Source: Glutamicibacter halophytocola
Lineage (GTDB): Bacteria; Actinomycetota; Actinomycetes; Actinomycetales; Micrococcaceae
Assembly: GCF_001302565.1 (NCBI RefSeq)
Contig: NZ_CP012750.1
Coordinates: 1,860,001-1,924,000 of the forward strand
DNA length: 64,000 nt
Direction of reading: 5' to 3'
Part shown: positions 1-64,000 of the stretch, one piece after another
Layout: each line of letters opens with the position of its first letter
How positions within the stretch are numbered: the stretch's first letter is position 1
Notes under the pieces: generated by a model
The model's database searches: none
What the model was told of the DNA's origin: nothing
What the model saw: the letters and a program-made list of their open reading frames with translations, nothing else
Made by a program: the position numbers and the translations under genes

Positions 1-534
1 TTCTTCGCCGCCCTCTTCGCCATGTATTTCAGCCTCCGGGCTGCCGCGCCCGAACTATGGGCGACTGAAACTGCCAAACTCAACGTGCCGTTTGCGCTGG
101 TTAACACCTTGATACTGGTGTCCAGCTCGTTCTCGTGCCAGCTTGGTGTGTTCCGTGCCGAAGAATTCAAGCCTCGCCGATCCGGCGGACTGTTCAACTT
201 CAAGGAATGGGGAATGATCGAATGGTTCATTCTCACCTTCATCCTTGGCGCAATCTTCGTCTCGGTCCAGGCTTATGAATACGTCACCCTCGTTCACGAG
301 GGCGTAGCACTGAACTCGAACTCCTACGCTTCGGCCTTCTACATGACCACCGGCTTCCACGGCCTTCACGTCACCGGTGGCCTGATTGCATTCCTGCTGA
401 TCATTGGTCGTGCAATGCTGGCCAAGAAGTTTGGCCACTTTGAAGCAACGGGTTCCATCGTTGTGTCCTACTACTGGCACTTCGTTGACGTTGTTTGGAT
501 CGCGCTGTTTGCGATCATCTACTTCTTGAAGTAG
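1..534 (+). CDS. ctaE: Cytochrome c oxidase subunit III (5' end outside window)
   Basis: Subunit III of the aa3-type cytochrome c oxidase, an integral membrane subunit of the terminal respiratory oxidase. The reading frame is open from base 1, so the N-terminus lies outside the window; 177 residues are visible. They begin [20 protein letters not shown], which is family-typical, and include several hydrophobic helices. The conserved C-terminal stretch has FHGLHVTGG and [13 protein letters not shown]. It is followed after about 76 bases by qcrC on the same strand, the usual actinobacterial order ctaE-qcrC-qcrA-qcrB. A small inverted repeat (GTTGCC at 551-556, GGCAAC at 571-576) lies in the gap. 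Identification is very secure; only the start is missing. Confidence 0.96.
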
Positions 535-610
535 CAACTTTTAGTCATTAGTTGCCACACCAAGAAGTACGGCAACACCACACCAAAGAAACTAAGTGAG
601 GAACCAGCAA

Positions 611-1405
611 GTGAAGGCTCTTTCGAAAAAGCGCCGCCACCCGCTCGCCGCTGTGGCCCTGCTTCTGTTTGGATTGCTGATTACCGGCAGTCTCTACACC
701 GCAGCAGGAAACATCAGCGAAGCGAAGGCCGCTGAGACCACCGCCGCATCGCAGACCGATGTTGACGAAGGTCAGAAGCTTTTCGTCGCCAACTGTGCTA
801 CCTGCCACGGTATGAATGCTGAAGGCTCGGACTCCGGTCCTTCGCTGATCGGTGTTGGCGCCGCGTCTGTTGACTTCCAGGTGGGCACCGGCCGCATGCC
901 AATGCAGATGCAGGGCCCTCAGGCCCAGGTGAAGCCAGTCCAGTTCGATGACAAGCAGATCTCCCAGCTGTCGGCCTATGTGGCCAGCCTGGGTGCGGGT
1001 CCAGCGATTCCGGATGAGGAATACCTCGATACCACCCAGGGCGATGCTGCCCATGGTGGAACTGTCTTCCGCGTGAACTGCGCAATGTGCCACAACGCGG
1101 CAGCAGCCGGTGGCGCTTTGACCCGAGGAAAGTTTGCTCCGACGCTGACCGGCGTAACTGAGAAGCACATCTACGAAGCGATGGCTACCGGCCCACAGAA
1201 CATGCCCGTGTTCAACGACTCGAATATCACCCCAGAAGAGAAGCGTGATGTCATCACCTTCCTGAAGACCATTGAAGCCAATGGTTCTGCTGGCGGTGCA
1301 GCCCTGGGCTCCTTGGGCCCAGTTGCTGAAGGCTTGTTCACCTGGACCGCAGGTCTGGGCATCATCATCGCCTTCACCATTTGGTTGACCTCGCGTCCTT
1401 CCTAA
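611..1405 (+). CDS. qcrC: Cytochrome bc1 complex di-heme cytochrome c subunit
   Basis: Membrane-anchored di-heme cytochrome c of the menaquinol-cytochrome c reductase. It carries electrons from the Rieske protein to the aa3 oxidase, replacing a soluble cytochrome c. Two CxxCH heme sites are visible: CATCH at about residues 62-66 and CAMCH at about 157-161. An N-terminal membrane helix follows a basic KKRRH start, and a C-terminal helix (FTWTAGLGIIIAFTIWL) anchors the protein. I chose GTG at 611 because GAGGA (598-602) lies 8 bases upstream; an upstream GTG at 596 would add five residues and would overlap that site. Length 264 aa is normal. It sits between ctaE and qcrA, on the same strand. 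Confidence 0.95.
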   Translation: MKALSKKRRHPLAAVALLLFGLLITGSLYTAAGNISEAKAAETTAASQTDVDEGQKLFVANCATCHGMNAEGSDSGPSLIGVGAASVDFQVGTGRMPMQMQGPQAQVKPVQFDDKQISQLSAYVASLGAGPAIPDEEYLDTTQGDAAHGGTVFRVNCAMCHNAAAAGGALTRGKFAPTLTGVTEKHIYEAMATGPQNMPVFNDSNITPEEKRDVITFLKTIEANGSAGGAALGSLGPVAEGLFTWTAGLGIIIAFTIWLTSRPS

Positions 1406-1475
1406 GGCAAACCACGGCACCGGCCGTAACCATCACTACGTACATAATTTCCTAACAGAAGGATGAGAGAGAAAC

Positions 1476-2525
1476 ATGGGCGACCATAGTCACGGCAGTC
1501 CCGAAAACTCGGGCACCGTTGCTAAGGCTGACGATGTAGCTCAGGATCGTTTCCCCGATCCGGGCTTGCCACCCCATCGTCCGCGTCTCGCAGATCGCGA
1601 TCCGCGCGCAGCCAAGCGACACGAGCGTCAAGTAGCGCTCCTATTTACCATCTCCATCATCGGAACGCTCTTCTTCTTCGTGGCCTACTTCGTCTTGGGC
1701 CGCCTGGGCGAAATGTCTTTCGCTGAGCTGCGTGTGCAGAACGCTGCACTGGGCCTGGGCACCGCATTTGCGATGCTCGGTATCGGTGTAGGTATTGTTC
1801 ACTGGGCAAAGACCCTGATGCCGGATCACGAGCTCATGGAAATGCGCCACGAGATTCGATCTGAAGAAGACCGCCAGGATGCAGTCGAGATCGTAGATAC
1901 CGTTCTTGAAGAATCCGGCATCAAGCGTCGTCCGCTGATCCGCAACACCCTGATCGGTGCCATTGCCTTGGCTCCGATTCCGGCGATCTTCATGTTCCGC
2001 GACCTGGACCGCACCGGTAACACCGCGAACCAGATGATCGATTCCCTGCGCCACACCATGTGGGACACGGGCATCCGCTTGACCCGCGACCCATCCGGTA
2101 CGCCGATCAAGGCATCAGATGTCCAGATCGGCTCGGCCTTCCACGTTGTCCCAGAGGGCATCAACGAAACCGAGAACCCGCTGAACGAAAAGGCCAAGGC
2201 CGTAGTTCTGCTGATGCGCATGGATCCAGCGGAAATGCAGATCTCCGAGGGACGCGAAGACTGGAACGTGGACGGCATCGTCGCATACTCCAAGATTTGC
2301 ACCCACGTCGGTTGCCCTATCGCACTGTACGAGCAGCACACGCACCACCTGCTGTGCCCTTGCCACCAGTCGACCTTCGACCTGACCCAGGAATGCAAGG
2401 TCATCTTCGGCCCAGCTGGTCACGCACTTCCACAGCTGCCAATCACTGTGGACTCCGAAGGCTACCTGGTTGCACAGAGCGACTTCCATGAGCCTGTTGG
2501 CCCGTCCTACTGGGAGCGTGGTTAA
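1476..2525 (+). CDS. qcrA: Cytochrome bc1 complex Rieske iron-sulfur subunit
   Basis: Rieske 2Fe-2S subunit of the menaquinol-cytochrome c reductase, which takes electrons from menaquinol. The cluster boxes are intact: CTHVGCP starting at residue 275 and CPCHQS starting at 294. As usual in actinobacteria, the N-terminal half carries about three hydrophobic helices (around residues 53-76, 88-110 and 160-176), so the protein is larger (349 aa) than the proteobacterial type. The ATG start follows AAGGATGAGAG. qcrB starts 2 bases after its stop, so the two are co-transcribed. Confidence 0.96.
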   Translation: MGDHSHGSPENSGTVAKADDVAQDRFPDPGLPPHRPRLADRDPRAAKRHERQVALLFTISIIGTLFFFVAYFVLGRLGEMSFAELRVQNAALGLGTAFAMLGIGVGIVHWAKTLMPDHELMEMRHEIRSEEDRQDAVEIVDTVLEESGIKRRPLIRNTLIGAIALAPIPAIFMFRDLDRTGNTANQMIDSLRHTMWDTGIRLTRDPSGTPIKASDVQIGSAFHVVPEGINETENPLNEKAKAVVLLMRMDPAEMQISEGREDWNVDGIVAYSKICTHVGCPIALYEQHTHHLLCPCHQSTFDLTQECKVIFGPAGHALPQLPITVDSEGYLVAQSDFHEPVGPSYWERG

Positions 2526-2527
2526 TC

Positions 2528-4198
2528 ATGACGACGACTAACGAATACCAGGCATCGACCGCCACCGGTCGTATCGCCAACTTCGTGGATTCACGTGTTG
2601 GCGCCTCGGCCATGGTCAAGGAATTCGGTCGCAAGATCTTCCCTGACCACTGGTCGTTCATGTTCGGTGAAGTGGCAATGTACACCTTCGTGCTGCTGCT
2701 GCTTTCCGGCACCTTCCTGACCTTCTTCTTCGATCCGTCTATGGCCCACGTGGTCTACAACGGTTCGTATGTGCCAATGAAGGGTCTGGGCATGTCGACC
2801 GCCATGGCTTCCACCATGGATATCTCCTTCGACGTGCGCGGTGGCCTGTTCATGCGCCAGGTGCATCACTGGTCGGCACTGCTCTTCGTAGCATCGCTGT
2901 CCGTCCACATGCTCCGCGTGTTCTTCACCGGCGCATTCCGCCGCCCTCGTGAATTGAACTGGGTTGTCGGTGGCGTGCTGCTGATCATGGGCCTGGCTGC
3001 TGGCTTCACCGGCTACTCCTTGCCTGATGATCTGCTTTCCGGCAACGGCCTGCGCATCATCGACGGCGTCATGAAGGCGCTCCCCATCGTTGGTACCTAC
3101 CTGTCGATGTTCTTCTTCGGTGGAGAGTTCCCAGGCGAGCACGTAATCCAGCGCCTGTACTCGCTGCACATCATGATTGTGCCTGCGGTGATCATCTTGC
3201 TCATCGTTGTCCACCTCTTCATGGTTGTGACCCACAAGCACACCCAGTACCCAGGCCCAGGCCGCACCAACGACAATGTTGTTGGCTTCCCAGTTGGCCC
3301 GGTTTACGCTGCCAAGGCCGGTGGATTCTTCTTCATCGTCTTCGGCATCGTGGCTTTCATCGCTGGCCTCTTCCAGATCAACCCGATCTGGAACTACGGA
3401 CCATACGACCCATCCCCTGTTTCGGCTGGTACCCAGCCTGACTGGTACATCGGTTTCGTTGATGGCGCACTGCGCTTGATGCCAGGTACCTTGGGCAACT
3501 TCAGCTTCGAGTGGATCATTCCGTTCCCTTGGGGTGACAACACCCTGGTGCTGTCGGTTCTGCTTCCGGCACTGGTTCCTGCTGGCGCGCTCTTCGTGGT
3601 GATGTTCGCATGGCCATGGATCGAGCGTTGGGTAACCAAGGACAACCGCGAGCACCACTTGCTGGATCGTCCGCGCAACGCGCCGTTCCGTACCGCTATG
3701 GGTGTTGCCGGTGTGATCTTCTACAGCGTGATGTGGGCAGCTGCATCCTCTGACTTGATCGCAACGCACTTCCACGTGGCGCTGAATGACGTGACCTACT
3801 GGTTGCGCGCGCTGTTCTTCCTCGGCCCGATCCTGGGCTTCTGGTTGACCCGCCGCATTTGCCTGTCGCTGCAGCGCAAGGATCGCGAGATTGTCTTGCA
3901 CGGCCGTGAAGCGGGCATCATCCAGATGTCGCCAGAAGGCGGCTTCAGCGAGAAGCACGAAGAGGTCGACGTGTACAAGCGCTACCTCTTGACCAACTTC
4001 GTGGATCGCCAGTACATTCCGGCTGAGCCTGACGCTGCCGGCCACATCTCCGGTTCGGAGAAGCGCCGTGCACTGATCTCGAAGTTCTTCTTCGAAGATC
4101 GAGTCGCCCCGGTAACCCCATCGGAACTGGAAGCAGCACATGCTGCCCACGGCCACCATGAGGTTGAGGGTGACATGCAGGACTCGATCGGGAAGTAA
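2528..4198 (+). CDS. qcrB: Cytochrome bc1 complex cytochrome b subunit
   Basis: Cytochrome b subunit of the menaquinol-cytochrome c reductase; it holds the two b hemes and the quinol sites. The 556-aa protein has the heme-ligand region HHWSALLFVASLSVH and a second His-containing helix with LYSLHIMIVP and VHLFMVVTHKH. The quinol-site segment is NPIWNYGPYDP, the actinobacterial counterpart of the PEWY region. The long polar C-terminal tail (about the last 130 residues) is also typical of actinobacterial QcrB. It ends the ctaE-qcrCAB unit and is followed within 23 bases by a strong terminator. Confidence 0.96.
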   Translation: MTTTNEYQASTATGRIANFVDSRVGASAMVKEFGRKIFPDHWSFMFGEVAMYTFVLLLLSGTFLTFFFDPSMAHVVYNGSYVPMKGLGMSTAMASTMDISFDVRGGLFMRQVHHWSALLFVASLSVHMLRVFFTGAFRRPRELNWVVGGVLLIMGLAAGFTGYSLPDDLLSGNGLRIIDGVMKALPIVGTYLSMFFFGGEFPGEHVIQRLYSLHIMIVPAVIILLIVVHLFMVVTHKHTQYPGPGRTNDNVVGFPVGPVYAAKAGGFFFIVFGIVAFIAGLFQINPIWNYGPYDPSPVSAGTQPDWYIGFVDGALRLMPGTLGNFSFEWIIPFPWGDNTLVLSVLLPALVPAGALFVVMFAWPWIERWVTKDNREHHLLDRPRNAPFRTAMGVAGVIFYSVMWAAASSDLIATHFHVALNDVTYWLRALFFLGPILGFWLTRRICLSLQRKDREIVLHGREAGIIQMSPEGGFSEKHEEVDVYKRYLLTNFVDRQYIPAEPDAAGHISGSEKRRALISKFFFEDRVAPVTPSELEAAHAAHGHHEVEGDMQDSIGK

Positions 4199-4220
4199 TT
4201 CCGACTCGCGTTAGTCACAG

Positions 4221-4260
4221 AAGGAGGGACACACCGAAAGGTGTGTCCCTCCTTTATTTA
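4221..4260 (+). terminator. Intrinsic terminator after qcrB
   Basis: A perfect 15-bp stem (4221-4235 with 4240-4254) closed by a GAAA tetraloop (4236-4239) begins 22 bases after the qcrB stop and runs into TTTATTTA. This marks the end of the ctaE-qcrCAB transcript. Confidence 0.93.
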
Positions 4261-4670
4261 ACCCAACACGCCAGAAGCCCACAGGAACGATTCTGGGCGC
4301 TTTAGAAGCGCCGGATGCGTAAGCGGCCACCGGCTGGACCGATAGGCCTCGCACGCGGCGGGCAAAGGCCTGTGACAGTCGCCAGGTGATAGGTGTTCCC
4401 CAATGGCCGCCATGGCACTGGCCTTCTCGCACGGCACCATTGGAATGCCCGCGGCCGGATCCGCATTGCGCCAGACGCCGGTGCCTGGGAATCCCTGTGT
4501 CCCATCAGCCGATGTGCACATCGGCGTGCACTGGTGATCGATGCAGATCGGGACGTGCCCGGAGACGAGGGCCGTACACACGGCCGACAGCAGCCAGCAA
4601 GCCACTGGAAAGGGTTCGGGGTGCTGTGCTTCTTGCGGAGCGTGCAGGCTTGCTCCCCCGCATGCCAAGG
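4261..4670. other. Non-coding stretch with short palindromes; no convincing gene
   Basis: This 410-bp gap separates the qcrB terminator from the 3' end of the GntR gene. A minus-strand frame (TTG at 4668 to TAA at 4258, 136 codons) is open and starts 2 bases after the GntR stop. It is Cys- and Pro-rich, resembles no family I know, has no ribosome binding site and runs into the qcrB terminator, so I do not call it. The stretch holds a perfect 18-bp palindrome (4508-4525, core GATGTGCACATC) and a tight hairpin (GGCGCTT at 4296-4302, AAGCGCC at 4306-4312). It may be a decayed gene or a regulatory region. Confidence 0.5.
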
Positions 4671-5453
4671 CTAGAACGAGTCGGTGTAGCGCGGGGTGCG
4701 CGTGCCTACGCGCTGCAGTGGAACGAAGAGCTTGTAGCGGTCAGATCGATAAAGCGACACGGAATAGTCGGCGAGCCTTTCACCGATATAGGCGTAGCGG
4801 GTGATCTGCAAAAGCGGGAACCCTGGTTCAACGGCCAGCAAATGGGCTTGGCTCTTGCTGGCGGCGGTACTTTCGACCTGATCCTCGCCCCACTCCAAAA
4901 GGATCCCGTAGCGCTCGTGCAGCGCCTGATAGAGCTTGGACGGCGGTTCGGCATCAACGAAGCCCGGAACCAGGTCCGCTGGCATGTAGTTCTCGTCAAG
5001 GCTCATTGGGGTGCCATCGGCCAGCAGCAGACGCTTGAACTGCACTACCGGCGTGCCTTCCTCCACCATGAGCTGCAAGGCGAGGTTCGTGTTGGCCTTG
5101 ATTTCGTCAAATTCGAGAACGTGCGCGTCCGGGACCATGCCTCGGCGCATCATATCCTCGGAATAGGAATGCAACCTGACGCGTAGGTCGAGCTTCTCGG
5201 GCACCACGAAAGTGCCGATGCCAACCACGCGCTTGAGCACCTGCTCGTCGACCAGCGCGTCGATGGCCTGCCGGATGGTCTTTCGGGCCACGGAAAAGTG
5301 CTCGGCGAGCTCGCGTTCTGGTGGAAGCTTGTAGCCAGGCTTGCAGGCCTCGCGTGCATGGTTCTTGAGGATCTCCCGGATCTGGCGGTACTTGCTCTGC
5401 TTGCTTGCGGGATCAAGATGGCCCTCGACCTTCGGCTGGGGTGCGTGGCGCAT
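4671..5453 (-). CDS. GntR-family transcriptional regulator (HutC/UTRA type)
   Basis: DNA-binding repressor or activator with a ligand-sensing domain. The N-terminal winged helix-turn-helix (about residues 22-85) has the GntR signature LPPERELAEHFSVARKTIRQ. The rest (about 95-250) is a UTRA effector domain, as in HutC, NagR and DasR, which bind small molecules such as sugar phosphates or urocanate. The ligand here is unknown. ATG at 5453 is supported by TAGGAG a few bases upstream. It lies alone between the qcr and cta units, with no transport or catabolic gene beside it, so its target cannot be read from context. Confidence 0.88.
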   Translation of the reverse strand: MRHAPQPKVEGHLDPASKQSKYRQIREILKNHAREACKPGYKLPPERELAEHFSVARKTIRQAIDALVDEQVLKRVVGIGTFVVPEKLDLRVRLHSYSEDMMRRGMVPDAHVLEFDEIKANTNLALQLMVEEGTPVVQFKRLLLADGTPMSLDENYMPADLVPGFVDAEPPSKLYQALHERYGILLEWGEDQVESTAASKSQAHLLAVEPGFPLLQITRYAYIGERLADYSVSLYRSDRYKLFVPLQRVGTRTPRYTDSF

Positions 5454-5517
5454 TATCGATCTCCTAGGCTCTGGCTGAGCCGTCGAGTCAATGCCGGCCC
5501 TGCTGTAATTAAAAGAC

Positions 5518-5554
5518 TAATGGGGTGACAAGCCAATTGCTTGTCACCCCATTA
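5518..5554 (-). terminator. Intrinsic terminator after ctaF
   Basis: A perfect 16-bp stem (5518-5533 with 5539-5554) with a 5-base loop lies just beyond the ctaF stop on the minus strand. It is followed on that strand by GTCTTTTAATT. It ends the ctaC-ctaD-ctaF transcript and separates it from the GntR gene. Confidence 0.88.
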
Positions 5555-5564
5555 AGGTCACTGC

Positions 5565-5966
5565 TTAGTGTGCGTGGTCTCCGCGGCTGTATTCGTAAAC
5601 CCAGCCGGTCACACCGACGACGGCCAGGCCGGCTCCGATGTAGAAGACCCACCAGCCTACGGCGAGGCCAAGGAAGGCGATCGCCGCAGATGCGGCCAGC
5701 ACCAGTGGCCACCAGCTCCATGGCGAGAACATGCCGATATCACCGGCGTTCTCGTGGATCTCACCGTCAACGCGGTCCTCGGGACGAGGGCCGATGCGCT
5801 TGGCGGTGAACAACAAGTACCAGCCAACCATTGCGGACAGGCCTACCAGCATCAGCAATGCCAGGAAGCCAACCCATTCGCTCCAGTTGGTCATGTAACC
5901 GTAAACTACGGCGACAGGGGCGAAGAAGAAGACGCCACCCAGGAAGATCCAGGATTCAATTTTCAT
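5565..5966 (-). CDS. ctaF: Cytochrome c oxidase subunit IV (actinobacterial CtaF)
   Basis: Small membrane subunit of the actinobacterial aa3 oxidase. The 133-aa protein has about four hydrophobic helices: FFFAPVAVVYGYM and LLMLVGLSAMVGWYLLFTA in the N-terminal half, then VLAASAAIAFLGLAVGWWVF and AGLAVVGVTGWVYEY. The polar loop EDRVDGEIHENAGDIGMF matches the family. It starts 2 bases after the ctaD stop and is the last gene of the unit. Actinobacterial subunit IV is not homologous to mitochondrial subunit IV. Confidence 0.92.
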   Translation of the reverse strand: MKIESWIFLGGVFFFAPVAVVYGYMTNWSEWVGFLALLMLVGLSAMVGWYLLFTAKRIGPRPEDRVDGEIHENAGDIGMFSPWSWWPLVLAASAAIAFLGLAVGWWVFYIGAGLAVVGVTGWVYEYSRGDHAH

Positions 5967-5968
5967 CT

Positions 5969-7687
5969 TTACAGGTCCTTCTGGTCAGCAGGGCCGAAGA
6001 TCTTCGCAACCGGGGTTTCCGGGGTAACGCGACCGCTCAGTTCCGGGTGGTGCAGATCCAGAGCTGGGCGCTCCGAACGGATGCGTGGAATCGAGTGGAA
6101 GTTGTGGCGTGGTGGCGGGCAGGAAGTAGCCCACTCCAGCGAGCCGCCGAAGCCCCACGGATCATCAACTTCAACCTTCTTGGCGTAGCGGAAGGTGGTC
6201 CATACGTTCCAGAAGAACGGAATCATCGATGCGCCCAAGACGAACGCGAACACGGTCGAAACCTGGTTCATGAAGGTGAAGCCATCTTCAGGCATGTAGT
6301 CGGCGTAACGACGTGGCATGCCCATGACGCCCAGCCAGTGCTGGATCAGGAAGGTTCCGTGGAAGCCGATGAACAGCATCCAGAAGTGGATCTTGCCAAG
6401 ACGCTCGTTGAGCATCTTGCCGGTCCACTTTGGCCACCAGAAGTAGAAGCCAGCGAACATTGCGAAGACCACGGTGCCGAAGACCACGTAGTGGAAGTGC
6501 GCCACCACGAAGTAGGAGTCCGAAACGTGGAAGTCCAGTGCAGGAGCGGAAAGGATGATACCGGTCAGGCCACCGAACAAGAAGGTGATCATGAAGCCGA
6601 TGCTCCACAGCATGGGGGTTTCGAAGGTAATCGAACCGCGCCACAGGGTACCGATCCAGTTGAAGAACTTCACACCGGTTGGCACCGCGATCAGCATGGT
6701 CATGAAACCGAAGAACGGCAGCATGACCGAGCCGGTGACGTACATGTGGTGGGCCCACACGGAAACCGAGAGGGCAGCGATCGAGATGGTCGCGAAGACC
6801 AGGCCCTTGTAGCCGAAGATCGGCTTGCGGCTGAAGACCGGGAAGATCTCCGAGACAATGCCGAAGAACGGCAACGCAATGATGTAGACCTCTGGGTGTC
6901 CGAAGAACCAGAACAGGTGCTGCCAGAGGACGGCACCGCCGTTCTCTGGATCAAAGATGTGAGCGCCAAAGCGGCGATCAGCACCCAGCGCGAACAGCGC
7001 GGCTGCCAGTGGCGGGAAGGCCATCAGCACGAGCAGCGAGGTGATCAGCGTGTTCCACGAGAAGATCGACATGCGCCACATGGTCATGCCAGGAGCACGC
7101 AGGCAGATGATCGTCGTAATGAAGTTGACGGCACCCAGAATGGTACCGAAGCCCGACAGCGCCAGGCCGAAGACCCAGAGGTCTCCACCGACACCTGGCG
7201 AGAAGGTGGTGTTCGAGAGCGGCGCGTAAGCGAACCAACCGAAGCTAGCTGCACCCTGCGGGGTGAGGTAGCCGGCCAGGGCGATGGCCGAACCCATTGC
7301 AAAGAACCAGAAGGCCAATGCGTTCAGACGTGGGAAAGCCACATCCGGGGAACCAATCTGCAAAGGCATCATGACGTTGGCGAAGCCTGCGAAGAGCGGA
7401 GTTGCGAACATCAGCAGCATGACGGTGCCGTGCATGGTGAACAGCTGGTTGTACTGTTCCTTGGTCTGCAGGATCTGCATACCTGGTTCGAACAGCTCTG
7501 CACGGATCAGCAGCGCCATAACGCCACCGACGCAGAACAGGACGAACGAGCTGATCAGGTACATGTACCCGATCTTCTTGTGGTCGGTCGTCGTGATGTA
7601 GTCGACGAAGAGGCGACCCTTCGACTTCGGCACCACGGCTGGGGCAATCGACCGGACGTCGTCAGTTGCATATTCAAACGTTGTCAT
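5969..7687 (-). CDS. ctaD: Cytochrome c oxidase subunit I
   Basis: Catalytic subunit of the aa3 terminal oxidase: it binds heme a and the heme a3-CuB centre and pumps protons. The 572-aa protein has the twelve-helix heme-copper oxidase core. Diagnostic pieces include [12 protein letters not shown] (heme a His), [18 protein letters not shown] (CuB His cross-linked to Tyr), [10 protein letters not shown] (CuB His pair) and [16 protein letters not shown] (heme His ligands). The C-terminal tail is [17 protein letters not shown]. It lies between ctaC (5-base gap) and ctaF (2-base gap), so the three form one operon converging on the GntR gene. Confidence 0.97.
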
Positions 7688-7692
7688 CGTGA

Positions 7693-8574
7693 TTATTCTC
7701 CTTCCCCGTGTTCGACTACGACGCCGTTAACCGTGTCCGGCTGGCGGTCGTATTCTTCGCCGATGTGTCCATCGTCCATCTTTGCGAGCTGAGCCTTGAA
7801 CTCTGCGTCGCTGACAACCTTCACGTTGAAGAGCATCTCGGAGTGGTACTCGCCGCAAAGCTCGGCGCACTTTCCGTCGTAGTTGCCTTCAACCTGAGGA
7901 GTCAGGTAGATGTGATTGGTCTTGCCCGGGATCATGTCCAGCTTCTGCAAGAAGGCTGGAACCCAGAACGAGTGAATGACATCGCGGCTATTCAGATCCA
8001 GCTGTACCGACTTGCCTGCTGGCAGGTACAAGGTCGGCAGTTCTTCACGAGCGCCTTCCGAGCCATCGGTGTGCAGGTGGGCCTGCGTGCCAGCGAAATG
8101 CTTCTCAGTGCCCTGGTAGGTGTAGTTGAAGTCCCAAGACCACTGCTTGGCTCGAACGTCTACTACGACCTCGGAATCAACAGGCTTGTTGATGCTCTTT
8201 TCCAGGGTGTTGTTGAAGCTGAAGAAGACTAGAACAAGGACCAAAGGAATGGCCGTGTAGAAGATCTCCAATGGCATGTTGTAGCTCAGCTGGCGGGGGT
8301 AACCGGTGTCGGTCTTGCGGCGACGGTAGGCGATGATGCACCAAAGCATCAAGCCCCAAGTCAAAATACCGATGACGACCACGGCGATCCACGAGTGAAC
8401 CCAGAAATCCTGGATTGCAGCTGTGTGGTTAGTGGTGTCACGCTCCACGTTTGGGAGCCAACCGCGTTTAGCCTCCGCTGAACATCCCGTCAACAGCAGC
8501 GCGCCGGCGCCGACTAAAGCCAGAACTTTGGCTTTAGCAGACCCGCGACTGCCGGTTCGGTCTTGCGAACTCAC
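7693..8574 (-). CDS. ctaC: Cytochrome c oxidase subunit II (CuA lipoprotein)
   Basis: Subunit II of the aa3 oxidase; its CuA centre accepts electrons from QcrC. A lipoprotein signal ([15 protein letters not shown]) precedes two membrane helices and a cupredoxin domain with the CuA motif [12 protein letters not shown] near the C-terminus. I prefer GTG at 8574 (293 aa; GGAAGGG 7 bases upstream), because it gives a normal-length signal peptide. ATG at 8616 also has a good site (GAGGTG) and would add 14 residues. First gene of ctaC-ctaD-ctaF. Confidence 0.93.
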
Positions 8575-8724
8575 AGACGGCCCTTCCTCTTTGTTGGTGC
8601 AGAATGTGGTCTTCATAAGTCACCTCGTGGTTTAACGTGTTGCACGATGAGGTGGCTTACGAAGGGAAACATAGTTTTACTACTTAACGTAGAGCTTACC
8701 CTCTTCGGGGTCAGAATGCCGAAA

Positions 8725-8774
8725 AACGCCGCTGTTCTAACGAGAAATTTCTTCAACGTTTGAACAGCGGCGTT
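8725..8774 (-). terminator. Terminator after the erpA-like gene
   Basis: AACGCCGCTGTTC (8725-8737) pairs exactly with 8762-8774, and the loop has an inner AACG/CGTT pairing (8739-8742 with 8757-8760). On the minus strand the stem is followed by TTTTTC. It lies 14 bases beyond the stop of the Fe-S carrier gene and insulates it from ctaC. Confidence 0.85.
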
Positions 8775-8787
8775 AGTTCCCTTGGGC

Positions 8788-9162
8788 CTAGTGGAAGGAG
8801 TCTCCACAGGCGCACGAGCCGGAAGCGGAAGGGTTATCGATGGTGAAGCCCTGCTTGGAGATGGTGTCTTCGAAGTCGATCGAAGCGCCAGCAAGGTAGG
8901 GAACGCTCATCTTGTCGACGATGACCTCTACGCCGTCGAAATTGCGAACAGCGTCGCCTTCGAGCATGCGCTCATCGAAGTAGAGCTGGTAAATCAGGCC
9001 TGAGCAGCCGCCTGGCTGCACGGCGATGCGCAGACGCAGATCGTCGCGGCCTTCCTGCTCCAACAGCGAACGCACCTTTTCGGCGGCCACGTCGGAAATA
9101 TTTACCTCGTGGGTTGGCAACTCGGTTGGGTCGCCCTTGGTTTGGTCAACAGCTGCAGTCAT
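8788..9162 (-). CDS. erpA: HesB/IscA-type iron-sulfur cluster carrier (ErpA-like)
   Basis: A-type carrier that receives Fe-S clusters from the assembly scaffold and inserts them into target proteins. The three family cysteines are present: C53 in GGCSGLIYQL, and C117 and C119 in the C-terminal SCACGDSF. ATG at 9162 (124 aa) is fixed by GGGAGGAAATC directly upstream; an in-frame ATG at 9192 has no such site. It is monocistronic. Placement next to the cta genes, whose partner QcrA needs a 2Fe-2S cluster, is suggestive, but clusters serve many enzymes. ErpA and IscA cannot be told apart by sequence alone. Confidence 0.9.
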   Translation of the reverse strand: MTAAVDQTKGDPTELPTHEVNISDVAAEKVRSLLEQEGRDDLRLRIAVQPGGCSGLIYQLYFDERMLEGDAVRNFDGVEVIVDKMSVPYLAGASIDFEDTISKQGFTIDNPSASGSCACGDSFH

Positions 9163-9292
9163 GATTTCCTCCCATACTGCTCGTTGTGGCATCTGCTTCA
9201 GATTTGCCCTGACGCATCGCCTCTGTTCTTGCTACTATCCTACGTCGCTACGGCGAGGATTTCTCCCCTTATGTCACGGCGTATGACACGCC

Positions 9293-10702
9293 TCATAGTC
9301 CTTCAGCGTTGATCCTGGCCAGCAACAGCGCTTCAGCCTCAATTGCATGCTGGAAGTCGCCAAGGTGCAGGGATTCATTCGCCGAGTGGGCTCGGGAATC
9401 TGGGTCCTCGACTCCTGTCACGAGGATCTGCGCCTTCGGGAATACCTCAAGCAGATCAGCGATGAATGGAATTGATCCACCCAATCCCATGTTCACTGGC
9501 ACAACGCCCCAGGCTTGTTCAAGGGCCCAGCGAGCAGTGTCGTTTGCCGAAGCTTCCAGATCGGCCTTGTAGGCATTGCCGGCTTCTGTGGCCTTGAAAT
9601 CCACCTGCGCACCGCGCAAATCGACTCCCCGCACATGCGCCTCCAGTGCCTGGAGTGCCTTGGCTGGATCCTGGCCCGGTGCCAAGCGCATTGAAACCTT
9701 GAATCGAGTTTGCGGAATCAGGGTATTCGACGACTGGTCAACGGTGGGGACATCCATTCCAATAACGCTCAGCGCTGGTTTATTCCACAAGCGATCGGTG
9801 ATTTTTCCGGTGCCAGCCAATTCGAATGAATGCAGGACGCCGGAATCATTGCGGAACTGCGCTTCGTCAAAGTCGACTTCGGCTGATTCGTTGGCAACAA
9901 GGCCGGCAACGGCAACAGCGCCGTCTTCATCGTGGAAAGTGGAGATGAGCTTTGCCGCGAGGAGCGGGGAATCCAATACCGGCCCGCCGAACATTCCGGA
10001 ATGAACCGCATGCTTGAGCGATCGCACGGTGATTTCAGCGGCACACATCCCGCGCAGCGAGCTCGTGAGCGCCGGCGTGCCGACAGCCCAGTTGCTTGAA
10101 TCGGCGACAATGATCACGTCGGCTGCGAGCTTGTCCTGATGAGCTTCGAGGAAGTTGCGGAACGACGGCGAACCTGCCTCCTCCTCCCCCTCGAAGAAGT
10201 AGGTGACGCCGAGGCCGAAATCTTTTACAAGGTCCAGCACTGCGCGCAGAGCTGCGATATGGACCATGATTCCGGCCTTGTCGTCTGCCGCTCCACGGCC
10301 AAAGAGGCGGTCGCCGATCTTGGTGGCCTCGAATACGGGGGTATTCCAGTCTTTTTCGCTGCCCGGAGGCTGCACGTCGTGGTGGGCGTACAAAAGGACA
10401 GTTGGCTTGCCTGGCGCGGCCTTGCGCCGGGCTACGACTGCCGGGGCGCCCATGGCGCCGTTTTCGGCAGGTTCACGCAGAATCTCCACGCTCTCCATGC
10501 CTGCATCCCTGGCCAGTTCGGCAACGGCTTCTGCCGACTTTTCCAGATTCTGCGGATCAAAGGATTCCCACGCAATGCTGGGAATGGAAACTAAAGCCTT
10601 GAGTTCTTCGAGGATCTGCTCGAAGTTCGTATCAATGTGGCCCTTTAATGATGAAATATCAACACCGTTCGTAGCGGCGTCGAAGACAGAATTTGTGCTC
10701 AT
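9293..10702 (-). CDS. M20-family metallopeptidase (dipeptidase)
   Basis: Cytosolic zinc-dependent dipeptidase or carboxypeptidase of the M20/ArgE/DapE/CNDP group. The 469-aa protein carries the metal-site motifs in order: LLYAHHDVQPPG (about 103-114), GRGAADDKAG (about 135-144, bridging Asp), FFEGEEEAGS (about 169-178, catalytic and metal Glu) and IIVADSSNW. A dimerisation domain is inserted in the middle. Length and motifs match the actinobacterial 'dipeptidase' group rather than DapE or ArgE. The substrate is not determined. It is transcribed alone; the DUF3043 gene diverges upstream. Confidence 0.9.
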   Translation of the reverse strand: MSTNSVFDAATNGVDISSLKGHIDTNFEQILEELKALVSIPSIAWESFDPQNLEKSAEAVAELARDAGMESVEILREPAENGAMGAPAVVARRKAAPGKPTVLLYAHHDVQPPGSEKDWNTPVFEATKIGDRLFGRGAADDKAGIMVHIAALRAVLDLVKDFGLGVTYFFEGEEEAGSPSFRNFLEAHQDKLAADVIIVADSSNWAVGTPALTSSLRGMCAAEITVRSLKHAVHSGMFGGPVLDSPLLAAKLISTFHDEDGAVAVAGLVANESAEVDFDEAQFRNDSGVLHSFELAGTGKITDRLWNKPALSVIGMDVPTVDQSSNTLIPQTRFKVSMRLAPGQDPAKALQALEAHVRGVDLRGAQVDFKATEAGNAYKADLEASANDTARWALEQAWGVVPVNMGLGGSIPFIADLLEVFPKAQILVTGVEDPDSRAHSANESLHLGDFQHAIEAEALLLARINAEGL

Positions 10703-10771
10703 GTCTTCAGCCTAGCAATTCATTGCGTATCGAATGTCACGCGACAAGCTAATTCCGGCTAGGATAGAGGG

Positions 10772-11365
10772 GTGTTTGGACGTAAGAAGGATGAACCTCA
10801 ATCCCCCGTAAATGTACAGCCCGTAGAGCAGTCATCGGAATCAGCCGATGGACGCAAAACGGGGCCAACGCCCAAGCGCAGTGCGCAGCAGGCGAATCGT
10901 CAGCGACCTTTGGTTCCGACTGACCGCAAGGCGGCCAAGGAAGCAGAGCGGCAGCAGCGCATTGAAGCTCAGAATCGCTTGCGCATTGCCAATGAAACCG
11001 GCGACGAGCGCTACCTCATGCCACGCGACAAGGGTGAGCAAAAGCGTTATACCCGTAATTTCATCGATTCTCGCTGGATGTTTGGCGAGTTCATGATGTT
11101 CATCATCCTGGCATTCTTGGTGATTTCGCTTGTATTCCAGAGCAACCTTCAAATCCAGGTGTTCGTTCAGCTGGCGCTTTGGGTTGTTATCGCCTTGATC
11201 ATCCTTGAAGCAATCGTCACCTCGATCCTGCTCAAGCGCCGTCTCGTGGCCAAGTTCGGTCACATGGAACGCGGAGTTCGCATGTACGCAGCGATGCGTG
11301 GAATGCAGTTCCGCAAGCTTCGCTTGCCTAAGCCGCAGGTTGCACGCGGGGCCAAGGTCGACTGA
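10772..11365 (+). CDS. DUF3043 membrane protein
   Basis: Conserved actinobacterial protein of unknown function (DUF3043). The 197-aa protein starts MFGRKKDE, has a long charged N-terminal region rich in Lys, Arg and Gln (about residues 1-80) with KGEQKRYTRNFIDSRWMFGEF, then two hydrophobic helices (about 108-125 and 128-147). It ends in a basic tail. GTG at 10772 is preceded by AGGATAGAGG. It diverges from the M20 peptidase gene and ends at its own terminator. The DUF assignment rests on the RDSRW-like conserved block and the two-helix layout; function is unknown. Confidence 0.87.
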   Translation: MFGRKKDEPQSPVNVQPVEQSSESADGRKTGPTPKRSAQQANRQRPLVPTDRKAAKEAERQQRIEAQNRLRIANETGDERYLMPRDKGEQKRYTRNFIDSRWMFGEFMMFIILAFLVISLVFQSNLQIQVFVQLALWVVIALIILEAIVTSILLKRRLVAKFGHMERGVRMYAAMRGMQFRKLRLPKPQVARGAKVD

Positions 11366-11385
11366 TTCACCTTATTTAGCAATAG

Positions 11386-11414
11386 AGGCAAGCGCATTCG
11401 AGCTTGCCTTTTTT
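11386..11414 (+). terminator. Terminator after the DUF3043 gene
   Basis: AGGCAAGC (11386-11393) pairs with GCTTGCCT (11402-11409), followed at once by a run of T (11409-11414). It lies 20 bases after the stop. Confidence 0.9.
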
Positions 11415-11449
11415 GCTATGTCCTGCCGGCGTAGAACAAAATGGAAACT

Positions 11450-11467
11450 TTGTAAACTAGATTACAA
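11450..11467. promoter_or_regulatory. Orphan operator-like palindrome
   Basis: TTGTAA (11450-11455) and TTACAA (11462-11467) form a perfect inverted repeat with a 6-base spacer in an AT-rich patch. This is the shape of a dimeric repressor site. No protein gene starts downstream on the plus strand, but the terminator-like hairpin at 11617 does lie downstream. Confidence 0.4.
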
Positions 11468-11616
11468 TGTTTTAGCTCGCATGCCTTGCAATTCCCAGCA
11501 CGCTTTTTGCCTCGTGCGCTCCCCATGCATTAACTGAGCGGATCTTCTTGTACTGGCAGATACAAAGCCTGATTCCGATCCTTCTTTGCGCCCCGCTCCA
11601 GCCTTAACGCAGATCC

Positions 11617-11656
11617 GGGCTGGAGAACGCTGCCGTTCTCCAGCCCCGAACTTTTT
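11617..11656 (+). terminator. Terminator-like hairpin without an upstream plus-strand gene
   Basis: GGGCTGGAGAACG (11617-11629) pairs perfectly with 11634-11646 around a CTGC loop, and a T run (11652-11656) follows on the plus strand. No coding gene on the plus strand ends here. It may serve pyrD, which ends at 11687 on the other strand, but the minus-strand side has no T run. Alternatively it ends a small RNA. Confidence 0.65.
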
Positions 11657-11686
11657 CAAGCCGGTGCGAGTGGAATCTCGATCGCT

Positions 11687-12751
11687 CTAGAGCATGCGCT
11701 CAAGGTCCTTGTTGATGGAGCGAGCCCAGAACGGGCCTTCATACAAGAATGCGGTGTATCCCTGCACGAGGTCAGCGCCGGCGTCCAAGCGATCCTTGAC
11801 ATCTTGGGCGCTTTCTACGCCGCCCACGGCAATGAGCGCCATGTCAGCAGGTACGAGCGAACGAAGCTGGCGAAGCACGGCCAGGGAACGCTCCTTTAGC
11901 GGCGCTCCTGATAAGCCGCCAGCACCAATTTCCTCAACCTTTGCCGCGTCGCTCTTCAAGCCGTCACGGGTGATGGTCGTATTTGTCGCGATGATGCCAT
12001 CGAGCTTCAGCTCTATTGCCAGCTGTGCCACGTCCGAGACATCCTCATCGCTCAGATCCGGAGCAATCTTAACCAGCAAGGGAATGTGCCGTCCGGAGAC
12101 TTTGTCAGCAAGCGCGCCGACTTCAGAAAGCAACGGACGCAGCGATTCGACGCTTTGAAGCAGTCGCAGGCCAGGAGTATTAGGGCTGGAAACGTTGACC
12201 ACCAAGTAGTCGGCATGAATGGCCAGCTGGCGCGTCGAGGCGAGGTAGTCCCCTACAGCGTCGTCAAGCTCAACTGCTTTGGTCTTACCGATGTTGACGC
12301 CGATGACCGGTCGGGTCTGCTGGTAATCGCCCTTCAAGTGCTGGCGCGCGCTGGCAACTCGAGCTGCAACTCGCTCAGCGCCTTCGTTGTTGAATCCCAT
12401 GCGATTGATTACCGCACGGTCTTCAACGAGGCGGAAGAGCCGAGGCTGCGGGTTGCCTGGCTGTGCTTGTCCGGTTACGGTGCCAATTTCAACGTGACCG
12501 AATCCGATATCGCTGAGCGCAACGATTCCGGTAGCACCCTTGTCGAATCCGGCGGCCAGTCCGAAGGGCGAAGGGAAGTCGATTCCCATGACCGTTCTCT
12601 TCAGTTTCGGCGCAGGAGCGAAAAACTTGCGGGCCGCTTTGGTGAGCCCGGCACGTTGCGCGATCTTGATGGCATTAAAAGCAAAATGGTGAGCCTGTTC
12701 AGGATCCATCTTGGTGAACACGTGCTTGAAGACCAATGGGTATATGCGCAT
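11687..12751 (-). CDS. pyrD: Dihydroorotate dehydrogenase (quinone), class 2
   Basis: Fourth step of de novo pyrimidine synthesis: oxidises dihydroorotate to orotate with FMN and passes electrons to quinone at the membrane. Class 2 features are the N-terminal extension (MRIYPLVFKHVFTKMDPEQAH), the FMN segments LAAGFDKGATG and GFGHVEIGTVT, and the catalytic Ser in VVNVSSPNTPGL. ATG at 12751 (354 aa) fits the family start and has GGGAAA upstream; longer starts add a non-conserved stretch. It lies far from the pyrR-B-C-carAB-F cluster at 55.5-64 kb. Confidence 0.95.
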   Translation of the reverse strand: MRIYPLVFKHVFTKMDPEQAHHFAFNAIKIAQRAGLTKAARKFFAPAPKLKRTVMGIDFPSPFGLAAGFDKGATGIVALSDIGFGHVEIGTVTGQAQPGNPQPRLFRLVEDRAVINRMGFNNEGAERVAARVASARQHLKGDYQQTRPVIGVNIGKTKAVELDDAVGDYLASTRQLAIHADYLVVNVSSPNTPGLRLLQSVESLRPLLSEVGALADKVSGRHIPLLVKIAPDLSDEDVSDVAQLAIELKLDGIIATNTTITRDGLKSDAAKVEEIGAGGLSGAPLKERSLAVLRQLRSLVPADMALIAVGGVESAQDVKDRLDAGADLVQGYTAFLYEGPFWARSINKDLERML

Positions 12752-12793
12752 GAAATCATTTTCCCGTGAAGAACCCGAAACAGACAACTTGAG

Positions 12794-13852
12794 ATGAGTA
12801 GTATTCACGTTATGAAGGAGCACATCATCCGCGAAAGCGACGCGTGGCCTGATTACCTGGCCTCAACGCGGGCCGGCGAGTGGTCTCAAGATCTTTTGGG
12901 CGAGTCGTTCGAATGCCAAAGCTTGGACTTCGGCGTTGATGATGAAGGGCCCGCGGTAGCAACACTGGTTCGCTACCGTCCCCGGGGAATTCGAAACAAG
13001 CTTGGGCGCCACGCACGCGGCATCGTGCTCAGCGTGCACGGGTGGAGCGACTATTTTTACAACCAGGAATTAGCCTTCTTCTGGCATGCCCAGGGCTATC
13101 ACTTCTACGCAGTTGATCTGCGTCGGCACGGCAGGAGCCTGAGACCAGAACACCAGCTGCCAGGCTACGTCGACGATCTGGCGGTTTTTGACGAGGATCT
13201 CGATGCGGCGCTGTCCGTGATCAAATCCGAGCATCCGGCCCTGCCCATCGTCGCCCAAGGCCATTCGACCGGAGGCCTGATCCTGAGCCTGTGGATTGCC
13301 CGCAAGAGCCCCGGAATCGCGGCGCTGGTACTGAATTCACCGTGGCTGGAGTTCCAGGGAACAGCGTTCTTGCGCATACCCATGCACGGGCTCATGGAAG
13401 CGATCACAAGAACAAATCCCCGTCGCAAGCTGATAGGTCCGGAATTCGACCACTACTGGCAATCCCTGAGCGCTCAAGCGCACGGCGAATGGGACGTTCA
13501 CCGGCTGTGGCGGCCGCGCCTGGCATTCCCCAATACAGCTGGATGGCTCAAGGCCATCTTTGATGGGCATGCCCACGTGGCCAAGGGCCTGGATCTTCGC
13601 TTGCCGATCCTCGTCATGACTTCTGACAAAACCCACATCGGAACCAGCTACTCGCCGGATATGCAGCATTGCGATTCGGTGCTTGACGTTCAGCAAACCC
13701 GACTTCGCGCAGGGAAGCTGGGAAGCTTCGTCACGCTGTGCGAAGTGCCTGGCGCCATGCACGATGTTTTCACGTCAGCCGAGCCAGCCAGGGCAACTGC
13801 CTATCGGGACCTGGCCTTGTGGCTGCGATTGGTCGGAAAGATTCGGGAATAG
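12794..13852 (+). CDS. Alpha/beta hydrolase, lysophospholipase-like
   Basis: Serine hydrolase of the monoacylglycerol lipase/lysophospholipase type. The 352-aa protein shows the oxyanion region VLSVHGWSDYF, the nucleophile elbow GHSTGG (Ser158), a likely acid in VMTSDKTH (near 275) and a catalytic His in PGAMHDVF (near 322). No signal peptide is visible, so it is probably cytosolic. It diverges from pyrD and converges on uppS, whose stop is 3 bases away. The start is uncertain (ATG at 12794 or 12812; neither has a strong ribosome binding site). Substrate unknown. Confidence 0.85.
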   Translation: MSSIHVMKEHIIRESDAWPDYLASTRAGEWSQDLLGESFECQSLDFGVDDEGPAVATLVRYRPRGIRNKLGRHARGIVLSVHGWSDYFYNQELAFFWHAQGYHFYAVDLRRHGRSLRPEHQLPGYVDDLAVFDEDLDAALSVIKSEHPALPIVAQGHSTGGLILSLWIARKSPGIAALVLNSPWLEFQGTAFLRIPMHGLMEAITRTNPRRKLIGPEFDHYWQSLSAQAHGEWDVHRLWRPRLAFPNTAGWLKAIFDGHAHVAKGLDLRLPILVMTSDKTHIGTSYSPDMQHCDSVLDVQQTRLRAGKLGSFVTLCEVPGAMHDVFTSAEPARATAYRDLALWLRLVGKIRE

Positions 13853-13855
13853 GCC

Positions 13856-14662
13856 CTAGGCCTGTGGCTTGTCGATGGCGCCGCCATACCTCCGGTCGCG
13901 CTTGGCGTACTCCTCAACGGCGGTGAACAAGGTGCGGCGGTCGACGTCTGGCCAGAGCTGGTCGAGGAACACCATTTCTGCGTACGCAGACTGCCAGAGC
14001 AAGAAGTTGCTGGTTCGCTGTTCGCCACTGGTGCGCAAGAACAGGTCGACGTCCGGCAGTTCGGGTGCATGCAGGTACTTGGCGATGGTTTTCTCCCCCA
14101 CCGCGCTGGCGCGCAGTTTCCCTGCGGCAACATCTTTGGCAATAGCGCTCACCGCATCGCCAATCTCCGCACGTCCACCGTAATTGACGCACATGGTCAG
14201 CTGGCACCCCTGGTTGGCCTCGGTGAGCTCTTCGGCGGCACGCAATTCGTTGATCACGGACTTCCAAAGCTTGGGTTCGCGCCCGGACCAGCGAATGCGC
14301 ACGCCCCAAGAATTCAGCGTATCTCGCTGGCGGCGCAGAACGTCGCGGGAAAATCCCATCAGGAAGCGCACCTCGTCCGGGCTCCGCTTCCAGTTTTCGG
14401 TGGAGAAGGCATATACCGAAACGTACTTGATGCCCATTTCGACTGCACCGGCCATCACATCAAGGAGGGCTGCCTCACCCGCGCGGTGGCCTTCGGTGCG
14501 TGGCAGGCCGCGCTGATTGGCCCAGCGTCCATTGCCGTCCATCACGATGGCCACGTGCTCAGGGACCAGCTCCCGGGGAATGGCAGGCATGCGAGGATTC
14601 GCTGGATGCGCGTATGGCGCTACGGGACCTCGGCGGCCGGTGATCTTCGGAAGTTTTTTCAA
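13856..14662 (-). CDS. uppS: Isoprenyl transferase (undecaprenyl diphosphate synthase)
   Basis: Cis-prenyltransferase that makes the long-chain lipid carrier for peptidoglycan and other envelope glycans. The catalytic P-loop region [12 protein letters not shown] is at about residues 38-48 (Asp42), followed by [12 protein letters not shown]. The conserved substrate segment [14 protein letters not shown] and the C-terminal dimer and Mg site [19 protein letters not shown] are present. Length is 268 aa. Its ATG overlaps the recO stop by 4 bases, so the two are translationally coupled. Chain length of the product cannot be told from sequence. Confidence 0.95.
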
Positions 14663-15408
14663 TTTCTCTCCACGAGACGTAGGGAATTCACTGCACGCTC
14701 AAGGTGCCACTGCAAATAGTTTGCCACGATGTCCGCTGCCTGCTTGCGTGCCCGAGGGCCGGCCTCGGCCACGCTGGCCCAGTTGCCCTCGAGCAGAGCC
14801 TGCAGGTAGTCAATGGTGATCGGATGGGGCGACAATGAACCTGGCGGACGGCATTCCGCGCAGACCACTCCGCCCAGCTGGATATGCACAGCCTGATGCG
14901 GGCCGGGCTTGCCGCACTTGACGCAATCGGTAAAGGATGGGGCCCACCCTGCCATCGATAGCGCGCGCAATATGTAGGAATCCAGCACAGCGCCGGAATC
15001 CACGCGCTGCTTGGAAAGCAGGGCGATGGCTCCATGGAACAGCCGATATTGCTGCAAGGTGGAGTCGCCTTCGGCCTCGAGCAGCTTTTCGGCAATCTCG
15101 GCCATGGCGTTGGCAACGGTGTAGCTCGGATAATCTGCCACCAGCAATTGCCCGTAGGAATTGCGTAGCTGCGCCTGGGAGACGATGTCCAGGTTCCGTC
15201 CCATCACCAGCAGGGCTTCGACTTCCATGAACGGCTCGAGGGTTGCACCTAGCCGCGATGACGTGCGGCGAACTCCCTTGGCCACCGCGCGGACAATGCC
15301 CTTGGGCGTGAGCAAGGTGATGATCCGGTCCGCTTCTCCCAGCTTGTGGGTGCGCAAGACCAAACCACGCGTGTGGTAACTCCTGGAAGCAAAACCTGAT
15401 CGGGACAC
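14659..15408 (-). CDS. recO: DNA repair protein RecO
   Basis: Recombination mediator that helps load RecA on SSB-coated single-stranded DNA. The N-terminal OB fold begins [20 protein letters not shown], and the C-terminal domain has a four-cysteine zinc site (CVKCG ... VVCAEC). GTG at 15408 (249 aa) matches the family start; GGGAG lies upstream. The longer frame back to 15504 would add an unconserved stretch running into the leuA terminator. It overlaps uppS by 4 bases, a common actinobacterial pair. Confidence 0.92.
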
Positions 15409-15486
15409 GGAGAATATTCTCCCACTACCGCAATCAAAGTGCGCAATCTGGAGGATTGCTGGTGTTGCGAGGATGCTGCCGAAAAA

Positions 15487-15534
15487 AAGTGCACGCCATG
15501 CCAAAGGCTCTTGCCTTCGCCATAGCGTGCACTT
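15487..15534 (-). terminator. Terminator after leuA
   Basis: AAGTGCACGC (15487-15496) pairs with 15525-15534, with further inner pairing (AAGGC with GCCTT). On the minus strand the stem runs into a T run opposite 15482-15488. It lies 21 bases past the leuA stop. Confidence 0.85.
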
Positions 15535-15555
15535 GTTCTACAGGGCTTGGCCTCT

Positions 15556-17371
<1,816 letters not shown>

Positions 17372-17386
17372 TCGGCCTGTAGACCA

Positions 17387-17443
17387 CTAACGGTCCTTTG
17401 GATCCTCGCAGCGGCTGAGTAGTAGTAGAAGCTCGAAATGCAC
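17387..17443 (-). CDS. leuA leader peptide (18 aa, five consecutive Leu codons)
   Basis: The frame reads VHFELLLLLSRCEDPKDR and then TAG. The Leu run is CTT CTA CTA CTA CTC, and CTA is rare elsewhere in the window. A run of regulatory codons in a short frame ahead of the matching biosynthetic gene is the hallmark of ribosome-mediated attenuation. The frame has no ribosome binding site; its GTG lies exactly where transcription should start from the -10 at 17450-17455, so it is probably read from a leaderless mRNA. The peptide ends 88 bases before the leuA ATG. Confidence 0.85.
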   Translation of the reverse strand: MHFELLLLLSRCEDPKDR

Positions 17444-17449
17444 GAATTG

Positions 17450-17480
17450 AGCATAACACCGAGGATTCGGCTGTGCTCAA
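17450..17480 (-). promoter_or_regulatory. Promoter of the leuA leader
   Basis: On the minus strand TATGCT (17450-17455) ends 6 bases before the GTG of the leader peptide, the spacing expected for transcription starting at the G. TTGAGC (17475-17480) is a candidate -35 with a rather long 19-base spacer. Confidence 0.55.
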
Positions 17481-17596
17481 ACTTATGTCGGCGCTGTGTC
17501 ACATTGTGGACAGCAGGCGTGCCGGCGTCCCTAGACAGCCCGGGCCCGCCGGCGAAGAATGGGGATTGAACGGTACCGGCACAAGGAGGCTTGCAG

Positions 17597-18743
17597 ATGA
17601 AAGCGATCATCGTCGGCGCGGGAATCGCCGGACTGGTGGCTGCACGGCAGCTGGGCCTGGCCGGCTGGCAGGTGCTGGTGCTGGAGCGTTCGGCGGCGCC
17701 ACGCCCCGATGGATACATGATGGACTTCTTCGGGCCGGGAGTGGAAGCCTCCGAACGCATCGGCCTGCACCCCTACTTGGCCGAGGTGGCCTACCAGGTG
17801 GAAGCGGCCGAATACATGGATCCGGGCGGACGGGTCACCGCCAGCCTGGACTACCTCAAATTCGCGGATCTGGCCGGCGGCAATGTGCTCTCCTTGCTTC
17901 GCCCCGATATGGAGAGCGCGGCGCTCAAGGCCCTGGACGAGGTGGAGGCAGGCCGGGTGCAGCTGCGCTACGGCGTGCACATCGAGCGGATGGAGCGCCA
18001 CGGGGCGCAGGTGCAGGTCTGGCCCGGCGGCGGGCAGCCGGTGGAAACCGCTGACCTGCTGATCGGCGCCGATGGCATCCACTCGGCGGTGCGGGCCGCC
18101 TTCTTCGGGCCCGAGGAGGACTTCATCAGCCCGCTGGGGATGCGCGCGGCGGCCTTCATCGTGCACGAGCCGGCGCTGAACCGGCAGTTCAAGAACCGCT
18201 TCGTGCTCAGCGACACGGTGGATCGCACCGCGGGGATCTACGGGTTGCGCGACTCGGAAGTCGCCTCGTTCCTGGTCTACCGGCAGGATCCGCCGGCCAA
18301 GCTGGACGGGACCCGCGAACGCTTGCGCCGGATTTTCGCAGGCGCCGGCGGCCAGGTGGACCGTCTGCTGGAACTGTGCCCGCCGGATCCGTACGACGAT
18401 GCCGTCGCCCAGGTGCTCATGCCCTGCTGGCATCAGCGCGCCGTGGTGCTCATCGGCGACGCAGCCGCCGCGGTGTCCCTGCTGGCCGGGCAGGGCGGCG
18501 CTGGGCGATGCGCTGGGCACGGTCTCCAGCCCGGAGCAGCTGCCGGCGGCCCTGGATGAGTATGAACGGGTGATGCGGCCGAAAATTGCCACCGCGCAGG
18601 CTTCGGGGCGCCGGGCGGCCAACAGCTTCCTGCCACGCCGCAAGCTGGGCCTGCTGTGGCGCCGGCTGATCCTGCGCTCCACCAGGCTGCCGGGAATGGA
18701 TCGGATCATTGCCCGGCAGATCGTGAAGCGGCTTGCCAAATAG
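17597..18743 (+). pseudogene. FAD-dependent monooxygenase, frameshifted
   Basis: Flavin monooxygenase of the PHBH/UbiH-like group. The first frame has the FAD-binding GAGIAGLVAARQL, the acidic end VLVLERS, a middle DG motif (LLIGADGIHSAVR) and the start of the GD motif (VVLIGDAAAAVSLLAGQG). It then drifts and stops at 18559. The family continues in the +1 frame as GALGDALGTVSSPEQLPAAL to 18743. One extra G near 18497, in GGGCGGCGC, explains the break. ATG at 17597 has AAGGAGG 7 bases upstream. Third codon positions are almost always G or C, more so than in the neighbours. It could be a true pseudogene or a sequence error. Confidence 0.82.
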
Positions 18744-18758
18744 CGGCCGATTAAGCAA

Positions 18759-18793
18759 CAACCGGCCGGAACCCGCATGGTTCCGGCCGGTTG
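18759..18793. terminator. Hairpin between convergent monooxygenase and era genes
   Basis: A perfect 15-bp stem (18759-18773 with 18779-18793) and a 5-base loop lie between the two converging genes. T runs are poor on both sides, but position and stability suit a shared terminator. Confidence 0.7.
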
Positions 18794-18825
18794 ACGATGC
18801 CTCGTGGCACCGGGTGCCTCGCCGC

Positions 18826-19788
18826 TTAGAAGCCGAGGCGCCCAAGCTGCTTGGGATCGCGCTGCCAGTCCTTGGCGACCTTCACGTGCAGGTCAAGGTA
18901 CACCTTGGTGCCCAGCAGCTTCTCAATGCCTTGGCGCGCATTGGAACCGACTTCACGCAGCCGCGAACCGCCACGGCCGATCACGATGGCCTTCTGGCTT
19001 GAACGCTCCACGAACAGCGAGACGTGGATATCGATCATTGGATTGTTCTCTGGTCGGCCCTCGCGAGGAATCATCTCTTCGACCACTACGGCCAGCGAGT
19101 GCGGCAGCTCGTCACGCACGCCTTCCAATGCGGCCTCGCGGATCAGTTCGGCGACCATCTTGGCCTCTGGCTCGTCGGTCAGCTCTCCGTCAGGGTATAG
19201 CGGCGGCCCCTTGGGCAGCTGCTCAACCAGGACGTTGGCGACCTCCTGGACCTGGAATTCCTTCACCGCAGAAACCGGGATGATGGCGGCAAAGCCATTT
19301 TCCCCGAAATTCTGGGTGCCCATTTCGGCGACCGCGATCAATTGCTGGGCGAGCTGTTCGCGGTCCACCAGATCAGCCTTGGTGACCAAGGCGACGATCG
19401 GCTTGCGCTGCAATTGGGCCAGCTGGGTGGCGATGAACCGGTCGCCGGGGCCGATCTTTTCGTTGGCCGGAATGCAGAAGCCAATGGCGTCGACTTCCGA
19501 GAGGGTGTCTGCCACCAGGTCATTGAGCCGCTGTCCCAGCAGGGTGCGCGGGCGGTGCAGGCCCGGGGTGTCGACCAGGATCAGCTGCGCATCTTCGCGG
19601 TGCACAATACCGCGAATGGTGTGGCGGGTGGTTTGCGGCTTGGCCGAGGTGATGGCCACCTTCTGGCCCACCAGCGCATTGGTCAGCGTTGACTTTCCGG
19701 CGTTCGGGCGTCCTACGAAGGAGGTGAATCCCGATCGGAAATTCTCCGGCCATCCGCTGGCGGCTAGCAGGTTATGGTTTTCGCTCAT
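18826..19788 (-). CDS. era: GTPase Era
   Basis: Essential GTPase that binds the 3' end of 16S rRNA during small-subunit maturation. The G domain shows G1 GRPNAGKST (about residues 26-34), G3 DTPGLH and G4 TKAD. The C-terminal KH domain has [19 protein letters not shown] and ends in [18 protein letters not shown] at 19788 (320 aa) follows GAGG and overlaps the end of the upstream CNNM gene by 17 bases. It is the last gene of phoH-ybeY-CNNM-era, a widespread order linking RNA maturation factors. Confidence 0.95.
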
Positions 19789-21067
19789 GTGAGGAATCCT
19801 CGTCGTTCTCAATATGGTCGGATGCGTCCGTTTCCAGGCGCTCTACATGGATTTTGCCGATCCGGTTGCGTCGGCCGGCCAGGGAGACCACGGTCAGCCT
19901 CAGGCCGTTGACATCGGCAGTGGACCCGAGCACCGGCACCGATTCCAGGGTCTTGGAGAGCAAACCGCCAACGGTGTCGACGTCTTCCTCTTCAATATGC
20001 ATGTCAAAATGGTCGGCGATGTCATCGATGGCCGCAGTGGCTACCGCAAACAGGGAACCATCAGGGTTCTCGATCAGCTCGGTCCTTGACCGATCATACT
20101 CGTCATCGATCTCTCCGACGATTTCCTCCAGCAGGTCCTCGAGGGTGACCAGCCCGGCGGTTCCACCGTACTCGTCAATGACAACGGCCAGGTGGATGGA
20201 TTCCTTCTGCAGTTCCTGCAGGAGCTCAGCAGCTGACTTGGATTCCGGGACGAAGCGGACCTTGCGTGCCAGATCTGCCAATGTCTCGGCCTGCTGCAGC
20301 CCATGGATCTCGCGAATGAGGTCCTTGAGGTAGATGATGCCCTGGATATCGTCCGTGTCCTCGCCGATCAGCGGGATGCGCGAATAGCCGGAGGCGATGA
20401 ACAGGTCGATGGCGCTGTGCATGCTCTGTTCAGCGGTGAGCACCACCATATCGGTGCGCGGCACCATCACGGAGCGGACACTGGTTTCCTCCAGATCGAT
20501 GACCGAGGAAATCAGTTCGGCTGATTCCTCATCAAGATCTTCGCCTTCAGAGGCGCGGTCTACCAGGTCCCGCAGGCGTTCCTTGCCCAGGTACCCGACT
20601 TCGTCCACTCCGCCGGGGCTCAATGCCTTGGCAATGGACGCCAGCCAGTTGGTGACCGGGCCGAGCACAATGCGCAGCAGCCGGACCATCGGTGCGGTAT
20701 TCTGCACCACGCTTTCCGCGTTGGAGCGGCCGAAACGCCGAGGCGATACGCTCACCAGCACAAAGCCCAAGCCAGCCATGGCAATAGTCGAAATGAGCCC
20801 GATCAGCCAGACATTTTCAATCCATTGGGCGACCAGCAGGGCGACGGCCACTGCGGAAGCTGTTTCGAACCAGATGCGCCAGAACTTGATGGCCTGGGCG
20901 TGGGTTTCGGTTTCGTCGAGAATCGCGGAGAGCGACTTCGAATTGGATTCGGCGCGCAAGCGTTCTGCGGCGTGGCGGGACAGTGCGTAGAACGCTGAGT
21001 CTGCGGCTGTCAGCACGGCGGAAAACGCCATGAAGACCAGTGCGAGAATCAGCAAGAGTATTTCCAC
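19772..21067 (-). CDS. CNNM/CorC-type membrane protein with CBS pair (hemolysin family)
   Basis: Integral membrane protein with an N-terminal CNNM transmembrane domain (about residues 1-160, starting [20 protein letters not shown]), two CBS domains (about 180-310; [17 protein letters not shown] and [25 protein letters not shown] are characteristic) and a C-terminal CorC/HlyC transporter-associated domain. Members are linked to Mg/Co homeostasis; the 'hemolysin' name is historical. GTG at 21067 (431 aa) lies 4 bases after the ybeY stop with GGTGGA upstream. A frame running back to 21199 lies inside ybeY and is not conserved. Confidence 0.9.
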
Positions 21068-21071
21068 GGGG

Positions 21072-21541
21072 CTATTCCACCGTTTCCTTCGGCGCCGGGC
21101 GCCCGGTGTAGGCCTCCAGCAGGCGGCGTTGCAAAGTGAACATCTCCGTTTTTTCGTCGGGTTCCATATGGTCGAAGCCCATGAGGTGCAACAGGCCATG
21201 CGTTGTCAGCAACAGGATTTCATCATGGGTGCTGTGCCCGCCGGCCTTGGCTTGGGCTTCGGCTACCGTAGGGCAAATCACGATATCGCCGAGAATGCCG
21301 TTCTCCCCCGGTGCGCTCGCGGATCCCGGGCGCAGCTCATCCATGGGGAAGCTCATGACATCGGTTGGGCCCTCAAGGTCCATCCACTCCACGTGCAGTG
21401 CGCTCATCGCCTCTTCGTCGATGAATACCACCGACACCTCGGTTTCGGGGTGCAGATACATGGCCTTGAGCACCGAGTCTGCCAGTGCGCTGACGTCCTG
21501 GAGGTCGACGTCGTATTCGGTTTCGTTATTTACTTCAATGC

Positions 21542-21545
<4 letters not shown>
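21072..21545 (-). CDS. ybeY: Endoribonuclease/rRNA maturation factor YbeY
   Basis: Zinc-dependent factor for 16S rRNA 3'-end processing and ribosome quality control. The metal site H116GLLH120LMGFDH126 is intact, and the preceding TDVMSFPMDE segment is conserved. Length is 157 aa. Its ATG overlaps the phoH stop by 4 bases and the CNNM gene follows after 4 bases. Confidence 0.94.
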
Positions 21546-22570
<1,025 letters not shown>

Positions 22571-22866
22571 GCAGTGCTTGGTGCCCCTTTGGTGAGCTTG
22601 ATGGTGGTGTTGCTTTGTCCTTGGTCCCATTCTATCCAGTCATCGGGTTTTCCGGTGGAAATTCAGGCCTGAGCGTAAGTGCAGAACCTGAAAGTAGTCT
22701 TAAATGAATCTATTCCCAGCAGGTCGCGAAGATATAGATTTGGTTACGGATTAGTAAGCGGGGCCGATTTCGGGCAGATTGCGGCAACTCGTATGGCAAG
22801 CTATGACAGCGGCTCCAAAATGTTTTGCGAGCCCAAAACCGAAAAAGTTTCACGGATTGGTATGTA

Positions 22867-23793
22867 GTGCAGTCAAGGTTCTTGCAGAAAATTCCGCGCC
22901 GAATTGGCGTTGTCGGAATTGCTGCCGCCCTCGTGATCGCCGCTGGTTGCGGCTTGAGCAATCGCGAGAGCTCCTTTGAGATGCCAACAAGCGCAAACGC
23001 CGAGTCCTTGAACCTGCCTAGTGCCACCGATGCTGGCGAACAGATCGGCATGGCAACGAAGCTGCCGATCTACTGGCTGGAAAATACGGATACCGGAGTG
23101 TTCCTGTATCGCGAGTATCTGCCGGATAACCGCCACAATGAACCCGTCGGCGACGCCATCTGGACCTTGCTGTCGGCCGAGCCTGCCGGACCGCATCGCT
23201 ACACGCATCTGGGCGCATCTGACGAGATCGGCGTCTCGATGAGCAGCACCAACGTGATCACCTTGGATTTGCCCGCCAAGGTCTTCAGCGCACATCTTGA
23301 TGAAGGCCTCTCGGAACGCTCGATCCAGCAGCTGGTCTTCACGGCAACGGCTGCAGCCTCCAGTTCCGGCCTTCTGGTGGGCGAAACTGCCCCGACGGTG
23401 AAGATCCTTGTTGATGGCCAGCCGAATGCTGACGTCTTTGACGGGTATCGGCTAAAAGACGTTTATGAGCGCAACCCCAAGTTCATGGCGCCGATCTGGA
23501 TCGTGGATCCGCAGTACGGAACGGTACTGGCAGATGGCAAAGTGCGGATCAATGGACGAACGACCAAATTTGATATTGGAACCTTCTACTCCCTGCAGAA
23601 AAAAGACGCCGACGGCAAGCTCACGGTGATCACCGCGCAGAAGCAGGTGATCCCCGGAAAAATTGAAAAAAATGGCGCGTTCAGCATCAGCGAGCGGCTC
23701 TCCCCCGGTTCCTACCGGCTCACTTTCTGGGGCATGGAAACCGAATCGGATGCAAAAGTCGGCGAAGTGACTTCGGTCTTCACGGTTAAATAA
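22867..23793 (+). CDS. GerMN-domain lipoprotein
   Basis: Probable secreted lipoprotein. A basic start (VQSRFLQKIPRR) and hydrophobic segment lead to the lipobox IAAGC (about residue 26). The middle (about 60-180) resembles a GerMN domain: LPIYWLENTDTGVFLYREYL, then VGDAIWTLLSAEPAG and SERSIQQLVFTATAAASSSG. A beta-rich C-terminal domain with IWIVDPQYGTVLADGKVRING resembles the spore-germination-associated Gmad2 module. Despite the names, such proteins occur in non-sporulating actinobacteria; function is unknown. GTG at 22867 is a compromise: no strong ribosome site is visible. The 296 bases upstream hold only the promoter region shared with phoH. Confidence 0.75.
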   Translation: MQSRFLQKIPRRIGVVGIAAALVIAAGCGLSNRESSFEMPTSANAESLNLPSATDAGEQIGMATKLPIYWLENTDTGVFLYREYLPDNRHNEPVGDAIWTLLSAEPAGPHRYTHLGASDEIGVSMSSTNVITLDLPAKVFSAHLDEGLSERSIQQLVFTATAAASSSGLLVGETAPTVKILVDGQPNADVFDGYRLKDVYERNPKFMAPIWIVDPQYGTVLADGKVRINGRTTKFDIGTFYSLQKKDADGKLTVITAQKQVIPGKIEKNGAFSISERLSPGSYRLTFWGMETESDAKVGEVTSVFTVK

Positions 23794-23833
23794 CCGGCGC
23801 TTGAACCGCTTTATTTTTCCCTGGAAACCAAAA

Positions 23834-23867
23834 ATCCGCGGGCACCTTTCACAAGGTGCCCGCGGAT
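23834..23867. terminator. Terminator between GerMN gene and rsmE
   Basis: A perfect 15-bp stem (23834-23848 with 23853-23867) with a TCAC loop lies between converging genes. The minus-strand side continues into TTTTGG, so it mainly ends hrcA-dnaJ-rsmE. Confidence 0.9.
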
Positions 23868-23878
23868 AGCCATATTGG

Positions 23879-24652
23879 TCAGATTTCTCCAAGCAAATGC
23901 CGGATCAGTACCAGCGCTGCCGGTCCTGCCGTGGAAGCCCGCAATACGTGCTGGCCCAACAGGGCGGCATGCGCTCCAGCATCGGTGAATGACTCCAGTT
24001 CCGAATCGGAGATTCCCCCTTCAGGGCCGACGATCATCACAACCTTCTGCCCCTGTTCCGCCCCGGCAAGCCAGCCGGCGACATGCGCCGCCACCGGCTC
24101 CGTGGCCTGCTCGTGCAGCACCAGAACGAGTGCCCCAGCCTGGACATCCGCAGCAACAGCCTTCGCTAGTTCCTTGGAATGAACCGGTGCCAAAACCTCG
24201 GGCTCGAAAGCGCGACGCGATTGCTTCTGGGCTGAGCGGACCTGGGCCCGCCATTTGGCCAGGGCCTTATCCGTCTTGGCAGCATTCCAGCGCACGATCG
24301 ACCGGTCAGCTTGCCACGGGCGCACCGCAAGCACTCCAAGTTCCACCGCTGACTCGACGGCTTGCAAATCACGTTCGCCCTTGGACAGCGCCTGCACCAG
24401 GGTGACCGGATGGTCGCTGCCCGTTTCCTGGGTGCATTCGAGCACCCTGGCGCGCAGCAGGTCCTTGCCGGTGCCCAGCACTTCGACAGTAAGGCGAAGT
24501 CCCTGGCCGTCGAGCAAGTCCAGGTGCTCGCCTGCTGCGACTCGTTTGACCGTCACCGCGTGATGGGCCTCTGGGCCGGAGAGCTCCAAGGTATCCCCCG
24601 GCACTGAGCTTCGTGCCAGTTCGGGGTCGATGACGAAGCTGTGGTTGCTCAT
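23879..24652 (-). CDS. rsmE: 16S rRNA (uracil-1498-N3)-methyltransferase
   Basis: SPOUT-class methyltransferase that methylates N3 of U1498 in the decoding region of 16S rRNA. A PUA-like N-terminal domain (ELSGPEAHHAVTVKRVAAGEHL) precedes the trefoil-knot SAM site: MIVGPEGGISDSELES, then the LGQHVLRASTAGPAAL ending. Length is 257 aa. It starts 2 bases after the dnaJ stop, the usual hrcA-dnaJ-rsmE order in this phylum. Confidence 0.93.
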   Translation of the reverse strand: MSNHSFVIDPELARSSVPGDTLELSGPEAHHAVTVKRVAAGEHLDLLDGQGLRLTVEVLGTGKDLLRARVLECTQETGSDHPVTLVQALSKGERDLQAVESAVELGVLAVRPWQADRSIVRWNAAKTDKALAKWRAQVRSAQKQSRRAFEPEVLAPVHSKELAKAVAADVQAGALVLVLHEQATEPVAAHVAGWLAGAEQGQKVVMIVGPEGGISDSELESFTDAGAHAALLGQHVLRASTAGPAALVLIRHLLGEI

Positions 24653-24654
24653 GC

Positions 24655-25779
24655 TCAGCGCTGGTTCAGCTTGTCGCGCAGCCGCGAGAACATGCCGCCT
24701 GAATGCTCAACGCGTCCAGCGGTCATTTCCTCGCCTCGCAGCTTGGCCAGCTGCTCGAGCAGATCGCGCTGTGCAGCGTCCAGCTTGGTCGGAGTCTCCA
24801 CCTGAAGATGCACGATGATGTCGCCGCGCTTGCCACCACGAAGGCGTGGCACGCCCAATCCTGGCAAGGTGACGGTGTCGCCGTCTTGCGCACCGGCCTC
24901 CACGTTGATCGGCTGTTCGCCGTCGAAGGTTTCCAGCTTGAGCTCGCAACCCAGTGCGGCTGCGGTCATCGGGAGGCTCATCTTGGCGTGCAGGTCGGTC
25001 TGCGCGCGTTCGAAGACCTTGTGGCGGCGCACGTCGACCTCGACAAACAGGTTGCCATTCGGTCCACCGCCGGGGCCTGCTTCGCCCTGGCCGCGCAGCT
25101 GGATGCGGGTGCCCGAATCGACACCTGCTGGAACATTCAGCGACTTCGAGACATGCTCGCGCACGCGTCCTTCGCCGTTGCACTCCAAGCATGGGTCCGG
25201 AATGGTCGTGCCGAAGCCGCGGCAGGCCGCACAGGTCTCCACCGTCATCATCTGGCCGAGGAAGGAGCGGACCGGCCGCTGCACCTGTCCGGCACCGTGG
25301 CAGATATCGCAGGTGACCGGGCTGGTGCCCTCGCGGGTGCACGTGCCGTTGCAGGTCTTGCAGGTGACTGCGGTTTCCATCTCCAGCGGGTAGACGGTGC
25401 CCTTGACCGCGTCTTCCAAGTCGATCGTGATGGTGATCAGCGCGTCGCGGCCCGGCTGGGTACGAGATGCCGGGCCCTGGGCCTGGCCGCCGCCGAAGAA
25501 CTGCTCGAAGATGTCGCCGAACCCGCCGAAGCCTTGGCCGCCGCCGCCAAAGCCCGGGTGGCCGTTGCCGTTCTCATCGCCAGTTGCATCGTAGTTCGAG
25601 CGCTTGGTCTGGTCGGAAAGAACCTCGTAAGCGCGGGTCACAAGCTTAAACTGCTCTGCGGCGTCCTCGCTTGGATTCACATCCGGGTGCAGTTTGCGTG
25701 CCAGCTTCCGGTAGGCACTCTTGATTTCCTGAGGGGTCGCGTCCTTGGCAACGCCCAGGGTCTCGTAATGCGAGCTCAC
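24655..25779 (-). CDS. dnaJ: Molecular chaperone DnaJ (DnaJ2 type)
   Basis: Hsp40 co-chaperone that stimulates DnaK ATPase and delivers unfolded proteins. The J domain (about residues 3-70) has the HPD triad in [11 protein letters not shown] Gly/Phe-rich region ([17 protein letters not shown]) follows, then four cysteine pairs of the zinc domain ([32 protein letters not shown]) and the C-terminal substrate domain. GTG at 25779 (374 aa) gives the family start [12 protein letters not shown] at 25818 would add 13 unconserved residues. It lies 65 bases after hrcA, under the same CIRCE-type control. Confidence 0.93.
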
Positions 25780-25844
25780 GTTATTCGCCGTGTCCTTTCC
25801 TAAAAATGCAAAATTCAAAAATGCTAAGCGTATCGCCAGCGAAG

Positions 25845-26858
25845 CTAGTGCGCCAAAATCTTTGACAGGTAGCGGGCTACTGCCCGCACCGAGGCCATCG
25901 ATGTTGGATAGTTCATGCGGGTCGGGCCGAGCACACCCAGCTTGTTGCGCACGTCGGCTCCGTAGGTCGTGGCAATCACCGCGGCCTCCGAGAGCTGCCC
26001 GTAGTGATGCTCGGTGCCGATGGCCACCGCCACGCCGCGCGAGTCCGCCTCCAGCTCGGAGAAGAGCTTGAGCAGCACGACCTGTTCTTCGAGGGCCTCG
26101 AGCACCGGGGTGATGGTCAGCGGGAAGTCGCCTTCCACGCGGGCCAAGTTGGCTGTTCCAGACATGATGATGCGCTGGGTATTGGCTGCCTGGGCCATTT
26201 CTTCCAAGGCGTGCAATACGCTGTCTACCAATGGCTCGGATTGCTGCTGCGGGTTCAGCCCGGCGCGGGTCAGCTTGCCGCTCAGATCGGCGAGCTGGAC
26301 TCCCTCGAAACTATTGAGCAGCCACAGCTTCAGGTCGGCCAATTCGGCATCCGAGTACAAGCGCGCAACGGCCATCATGCGCTGGTCCACGGTGCCGTTG
26401 GAGGCAATCATGACCATCAGCACCTGGGAGCTGCCCAAGCTGAGCAGTTCGAGGTTCTTCAGCGACGCGGTGTCGTAGTGCGGCACCTGGATCATCGCCA
26501 CCTGATTGGTCAGCCTGGCCAAGAGCCGAACAGTGCTCTTGAGCATCTCATCCAGGTCGGTGGAGTCATCCAGGATCTTGTTGATGGCATCGCGTTCTGC
26601 CCTGGACAGCGGCTTGAGCTCGCCAATCTCATCGACAAAACGGCGATAGCCCTTTTCGGTCGGAATACGGCCAGATGAGGTGTGAGGGGCAGCAATCAGG
26701 CCCTCTTCTTCCAGCAAGGCCATGTCATTTCGGATCGTGGCCGCACTGACGCCAAGATTGTGCCGATCGAGCAGCGCCTTGGAACCAACCGGTTCACGCG
26801 ACTGGACGTAGTCTTCCACGATGGCGCGCAAAACATCCAAACGCCGAAGCTCACTCAC
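25845..26858 (-). CDS. hrcA: Heat-inducible transcriptional repressor HrcA
   Basis: Represses class I heat-shock genes by binding CIRCE elements; its activity depends on GroEL. The N-terminal winged helix (about residues 1-80) has [32 protein letters not shown], and the rest is the GAF-like HrcA domain ending in [22 protein letters not shown]. Length is 337 aa. A CIRCE-like inverted repeat (26893-26919) lies 34 bases upstream, which implies autoregulation together with dnaJ. Confidence 0.95.
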
Positions 26859-26892
26859 AACGCCACCTCCTTGGCATCCCTATCAGAAGGGT

Positions 26893-26919
26893 TTGGCACT
26901 CTAACCTTTCAAGTGCCAA
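26893..26919 (-). promoter_or_regulatory. CIRCE operator upstream of hrcA
   Basis: TTGGCACTC (26893-26901), a 9-base spacer, then AAGTGCCAA (26911-26919). The known CIRCE consensus is TTAGCACTC-N9-GAGTGCTAA; the spacing is exact and the arm changes are mostly compensatory. It is the expected binding site for HrcA. Confidence 0.88.
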
Positions 26920-26986
26920 GTCTAATACGTTCAACGGTTGCTAGCATTGGATTTCGAGCGTATTCGATCACAGCGAAAGGCAGTAC

Positions 26987-27859
26987 GTGGCTAATTACTC
27001 CTGGGGACCGCAAGATCTCAGTGCCCCGGCACAGAAAAAACTCCGCCAGGTACCCATCGAACGCGGCATGGTTCTGGAAGATGCCACCTCAGGCTGGGTT
27101 GGCGAAGTCACGCGTACCGAGAAGTCGGGCGGCATGCGCATCATCGTGCTGGAGGACCGCCATGGCAAGACGCGCTCGTTCCAGGCCGGTTTCGGATTCT
27201 ATCTCGAAGGCGAACCCGTCGAGATGGTTGATCCGGTAGCCAAAGCCGCGCAGCCCAAGACCATGGTCTCCGCTTCTGGCTCCCGGGCGGTCACCGGATT
27301 GAAGGCCCGCCAGGCACGCGCCAGCCGAATCTGGGTGGAAGGCAAGCACGATGCAGAACTCGTGGAAAAGGTTTGGGGCCACGACCTGCGTGTTGAGGGG
27401 ATCGTTGTTGAACCACTGCACGGTGTTGACGACCTGGCCGGAGCCATCCGCGATTTTGCCCCTTCTCCCGAACGCCGCCTTGGCATCCTCGTTGACCACC
27501 TCGTGGCCGGCACCAAAGAGGCCCGTATTGCCGCCGAGGCCATGAAGGTCCCCGGCGCAGCACAGAACGTCCTGATTCTCGGGCACCCGTATATCGACGT
27601 CTGGCAAGCGATCAAGCCGTCGACGCTCGGAATCAAGGCCTGGCCTGTCATCCCCAAGGGTACCGACTGGAAAACCGGTGTGCTCCGCGCCTTTGGCTGG
27701 CCGCACGAATCTGCCGAGGACATCGGCATCGGCTGGCAGCGGATCCTGTCCACGGTCTCGCACTATGGGCAGCTGGAACCACAGCTTTTGGGAAGAATAG
27801 AAGAATTGATCGATTTTCTGACCACCGAAGATTACGGTTTCCTAACAATTGACCAATAG
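26987..27859 (+). CDS. DUF3097 protein
   Basis: Conserved actinobacterial protein of unknown function (DUF3097). The 290-aa protein starts MANYSWGPQDLSAP, has an N-terminal beta-rich part with GEVTRTEKSGGMRIIVLEDRHGKTRSF split by family-typical turns, and a central RIWVEGKHDAELVEKVWGHDLR block. That block resembles a Toprim-like fold (the E in VEGKHDAE and the D pair in LVDHL), a resemblance I infer rather than prove. GTG at 26987 has GAAAGG upstream. It diverges from hrcA across the CIRCE region. Confidence 0.87.
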   Translation: MANYSWGPQDLSAPAQKKLRQVPIERGMVLEDATSGWVGEVTRTEKSGGMRIIVLEDRHGKTRSFQAGFGFYLEGEPVEMVDPVAKAAQPKTMVSASGSRAVTGLKARQARASRIWVEGKHDAELVEKVWGHDLRVEGIVVEPLHGVDDLAGAIRDFAPSPERRLGILVDHLVAGTKEARIAAEAMKVPGAAQNVLILGHPYIDVWQAIKPSTLGIKAWPVIPKGTDWKTGVLRAFGWPHESAEDIGIGWQRILSTVSHYGQLEPQLLGRIEELIDFLTTEDYGFLTIDQ

Positions 27860-27948
27860 CTGGACTTTAGCCCGGTAATCAAGCCTCTGCGTGAACCGAG
27901 CCAGCTATGATGGAGAAGAAACCAGCCACAGCAAGACAAGGGAAAATA

Positions 27949-28350
27949 GTGACTTCACGCCAGACGCAGTCATCGGAGAATTCGCGCTTCGAAGGATCGC
28001 GAACCGCTGCGTTGCCGCTGACTCCAACCGAGGACCGGCAATGGTCGACCATGGCCCACTTCGGCGCCATTCTCGGCTGCATTCCGTCTGCCATTATTTT
28101 TGCGGTTTTCCGCGACCGGGGCGCATTCACCGCCCAGGAATCCAAGGAAGCCTTCAACTTCACTTTCCCGCTCACCATTCTGGCCATTGCGCTGAACGTC
28201 TGCACGATCCTGCCCGGCATCGGCTGGCTTTTCTCCGTGCTTGCCGTGGCCCTGTGGGTTTACATGACGGTTTCAGGCGCCCTTGCCGCTATCCAAGCTA
28301 ACAAGGGACGCCCCTACCGCTACAAGTTCAATCTTCGCCTGATGAAGTAG
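27949..28350 (+). CDS. DUF4870-type small membrane protein
   Basis: Small membrane protein of the DUF4870 (Tic20-like) group. After a polar N-terminus, EDRQWSTMAHFGAILG starts the domain; three hydrophobic helices follow with FTAQESKEAFNFTFPLTIL between the first two, a diagnostic segment. It ends GRPYRYKFNLRLMK. GTG at 27949 (133 aa) has AAGGGAAA upstream; an ATG at 27907 would add 14 residues. Function unknown; it converges on hemW. Confidence 0.82.
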   Translation: MTSRQTQSSENSRFEGSRTAALPLTPTEDRQWSTMAHFGAILGCIPSAIIFAVFRDRGAFTAQESKEAFNFTFPLTILAIALNVCTILPGIGWLFSVLAVALWVYMTVSGALAAIQANKGRPYRYKFNLRLMK

Positions 28351-28365
28351 CAGTTCTACCCAGGT

Positions 28366-29595
28366 CTAGAAATCGAGCAATTCTCGCACCACGAGGTCGG
28401 CTAGCAGCCGGCCTCGTTGCGTTAACACCAAGGTGCCGGCAAAAGCCGCCTTGGCATCAATCAGTTCATCAGCAATCAGCCCCGCGACCTTGGTGCGCCC
28501 GGTGGCATCGAGCTCACTGATTTGCATGCCGGAACTCAGGCGGGTCAACAGCATCGTTCGCTCCAGTTGGACAGCCTGGGCATCGGGGTACTCTCGGCCG
28601 TGTCCGGGAGAGATCCCTGCATCAATGCGCTGCTGATACGCAGCTGGATGCTTCACATTCCACCAGCGCAGGCCGCCGACGTGCGAATGGGCGCCAGGTC
28701 CTGCGCCCCACCAATCGCCGCCCTTCCAATACGCAATATTGTGCTGGCAGGCGTTGGCTGGAGTCTTGGCCCAATTGCTCACTTCGTACCAGGAGAAACC
28801 GGCGGCAGCGAACATCTCATCAGCCATCTGGTATTTCTCGGCATGGTCATCATCGTCGATATTGGGAACCTCGCCACGGCGGATTTGCGCAGCAAGCTTG
28901 GTTCCCTCTTCGATGATCAGCGCATAGGCGGAAATATGGTCCGGCTCGTAGCTCAGCGCCGCTTCGATGCTCATGCGCCAATCTTCCAGGCTCTCCCCCG
29001 GAGTGCCGTAGATCAGATCGACGCTGACTTCAAGGCCGGCTTCGCGAGCCCATGCCACAGCCTGGAGTACCCGCTTGGGGTCATGGGTTCGTTCCAGGAC
29101 CTTGAGCACATGGGGCACAGCAGACTGCATCCCGAAGGAAACACGGGTGAATCCGCCGTCGGCCAGTCCTTGCAAGCTCTCGCGGGTCACCGAATCGGGG
29201 TTGGCCTCGGTAGTGATTTCCGCGCCCGGCTTCAGGCCGAAGTCCCGGCGAATCTGACCGAGCACCGATACCAAGTCGCCGGCGGGCAATAGCGTCGGAG
29301 TGCCGCCGCCAAAGAAGACGGTTTCAATTTCCCGGTGCGGCTGGCCCGAGCGGTCCATCACCTCGCGGGCAAAGCTGATTTCCTTGCTCACCGTGGCAGC
29401 ATAGGTCGCCTGGCTCGAGCCCGAACCCAGCTCGGTGGCGGTGTACGTATTGAAATCGCAGTACCCGCAGCGCACCGTGCAGAACGGAATATGGACATAA
29501 AAGGACATGGTCCGCCCCTGGGCCTCATGCGCGCATGAGGCCGGGAGCAGACCATCGGCCGGAGCCGGATCGCCGTCAGGCAGTACTGATGGCAT
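28366..29595 (-). CDS. hemW: Radical SAM heme chaperone HemW
   Basis: Radical SAM protein related to oxygen-independent coproporphyrinogen oxidase, now known to act as a heme chaperone. The 4Fe-4S motif is C39TVRC43GYC46DF, the CxxxCxxC form followed by DF that marks the HemN/HemW group. GGGTPTLL and the C-terminal HemN domain (WWGAGPGAHSHVGGLRWWN) follow. Length is 409 aa. Its start directly abuts the lepA stop, a frequent lepA-hemW pair. Confidence 0.93.
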   Translation of the reverse strand: MPSVLPDGDPAPADGLLPASCAHEAQGRTMSFYVHIPFCTVRCGYCDFNTYTATELGSGSSQATYAATVSKEISFAREVMDRSGQPHREIETVFFGGGTPTLLPAGDLVSVLGQIRRDFGLKPGAEITTEANPDSVTRESLQGLADGGFTRVSFGMQSAVPHVLKVLERTHDPKRVLQAVAWAREAGLEVSVDLIYGTPGESLEDWRMSIEAALSYEPDHISAYALIIEEGTKLAAQIRRGEVPNIDDDDHAEKYQMADEMFAAAGFSWYEVSNWAKTPANACQHNIAYWKGGDWWGAGPGAHSHVGGLRWWNVKHPAAYQQRIDAGISPGHGREYPDAQAVQLERTMLLTRLSSGMQISELDATGRTKVAGLIADELIDAKAAFAGTLVLTQRGRLLADLVVRELLDF

Positions 29596-31443
29596 TTACT
29601 TCTTTTTCGGCTCGTCGGTGGACAGGGCTGCGATGAAGGCTTCCTGCGGAACTTCCACGCGGCCAACCATCTTCATGCGCTTCTTGCCTTCCTTCTGCTT
29701 CTCCAGCAGCTTGCGCTTGCGGCTGATATCGCCGCCGTAGCACTTGGCCAGCACGTCCTTGCGGATCGCGCGGATGTTCTCGCGGGCGATGATGCGCGAA
29801 CCGATGGCAGCCTGGATCGGCACCTCGAACTGCTGGCGGGGAATCAATTCGCGCAGCTTCGAGGTCATCATGGTGCCGTACGAGTACGCCTTGTCCCGGT
29901 GGGTGATCGCGGAAAACGCATCCACCTGGTCGCCCTGCAACAAGATATCGACCTTGACCAGATCGGCAACCTGCTCGCCATCGGCCTTCCAGTCCAGCGA
30001 GGCGTAGCCGCGGGTCTTGGACTTGAGCTGGTCGAAGAAGTCGAACACGATTTCAGCCAACGGCAGGTGGTAGCGCATCTCCACGCGGTCCTCGGAGAGG
30101 TAGTCCATGCCGCGCATGGTGCCGCGCCGGGCCTGGCACAATTCCATGACCGCGCCAATGAATTCGCTCGGAGCAAGAATGGTGGCGGCCACCATCGGCT
30201 CGTGCACTTCCAGGATCTTTCCGTCCGGGAACTCCGAAGGGTTGGTCACGGTGATCATCTGCTTGTCTTCGCCCATGACCTCGTACACCACGTTCGGCGC
30301 GGTGGAAATCAAATCCAGATTGAACTCGGACTCCAGGCGCTGCCGGGTGATTTCCAGGTGCAATAGGCCCAGGAAGCCCACGCGGAAGCCGAAGCCCAAG
30401 GCGACAGACGTTTCCGGCTCGTAGGTCAGGGCGGCGTCGTTGAGCTGCAGCTTGTCCAGCGCATCACGCAGTACCGGGTAATCGGTGCCGTCCATCGGGT
30501 ACAGGCCCGAGAACACCATTGGCTTGGCTTCTTCGTAGCCGCCCAATGACTCGCTGGCAGGCTTCAGGTAGTTGGTGACGGTATCGCCCACCTTGGACTG
30601 GCGAACGTCCTTGACACCGGTGATCAGGTAGCCCACTTCGCCAACGCCCAGGCCCTTGGTGGGCTCCGGGTTTGGCGAGGATACGCCGATTTCCAGCAGT
30701 TCGTGGGTGGTGCCGGTGGACATCATCTGGATCTTCTCGCGAGGAGACAGCTTGCCATCGACAACACGCACATAGGTCACCACACCTCGGTAGGTGTCGT
30801 ACACCGAGTCGAAGATCATGGCGCGCGCTGGCGCTTTGGCATCGCCGACAGGCGGTGGAAGCTGCTTGATGACCTCATCGAGCAGCGCCTCGACGCCTTC
30901 GCCGGTCTTGCCCGATACCTTGAGCACCTCATCTGGCTCGCAGCCAATCAGGTTGGCCAGTTCGGCGGCGTATTTTTCAGGCTGCGCGTTGGGAAGGTCG
31001 ATCTTGTTCAGCACCGGGATGATGGTCAAGTCGCCCTCAATAGCGAGGTACAGGTTCGCGAGGGTCTGGGCCTCGATTCCCTGGGCGGCGTCGACTAGCA
31101 GGATGGCGCCTTCGCAGGCGGCCAGGGAACGCGACACCTCATAGGTGAAGTCAACGTGACCCGGGGTGTCGATCATGTTCAGCGCGTAGGCGGTCCCATC
31201 TTCGGACTCCCATGGCATGCGAACTGCCTGGGACTTGATGGTGATGCCGCGTTCGCGCTCAATATCCATGCGATCCAGATATTGGGCCTTCATGTCGCGG
31301 GCCGAGACAACGCCGGTCAACTGCAGCATGCGGTCGGCCAAGGTCGACTTGCCATGGTCGATATGGGCGATGATGCAGAAGTTACGGATAAGCGACGGAT
31401 CGGTCGCGGCAGGCACCTGAGCGGTGCGGGCCAATGGAGACAC
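29596..31443 (-). CDS. lepA: Elongation factor 4 (LepA)
   Basis: Ribosome-associated translational GTPase (EF4) affecting translation initiation and stalled elongation. G1 is [16 protein letters not shown]3 DTPGHVDF and G4 NKIDLPNA; domains II, III and V resemble EF-G. The LepA-specific C-terminal domain ends [18 protein letters not shown]. Length is 615 aa, as in other actinobacteria. GTG at 31443 has GAGG upstream. First gene of lepA-hemW. Confidence 0.96.
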
Positions 31444-31555
31444 CTAAACAGACCTCACTAGCTGACTAAAAGACGTAGTTGGATTAGCCTCCATTCTGTC
31501 ATGGTTTCCGAGTCATCACGTATTTCGGCCATCGGCAGCTGGTAGTTTGTCGTTC

Positions 31556-32116
31556 ATGGCAGTGAATCCAGAGAAGATACTTAGACTCGTGATGCGCGTG
31601 TTCAAGCAGATCAATGCGACACGCTCCCGTACCGCAGGAAATAGCGGCGCCGGGAATTCTGGCTCGCGGAGCACCCCTCGTGCCTCGTCTGGGCGCGGGA
31701 GCAACGCCGGCGCATCGGCTGCGGGCGGCTATCCGGGCGATTTCCGCGGGGCGATCAACTATGAGTACCAGCCGTCATTGGACGGCAACGCCGATCCGGG
31801 CGAAATCGTCTGGGGCTGGGTGCCATATGAAGAGGACCACTCCCAGGGCAAGGACCGTCCGGTGCTGATTGTCGGTCGAGACCGCGGCTGGCTTCTTGGC
31901 CTCATGCTTACGAGCAAGGACAAGAACAACTCAAGCCACCGGAATCCCGACTACATGGATATCGGGACCGGGAGCTGGGATCGGGAACGGCGTCCCAGCG
32001 AAGTAAAGCTGGATCGCATCATTCGCCTCAACGACCAGTCCATTCGCCGCGAAGGGGCCATCTTGGACCGGGAACGCTTCTCAAATGTGGTGAACGCCCT
32101 AAACGAACGAGCCTAA
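31556..32116 (+). CDS. PemK/MazF-like protein (orphan)
   Basis: The C-terminal half (about residues 70-186) resembles the PemK/MazF fold: GEIVWGWVPYEED, then KDRPVLIVGRDRGWLLGLMLTS, followed by a Ser-, Arg- and Asp-rich part and VKLDRIIRLNDQSIRREGAIL. The N-terminal 60 residues are low-complexity (Ser, Gly, Arg, Ala). MazF toxins are mRNA interferases, but no antitoxin gene lies beside this one, and the position between lepA and rpsT is conserved in relatives as I recall. It may be a domesticated relative and not a working toxin. ATG at 31556 is preferred over TTG at 31547. Confidence 0.78.
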   Translation: MAVNPEKILRLVMRVFKQINATRSRTAGNSGAGNSGSRSTPRASSGRGSNAGASAAGGYPGDFRGAINYEYQPSLDGNADPGEIVWGWVPYEEDHSQGKDRPVLIVGRDRGWLLGLMLTSKDKNNSSHRNPDYMDIGTGSWDRERRPSEVKLDRIIRLNDQSIRREGAILDRERFSNVVNALNERA

Positions 32117-32120
32117 GTAC

Positions 32121-32149
32121 TCGTTGTTGGGCCCCGTGTCTGATAAAGT
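32121..32149 (+). promoter_or_regulatory. Promoter of rpsT
   Basis: TCGTTG (32121-32126), a 17-base spacer and TAAAGT (32144-32149), with a TG two bases ahead of the -10 (extended type). It predicts a transcript start near 32156 and a 5' leader of about 130 bases. Confidence 0.55.
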
Positions 32150-32159
32150 TAATCCTTGT

Positions 32160-32286
32160 GTGTTGCGCAGGTTGGGCAACACGCCCCCTTCGGGTCGCCA
32201 TAGGTGCCCCACACCGCTCAGTCGATGGCCTGAAGGATGAACCCTCTACCGACCGTATAAAACGATAAACGAGAGAGTTTATTAAA
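32160..32286 (+). promoter_or_regulatory. Structured 5' leader of rpsT
   Basis: The leader contains a 7-bp hairpin (GTGTTGC at 32160-32166, GCAACAC at 32176-32182) and a C-rich stretch around CCCCCTTCGGGTCGCC. The rpsT GTG has only a weak ribosome site (GAGAG, 32270s). A long folded leader with a weak start site is compatible with feedback control by S20, but I know of no characterised element matching it. Confidence 0.4.
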
Positions 32287-32547
32287 GTGGCTAACATCAA
32301 GTCCCAGAAGAAGCGTATCCTGACTAACGAAAAGGCACGTCTGCGTAACGTAGCTGTCCGTTCCGAGGTTAAGACCGTAATCCGCAACGTCAACGAGGCA
32401 GTAGCCGCCGGTGACAAGGATAAGGCAACCGAGGCATTGCGCCTGGCTGGCAAGAAGCTCGACAAGGCTGTAAGCAAGGGTGTTCTGCACAAGAACAACG
32501 CTGCAAACCGCAAGTCGGCAATTGCCAAGAAGGTTAGCGCCCTCTAA
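32287..32547 (+). CDS. rpsT: 30S ribosomal protein S20
   Basis: Primary 16S rRNA-binding protein of the small subunit. The 86-aa, Lys/Arg/Ala-rich helical protein reads [18 protein letters not shown] at its start and ends [12 protein letters not shown], as in other S20 proteins. GTG at 32287 is the only sensible start. It is monocistronic, with its own promoter and terminator. Confidence 0.97.
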
Positions 32548-32570
32548 GCCAAGCTTAGACTTCATCATCT

Positions 32571-32599
32571 CCCCCGCATCCATTGGGTGCGGGGGTTTT
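32571..32599 (+). terminator. Terminator after rpsT
   Basis: CCCCCGCATCC (32571-32581) pairs with GGGTGCGGGGG (32585-32595) with one G-T pair, then TTTT (32596-32599). It lies 23 bases after the stop. Confidence 0.92.
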
Positions 32600-32856
32600 G
32601 TGTTGCCAGCGGCAGTGGTACAGGAAATTTCCGTTGAATCGGCTCCGGCTAGTCGACGAGGTCATCCGATGCTCAATGCCGGATACTGCTGCGGACCGGA
32701 ATCCCGTGTGGCTTTGAGCGCTGATCGATGTACCAGGCCGCTGCCCGCCGAACTGCCAATTTGAACGGAATAGCCGGAGCCAGCCATGCCACGCCCTGCG
32801 GTGCAGAACACGTTGGCAGGCTCCGGCCAGATCCCGGAACTTCTGCTTATAAAGCG

Positions 32857-33780
32857 TCAGCCGTTGTACGAGTTGGTGAAGCCAGTTGCGATGCGAGTGC
32901 CATTGGTGACTGCTGGCAGCGCGTCGGGAGTTGATTTGCTGACGTAGTAGAGCCACACATCGCCGGCCTTTGTGGTGGCGAGCAGCGGAGCGGTTCGTGT
33001 CCGATTTCCATTGGCATCAGTGCAGTTGCCAACGGAGAAGGAAACGAAGTTCTGCCACGTGGAGGAGCGAACAACTTTTGAGGACCAGTTCGTCGGCGTT
33101 GCCCGGGGAATGGTGTATTCCAGCAACCGGCCGTCCGAGGCGTTGGACAGGAAAATATCCGCTTGGTCGCCGTTGGACAGGGTCTTGGTCATCCAGTAGC
33201 TGAATCCCTTCAACGGCCACCAGCCGCGAGGGGAAACTTGGACCCTGCCGAACATGTTAGCTGTCGCTTGCGACTGCGTGTACCGGTAGAGCGCACCCTG
33301 ATCGGTGATGGCGTAGGTGTAGGTGACACCGGTGGCAGAGTCGTACTTGTCGGTCACGACAACGTCGGTCATGGTGCGGATTCCAGCCCACGTGTTATTG
33401 ACTACGGTTGATTCATAGCCGTCCACCACATAGAGGGTGCCGTCGGGATTGGTCGCATACAACAGGGAATCATAGCCATTTTTCTCGACAAGCGCTTTCG
33501 GGTTGAATCCCAAGTTCGTGTGGTGGACTGGATTCAGATTAACGAAGGCGTCCACGCCTGGACCACCTTCATTCGAGCCTGGCCAGTAGGCGTATTGCAC
33601 TCCCCTGAGAAGGCCGGGGAACTCTGGATCCCCGCGCTTCATGTCTGCGTTGCAGGTCAGTCCCGCCGGGCCTTCGGGTGCAGGCTCGTAGGCCGAGGCG
33701 GGGGCGGACAGGGTTGCGGCCAGCGCAAGAGCTGACAAGGCTCCAGCGGCGATTTTTGCGAGTGATCGTCGATTAATCAT
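32857..33780 (-). CDS. Secreted beta-propeller-like protein of unknown function
   Basis: Secreted protein with a clear Sec signal peptide (MINRRSLAKIAAGALSALAL, cleavage after ASA near residue 30). The mature part (about 275 aa) has repeated blade-like units with aromatic and Gly-Thr turns: LLYATNPDGTLYVVDGYES, YAITDQGALYRYTQ, DIFLSNASDGRLLEYTIP and TTKAGDVWLYYVSKS. This pattern resembles tachylectin/lectin-type propellers, so glycan binding is possible but unproven. ATG at 33780 has no ribosome site; TATACT (33787-33792) sits 6 bases upstream, so the mRNA may be leaderless. It looks inserted between rpsT and holA. Confidence 0.8.
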   Translation of the reverse strand: MINRRSLAKIAAGALSALALAATLSAPASAYEPAPEGPAGLTCNADMKRGDPEFPGLLRGVQYAYWPGSNEGGPGVDAFVNLNPVHHTNLGFNPKALVEKNGYDSLLYATNPDGTLYVVDGYESTVVNNTWAGIRTMTDVVVTDKYDSATGVTYTYAITDQGALYRYTQSQATANMFGRVQVSPRGWWPLKGFSYWMTKTLSNGDQADIFLSNASDGRLLEYTIPRATPTNWSSKVVRSSTWQNFVSFSVGNCTDANGNRTRTAPLLATTKAGDVWLYYVSKSTPDALPAVTNGTRIATGFTNSYNG

Positions 33781-33786
33781 GCTGTT

Positions 33787-33814
33787 AGTATAAACTGCGC
33801 TGCAGGAAACTGCG
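33787..33814 (-). promoter_or_regulatory. Promoter region with direct repeats ahead of the secreted protein
   Basis: TATACT (minus strand, 33787-33792) is placed to start transcription at the A of the ATG. AAACTGCG occurs twice on the plus strand (33792-33799 and 33807-33814), 15 bases apart, overlapping the promoter; these could be regulator sites. Confidence 0.45.
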
Positions 33815-33910
33815 GACTCCAGCATCGACCTTTTATGCAACGACTAGAAGATTGCGAGGTGGATCCAAGTTTGCTGGCACACTACGCCAGCGCATCTCCA
33901 GGGCATTGTT

Positions 33911-34903
33911 CTATGTTTTTGGTGCTTTTTCGGAAATGAACAGGATGGCATGCTCCAAGGCGTAACCTGGCGATCGGCTTCCGCCCTTGACCATCCGGTC
34001 CGTGTTCGCGATTTCTTCAATGCACAGGGCCAGGTCGCTGCGTTTCCAGCCGCGAGCCTGTTGCTGCGCTTGCTGAACTTGCCACGGGGCCATCCCCAGT
34101 TCGGAGGCCAGCGTCGCAGCTGGCTCATTCACTCCGAGAACCTTGGCGAGCTGGCGCACTTTCATTGCCAGGGTCGCCACAATGGGAATCGGATCCGTTC
34201 CGGTACCCAGTGAATGCCTCAACGTTCGCAGGGCGGCCTGTGCATTGCCGGAAATTGCGGCATCAGCGACTTTAAAAGCCGTCGCCTCGACGCGGCCGCC
34301 GTAGTAGCGATCAACCATGTCCTGGTCAATCGTGCCTGTGGTGTCCTGAATGAGCTGCGAGCAGCTCGAGCCAAGCTCGGCCAAAGAGTTGCCTACCGCA
34401 GCGACGAGGGCTTTCACCGCGTCGTTCGTGATCCGGCGCTTCGCTGCCTTCATTTCGGCCTGGACGAAGTCGATCTTCTCCGCGTCTTTTTTCACCGGTT
34501 GGCAATTCACGATCAATGCGCCAGCCGCTTTAATCGCATCAATGAGCTTCTTGCCACGGGTACCACCCGAGTAATGCATGATCAAGACATTTTCGGGCGC
34601 CTGGTCCTTGAGATAACTGGTGGCATCTTTCAAGAAGTACTCGTTCATCTGGGCGAGCTCGTGAACTTCCACCAGATTGGCGCTGGAGAACAACGAGGAA
34701 CTGGTAGCCAGCAAAAGCTCCCCCGGCTCATATTTGGATGCGTCGAGCCGTGTGACCTCGATATCCTCACGCTGGGAGGCTTGCGAACGGAGCAGCTCGA
34801 AAGCTCGGGACGCCAGGTAATCTTCTGAACCGGTGAGCAAAATCAGCGGTTGCGGCGTGAGTTCTCGCCATGAGATCCCTGGATTGGCTTGGGCGCGTGC
34901 CAT
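33911..34903 (-). CDS. holA: DNA polymerase III delta subunit
   Basis: Clamp-loader delta subunit that opens the sliding clamp. The 330-aa protein has the divergent AAA+ fold without nucleotide-binding motifs: LTGSEDYLASRAFELL at the start, SSLFSSANLVEVHEL in the clamp-interacting region and RRITNDAVKALVAAVGNSLAELGSSCSQL in domain II to III. The C-terminal helical collar ends with ANTDRMVKGGSRSPGYALEH. It lies downstream of comEC on the same strand, the usual comEA-comEC-holA order. Confidence 0.93.
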   Translation of the reverse strand: MARAQANPGISWRELTPQPLILLTGSEDYLASRAFELLRSQASQREDIEVTRLDASKYEPGELLLATSSSLFSSANLVEVHELAQMNEYFLKDATSYLKDQAPENVLIMHYSGGTRGKKLIDAIKAAGALIVNCQPVKKDAEKIDFVQAEMKAAKRRITNDAVKALVAAVGNSLAELGSSCSQLIQDTTGTIDQDMVDRYYGGRVEATAFKVADAAISGNAQAALRTLRHSLGTGTDPIPIVATLAMKVRQLAKVLGVNEPAATLASELGMAPWQVQQAQQQARGWKRSDLALCIEEIANTDRMVKGGSRSPGYALEHAILFISEKAPKT

Positions 34904-34937
34904 CGAGCTCCTTAGTGCTTCGGTCGATATATCGATC

Positions 34938-37205
34938 CTACCGAACTGGCGAACCCATGGCAGTACTCAGAACCCCTTGCTCGGTAAATGTGAGAAGCAC
35001 CGTACCTGACTGGTCAGTCCTGAAGACGCGGGCTCCAACCTCTTGAGCGGCCCGCAGGGTTTCCGGATGCGGATGGCCATAGGAATTGTCCTTGCCCGCA
35101 GAAACCAAGAGCACCTGGGGCGATATGGATTTGATGATCTGAGTTCCGCCATTTCGGGCTCCGTGATGCGAGGCCTTGAGAATCGCGGCAGGCGGCTGCG
35201 GGGATTTTCGCAACAGCGCGGCCATCGCCTCGGTCTCCATGTCTCCGGCGGAAAAATAGTCGATGTCCCCATTGTGCGTATGGAACCTAAAACGGATCAC
35301 GAGCGACGTGTCATTGGGTTCCGCGCTCCTGGCCGCCACGGTCTCCGGACCGATCACGTGATAGTCCACGGTCCCGAAGGCCTGGCCATCTCCCTGCTCG
35401 ACCACTTGGGCCCCGGGCCACCGGTCGATTTCGAAACCGGCAGAGACCAGCCGCTGGCCAATTTTGATTCCCGACTCCTCCACGGCTTCGATTCCTCCCA
35501 AATGGTCGGCGTGGGAATGGGTAACAAAGATGATGGGCAGCGCGGTGATATCCAGCCTGCGCAGGCACTGGACGACGTTTCCGTCCGGAGGACCCGCATC
35601 TATCAGCCATCCCTGGTTCTCCCCCACATTGATAACGACGGCGTCGCCTTGGCCGACATCGCACATGGCGATATTCCAGTTGCTGCCAACCGGCGCGCGA
35701 TAAAACATCGTCGCCGGCACGATCAATGCCGCGGCAAAGACGAGGACAGCACCGAGAATGCCTAATGAAACCTGTCGCACGCGAACATGTTCTGTCTCGC
35801 GCCCCGCGATCAAGAGGATGCAAAGCACGGCAGCCAGCATGATGGCCAGGACGATTCCAAAGGCGCCAGCAGGCCATGGCCTGGCCGCACCCGGCAGGCC
35901 AGCGGAAAACTGCGCGATGCGGCCAATGAGCTCGGCTGGGAGCCCCGGGATCCACAGCAGGGCATGGGCCACGGACGGCAATGGGGTGCAAAGCAGCAAA
36001 CACGCCATCCCGACCGCGGTAATCAACGGGAGCAATGGTGCAACCAGCAGATTTGCGGGCAATGAATAGAGGCTGAAATTGCTGTTCAACGCAATAACCA
36101 CCGGCAGGCAGGTAAATTGTGCTGCGCAGCAAATAGCAGTCAGTTCAGCCAGCCACGAAGGCAGGAATTGCCCAAAAATTTCGGTGAGCGCCGGTGTCAG
36201 CATGATGATGCCAAGGGTGGCCAGGACCGACAGGGCAAAAGCCGGTTCGGCTCCCAATCCCGGATCAATCAGCAGCAAGATGGTCGCGCTCAAAGACAGG
36301 ATCCCCAACGAGGCCTGGCCCCGGCCGGCGAGCAGCGAGAGGACTGCAATGCTGCCCATCAAGCTTGCTCTCAGGACGCTGGGATCCGGCCCGACGAACC
36401 AGGTGAAAAGCCACGCTGCGCCAATCATCAACAATGTGCTTGGCGCCCTGGGAATCTGGAACAGCCGAAGCAGGGCCAGGGCGATTGCGGCCAGCAATGC
36501 AATATTTGATCCGCTGACCGCGGTGAGGTGGCTCAGGCCGCTGGTCTTCATCGCATCAGACAATGCCTCGTCCTGGCCTTCTCGATCGCCATAGAGCATG
36601 CCCGGCAGCAGGGCCCGGGCGTTGCCCGGCAAATGGTTCAGGGCCAGCGAAAACCGCTGCTTCAAATGATCGGCAGCATTCGGTTCGGCCTCGGAAAGCA
36701 CCTTCGGTTCGCTGGCCGCCCGCGCCCACCAGTTGAAGGATCCGGCATCCGCCGGGTCAAGGCTGACAACGCTCTCGAAGGAAGCGGCATGATCCGGCAG
36801 CGGGTACGGCACGCTCAAATACACCGGTATCTCGCATTGCACCCACGCATCATCCTGCCAGTAGCGCTCGATTGTTGCCTTGCCCTTGCGCACTCCTTCC
36901 GGGTCAGGCGCCCCGGCCTGCTCAAAACTGAGCACGGCGCGGCGCTGATGCTCCTGGTCCTCGGGGAGAACGCATTCGGTCCGGGTCAAGCCCAGCGAGG
37001 CCACCGCCAGCAGCCCAAGCAGGAAAACGATGGGGCCGGTGAACCACGGTGCGGCCTGTGCGCCGTCATGGCGTTCCCGAAGCAGCAGGGCCAGCAGCAG
37101 TGCCAGCAGGCCAATGAACACCCAGAGCAGCAGCCCAGGCATGGTGAAGTAGGCAGCGATCCAGGCCCCTGCGAGCAGCCACAGGCCGCGAAAGTCGGTG
37201 TTCAT
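34938..37205 (-). CDS. comEC: ComEC/Rec2-type DNA uptake channel protein
   Basis: Membrane protein thought to form the channel for single-stranded DNA during natural transformation. The 755-aa protein has an N-terminal soluble region after the first helices, a competence domain with many hydrophobic helices (about residues 210-490, starting GDREGQDEALSDAMKTSGLSHLTAVSGSNIALL), and a C-terminal metallo-beta-lactamase-like domain with THSHADHLGG. All three parts are intact. Its ATG overlaps the comEA stop by 4 bases. Whether the strain is competent cannot be judged here. Confidence 0.93.
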   Translation of the reverse strand: MNTDFRGLWLLAGAWIAAYFTMPGLLLWVFIGLLALLLALLLRERHDGAQAAPWFTGPIVFLLGLLAVASLGLTRTECVLPEDQEHQRRAVLSFEQAGAPDPEGVRKGKATIERYWQDDAWVQCEIPVYLSVPYPLPDHAASFESVVSLDPADAGSFNWWARAASEPKVLSEAEPNAADHLKQRFSLALNHLPGNARALLPGMLYGDREGQDEALSDAMKTSGLSHLTAVSGSNIALLAAIALALLRLFQIPRAPSTLLMIGAAWLFTWFVGPDPSVLRASLMGSIAVLSLLAGRGQASLGILSLSATILLLIDPGLGAEPAFALSVLATLGIIMLTPALTEIFGQFLPSWLAELTAICCAAQFTCLPVVIALNSNFSLYSLPANLLVAPLLPLITAVGMACLLLCTPLPSVAHALLWIPGLPAELIGRIAQFSAGLPGAARPWPAGAFGIVLAIMLAAVLCILLIAGRETEHVRVRQVSLGILGAVLVFAAALIVPATMFYRAPVGSNWNIAMCDVGQGDAVVINVGENQGWLIDAGPPDGNVVQCLRRLDITALPIIFVTHSHADHLGGIEAVEESGIKIGQRLVSAGFEIDRWPGAQVVEQGDGQAFGTVDYHVIGPETVAARSAEPNDTSLVIRFRFHTHNGDIDYFSAGDMETEAMAALLRKSPQPPAAILKASHHGARNGGTQIIKSISPQVLLVSAGKDNSYGHPHPETLRAAQEVGARVFRTDQSGTVLLTFTEQGVLSTAMGSPVR

Positions 37206-37858
37206 GGGACCACCAATTCGGTGAGTTTTTCCAGCATGGCCGGGCCGATCCCGGACACCGCGTCAAGTTCCGCGACCGAGGTGAAGGGGCCGTTCTCGGT
37301 CCGGAAGTCGATGATCCGCTCGGCCAAGGCAGGGCCGATGCCGGGGAGCTCCTGCAGCGTTTGCGCGTCGGCAGTGCTGATCGAGATTTTCGCCGCCTCG
37401 GTGGGCGCCGGGGCGTTCTGCCCTGTGGCAGCGCTGCTGCCGCCGGGCAGGATCACTTGCTGGCCATCTACGAGCTTGGCAGCCAGATTGACCAGCTCGG
37501 GGTGGGCATCCTTGGCCAGCCCGCCAGCCTTTTTCACCGCGTCGGTGATGCGCGAGCCTTCTGGCAGGTCATAGACGCCGGGCTTCTTGACCGCTCCAAC
37601 AACATGCACGGTCACCTGCGGTCCGGGCCGGTGGCCCGGGCTGGAAGGGCTTCCGGCCGGGGCGCTGGTGCTCGAGGGCCCGGATTCAAGTGGAATCGCC
37701 GCCAATTGCTCGCTGGCCGGCGGCGGAGCCAAAAGTATCGAGATGCCGATCCAGCCGAGCACGACCAGGACAAGGGCAAGCACCGCCACGCGCGAGATTG
37801 CAAACCTGACACGACCGGGGCGTGGCGCGTACTTGCTGAAAAAATCGTGGCGGCCCAT
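37202..37858 (-). CDS. comEA: ComEA-like helix-hairpin-helix DNA receptor
   Basis: Membrane-anchored DNA-binding protein of the competence system. A single helix near residues 22-46 (VAVLALVLVVLGWIGISILL) anchors it; a Pro/Ser-rich linker follows. An SLBB-like domain (VTVHVVGAVKKPGVYDLPEGSRITDAVKKAGG, in pieces) and a C-terminal pair of helix-hairpin-helix motifs (LQELPGIGPALAERII and LDAVSGIGPAMLEKL) complete the standard ComEA layout. Length is 218 aa. It overlaps comEC by 4 bases. Confidence 0.93.
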   Translation of the reverse strand: MGRHDFFSKYAPRPGRVRFAISRVAVLALVLVVLGWIGISILLAPPPASEQLAAIPLESGPSSTSAPAGSPSSPGHRPGPQVTVHVVGAVKKPGVYDLPEGSRITDAVKKAGGLAKDAHPELVNLAAKLVDGQQVILPGGSSAATGQNAPAPTEAAKISISTADAQTLQELPGIGPALAERIIDFRTENGPFTSVAELDAVSGIGPAMLEKLTELVVP

Positions 37859-37873
37859 GCGCCACAGTATGGA

Positions 37874-38812
37874 TCAGGGCCCGGCAGGCTCCAGGCTATC
37901 ATCGGCTGGCTGTGGATCCAGCGGCGCCACGGATACCGCGAGAACACCCATGCCGGTGTGGGCGGCCAGCACCGCGGGCAGCGATTCGATCACCACCGGC
38001 TGGCTGCTGGAGGGGCCCAGCTCCGTGGCAATTTCGGTCGCGAGTTCTACGGCGCCAAAGTGCATGACGCCCAGGCGCACCGGGCCCTTGGCTGCCCGTG
38101 CATCGCGCAGCGCAAGAGCTACGAGCCGGGCCTGGGCGCGGGCGAAGGAGCGGGGCTTTTCCAGTGCGCAGATGGCGCCCTGGTCGATGGTCAGGATCGG
38201 CTTCACGTTCAAGAGGCTGCCCAGCACCGAGGAGAGCGCGCTGATCCGGCCGCCGCGGCGCAGCTGCTCCAGAGAAGGCACCGCAAAGTACACGGAGCTG
38301 GCGGTGGACATCCGGACGATCTGCTCGAGCATTTCCACCGGCGCCCCGGCATCCCTGGCATCGAGCACGTCGGCCACGGCAAAGCCCAGCGGCAAAGCCA
38401 CCGTCCGGGAATCGAGCACCGTGACCTGGTGGCCGAAATCGGCGGCAGCCAGCCGCGCGGCGTCCGCGGTGCCCGACAAGGCCCCGGAGATGTGGATGGA
38501 GATGACGTGATCGCATCCCGAATCAAGCAGCTGGCGGTAGACGCGCGCGAATTCGCCCGGTGCCGGGCGCGAGGTCTTCACCGCCTTGCCCATGGCCAGC
38601 CCCATCATCAGCGCCTGGGTATCCGAGCCCTGCACGTGGTTATCCACGATAATCGGGATGTCGACCTCCACGAAGCCGGGCCGGTCGCGGAAAGCTGCGG
38701 GAAGGCAGGAGGCCGAGTCGGTGACCACCCCGATGCGGGGACGCGAAAGCCCGCGCGGGGCCAGCCACTTGGGCAGCCAGCCCGCACGCGAGCTTTTCTG
38801 TCGTTCGTCCAT
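37874..38812 (-). CDS. DegV-family fatty-acid-binding protein
   Basis: DegV proteins bind fatty acids; some act as the FakB subunit that presents the fatty acid to a kinase. The domain starts GVVTDSASCLP (about residue 28), has HISGALSGTADAARLAA and the later SLLNVKPILTIDQGAICAL segment. Length is 312 aa. No FakA-like kinase (Dak phosphatase domain) lies in the window. The gene lies between leuS and comEA on the same strand with short gaps. Confidence 0.9.
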   Translation of the reverse strand: MDERQKSSRAGWLPKWLAPRGLSRPRIGVVTDSASCLPAAFRDRPGFVEVDIPIIVDNHVQGSDTQALMMGLAMGKAVKTSRPAPGEFARVYRQLLDSGCDHVISIHISGALSGTADAARLAAADFGHQVTVLDSRTVALPLGFAVADVLDARDAGAPVEMLEQIVRMSTASSVYFAVPSLEQLRRGGRISALSSVLGSLLNVKPILTIDQGAICALEKPRSFARAQARLVALALRDARAAKGPVRLGVMHFGAVELATEIATELGPSSSQPVVIESLPAVLAAHTGMGVLAVSVAPLDPQPADDSLEPAGP

Positions 38813-38821
38813 GAGCCGAGC

Positions 38822-41311
<2,490 letters not shown>

Positions 41312-41381
41312 GCTGCTCTTCTCACACGCTTTGCGGAAATATTTCGGATTGGAAAAACTTGTTTTTGGTTCCAGACACAAC

Positions 41382-41408
41382 AAAAGCCCCCAAATTTCCA
41401 CTCGGGGG
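41382..41408 (-). terminator. Terminator-like hairpin in the leuS leader
   Basis: On the minus strand CCCCC (41404-41408) pairs with GGGGG (41387-41391), extended by four weaker inner pairs around a GGAA loop, then CTTTTG. It lies 76 bases upstream of the leuS start codon and downstream of the mini-ORF, the position of an attenuator. Confidence 0.65.
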
Positions 41409-41409
41409 T

Positions 41410-41424
41410 ACGGCCATCGGCCGT
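41410..41424 (-). promoter_or_regulatory. Short hairpin between mini-ORF and leader terminator of leuS
   Basis: ACGGCC and GGCCGT flank a 3-base loop (41410-41424). It lies 2 bases after the mini-ORF stop and 2 bases before the terminator stem, where an alternative (pause or anti-antiterminator) hairpin would be expected. Confidence 0.45.
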
Positions 41425-41426
41425 GC

Positions 41427-41453
41427 TTAAACTAGGTTGCGCTTCGGATGCAT
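41427..41453 (-). CDS. Leaderless mini-ORF in the leuS leader (8 aa)
   Basis: The frame reads MHPKRNLV and a TAA stop. Its ATG lies exactly 6 bases after TAGAAT (41460-41465), so transcription should begin at the A and the mRNA would be leaderless. It contains one Leu codon, the rare CTA, next to the end. A single codon is a weak sensor, so a regulatory role is only suggested by position and by the hairpins that follow. Confidence 0.45.
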
Positions 41454-41459
41454 ATCGCG

Positions 41460-41465
41460 ATTCTA
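41460..41465 (-). promoter_or_regulatory. -10 box of the leuS leader
   Basis: TAGAAT on the minus strand differs from TATAAT by one base. No convincing -35 is visible 16-18 bases upstream. Confidence 0.45.
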
Positions 41466-41608
41466 TCGCACATCGCCTAGTGGCGCGCATCGATGAAGAG
41501 CCAGATTCGACACAGCGGCATTCCCGGCCTCGCTTGCGCCAAAACCGCGTGCCGGAAAGTTCTCCACAATCCGCCCCAGTGTTCGATCAGCGCGTGTCCC
41601 AGCACGGG

Positions 41609-43453
41609 ATGCTCGTGCACATGAAGACCACCGCCCTCTTGGCCGCCATGCGCGAACTGTGCCAGGGTCCCTGGAAACTGGGGTCCCAGCTCACCTCCGC
41701 CATGCTGCTCGAGCTGGGCACCATGTGCCTGTCCATCCTGACGGCGATCGGGCGGCTCGTCCACCAAAGCAAGGACCCCCGCCTGGTGCTGCTGAACCTC
41801 CAGCTCATCGAACAGGTCGAGCAGCTGGCGCATTTCCAGAAAATCGCGCTGGCCTTTGATGCCGAACTGACCGCCGCCCACGCATTGAGCCTGTCCACGC
41901 TGGACACGCTGCGAAAGCTGCCCGGGCGGCCCCAGGCGGAACTGGACGCCTGCCTTGCGCAACCGCCTCAGCTGGCCAGCGGCCGGACCTGCTACAACAA
42001 TGCGGAAGAACTCATCGCCGCCTGGCTGGGCATCAGCTTTTTTGAGGCGCAGCGCCGCATCGACGATGCCCATTTGCTCATCGGCCGGCGGACTTCCAGC
42101 GGGGAAGAATGCGCACCGCGCTTTGAGCACCTGGCCGAGCTCTTTGCCCAGGGCAGCGTCGATCGGCGCAGGATCGCGCAGATTTCGCGCCAGCTGGAGA
42201 AGCTGGAACCCGGGGATATGACCTTCGACGGGGTGCCGGCTCCATTGCGCGCCCGCGGAACCGATGGCCAGCTGCTCGAGGAGAGCGCCGCGCAAGCCCT
42301 GGCTGAGCTTGGCCCCAATGCAGCCCGCAAGCAGATCGGCGCCCAGATCAACCAGTACAGGGAAACCCACGGAATGATCATCCCGCCCAAGCTCGGTTTC
42401 TTCATCGGCAAGGTGATTGGCGGCGTGCACACTTTCCACCTGCGCACCGATGCTTCACAAGCCGAGGTGCTCCATTCCATGGCCGCGCAGTCGGGCAATC
42501 CGCGCACCAAGGCGGGCAAGGCAGCGCGCAAGCCGGCAAATCACAGATCGGCATCTTCCGATCCGGATCAGCCTTCGCAGGAAAATGACACTGCCGCCGA
42601 CCAGGAGCAAAACCGTCCCGCGCCGCCAACACCAGACTGGTTGATCAGCGAGCAGCCGATGCCTGATTGGGCCCGCAGCGAAACGGCTGGAGACAACGAA
42701 ACGCCCGCCGAGCGCGAAACCGCCGCCGAAGATGTTGCTGGAACCCCCAATGACACGCAATCCCAGGCGGGGCCCGCCGATCACGAGGCACCGGACGCCG
42801 CAGGGCGCCGGCTCAACGCCCTCATGGCGATTCTTGCTGCCAGCGCGACCCCGGGCAAGCAGAAGAACATTGTCCCGAAGGTGCTGGTGTACATGTGGCT
42901 CAGCGACTTGCAGAATCTGGCCGAGGCACATGGGGTAAGCGCCCATGGAGTTGATATTCCGCCCGGCGAACTTCGACGGCTGCTGGCCCACGCGGGAATC
43001 ATCCCGCTGGTGCTGGGATCAAACAGCCAGCCCCTGGACATGGGGCGATCACAGCGTTTCCACAAAGGAGCGATCAGAACGGCCATCATGGCCCGGGATC
43101 GGGGTTGCATTGTGCCCGACTGCACTACCCCGCCCGAGAACACCGAGGTCGACCACTATGACGTGCCGTGGTCCGACGGCGGTGAAACCAGCGTCTGGTC
43201 GGGAGCCGGGCTGTGCACGACCGGTCATCATCAGCGGCATGCGGACCAGCTCAAGGTGGTCGACGTCGATGGCCTGCCGCATGTGATCCTGCCCGAACAC
43301 CTCGATCCGGAACAGAAACCCCGGCGCAACACCTACTGGGGAGCGCTCCAAGCTGGGGATTGCCCTGCCCGAACCCAGCCCGCAGAACCTGCCGGTCCCA
43401 CGCCCCCGGCCACGGACGGCAACGCCGGACCGGATCCCGATGGGTCCCCGTAG
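41609..43453 (+). CDS. DUF222 / HNH endonuclease domain protein (13E12 repeat family)
   Basis: Member of the actinobacterial DUF222-HNH family, often present in many copies and thought to be mobile or selfish. The DUF222 part (about residues 10-310) is helical, with LIAAWLGISFFEAQRRIDDA and FEHLAELFAQGSVDRRRIAQI. A disordered acidic, Ala/Pro-rich linker follows (about 330-440). The C-terminal HNH nuclease core has RDRGCIVPDC, TEVDHYDVPW and LCTTGHHQRHAD. The start is uncertain: ATG at 41609 or 41621 is plausible, and the frame is open back to GTG at 41423, where it would overlap the leuS leader. Confidence 0.82.
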   Translation: MLVHMKTTALLAAMRELCQGPWKLGSQLTSAMLLELGTMCLSILTAIGRLVHQSKDPRLVLLNLQLIEQVEQLAHFQKIALAFDAELTAAHALSLSTLDTLRKLPGRPQAELDACLAQPPQLASGRTCYNNAEELIAAWLGISFFEAQRRIDDAHLLIGRRTSSGEECAPRFEHLAELFAQGSVDRRRIAQISRQLEKLEPGDMTFDGVPAPLRARGTDGQLLEESAAQALAELGPNAARKQIGAQINQYRETHGMIIPPKLGFFIGKVIGGVHTFHLRTDASQAEVLHSMAAQSGNPRTKAGKAARKPANHRSASSDPDQPSQENDTAADQEQNRPAPPTPDWLISEQPMPDWARSETAGDNETPAERETAAEDVAGTPNDTQSQAGPADHEAPDAAGRRLNALMAILAASATPGKQKNIVPKVLVYMWLSDLQNLAEAHGVSAHGVDIPPGELRRLLAHAGIIPLVLGSNSQPLDMGRSQRFHKGAIRTAIMARDRGCIVPDCTTPPENTEVDHYDVPWSDGGETSVWSGAGLCTTGHHQRHADQLKVVDVDGLPHVILPEHLDPEQKPRRNTYWGALQAGDCPARTQPAEPAGPTPPATDGNAGPDPDGSP

Positions 43454-43478
43454 CCGCATGCGCTAATTGGCTGGACGC

Positions 43479-43514
43479 AATGACGCCCGAACCTTGGCAG
43501 GTTCGGGCGTCATT
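43479..43514. terminator. Shared terminator between HNH gene and glpK
   Basis: A perfect 16-bp stem (43479-43494 with 43499-43514) with a 4-base loop lies between the two converging genes. It should serve both directions. Confidence 0.9.
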
Positions 43515-43545
43515 TCGTGCTCAATTTACGTGCAAGAGCAAGCGA

Positions 43546-45066
43546 TTAGGCCTTGGTGTCCTCGTCGACCCAATCGAAGGTGCGGGTCACGGCCTTCTTC
43601 CACAGACGCAGGTTGCGCTCGCGCGCTTGTTCATCCATGGTTGGCTCCCAGCGCTTGTCCTCGGACCAGTTGGCTTCCAACTCGCCCAAATCCTTCCAGA
43701 AGCCCACAGCCAATCCGGCAGCATAGGCCGCACCCAAGGCAGTGGTTTCGGTAACCTTCGGGCGAACCACGGGTACGCCCAAGATGTCGGCCTGGAACTG
43801 CATCAGTGCCTCGTTGGCAACCATGCCGCCATCGACCTTGAGCTCGGTCAGTGGAACTTCGGCGTCCGCGTTCACAGCATCCAGGACCTCGCGTGTCTGG
43901 AACGCGGTGGCCTCCAATGCGGCACGGGCAATGTGGTTCTTGTTGGCAAATCGCGTCAGGCCGACAATGGCACCACGGGCATCCGAACGCCAGTACGGCG
44001 CAAACAAACCGGAGAATGCCGGCACCACGTACACGCCGCCATTGTCTTCCACCTTGGCTGCCAGCTCTTCGATTTCCGGCGCGGAGGAGATCATGCCGAT
44101 GTTATCGCGCAACCACTGGACCAGGGATCCGGCTACGGCAATCGAACCTTCCAGTGCGTACACCGGCTTGGCATCGCCGAGCTTGTAGGCCATGGTGGTC
44201 AGAAGGCCATTGGTCGAGTTCACGATCTCGGTGCCGGTGTTGAAGATCAGGAAGCAGCCGGTGCCGTAGGTGTTCTTCGCGGTACCAGCGGTGAACGCTG
44301 CCTGCCCGAAGGTGGCAGCCTGCTGGTCGCCGAGGATGCCGGCTACCGGCACTTCGCGGAGCAACTGCTTTGTGTGCACGGTGCCGTAAACCTCGGATGA
44401 GGAACGGATTTCAGGCATCATCGAAAGTGGAACACCGAAATCGGCGAGGATCTTCTCATCCCACTGCAGGGTTTTCAGGTCCATGAACAAGGTGCGCGAA
44501 GCGTTGGTCACGTCGGTAACGTGCACACCGCCATCGGTGCCGCCGGTCAGGTTCCACAAAACCCAGCTGTCGGTGGTTCCGAAGAGCAGGTCGCCGGCTT
44601 CTGCACGGGCACGAGCGCCTTCCACGTTGTCCAGGATCCATTTGATCTTGGTGCCCGCGAAATAGGTGGCCAGTGGCAGGCCCACAGTTTCCTTGTAGCG
44701 GTCGACGCCGCCGTCAGCTGCCAGCTCGTCGACGATGTCCTGGGTGCGGGTGTCCTGCCAGACAATGGCGTTGTAGACCGCTTCGCCAGTGGTCTTGTCC
44801 CAAACGACGGTGGTTTCGCGCTGGTTGGTAATGCCGACGACCTCGATGTCGTGACGGGTCAGATTGGCTTTGGACAGTGCCTGGCCGATCACTTCACGCA
44901 CGTTGTTCCAGATTTCGGCTGGGTCGTGCTCTACCCAGCCGGCGGCCGGGAAGATCTGTTCGTGTTCAAGTTGGCCGACCGAGTGCACGTCGCCCGCGTG
45001 GTTGAAGACAATCGCACGGGAGCTGGTTGTGCCCTGGTCAATGGCGATCACAAATTTTTCACTCAT
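43546..45066 (-). CDS. glpK: Glycerol kinase
   Basis: Phosphorylates glycerol to glycerol 3-phosphate, trapping it in the cell. The FGGY-family signatures are present: [18 protein letters not shown] at the start, [16 protein letters not shown] in the middle and [22 protein letters not shown] in the C-terminal domain. Length is 506 aa. It follows glpF after 17 bases and is the last gene of glpD-glpF-glpK. Confidence 0.96.
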
Positions 45067-45083
45067 GATTTACTGCTCTCTTT

Positions 45084-45812
45084 CTAGAACATTAGAGCGG
45101 CGGCAAGTCCGCCAAGGATACCGCCGGTAGCTGGCCCAGCCAAAGGAACCCACGAGTAGGCCCAGTCCGAGGAGCCCTTGCCCTTGATCGGCAAAATGGC
45201 ATGGGCAACACGAGGACCAAGGTCACGGAACGGGTTGATGGCGTAACCGGTCGCACCACCGAGGGACAGGCCAATGGCGACAACCAACAAGGCTACCGCT
45301 AGTGGGCCAAGCTCATGAGGAGTATGTCCGAGACCAGCGATCACAAACACCAGGACGAAAGTACCGAAGATCTCGGTGACCAGGTTCCAGCCGTAAGAGC
45401 GGATAGCTGGGCCGGTGGAGAAGACACCGAGCTGGGTGCCCGCGTTCTGGGGATCATCCAGATGCTTCTTGTACGACAACCAGGTGCCCACGGCACCAAG
45501 GAAGGCGCCAATGAACTGGGCCAGGAAGTACAGCAAGGTATTAGCCAGCGTCTTGGCAACTCCTGGAGCGTATTCTGTAACATCCGGGTTCACCAGCAGG
45601 CCGAGGGTGACAGCCGGGTTCAGGTGGGCTCCGGAAATACCGGCAATCCAGACGCCGCAGTAAACGCCAAGGCCCCAGCCGAAGCTGATGGCGACCCAGC
45701 CTGCGGCACTGCCGAGGGTTCCCTTCAGGGCAACGTTCGCGCAGACGCCGCCACCCATCAACAGGAGTATGAAAGTGCCGACAAGCTCGGCGAGAAACAC
45801 GTGAGTGGACAT
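45084..45812 (-). CDS. glpF: Glycerol uptake facilitator (MIP/aquaporin family)
   Basis: Membrane channel for glycerol entry. The 242-aa protein has six hydrophobic helices and two re-entrant half-helices. The first pore box is canonical (GAHLNPAVTLG), but the second reads NPFRDLGPR where most GlpF have NPARD. The Asp and Arg of the aquaglyceroporin signature are kept. It lies between glpD and glpK on the same strand; a hairpin separates it from glpD. Confidence 0.94.
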   Translation of the reverse strand: MSTHVFLAELVGTFILLLMGGGVCANVALKGTLGSAAGWVAISFGWGLGVYCGVWIAGISGAHLNPAVTLGLLVNPDVTEYAPGVAKTLANTLLYFLAQFIGAFLGAVGTWLSYKKHLDDPQNAGTQLGVFSTGPAIRSYGWNLVTEIFGTFVLVFVIAGLGHTPHELGPLAVALLVVAIGLSLGGATGYAINPFRDLGPRVAHAILPIKGKGSSDWAYSWVPLAGPATGGILGGLAAALMF

Positions 45813-45837
45813 CTTTGACCTCTTAGTGATTTCGACT

Positions 45838-45860
45838 GCCGGCGGCTATTTGCCGCCGGC
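45838..45860 (-). promoter_or_regulatory. Intercistronic hairpin between glpD and glpF
   Basis: GCCGGCGGC (45838-45846) pairs perfectly with 45852-45860 around a 5-base loop, 11 bases after the glpD stop. There is no T run on the minus strand, so it may slow decay or partly terminate the glpD transcript and set the glpD to glpFK ratio. Confidence 0.55.
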
Positions 45861-45871
45861 CACGTGGCAGA

Positions 45872-47551
45872 TTAGCGGAGGATCACTCCGTGGCTATCTG
45901 CGAGGACCGAAAGCGAATGGTCGATTTCGGTTTGCAGCTGGGACTGGTCCCAACCCATTGGGTCAGCTAGGCAGTTGGCTACCTCGATGACCAAATTCTT
46001 CGTCACCAAGCCGCGGAAGGCCAGGTTGGTGCGGCGGATGAAAACGTCGATCAAGCGGCCGACCTGCTCATTGTTGGCCATGTAGGTGATTTCCTGGCAC
46101 GAGAGCTCGTCGGTGTGCTCCAGCATCTGCTCTTTGCCACCGAGCTGCTCCAGGACGTGGTCGGCCCGGGTGCCGTAGCGCTCAAGCAATACCCGCAGGC
46201 GGTCACGCGAGGCCTTGGATTCGCGGGCCGCGTACCAGGCGGCCAGTGCGCCTTCATTGGCCGGGAAGTTCTTGCCACCGCCGATGGGCACGCCAGCAGT
46301 CGACTGCACTTGACGCTCGCCCAGGAACGCCAGGGCCTGGCCGCCCAAATTCTCGCTCAGCGCGCGGAAGGTCGTCCACTTTCCGCCGATCAGCGAAAGC
46401 ATGGTGGTCTTGTCGGTCAGGCGCGTTTCCTTGACCTGGTAGTCGCGCGATACAAAGCCCGGCGCGGTGTCGTCGTGATTTGGCAGCGGGCGCACGCCGG
46501 AGAACTTGTAGACGATCTGGTCTTCGGTGGCCTTGATGCCCGGGAACACATGGTGGATCAGGTCGAAGAAGTACTGGACTTCTTCGTCGGTGCATACCGC
46601 TGGTTCGTTCATGTCGTGTTCGAGGTCGGTGGTGCCGACCAGCACTCGCCCGAGCATCGGGTAGATCAAGACAATGCGGCCGTCTTCGTGTTCGAAGAAG
46701 ATTTCGCGGCCGCCGGTGGCTTCGAGCAGTTCCGGGTGATCGAGCACGATGTGCGATCCCTTGGTGCCGCCGGTCCATTTGGTCTCGCGGCCCAATTCCT
46801 TATTGGTCAAATCAACCCATGCGCCGGTCGCGTTGATGATCACTTCGGCGTCAAAGTCGAATTCGTCGCCGGTTAGGACATCGCGCAGCTTGGCGGTGCC
46901 GCCGTCAACGCCGGCGAGTTCAACGTAATTGGTGGCTCGGGCCTGATCGTTGGCGTTCAGGCCTTCGCGCAGCACATCCAGGGTGAGGCGTTCGGGGTTG
47001 TGCACCGATGCGTCGAAGTAGGTTGCGGTGTACTTCACATCGTCGCGCAATTCGGGCAGGTCCTTGCGGGCCGCCTTGCCCGACTTGAAGCTGTGCCACG
47101 GGGTGTTGCGGCCGCCGATGCCGGCGAACACGTCGTACATGATCAGGCCGGCTTTGATCAGTGCCGCGCCACGCTCGGTCGGCTTTCCCGATTTGTGGGT
47201 GAGGAAGCGCGTCGGTGCGCTGAGGATTCCGGAGAACGTGGAGAAGATCGGGATGGTGGTTTGCAGCGGCTTCACGTAATGCGGCGCGATTTCCAGCAGG
47301 GAATTGCGTTCCTGCACGGATTCGTGCACCAGGCGGAATTCACCATTCTCCAGGTAGCGGATGCCGCCATGGATCATGTGCGAACTGGCGCCGGAGGCAC
47401 CTTGGCTGTAGTCGCCGCTTTCAATCAGCGCGACGTCGATTCCCTGCATGGCCAGGTAGCGGAAAGTCGCTACGCCGTTGATGCCGCCGCCAACTACCAG
47501 TACCCGCGCTTGCGGGCGTTCACGCAGTTTGGATAGCTGTTCCCGAATCAC
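45872..47551 (-). CDS. glpD: Glycerol-3-phosphate dehydrogenase (FAD-dependent, aerobic)
   Basis: Oxidises glycerol 3-phosphate to dihydroxyacetone phosphate and feeds electrons to the quinone pool at the membrane. FAD binding is seen in VLVVGGGINGVATFRYLAMQ, followed by DYSQGASGASSHMIHGGIRYLE; the C-terminal DAO domain has GGKWTTFRALSE. Length is 559 aa. GTG at 47551 has AAAGGGG 8 bases upstream. First gene of glpD-glpF-glpK, divergent from the SorC-type regulator. Confidence 0.95.
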   Translation of the reverse strand: MIREQLSKLRERPQARVLVVGGGINGVATFRYLAMQGIDVALIESGDYSQGASGASSHMIHGGIRYLENGEFRLVHESVQERNSLLEIAPHYVKPLQTTIPIFSTFSGILSAPTRFLTHKSGKPTERGAALIKAGLIMYDVFAGIGGRNTPWHSFKSGKAARKDLPELRDDVKYTATYFDASVHNPERLTLDVLREGLNANDQARATNYVELAGVDGGTAKLRDVLTGDEFDFDAEVIINATGAWVDLTNKELGRETKWTGGTKGSHIVLDHPELLEATGGREIFFEHEDGRIVLIYPMLGRVLVGTTDLEHDMNEPAVCTDEEVQYFFDLIHHVFPGIKATEDQIVYKFSGVRPLPNHDDTAPGFVSRDYQVKETRLTDKTTMLSLIGGKWTTFRALSENLGGQALAFLGERQVQSTAGVPIGGGKNFPANEGALAAWYAARESKASRDRLRVLLERYGTRADHVLEQLGGKEQMLEHTDELSCQEITYMANNEQVGRLIDVFIRRTNLAFRGLVTKNLVIEVANCLADPMGWDQSQLQTEIDHSLSVLADSHGVILR

Positions 47552-47626
47552 GATGTGTGCCCCTTTGTAACAATTGAATGAGTCTGAGGCTAGTCTTGTG
47601 AGTGAACGGCAAATCGGTCAAACAAA

Positions 47627-48664
47627 ATGCACAAACGTGCAGAAATGGTCAGATTGATGAAGAAAATTCCCTCCGGGGGAACCTACAAGCGTGGCGTGGG
47701 TGGCACATCTGTGCACACCACGCCGAAGGCCAAGGACGCATTGCGGGCGGCCCAGCTGTACTACCTGCAGGACATGAAGATGGAAGTGATAGCCAGGGAG
47801 CTGGGGACTTCGCGTTCCACGGTCTCCCGCCTGCTCACTCATGCCAAGCGCACCGGCATGGTTTCGATCAGCATCACCCCCAGCGCCAACATGTCTGCCC
47901 TGCTGGGAAACCAGCTCTCCGAGCATTACGGGGTGACTTTCAACGTGGTGCCCACCGACGGGTCCATGCCAGATTCCGAATTGCTCGCTCGGGTCTCGGC
48001 GCACGCGGCCTATTTGCTCGGCGATCTAGTCTCCTCCTCGATGACCGTTGGCGTCGCGTGGGGATCCACCATGCAAGCGGTATCCACGGCACTGACATCC
48101 CATCCGACCCATGACACGAAAATTGTGCAGCTCAATGGCGCTGCCAATCCGGTCAGCAGCGGGGTCAGCTACGCCAGCGACATCCTCACCCGCTTTGGCC
48201 ATGCCTTCACCGCGCGCACCGAGCAGTTCCCGGTGCCCGCATTTTTTGATCGCGCGTCCACCCGTGAAGCGATGTGGCAGGAAACGTCGATCAGGCGTGT
48301 GCTTGAAGTGCAGCAAGAGATGAACCTGGCCGTCTTCTCGTTGGGTTCAGCTGGTTCGGCGGTGATTTCCCAGGTGTACCGCGGCGGGTATCTGACCAAG
48401 AGCGAGACCCAGGAGCTGCGGGAGATGGGAGTGGTGGGCGATGTGGCTACCGTGTTCTTCGACAAGGACGGGAACAGCTCCAACATCTCCCTCAACGCCC
48501 GCTCGACCGGGCCGGCGCTGGATTCCCTGCTCCGGGTGCCCACCCGCTTCTGCGTGGTTGCCGGGCGCGGGAAGCTTGAAGCGGTGCGTGCGGCGTTGAA
48601 GGGCGGGCTGATCACCGACCTCGTCATCGACGAGGGCACGGCCCTGGCGCTTTTGGACGGGTAG
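47627..48664 (+). CDS. SorC-family transcriptional regulator, probable glp regulator
   Basis: Sugar-binding transcriptional regulator. The N-terminal helix-turn-helix (about residues 36-75) has YYLQDMKMEVIARELGTSRSTVSRLL; the rest is the SorC effector domain, which usually binds phosphorylated sugars. TVGVAWGSTMQAVSTAL and DKDGNSSNISLNAR are family-like. Length is 345 aa. It is divergent from glpD over 75 bases, so control of glpDFK by glycerol 3-phosphate or a relative is a fair inference. No ribosome site supports ATG at 47627; ATG at 47645 or 47657 is possible. Confidence 0.87.
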   Translation: MHKRAEMVRLMKKIPSGGTYKRGVGGTSVHTTPKAKDALRAAQLYYLQDMKMEVIARELGTSRSTVSRLLTHAKRTGMVSISITPSANMSALLGNQLSEHYGVTFNVVPTDGSMPDSELLARVSAHAAYLLGDLVSSSMTVGVAWGSTMQAVSTALTSHPTHDTKIVQLNGAANPVSSGVSYASDILTRFGHAFTARTEQFPVPAFFDRASTREAMWQETSIRRVLEVQQEMNLAVFSLGSAGSAVISQVYRGGYLTKSETQELREMGVVGDVATVFFDKDGNSSNISLNARSTGPALDSLLRVPTRFCVVAGRGKLEAVRAALKGGLITDLVIDEGTALALLDG

Positions 48665-48674
48665 GATTTTAGCC

Positions 48675-49556
48675 ATGCTGCAAAGAGAACAACTCGTGTC
48701 CACGCATCGCCTCCACGGCGCCGAACTGCGCGTCTTCACGACGGTGGCGCAAGAACCTGCACGCGGCGTGATTTTTGCGGTCCATGGTTTCCGCGGCGAC
48801 CACCACGGCTTGGCCCGGATCGTGGACCACCTGGAAAACTACACGGTGATCGTTCCCGATCTGCCGGGTTTTGGCGCCTCGACGTCCATGGCTTCCATGG
48901 AGCACGACGTTGACGGGTACGCCCAGCTGCTCGACGCGCTGGCGGATGAGCTGAAGTTGGATGACAGCATCCACCTGCTCGGCCATTCTTTCGGTTCGAT
49001 CGTCGCCGCGAAATTGGCGACGGTCCGGCCCTTTGCATCGCTGCTGCTGCTCAACCCGATCTCCGAGCCCGCGCTGGATTCCTCGCAAGCGCTGCTGGCC
49101 AAAATCACCAGCGCCTATTACGCGGTCTGCGCCAAGCTTCCGGCCAGCATTGCCGAGCCGCTGCTTCGCTCCAGCCTTTTCAGCGATGCGATGAGCCTTG
49201 TGATGACCAAGAGCAAGGATCCGCAGATCCGCCGCTATGTGCGCGAGCAGCATCGGTGGTACTTCGGCGGTTTCCATTCGCGCAGCACCCTGGCCCAGGC
49301 CTACCGGGCCTCCATCAGCTCCACGGTCGGCCACTACTCCCCCGGGATCACGTTGCCGACGCTGATGATCGGCGGCATGCAGGACGAGCTTGGCACCCCG
49401 CAAACCCAGGAGGCGCTGCGCCAGAGCTTCGCCCGCGCGCAATTGGTCATGCTCGAACAGGTCGGGCACTTGATCCACTACGAAAAGGCTCCGGAAACCG
49501 CCCGCGAAATAGATGCCTTCCTGCGGTCGTTGCGCAGTCTGCCCAGCGGCAGCTAA
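48675..49556 (+). CDS. Alpha/beta hydrolase
   Basis: Serine hydrolase of the alpha/beta fold. The 293-aa protein has the oxyanion segment FAVHGFRGDHHG, the nucleophile elbow GHSFGS (Ser105), a probable Asp in GGMQDELGTP and a catalytic His in QVGHLIHYEKAPE. No signal peptide is visible. It starts 10 bases after the SorC gene, so the two may be co-transcribed. Its TAA overlaps the TAG of the convergent priA by 2 bases. Substrate unknown. Confidence 0.85.
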   Translation: MLQREQLVSTHRLHGAELRVFTTVAQEPARGVIFAVHGFRGDHHGLARIVDHLENYTVIVPDLPGFGASTSMASMEHDVDGYAQLLDALADELKLDDSIHLLGHSFGSIVAAKLATVRPFASLLLLNPISEPALDSSQALLAKITSAYYAVCAKLPASIAEPLLRSSLFSDAMSLVMTKSKDPQIRRYVREQHRWYFGGFHSRSTLAQAYRASISSTVGHYSPGITLPTLMIGGMQDELGTPQTQEALRQSFARAQLVMLEQVGHLIHYEKAPETAREIDAFLRSLRSLPSGS

Positions 49557-51514
49557 AGTACGCTGTCCGGGTCGATCGCGATATTCACCAGCGGATCCTT
49601 GGCCGCTGACATGCTTGATCTCAGGTGGCGCAGGGCGGTGGTGACCTCGTGGCCGTCGGCGTAGGAGAAGAACAGCACGTAGCGATGCTCAATCGGCGGG
49701 CCGTCGGTAACCGTCGGGCCATGGATATGCACGCGGGCGCGCGTGGGAACATCGAGCGCCGCGAGTAGGCGTTGCGCTCCCGGCCCGCTGATCACGGCAC
49801 TGCGCACGGCCGGCGGCAGCCCGACTTCGCGGCGCTCAGCCAGCTCGCGTTCGGCGAAGCTCGACGGGTCGTAGCGCACCAGGCTCGCACCGGCCGGGCT
49901 CGGATTGCCGGTAAGGACAACCACCCCGTCGCTGTTGGCCATGGAGGCCGCGGTAAACCACCGGGCGAGGACTTCTTCGGCGTTGCGCAGCGAGTCATGG
50001 GCAAGCATTTTGTCGGCGTCGAGCAGCAGCACCGCGCTGTAGCCGCCTTCAGCTATCGGTTCGACTCCCGGGGTGGCCACGATGAGCGCCGGTTTTCCGG
50101 GAACTTTTTCCACTGGCTTTGCTCCGGTGGAGGAAATAACAGCGACCTTCGGAAAGGCCAGGCCCAGTTCTTCGGCCGTGCGCTCGGCTCCGATGCTGGC
50201 AGCCCGGATCCTCGGCGAGCCGCAATTCTGGCAGCGGTAGTCATGGAACTGCTCGCCGCACCAGCGGCAAGCCACATGCGACTGCTTGCCGGCAATATGC
50301 AAAGGGCCCTGGCAGATGGTGCAACGAGCCAGCATGCGGCAATCCTGGCAGGATACCGCTGGCACAAATCCGGTCCGAGCCACCTGCACCAATACCGGGC
50401 CGGATTCCAATGCCTTCGTCGCTTCACGCCATGCCACGGACGGAATGCGGGCGCGAGCCAGCATCGGATCGCGCTCCAGCTCGAAGTCATTGGAGGTGGC
50501 GACGACCCGGGCGGTGTGCGCACGCAGCAAGCCACGTGGCAATTTCAGCTCGATGGCCCACTCGGTGGCAACCAGGCGTTGCGCTTCGACCGATCGCGAT
50601 GGCGCGGCGATCAGCAGCGAAATATCTGCCTGCGCACTGCGCAGCAGGGCCACTTCCCTGCTGTGCTGATAGGGAGCACGCTGTTCGCGATGCGATTGAT
50701 CGCCGTCCTGCCAGACGATCAGCAGTTCCAGATCCGGTACGTGGCACAGGGCCGCAGAACGGGTACCGATCACGATCTGGACCTTGCCGCCAATAGCGCG
50801 AAGGTAATTGCGGTATCTTGGCGTGGGCCCGTCATCGGCTTGCAAACGCGCATAGGATTCGGCCCCGTACTCTTCGTCCAGGTAGCCGCCGAGGATTTTC
50901 AGATCCCGGGCATCGGGGACGATCAGCAGGACGCGCTTGCCGCGCTCGAGTACCGGCCGGCAGGCATCCAAGAGGAACTTGGGCCAGAATCCGTCCACAT
51001 TGGGCACCCAGGTAGCGACGGCACGAAGCGTTTTGCCGGTGGCCCAGGCTTCCAGCGCCTGGGGGCCGTGCTCATAGAGTTCAAGCTGATTTGGCCCCTG
51101 GGGCAAATCAGGCTCAGTTGTTGGAAGTTCTTCTTTTTCGACCTTCGCGGCCCTGGCGGGCACGGCCGAGCGCACGACGTCCCACAGCGTCCCGGCATAT
51201 CGCGCGGCAATGTCGCTTGCCGCGGCAACGACCTCCGGGTAGAGCGCTACCTGGTCGCTGACGATCTTGGCCAGCGGCCGCAATTTCATCGGGGTGGCAT
51301 GGTCCTGGAGGATCTCGACGATGAATCCCGCCAATTGTTGCGGGCCAAAAGGAACCTTCACCCTGATCCCGGGCACCGCCTGCTGTTCCATCGAAGCCGG
51401 AACCTCGTAGTCGAACAACCGGTCCAGATGCGGGACGGAAGAATCAATCAGCACCCGGGCAACCCGCTTGATGCGGGTCGGCTCGGGTGCTGCGATGAGG
51501 GCATCTTGCTGCAC
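49553..51514 (-). CDS. priA: Primosomal protein N' (PriA), actinobacterial form without helicase motifs
   Basis: Replication-restart protein. The N-terminal 3' DNA-binding domain (VARVLIDSSVPHLDRLFDYEVP) and the zinc-binding cysteine cluster (CQDCRMLARCTICQG ... CRWCGEQFHDYRCQNCG) are present. No Walker A GxGKT/S motif occurs where the helicase should start, and no DEEH box is visible. That is typical of actinobacterial PriA, which is annotated as probable primosomal protein N'. Length is 653 aa. It starts 10 bases after metK on the same strand. Confidence 0.9.
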   Translation of the reverse strand: MQQDALIAAPEPTRIKRVARVLIDSSVPHLDRLFDYEVPASMEQQAVPGIRVKVPFGPQQLAGFIVEILQDHATPMKLRPLAKIVSDQVALYPEVVAAASDIAARYAGTLWDVVRSAVPARAAKVEKEELPTTEPDLPQGPNQLELYEHGPQALEAWATGKTLRAVATWVPNVDGFWPKFLLDACRPVLERGKRVLLIVPDARDLKILGGYLDEEYGAESYARLQADDGPTPRYRNYLRAIGGKVQIVIGTRSAALCHVPDLELLIVWQDGDQSHREQRAPYQHSREVALLRSAQADISLLIAAPSRSVEAQRLVATEWAIELKLPRGLLRAHTARVVATSNDFELERDPMLARARIPSVAWREATKALESGPVLVQVARTGFVPAVSCQDCRMLARCTICQGPLHIAGKQSHVACRWCGEQFHDYRCQNCGSPRIRAASIGAERTAEELGLAFPKVAVISSTGAKPVEKVPGKPALIVATPGVEPIAEGGYSAVLLLDADKMLAHDSLRNAEEVLARWFTAASMANSDGVVVLTGNPSPAGASLVRYDPSSFAERELAERREVGLPPAVRSAVISGPGAQRLLAALDVPTRARVHIHGPTVTDGPPIEHRYVLFFSYADGHEVTTALRHLRSSMSAAKDPLVNIAIDPDSVL

Positions 51515-51524
51515 TCGGCAGTTC

Positions 51525-52730
51525 CTAGGCGTTGAACCAGTTGCGCAATGCGTCGACTCGGTCCAGCTTCTCCCAGGTGAAGTCGTTGTCCTCGCGGCCG
51601 AAGTGGCCGTGGGCAGCGGTCTTGCGGTAGATCGGGCGTTTCAAGTCGAGGTCTTCGATGATGCCCAGCGGGCGCAGATCGAAGACTTCGTTGATGGCCT
51701 TGGTGATCTTGGCCGGATCCACGGTTTCGGTGCCGAAGGTCTCCACGTAGAGTCCAACAGGGTGTGCCACGCCGATCGCGTAGGCAACCTGGACTTCTGC
51801 ACGACGCGCCAGGCCGGCAGCGACGACGTTTTTCGCTACCCAGCGCATGGCGTAGGCGGCCGAACGGTCCACCTTCGATGGATCCTTGCCGGAGAACGCG
51901 CCGCCGCCGTGGCGTGCGAATCCGCCGTAGGTATCCACGATGATCTTGCGGCCGGTCAGGCCGGCGTCGCCCACCGGACCGCCGATGATGAAGGGACCCG
52001 AAGGGTTCAAGATGATCTTGGTGTTCGACACGTCCAAGCCGGAGCGCTCCAGGATGGGGGTGACGACCTCTTCGTGCAGGTCGGCCTTCAAGGTGGCCAA
52101 TTCGTATTCCGAAGCGTGCTGGCTGGACACCACTACGGTGTCCACGGAGACCGGCTGGTCGCCGTCGTAGCCGATGGTGACCTGGGTCTTGCCGTCCGGG
52201 CGCAGCAGCGGCATGCGGCCGTTCTTGCGCACCTGGGTCAGTCGCTCGGAAAGGCGGTGGGCCAAGAAGATCGGGGTCGGCATCAGCGACTCGGTCTCAT
52301 CCGAGGCATAGCCGAACATCAGCCCCTGGTCTCCCGCGCCCTGCAGGTCGCGAGGATCCTTGGCGGTGCCCTCGCGCGATTCCAGCGAGTTGAACACGCC
52401 GTCGTGGATTTCCTGGGACTGCTGGCCGATGGACACCGACACGCCGCAGCGTGCCCCGTCGAAGCCGTTCGCGGAGGAATCGTAGCCGATGTCCAGGATG
52501 GTCTTGCGGACGATCTCTGGGATCTCCACGTAGCCGTTGGTGGTCACCTCTCCTGCCACATGCACCAGGCCGGTGGTGGTCAGGGTCTCGACGGCGACCT
52601 TGGAGTCCGGATCCTGCGCCAGCATGGCGTCGAGGATCGCGTCCGAAATTTGATCGCAAATCTTGTCCGGGTGTCCCTCGGTTACGGATTCCGAGGTGAA
52701 GAGACGAAGTTCAGGGGTTGTTGAAGTCAC
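51525..52730 (-). CDS. metK: S-adenosylmethionine synthetase
   Basis: Makes S-adenosylmethionine from methionine and ATP. The 401-aa protein shows [21 protein letters not shown] in pieces at the start, [12 protein letters not shown] in the middle and [19 protein letters not shown] near 260, all diagnostic. GTG at 52730 has no ribosome site, but TAGAGT (52737-52742) ends 6 bases upstream, so a leaderless transcript is likely. I see no SAM riboswitch in the 77-base gap to coaBC. Confidence 0.96.
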
Positions 52731-52736
52731 CTTTTT

Positions 52737-52742
52737 ACTCTA
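52737..52742 (-). promoter_or_regulatory. -10 box placed for a leaderless metK mRNA
   Basis: TAGAGT on the minus strand lies exactly 6 bases ahead of the metK GTG, so the G would be +1. The -35 region is weak. Confidence 0.4.
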
Positions 52743-52807
52743 TCTGGTCTGGTGGACCGTTAAGCAGTTGTTGCGACGATACGTGACTAAGCGCCCTATG
52801 GCGCAGC

Positions 52808-54034
52808 TCACGAGATGTCGCCTGCATGTCCTTTTATTGCATGGGAAATCTGTTCGATGACAACGCGGGCCACATCCAATTTGCTTCCGGCCGCTTGCAC
52901 CGCTTCGCTGCCGTCGGCAAAGAGCACCTGAATGGCGTTGGTTTCCTGGCCGAAGGTCAGCGTCGTGCCGACCTCGTTGACGACCAGCATTTCGCAGCCC
53001 TTGCGCCGCAGTTTCGCCCGGCCGTAGTCCAGCACCGTTCCCTGGTCATCTCCGGTCTCCGCGGCGAAGCCGACGATGAAGGGCGGCAGCTGCGCCTTGG
53101 TGCCGCGTTCCTGGACTATTTCTGCCAGGATGTCGGGGTTGCGCACCAGCTCGATCACCGGGGCTGAATGATCGTCGCGCTTTTTGATTTTCGAGTTTTC
53201 GATCGTCGCTGGCCGGAAGTCTGCAACTGCGGCATTCATGATGAGCACGTCCTTGCCCGGGGCGTGTTCGAAGACCGCCTCGCGCAGTTCAAGCGCGCTC
53301 GATGCGTGTATGAGGTTCACCCCATGCGGTGGCGGTACTTCCAGGTGCGTGGCGATCAGCGTGACCTCGGCCCCTGCCGCTCGTGCTGCTTCGGCCAGGG
53401 CAACACCCTGCCGGCCTGATGAGCGATTGCCCAGGAACCGCACCGGGTCCAGCGGTTCACGTGTGCCGCCAGCTGTAATCAGCACGGAGGTGCCGGCCAG
53501 GATCGGCTCGGAGAGCAAGTCCTGGATGGACGCGAAGATCTCTTCGGGCTCCGGCAATCGGCCGGGTCCGGAATCCTTTCCGGTCAGCCGCCCTGATGCC
53601 GGCTCAATGACGCGCACTCCACGTTCCCGCAAGGTGGCCACATTGTTGCGCGTTGCCGCGTGTTGCCACATTTCGGTGTGCATGGCCGGAGCCATGACGA
53701 CCGGTGCGCGGGTTGCCAGCAAGGTGCCGGTCAGCAGATCATCGGCGATCCCCGCCGAGGCCTTGGCCATGATGTCGGCCGTTGCCGGGACAACGAGCAC
53801 CAAGTCGGCTAATTGGCCCAGGCGCACATGATTCACGTTTTCGACCGCCTCGAAAACACTTGCGGTCACGGGGTTGCCCGATAGCGCCTCCCACGTGGCA
53901 ATTCCCACAAAGTTTTCTACATTGCTGGTTGGGATCACGTCGACGTGGTGCCCGGCTTCACGCAGCAAGCGCAACAGGAGAACAGACTTGTAGGCGGCAA
54001 TTCCTGCCGAGACGCCTAGGACGATTCGCTTCAC
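52808..54034 (-). CDS. coaBC: Bifunctional phosphopantothenoylcysteine decarboxylase/phosphopantothenate-cysteine ligase
   Basis: Two consecutive steps of coenzyme A synthesis. The N-terminal CoaC flavoprotein domain (about residues 1-185) starts VLGVSAGIAAYKSVLLLR and has the active-site region PAMHTEMW. The C-terminal CoaB ligase domain has VLITAGGTREPLDPVRFLGN and MNAAVADFRP, and ends with KLDVARVVIEQI. Length is 408 aa. It follows rpoZ, the standard gmk-rpoZ-coaBC-metK-priA order. Confidence 0.96.
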   Translation of the reverse strand: MKRIVLGVSAGIAAYKSVLLLRLLREAGHHVDVIPTSNVENFVGIATWEALSGNPVTASVFEAVENVNHVRLGQLADLVLVVPATADIMAKASAGIADDLLTGTLLATRAPVVMAPAMHTEMWQHAATRNNVATLRERGVRVIEPASGRLTGKDSGPGRLPEPEEIFASIQDLLSEPILAGTSVLITAGGTREPLDPVRFLGNRSSGRQGVALAEAARAAGAEVTLIATHLEVPPPHGVNLIHASSALELREAVFEHAPGKDVLIMNAAVADFRPATIENSKIKKRDDHSAPVIELVRNPDILAEIVQERGTKAQLPPFIVGFAAETGDDQGTVLDYGRAKLRRKGCEMLVVNEVGTTLTFGQETNAIQVLFADGSEAVQAAGSKLDVARVVIEQISHAIKGHAGDIS

Positions 54035-54148
54035 GAAGTACTTCCTCGAAGTTTTCTGTGCGGTGAGAACTCAACAAAAACTATCGGCCCTGCCATAACC
54101 GGCAGGCCGGGGTTGAGATCTTGATTAAAGGTGCTTAACGAAAAAGAA

Positions 54149-54167
54149 GGCGCCCGATCAGGGCGCC
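54149..54167 (-). terminator. Terminator after rpoZ
   Basis: GGCGCCC (54149-54155) pairs with GGGCGCC (54161-54167) around GATCA. The minus-strand side continues into TTCTTTTTCG. It separates rpoZ from coaBC by termination or attenuation. Confidence 0.85.
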
Positions 54168-54177
54168 GACTTTTCGA

Positions 54178-54438
54178 TTAGTCCTCGATGGCCTCGGCCG
54201 GAGTAACCTTCAACAGGCTCTCGTCCAGCTCGCGCAAGGCGATGGTCAGTGGCTTTTCGTTCAGCTTGGTTTCAACCAGTGGGCCTACGTATTCGAAAAG
54301 GCCTTCGTTGAGCTGGGCGTAGTACGCGTTGATCTGGCGTGCGCGCTTAGCCGAATTGAGCACGATGGCGTACTTCGAGTCGTTGGTCTCAAGCAACGAG
54401 TCGATCGATGGGTTAATGATTCCCTCTGGGTTGGACAC
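54178..54438 (-). CDS. rpoZ: RNA polymerase omega subunit
   Basis: Small subunit that helps assemble and stabilise RNA polymerase. The 86-aa protein has the conserved [24 protein letters not shown] segment (in pieces) and IALRELDE near the C-terminus. GTG at 54438 has AGGGAG upstream. It starts 8 bases after the gmk stop. Confidence 0.94.
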
Positions 54439-54446
54439 AGGACTCC

Positions 54447-55013
54447 CTATTTGTCGTTCTTTAGCCCCATGAGGGCTACAAGCTCTTCGGCGGCACGTGC
54501 AACATCGTCGTTAACGATGGTCACGTCGAATTCTGATTCCGCCGCAAGTTCTAGTTTAGCGGTTTCTAGGCGGCGCTGCTGCTCCTCGGGCGATTCAGTG
54601 CCGCGCCCAACAAGCCGGCGCACCAATTCTTCCCACGATGGTGGTGCCAAAAAGACGAATTTTGCTTCCGGCATCGATTCCTTGACCTGGCGGGCACCTT
54701 GCAGGTCAATCTCCAGCAGAACTTTTTTGCCTTCTGCTACCGCATCCTCGACCGTCGAGCGGATCGTGCCGTAGCTGTTCTGGCCGTGGACGACAGCCCA
54801 CTCCAGCATCTGGCCTTCCTCGACTAGCTCATGGAAACGTTCCGGGCCCACAAAGAAGTAGTGGACTCCGTCCTGTTCCCCTGGTCGTGCGTTTCGGGTC
54901 GTCGCCGACACCGAGAGCCAGACATCTGGATAATTATCACGGATATAGGTGGAGACGGTGCCCTTACCTACTGCCGTGGGGCCGGCTAGAACAGTTACCG
55001 ACGCAGCGGTCAT
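54447..55013 (-). CDS. gmk: Guanylate kinase
   Basis: Converts GMP to GDP, a step in nucleotide supply and recycling. The P-loop is [12 protein letters not shown] (about residues 9-20). The GMP-binding part has [20 protein letters not shown], and the lid region [17 protein letters not shown] follows. Length is 188 aa. It starts 3 bases after mihF, the classic actinobacterial mihF-gmk-rpoZ unit. Confidence 0.96.
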
Positions 55014-55016
55014 TGA

Positions 55017-55352
55017 CTACACTTTCGTTTTTGGCGGGCTTTGCTTGAAGTGCTCGGTGATTGCGGTGCGCTGTTTGCGGCCCAATCCGCGCAGGCGGCG
55101 TGATGGTGAAATGCCAAGGCGCTCCAGCAAGTTAGCCGCGCGTACTTCGCCTACGCCCGGCACCGATTCCAGAAGGTCCATGACACGCATGCGTCCCACG
55201 GCTTCATCTTCGTATACCAAGTCTAGTACCTCGGTGATGGAAATTTTGCCGGCGCTGAACTCCGCCTTGATTTCCGCACGACGTGTGCGAGCAGCAAGGG
55301 CTTTGGCGCGGGCCCGGATACGATCTTCGTCAGAGAGTTCTCGCAGTACCAT
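55017..55352 (-). CDS. mihF: Integration host factor, actinobacterial type
   Basis: Nucleoid-associated DNA-binding protein specific to actinobacteria, unrelated to the alpha/beta IHF of proteobacteria. The conserved core is VGRMRVMDLLESVPGVGEVR, a helix-hairpin-helix-like DNA-binding part, followed by ANLLERLGISPSRRLRGLG. Length is 111 aa. ATG at 55352 follows AAGGATG. A strong hairpin separates it from pyrF upstream, and a TTTGAA-N17-TAGCCT pair is a candidate promoter. Confidence 0.93.
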   Translation of the reverse strand: MVLRELSDEDRIRARAKALAARTRRAEIKAEFSAGKISITEVLDLVYEDEAVGRMRVMDLLESVPGVGEVRAANLLERLGISPSRRLRGLGRKQRTAITEHFKQSPPKTKV

Positions 55353-55430
55353 CGTTCAGCCATCCTTAATGTGTAATTGACTAAGGCTATGTTGAGAAAC
55401 ATAGCTTTCAAACGCTGCTTTTGCAAGACT

Positions 55431-55475
55431 AAACGCGTTGTGGCTACCAGAAACTCTAGTAGCCACAACGCGTTT
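55431..55475 (-). terminator. Terminator after pyrF
   Basis: A perfect 17-bp stem (55431-55447 with 55459-55475) with an 11-base loop that itself can pair AGA/TCT. It lies 22 bases after the pyrF stop and ends the pyrimidine operon before mihF. The following T run is poor. Confidence 0.82.
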
Positions 55476-55497
55476 CTGTCACTAAGCGGAATTTTCG

Positions 55498-56332
55498 CTA
55501 GCCGGCGGCGATCAATTCATCGCGAACCCTCAGCGCTTTCTCACGAAGCGCCGCTACATTCGGCCCCTCTTTCAAAACATCGCGGCTGCTCGTGCCGAGC
55601 ACCTGCGAGTAGCTCGAGGCGAATGACCTGGCGATATCAATGGCTGTGGCACCCTGCGCACCCAGTCCAGGTGTCAGCAGCGGCGCCTTGCTCGCCTTCA
55701 GGTCGATTCCCAGCTTCTCAGGCGCGTCGCCGATCGTTGCTCCGACGACAAGCCCAACGTGGCCTAAATCTTCTGCAGCAGAATTTTCTGCGGTGACTTG
55801 GTCGATAATAGATTTAGCAACCGAGTTTTCACCGCCGACGTGCTGCACGGATGGCCCTTCCGGGTTGGAAGTCAGCCCGAGAACGAACACGCCCCTGCCA
55901 GTGGCGGCAGCCAGATCCAGCGCCGGCCGCAAGGACTCGTAGCCCAAATATGGGCTGAGAGTCACAGCGTCCGAAGCCAGCGGAGAGCGGTCATCAAGCC
56001 ACGCGGTCGCATAGGCGGCCATGGTCGAACCGATATCTCCGCGCTTCGCATCGGCCAAGGTCAGCAGGCCAGCGGACTTGGCAGCAGCCAAGGTCTCTTC
56101 CAGCACCGCAAATCCGGCCGAGCCAAAGCGCTCATACAGGGCAACCTGCGGCTTGAGAATTGCCGCGGCGCCAACCATTGCCTCGACGACGGTCAGTGAG
56201 AAAGATCGCACGCCTTCGGCCGTGTCGTCCAGTCCCCAGGCTTCCAGCAACGCGGGGTGCGGGTCGATCCCCACACACAGCGGGCCGGAAGCCTGCATGG
56301 CCGAACGCAGCCGTTCGCCAAATGGGATCGGG

Positions 56333-56340
<8 letters not shown>
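55498..56340 (-). CDS. pyrF: Orotidine 5'-phosphate decarboxylase
   Basis: Last step of UMP synthesis. The active-site Lys/Asp array is seen as [17 protein letters not shown], typical of the longer actinobacterial type 2 enzyme (280 aa). [16 protein letters not shown] and [10 protein letters not shown] also match. Its ATG overlaps the carB stop by 8 bases, so it is the final gene of the pyrR-B-C-PH-carA-carB-pyrF operon. Confidence 0.95.
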
Positions 56341-59610
<3,270 letters not shown>

Positions 59611-59611
<1 letters not shown>

Positions 59612-60780
59612 TACTTGCTGTCCTTTTCTGCGGCGGAATCCAACGCGGTGATGAAGCGGTCAAAGAGGTAGGCGGCATCGTGGGGGCCAGATGCCGCTTC
59701 TGGGTGGTACTGCACGGAGAAGGCCGGGATGTCCAGGCAGTTCAGGCCTTCGACCACGCGGTCGTTGAGCGAGAAGTGCGAAACCTCCACCTTGCCGAAG
59801 CGCTCGACCGGTGCGGTCAGTTCGCCCTCGATCGGGGCGTCCACGGCGAAACCGTGGTTCTGGCTGGTGATTTCCACCCGGCCGGTGGCCTTGTCCATCA
59901 CCGGCTGGTTGATCCCGCGGTGGCCGAAGCGCAGCTTGTAGGTCTCAAAGCCCAGGGCGCGGCCGAGCATCTGGTTGCCGAAGCAGATGCCGAAGTATGG
60001 CAGGCCGGCGTCGAGCACCGAGCGGACCAGTTCCACCTGCTTGGTGGCGGTGGCAGGATCGCCCGGGCCGTTGGAGAAGAACACGCCGTTCGCGCCGGTG
60101 GCCTTGATATCCTCCAGGGTCGCATCGTGCGGCAGCACGTGCACGCGCAGGCCGCGTTCGGCCAGGCGGTGCGGGGTCATCGACTTCATGCCCAGGTCGA
60201 TCGCGGCCACGGTGTGCTTGGCAGCGCCCTCGTAGCCGTGGTCGGACGGCTCGACGATGTAGGCCGAATCCACCGAAACTTCGGCGGAGATGTTCCGGCC
60301 GGCCATCGATGGCTGGGCCTTGACGATCTCGATCAGCTCGGCATCGGACTTCGCTGCGGCCTCGCCGGAGAACACGCCGGACTTCATGGCGCCGGCTTCG
60401 CGCAGGTGGCGGGTCAGGGCGCGGGTGTCCACGCCGCGGATGCCCACGATGCCGTATTCCTTCAGATCCTCATCCAAGGTGCGCTCGCTGCGCCAGTTGC
60501 TCGGACGGCGGGCGGCGTCGCGCACCACGTAGCCGGCGGCCCACATCCGGGTGGACTCCGGGTCTTGCGAGTTCACGCCGGTGTTGCCCACGTGCGGGAA
60601 GGTCTGCACGATGATCTGGTGCGCGTAGGAAGGGTCAGTCAGGGTTTCCTGGTAGCCGGTCATGCCGGTGGTGAAGACTGCTTCACCCAGGGTAGTGCCC
60701 ACGGCGCCATAGCTGCGCCCGCGGAAGATGCGGCCATCTTCGAGTACCAACACGGCTGGTAGGTTGCTCAGGGAATTCAC
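59611..60780 (-). CDS. carA: Carbamoyl phosphate synthetase, small subunit
   Basis: Glutamine amidotransferase subunit that hydrolyses glutamine and passes ammonia to CarB. The N-terminal CPSase domain has [17 protein letters not shown] and [16 protein letters not shown]; the class I amidotransferase domain has the catalytic Cys in [12 protein letters not shown] and the His-Glu pair in [11 protein letters not shown]. Length is 389 aa. It abuts the PH-like gene upstream and carB downstream. Confidence 0.97.
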
Positions 60781-61287
60781 TTATTTGTCTCCTGCTCGGC
60801 TTACGTCGCCATGCGACGCCAGCAACTGATAAATCTTGGGGGTGTCCTCGGAGAACCGGGGACGGAATCCGGTGTCGAAATTGAAGCCTTCACGATTCCA
60901 GCTGATCACGATCAGCCCGTTCTTCTCGACAAATTTGCCGATCATCCCGTTCGATCGCCTGACCGCATCGAAGTGCTCCCATGGAATGTGCACATCGCGG
61001 CTGCCCGGCCTGACCAGATGCACACCGCTCGCCCCGAGTTCCAAGGTGGCGTTGGTGCGCACTCCCAGATCGTGCACGGCAATGCGATCGAGCCAGTCGT
61101 CGAACTTCGTGGTGGCCACGTACATTCCGCTGAAGCTGTGTTCGATCGAATCCTCGAAGGCCTCAAAGGGCTCGGGGATCTGCGCCTGGCGGGCCTTGAG
61201 GTTCCGCCAGCCGATCAGGATCAGCGAGATTCCGGCGATGATAACCAGAATCGTGATGATGACCGGGCCGAGTGCTCCCTCAGGCAT
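60781..61287 (-). CDS. PH-like domain membrane protein in the pyrimidine operon
   Basis: Conserved actinobacterial membrane protein of unknown function found between pyrC and carA. An N-terminal helix (GPVIITILVIIAGISLILIG, about residues 6-25) anchors a cytosolic PH-like domain of about 130 residues with LELGASGVHLVRPG, VHIPWEHFDAVRR and GLIVISWNREG. ATG at 61287 (168 aa) has AAGGGCGG upstream and overlaps the pyrC stop by 8 bases; an ATG at 61317 lies deeper in pyrC. Its place in the operon suggests a link to nucleotide metabolism, but none is shown. Confidence 0.82.
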   Translation of the reverse strand: MPEGALGPVIITILVIIAGISLILIGWRNLKARQAQIPEPFEAFEDSIEHSFSGMYVATTKFDDWLDRIAVHDLGVRTNATLELGASGVHLVRPGSRDVHIPWEHFDAVRRSNGMIGKFVEKNGLIVISWNREGFNFDTGFRPRFSEDTPKIYQLLASHGDVSRAGDK

Positions 61288-62584
61288 GGGCCGCCCTTGG
61301 GGTTGCCAGCTGGCCATCGAGCACCGTGGGGTGGCCGTGGAAGAAGGTCGCGCGCACCGCTCCAGGAAGCTGCATGCCGGCGAACGGCGAATTGCGGCCC
61401 TTGGTGGCCATGGCCGAGGGATCCACCGTCCAGCGGGCGGCCGGGTCCACGAGGGCCAGGTTGGCTGGCTCCCCCACGGCGATCGGGCGGCCCTGGTCGG
61501 AAACGCGGCCGATCTGCGCCGGAACTTCGGAGGTGATGCGGGCGACGTCGGCCCAGTCCAGCAGCCCGGTGTCCACCAGCGTGTGCTGGACGATGGACAG
61601 GGCGGTTTCCAGTCCGGTCATGCCCATGGCGGCAGCCCCCCATTCGCAGTCCTTGGACTCGGAAGGGTGCGGTGCGTGGTCGGTGCCGATCACGTCGATG
61701 GTGCCATCGGCGACGCCGGCGCGCAGGGCCTGAACATCGGCTTCGCGGCGCAGCGGCGGGTTGACCTTGTAGACCGGGTCGAAGGTGCGCACCAGCTCAT
61801 CGGTGAGCAGCAGGTGGTGCGGGGTGACCTCGGCGGTGACGTTGATTCCGCGCGCCTTGGCCCAGCGGATGATTTCCACCGAACCGGCGGTGGAGACGTG
61901 GCACACGTGCAGGCGGGCGCCGACGTGCTCGGCCAGCAGCACGTCGCGGGCGATGATCGACTCCTCGGCGACCGCTGGCCAGCCCGGCATGCCCAGGATC
62001 GAGGAGACTTCGCCCTCGTTCATCTGGGCGCCTTCGGTCAGCCGCGGCTCCTGGGCGTGCTGGGCGATGACCCCGTCGAAGGCCTTCACGTATTCCAGGG
62101 CGCGGCGCATCAGCAGCGGGTCCCAGACGCAGATGCCGTCATCGGAGAACATCTTGACCTGGGCGCGCGAGTCGGCCATGGCGCCGATTTCGCTCAGCTG
62201 CTTGCCGGCCAGGCCCACGGTGACCGCGCCGACCGGGCGGACATCCACCCATCCGGCCTTGCGGCCCAGCTCGTAGACCTGCTCGACCACGCCGGCGGTA
62301 TCGGCCACCGGGGTGGAGTTGGCCATGGCGTGCACCGCGGTGTAGCCGCCCTTGGCCGCAGCCTGGGAACCGGTTTCCACGGTTTCGGCATCTTCGCGGC
62401 CCGGTTCGCGCAAGTGGGTGTGGGTATCAACGAGCCCTGGCAGCAGCACGAGATTCTTCGCGTCAACCACCTGGACGTCGCCGCTGGCTTCGATGGAGCC
62501 GATCTGGGCGATCTTCCCGTCGACGATCAGCACGTCCTGGGCTTCGCCGCCGAGGATGGCGGCCTGTTGGATCAAGTAGTTCAT
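61280..62584 (-). CDS. pyrC: Dihydroorotase
   Basis: Third step of de novo pyrimidine synthesis: cyclises carbamoyl aspartate to dihydroorotate. The zinc-binding DTHTHLREPG (about residues 54-63) identifies class I dihydroorotase. Other metal-site segments are VIAQHAQEP, LHVCHVSTAGS and GTDHAPHP. Length is 434 aa. It lies 11 bases after pyrB on the same strand. Confidence 0.96.
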   Translation of the reverse strand: MNYLIQQAAILGGEAQDVLIVDGKIAQIGSIEASGDVQVVDAKNLVLLPGLVDTHTHLREPGREDAETVETGSQAAAKGGYTAVHAMANSTPVADTAGVVEQVYELGRKAGWVDVRPVGAVTVGLAGKQLSEIGAMADSRAQVKMFSDDGICVWDPLLMRRALEYVKAFDGVIAQHAQEPRLTEGAQMNEGEVSSILGMPGWPAVAEESIIARDVLLAEHVGARLHVCHVSTAGSVEIIRWAKARGINVTAEVTPHHLLLTDELVRTFDPVYKVNPPLRREADVQALRAGVADGTIDVIGTDHAPHPSESKDCEWGAAAMGMTGLETALSIVQHTLVDTGLLDWADVARITSEVPAQIGRVSDQGRPIAVGEPANLALVDPAARWTVDPSAMATKGRNSPFAGMQLPGAVRATFFHGHPTVLDGQLATPRAAHA

Positions 62585-62595
62585 GGGTTCTTCTT

Positions 62596-64000
<1,405 letters not shown>

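Follow-up and report, generated by a model that had tools for sequence, protein, structure and literature searches.

The window (the whole stretch of Glutamicibacter halophytocola DNA that was analyzed, 64,000 nucleotides) carries leuA, the gene for 2-isopropylmalate synthase, preceded by an 18-codon frame with five consecutive Leu codons (Table 1). The codons, the stop, the coordinates and the 88-nt gap between the leader stop and the leuA ATG (17298) were exactly as an initial annotation had described them, and the TATGCT hexamer that it had placed 6 nt before the leader GTG is present, followed by CAATTC and then the GTG. In the window, 28 long ORFs (read stop to stop) contained 1363 Leu codons, of which 35 (2.6%) were CTA and 13 were TTA, the rarer of the two. 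No Rfam family was detected at the gathering score in positions 17100-17650, the best score being 23.8 bits relative to a gathering score of 50. The leader is part of an element already described for leuA of actinobacteria, the LEU element (Seliverstov et al. 2005, PMC1262725), which, in the accessible portion of that paper, is also composed of a Leu-run frame and downstream pairing strands located before leuA.

Table 1. Features in and around the leuA leader of the window.
Feature	Position	Strand	Basis or remark
leuA, 2-isopropylmalate synthase	15556..17298	minus	NCBIfam TIGR00970, 828 bits (cut-off 697)
P0 3' strand CGAAAUGCA, over leuA start codon	17294..17302	minus	
GGGG of leuA Shine-Dalgarno (SD) region	17309..17312	minus	
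CCCC, predicted anti-SD strand (P3)	17339..17342	minus	pairs with GGGG in 18/18 own-genus sequences
P2 3' strand UGGCC, whose pairing would form an H-type pseudoknot together with P1	17341..17345	minus	complementarity
P1 3' strand CCUCGUCGCGG	17359..17369	minus	
P2 5' strand GGCCG	17373..17377	minus	complementarity
Local hairpin GGACC/GGUCU around stop codon	17381..17396	minus	RNAalifold, 18 own-genus sequences
Leader peptide frame VHFELLLLLSRCEDPKDR, 18 codons	17387..17443	minus	predicted leaderless
TAG stop of leader frame	17389-17387	minus	
P1 5' strand CCGCUGCGAGG, within leader frame	17404..17414	minus	
Sensor codons CTT CTA CTA CTA CTC	17417..17431	minus	
P0 5' strand UGCAUUUCG, at predicted transcript 5' end	17434..17442	minus	
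GTG start of leader frame	17443-17441	minus	
-10 hexamer TATGCT	17450..17455	minus	6 nt before start codon in 18/18 own-genus loci
Imperfect palindrome TGTCCACAATGTGACAC	17496..17512	minus	candidate transcription factor operator

The leuA gene was located in 56 of 58 genomes, including the own genome, and 56 leuA upstream regions were read (a second leuA copy in G005 was included and a partial match in G044 was left out). A leader was scored when TAnnnT stood 4 to 9 nt before the start of a frame containing LL[L/I] or more. By this rule, 50 loci had both run and hexamer, three had reduced or split Leu runs (L023, L033 and L053, added by hand to give 53 loci) and three had nothing. The latter (L022, L037 and L054) lack a visible element, and their genomes also lack a match to model R1, which suggests that the element has been lost in some lineages. 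The comparison supports the leader peptide claim of the initial annotation: within the own genus a nearly identical leader was present in all 18 loci. The check set beforehand, whether close relatives have lost the Leu run, detected no loss: all 18 loci have four or more Leu codons in a row, with an Ile in place of the fifth Leu in four of these (L011, L012, L013 and L016). Ile or Val also occurs within the run before leuA beyond the own genus, for example in L053 and L182. Application of a looser rule to 80 named GTDB loci, 79 of which had upstream sequence, detected a leader in 78/79; this set is not independent of the first, as at least two of its contigs share their lengths with contigs of the first set (L131 with L020 and L164 with L031). 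Model R1, built from Micrococcales, produced 78 matches in the named loci, 77 of them upstream of leuA. Matches were also observed in 218 of 245 family genomes (E ≤ 0.1), 85 of 99 order genomes (E ≤ 0.001) and 32 of 296 phylum genomes (E ≤ 0.01), samples that share some genomes and to which stricter filters apply; these counts are of matches, a position before leuA being confirmed for part of them. At least one genome (G033) was missed by R1 though its leader is readable (L031).

A TAnnnT hexamer was present 6 to 7 nt before an in-frame ATG or GTG in 51 of the 53 loci (33/35 outside the own genus), as compared to 0 to 1 of 53 loci for four control hexamers scored with an equally free choice of start. 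One of the 18 own-genus loci has TATGTT as its hexamer. The named GTDB loci had it at 6 to 7 nt in 77/79, a figure obtained by choosing the best start and having no control. SD-like 4-mers preceded the chosen leader start in only 2 loci out of 50, neither of them the window. TATGCT, which has no -35 match, was not picked up by a simple promoter scan, whose sole match was on the plus strand. As the -10 spacing is conserved, the start point is predicted to lie at the leader GTG. On this sequence evidence the leuA leader transcript would begin at 17443 and be leaderless, as proposed in the initial annotation, and a leaderless start is likely across the order.

The same annotation had held that this arrangement makes ribosome entry unusual, a view that is not supported: leaderless transcripts are reported to make up 17% of primary transcription start sites in Streptomyces lividans (PMC8079986) and 33% of mRNAs in Corynebacterium glutamicum, and, according to a review, S. 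coelicolor and M. smegmatis start translation of leaderless mRNAs at GUG with greater efficiency than E. coli does. Nor is the leaderless state of a leuA leader new, as the S. lividans leader LeuL1, MRFGLLLLSCRGEGL, has already been reported to be leaderless (PMC8079986). By the description available there, LeuL1 shares with the window leader a Leu run, the position before leuA and the lack of a typical Rho-independent terminator; it differs in sequence and start codon, and its start is based on RNA-seq while that of the window is predicted. Consecutive Leu codons are also reported upstream of leuA in C. glutamicum and C. diphtheriae (PMC4046766, PMC5784534), although for C. diphtheriae the accessible text states that no transcript start could be assigned, unlike the predicted start here. 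A further likeness, by description only, and a precedent for the mechanism favored below, is found in the polycysteine attenuators of mycobacteria, likewise leaderless (Canestrari et al. 2020, as cited in a review), short frames with repeated codons for the product of the operon, which differ in sensing cysteine and in preceding other operons.

The codons that follow the Leu run can pair with a downstream strand to form helix P1, with one U.C mismatch among 11 pairs in the window and one mismatch (U.C or U.U) in each of the 18 own-genus sequences. P1 was aligned for 28 of the 53 loci, of which 4 were from the 18 own-genus loci, while 11 others with unusual spacing or strands were left out. In this alignment 96.8% of cells were paired, the strand ends having been set from the pairing already found, as compared to only 41 to 70% for slid partners. 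Changes on both sides were observed in 6 of the 11 pairs, and none of 500 shuffles attained the covariation score. The simplest explanation of the conserved peptide tail (SRCED here, SCRGE elsewhere) is that it reflects the coding of this helix strand; P1 offers a reason for residue conservation after the Leu run, namely that these residues encode a helix strand. Flanking P1 are GGCCG and UGGCC, which could form a second helix and, with P1, an H-type pseudoknot as in the published LEU element. Their pairing was the best pick within a search window and has no control, and P2 had a probability near 0 in nested folding, a model that is unable to form pseudoknots. The stability of the whole leader was not unusual (z of -1.16, with 28 of 200 shuffles being as good).

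A nested RNAalifold fold of the own-genus sequences contained P1, the stop-codon hairpin, the CCCC:GGGG pairing (18/18) and a pairing of the transcript 5' end with GAAAUGCA at the leuA start (17/18). In this consensus both the SD and the start codon of leuA are paired. The latter helix, P0, consists of a perfect 8 to 9 bp in 17 of the 18 own-genus loci, with energies of -10.5 to -13.0 kcal/mol, part of this pairing arising because both starts contain UGCA. In the remaining locus, L018, both sides have changed, P0 is lost and the pairing falls to -6.8 kcal/mol. None of the 36 predicted own-genus pairs had a double change, so that P0 and P3 are without covariation support; the CCCC:GGGG pairing is invariant in 18/18. 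Permutation tests were performed on 29 loci outside the own genus, three of 32 having been dropped as no leuA start was found. The 5' end paired better with the leuA start than with permuted partners at a fraction of 0.013, one of 18 tests that were run; among the 16 loci of other families the fraction was 0.107.

The effect of a stalled ribosome was modeled by constrained folding of the 18 own-genus sequences, with an assumed ribosome footprint blocked and pseudoknots outside the model. Without a ribosome the leuA AUG had a mean unpaired probability of 0.06, which rose to 0.38 to 0.41 with a ribosome at Leu codons 5 to 8; in the window the values were 0.00 and 0.35 to 0.40. Predicted SD accessibility hardly shifted (mean of 0.21 to 0.24). 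A ribosome at the first two Leu codons left P1 in place (mean of 0.85 to 0.86), and the helix was lost only from codon 7. L018 showed the opposite behavior, its AUG being unpaired at 0.66 when free and 0.28 to 0.60 when stalled. A simple scan of positions 17200-17640 detected no terminator-like stem with a T run, such as the intrinsic terminator of a classical transcription attenuator before leuA. Translational attenuation is favored because the start was unmasked by stalling in the folding and because there was no terminator-like site. The LEU-element leader, transcribed from its GTG, probably mediates a leucine-dependent translational attenuation of leuA, and we infer control that is translational rather than transcriptional, operating by ribosome stalling and by masking and release of the leuA start region. 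Part of the modeling (the SD accessibility, P1 at the first Leu codons and L018) does not favor this reading, and caution is also due to the S. coelicolor leuA leader mutants, which are reported to be at odds with classical attenuation (PMC1262725).

Under this mechanism a 70S ribosome would load at the bare 5' end and read the leader. When leucine is plentiful, the ribosome would complete the leader and depart, P1 would fold and the SD would be masked by CCCC:GGGG, resulting in poor translation of leuA; in the own genus the leuA start codon would also be masked, by pairing of the 5'-terminal nucleotides of the transcript with CGAAAUGCA. When leucine is short, the ribosome would pause at the CTT and CTA codons and cover the transcript 5' end; further along the Leu run it would cover the P1 strand as well. 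The leuA start codon would then be freed and leuA made.

Several other accounts of this region were considered. Chance occurrence of the leader has some basis in the resampled sequence, as 10 Markov-1 resampled windows contained means of 1.4 LLLL and 0.3 LLLLL short frames per 64 kb, while the leader was the sole LLLL frame on either strand of the window (ATG or GTG frames of 8 to 40 codons). This explanation is refuted by the conservation of the frame, and the -10 geometry also argues against it, none of the Leu-run frames in the resampled windows having TAnnnT at 6 nt; its probability is negligible. A second account retains the base stem of the published LEU element, in which the Leu codons themselves, rather than the P0 and P3 strands, pair with the SD (PMC1262725). 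Outside the own genus the Leu:SD pairing was better than that of permuted partners in the same 29 loci and 18 tests (a fraction of 0.030, as for P2b:SD). In the 16 other-family loci, however, the fractions were 0.453 for Leu:SD and 0.363 for P2b:SD, and the mean z for Leu:SD over 50 loci was only -0.23. In the window this stem is weak, at -4.9 kcal/mol (z of +0.6, no better than with a shuffled SD), whereas the CCCC strand pairs with the SD at -10.0 kcal/mol (z of -1.5). Masking by the Leu codons is improbable here, where P0 and P3 could instead mask leuA.

Control could alternatively be transcriptional, with translation of the leader deciding whether transcription stops, by Rho or a terminator, before leuA. 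Ribosome-dependent attenuation with an intrinsic terminator has been reported for ilvB1NC of M. tuberculosis, and leaders without terminators could use Rho, as was suggested for cys operons (PMC1262725), but the lack of a terminator-like stem in the scanned region and an own-genus consensus fold that masks the leuA start region instead make this account unlikely, if less so than that of the base stem. Seliverstov et al. themselves take the view, naming ML1624 orthologues, that the RNA is the binding site of a regulatory protein and that the leader is not read as a sensor. This view draws on the phylogenetic pattern and on cited S. coelicolor mutants: leuA leader mutations there are reported to have some effect that is inconsistent with classical attenuation, and mutations of the Leu codons are said not to influence regulation (PMC1262725). 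An in-frame Leu run at a fixed distance from the -10 hexamer in 51 of 53 loci, three loci having reduced runs, speaks against it, and we regard a pure protein site as very doubtful.

LEU-type elements were also detected before genes other than leuA, with leuB, leuC and cimA being identified from family models or through resemblance to genes so identified. In six genomes of family f19, each with two R1 matches, an element lies before leuC (L111, L117, L118, L123, L125 and L126), the leader being read in three of the six. Elements before leuB, with cimA downstream, were present in G036 (leader MRHALILRCRGGA) and G051 (leader MARQLVILSSRGEFR); the gene between leuB and cimA is presumably ilvE, judging by the order of the genes and the appearance of its reading frame. 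In the two loci of this kind that were read, L109 (start) and L110 (end, minus strand), the leaders contain LIL and LVIL, and a short frame with an ALQESMD motif was seen by eye between element and leuB in both. The presence of LIL and LVIL in both of the leuB-operon leaders read would fit codon sensing, an argument weakened because Ile and Val also occur in the runs before leuA. R1 matches were further observed before divergent leuA copies of 48 to 50% identity (L050, L115, L116 and L121), and in G542 one precedes a LeuA_dimer-like gene. LEU-type elements precede small genes in L112 and L113; the L113 product matches LeuA_dimer (27.1 bits, cut-off of 24.9) and that of L112 had no Pfam match, and these genes are possibly stand-alone LeuA regulatory domains. 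The hexamer was not found 5 to 8 nt before the start in L109, L112, L114 or L121, the L114 leader being letter for letter the S. lividans leader reported to be leaderless (PMC8079986). The accessible part of the LEU element paper places the element before leuA and one transposase gene (PMC1262725), unlike the positions before leuC and leuB seen here. Literature titles and abstract openings, a set with subscription papers mostly outside it, mentioned no such element before leuC or leuB in actinobacteria. The leuC and leuB matches provide a natural comparison for a long-standing question, namely whether charged tRNA is sensed by the LEU element or a protein binds to it.

Upstream of the promoter hexamer lies an imperfect palindrome. 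It has 0 to 2 mismatches to TGTCCANNATNTGACAC and is located 50 to 52 nt before the leader start in all 18 own-genus loci; L045 and L046 have weak matches at 51 nt, with 4 to 5 mismatches. In the own genome it is the only exact match to TGTCCANNATNTGACAC; with up to two mismatches there were 12 matches versus 15 for the reversed control, and no leu gene was recognized by eye among the ORFs surrounding the next best site (one mismatch). The palindrome is possibly an operator for a transcription factor, which would add a second layer of control on leuA. The divergent FAD_binding_3 gene (17591-18559, plus strand) seems by eye to continue in another frame (18399-18743, plus strand; no Pfam match for this second piece) and looks frame-broken.

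A more tentative proposal, which we consider possible but less probable than not, is that the leaderless start forms a working part of the switch and that the LEU element is a portable sensor of branched-chain amino acids, with leuC and leuB-ilvE-cimA also under its control and codons adapted accordingly. Masking of the start codon is an easily tested prediction of the comparison. If the proposal is correct, then in the own genus the first nine or ten nucleotides of the transcript would serve both as the site of ribosome entry and as an antisense to the leuA start codon, and the ribosome reading the leader would directly unmask leuA.
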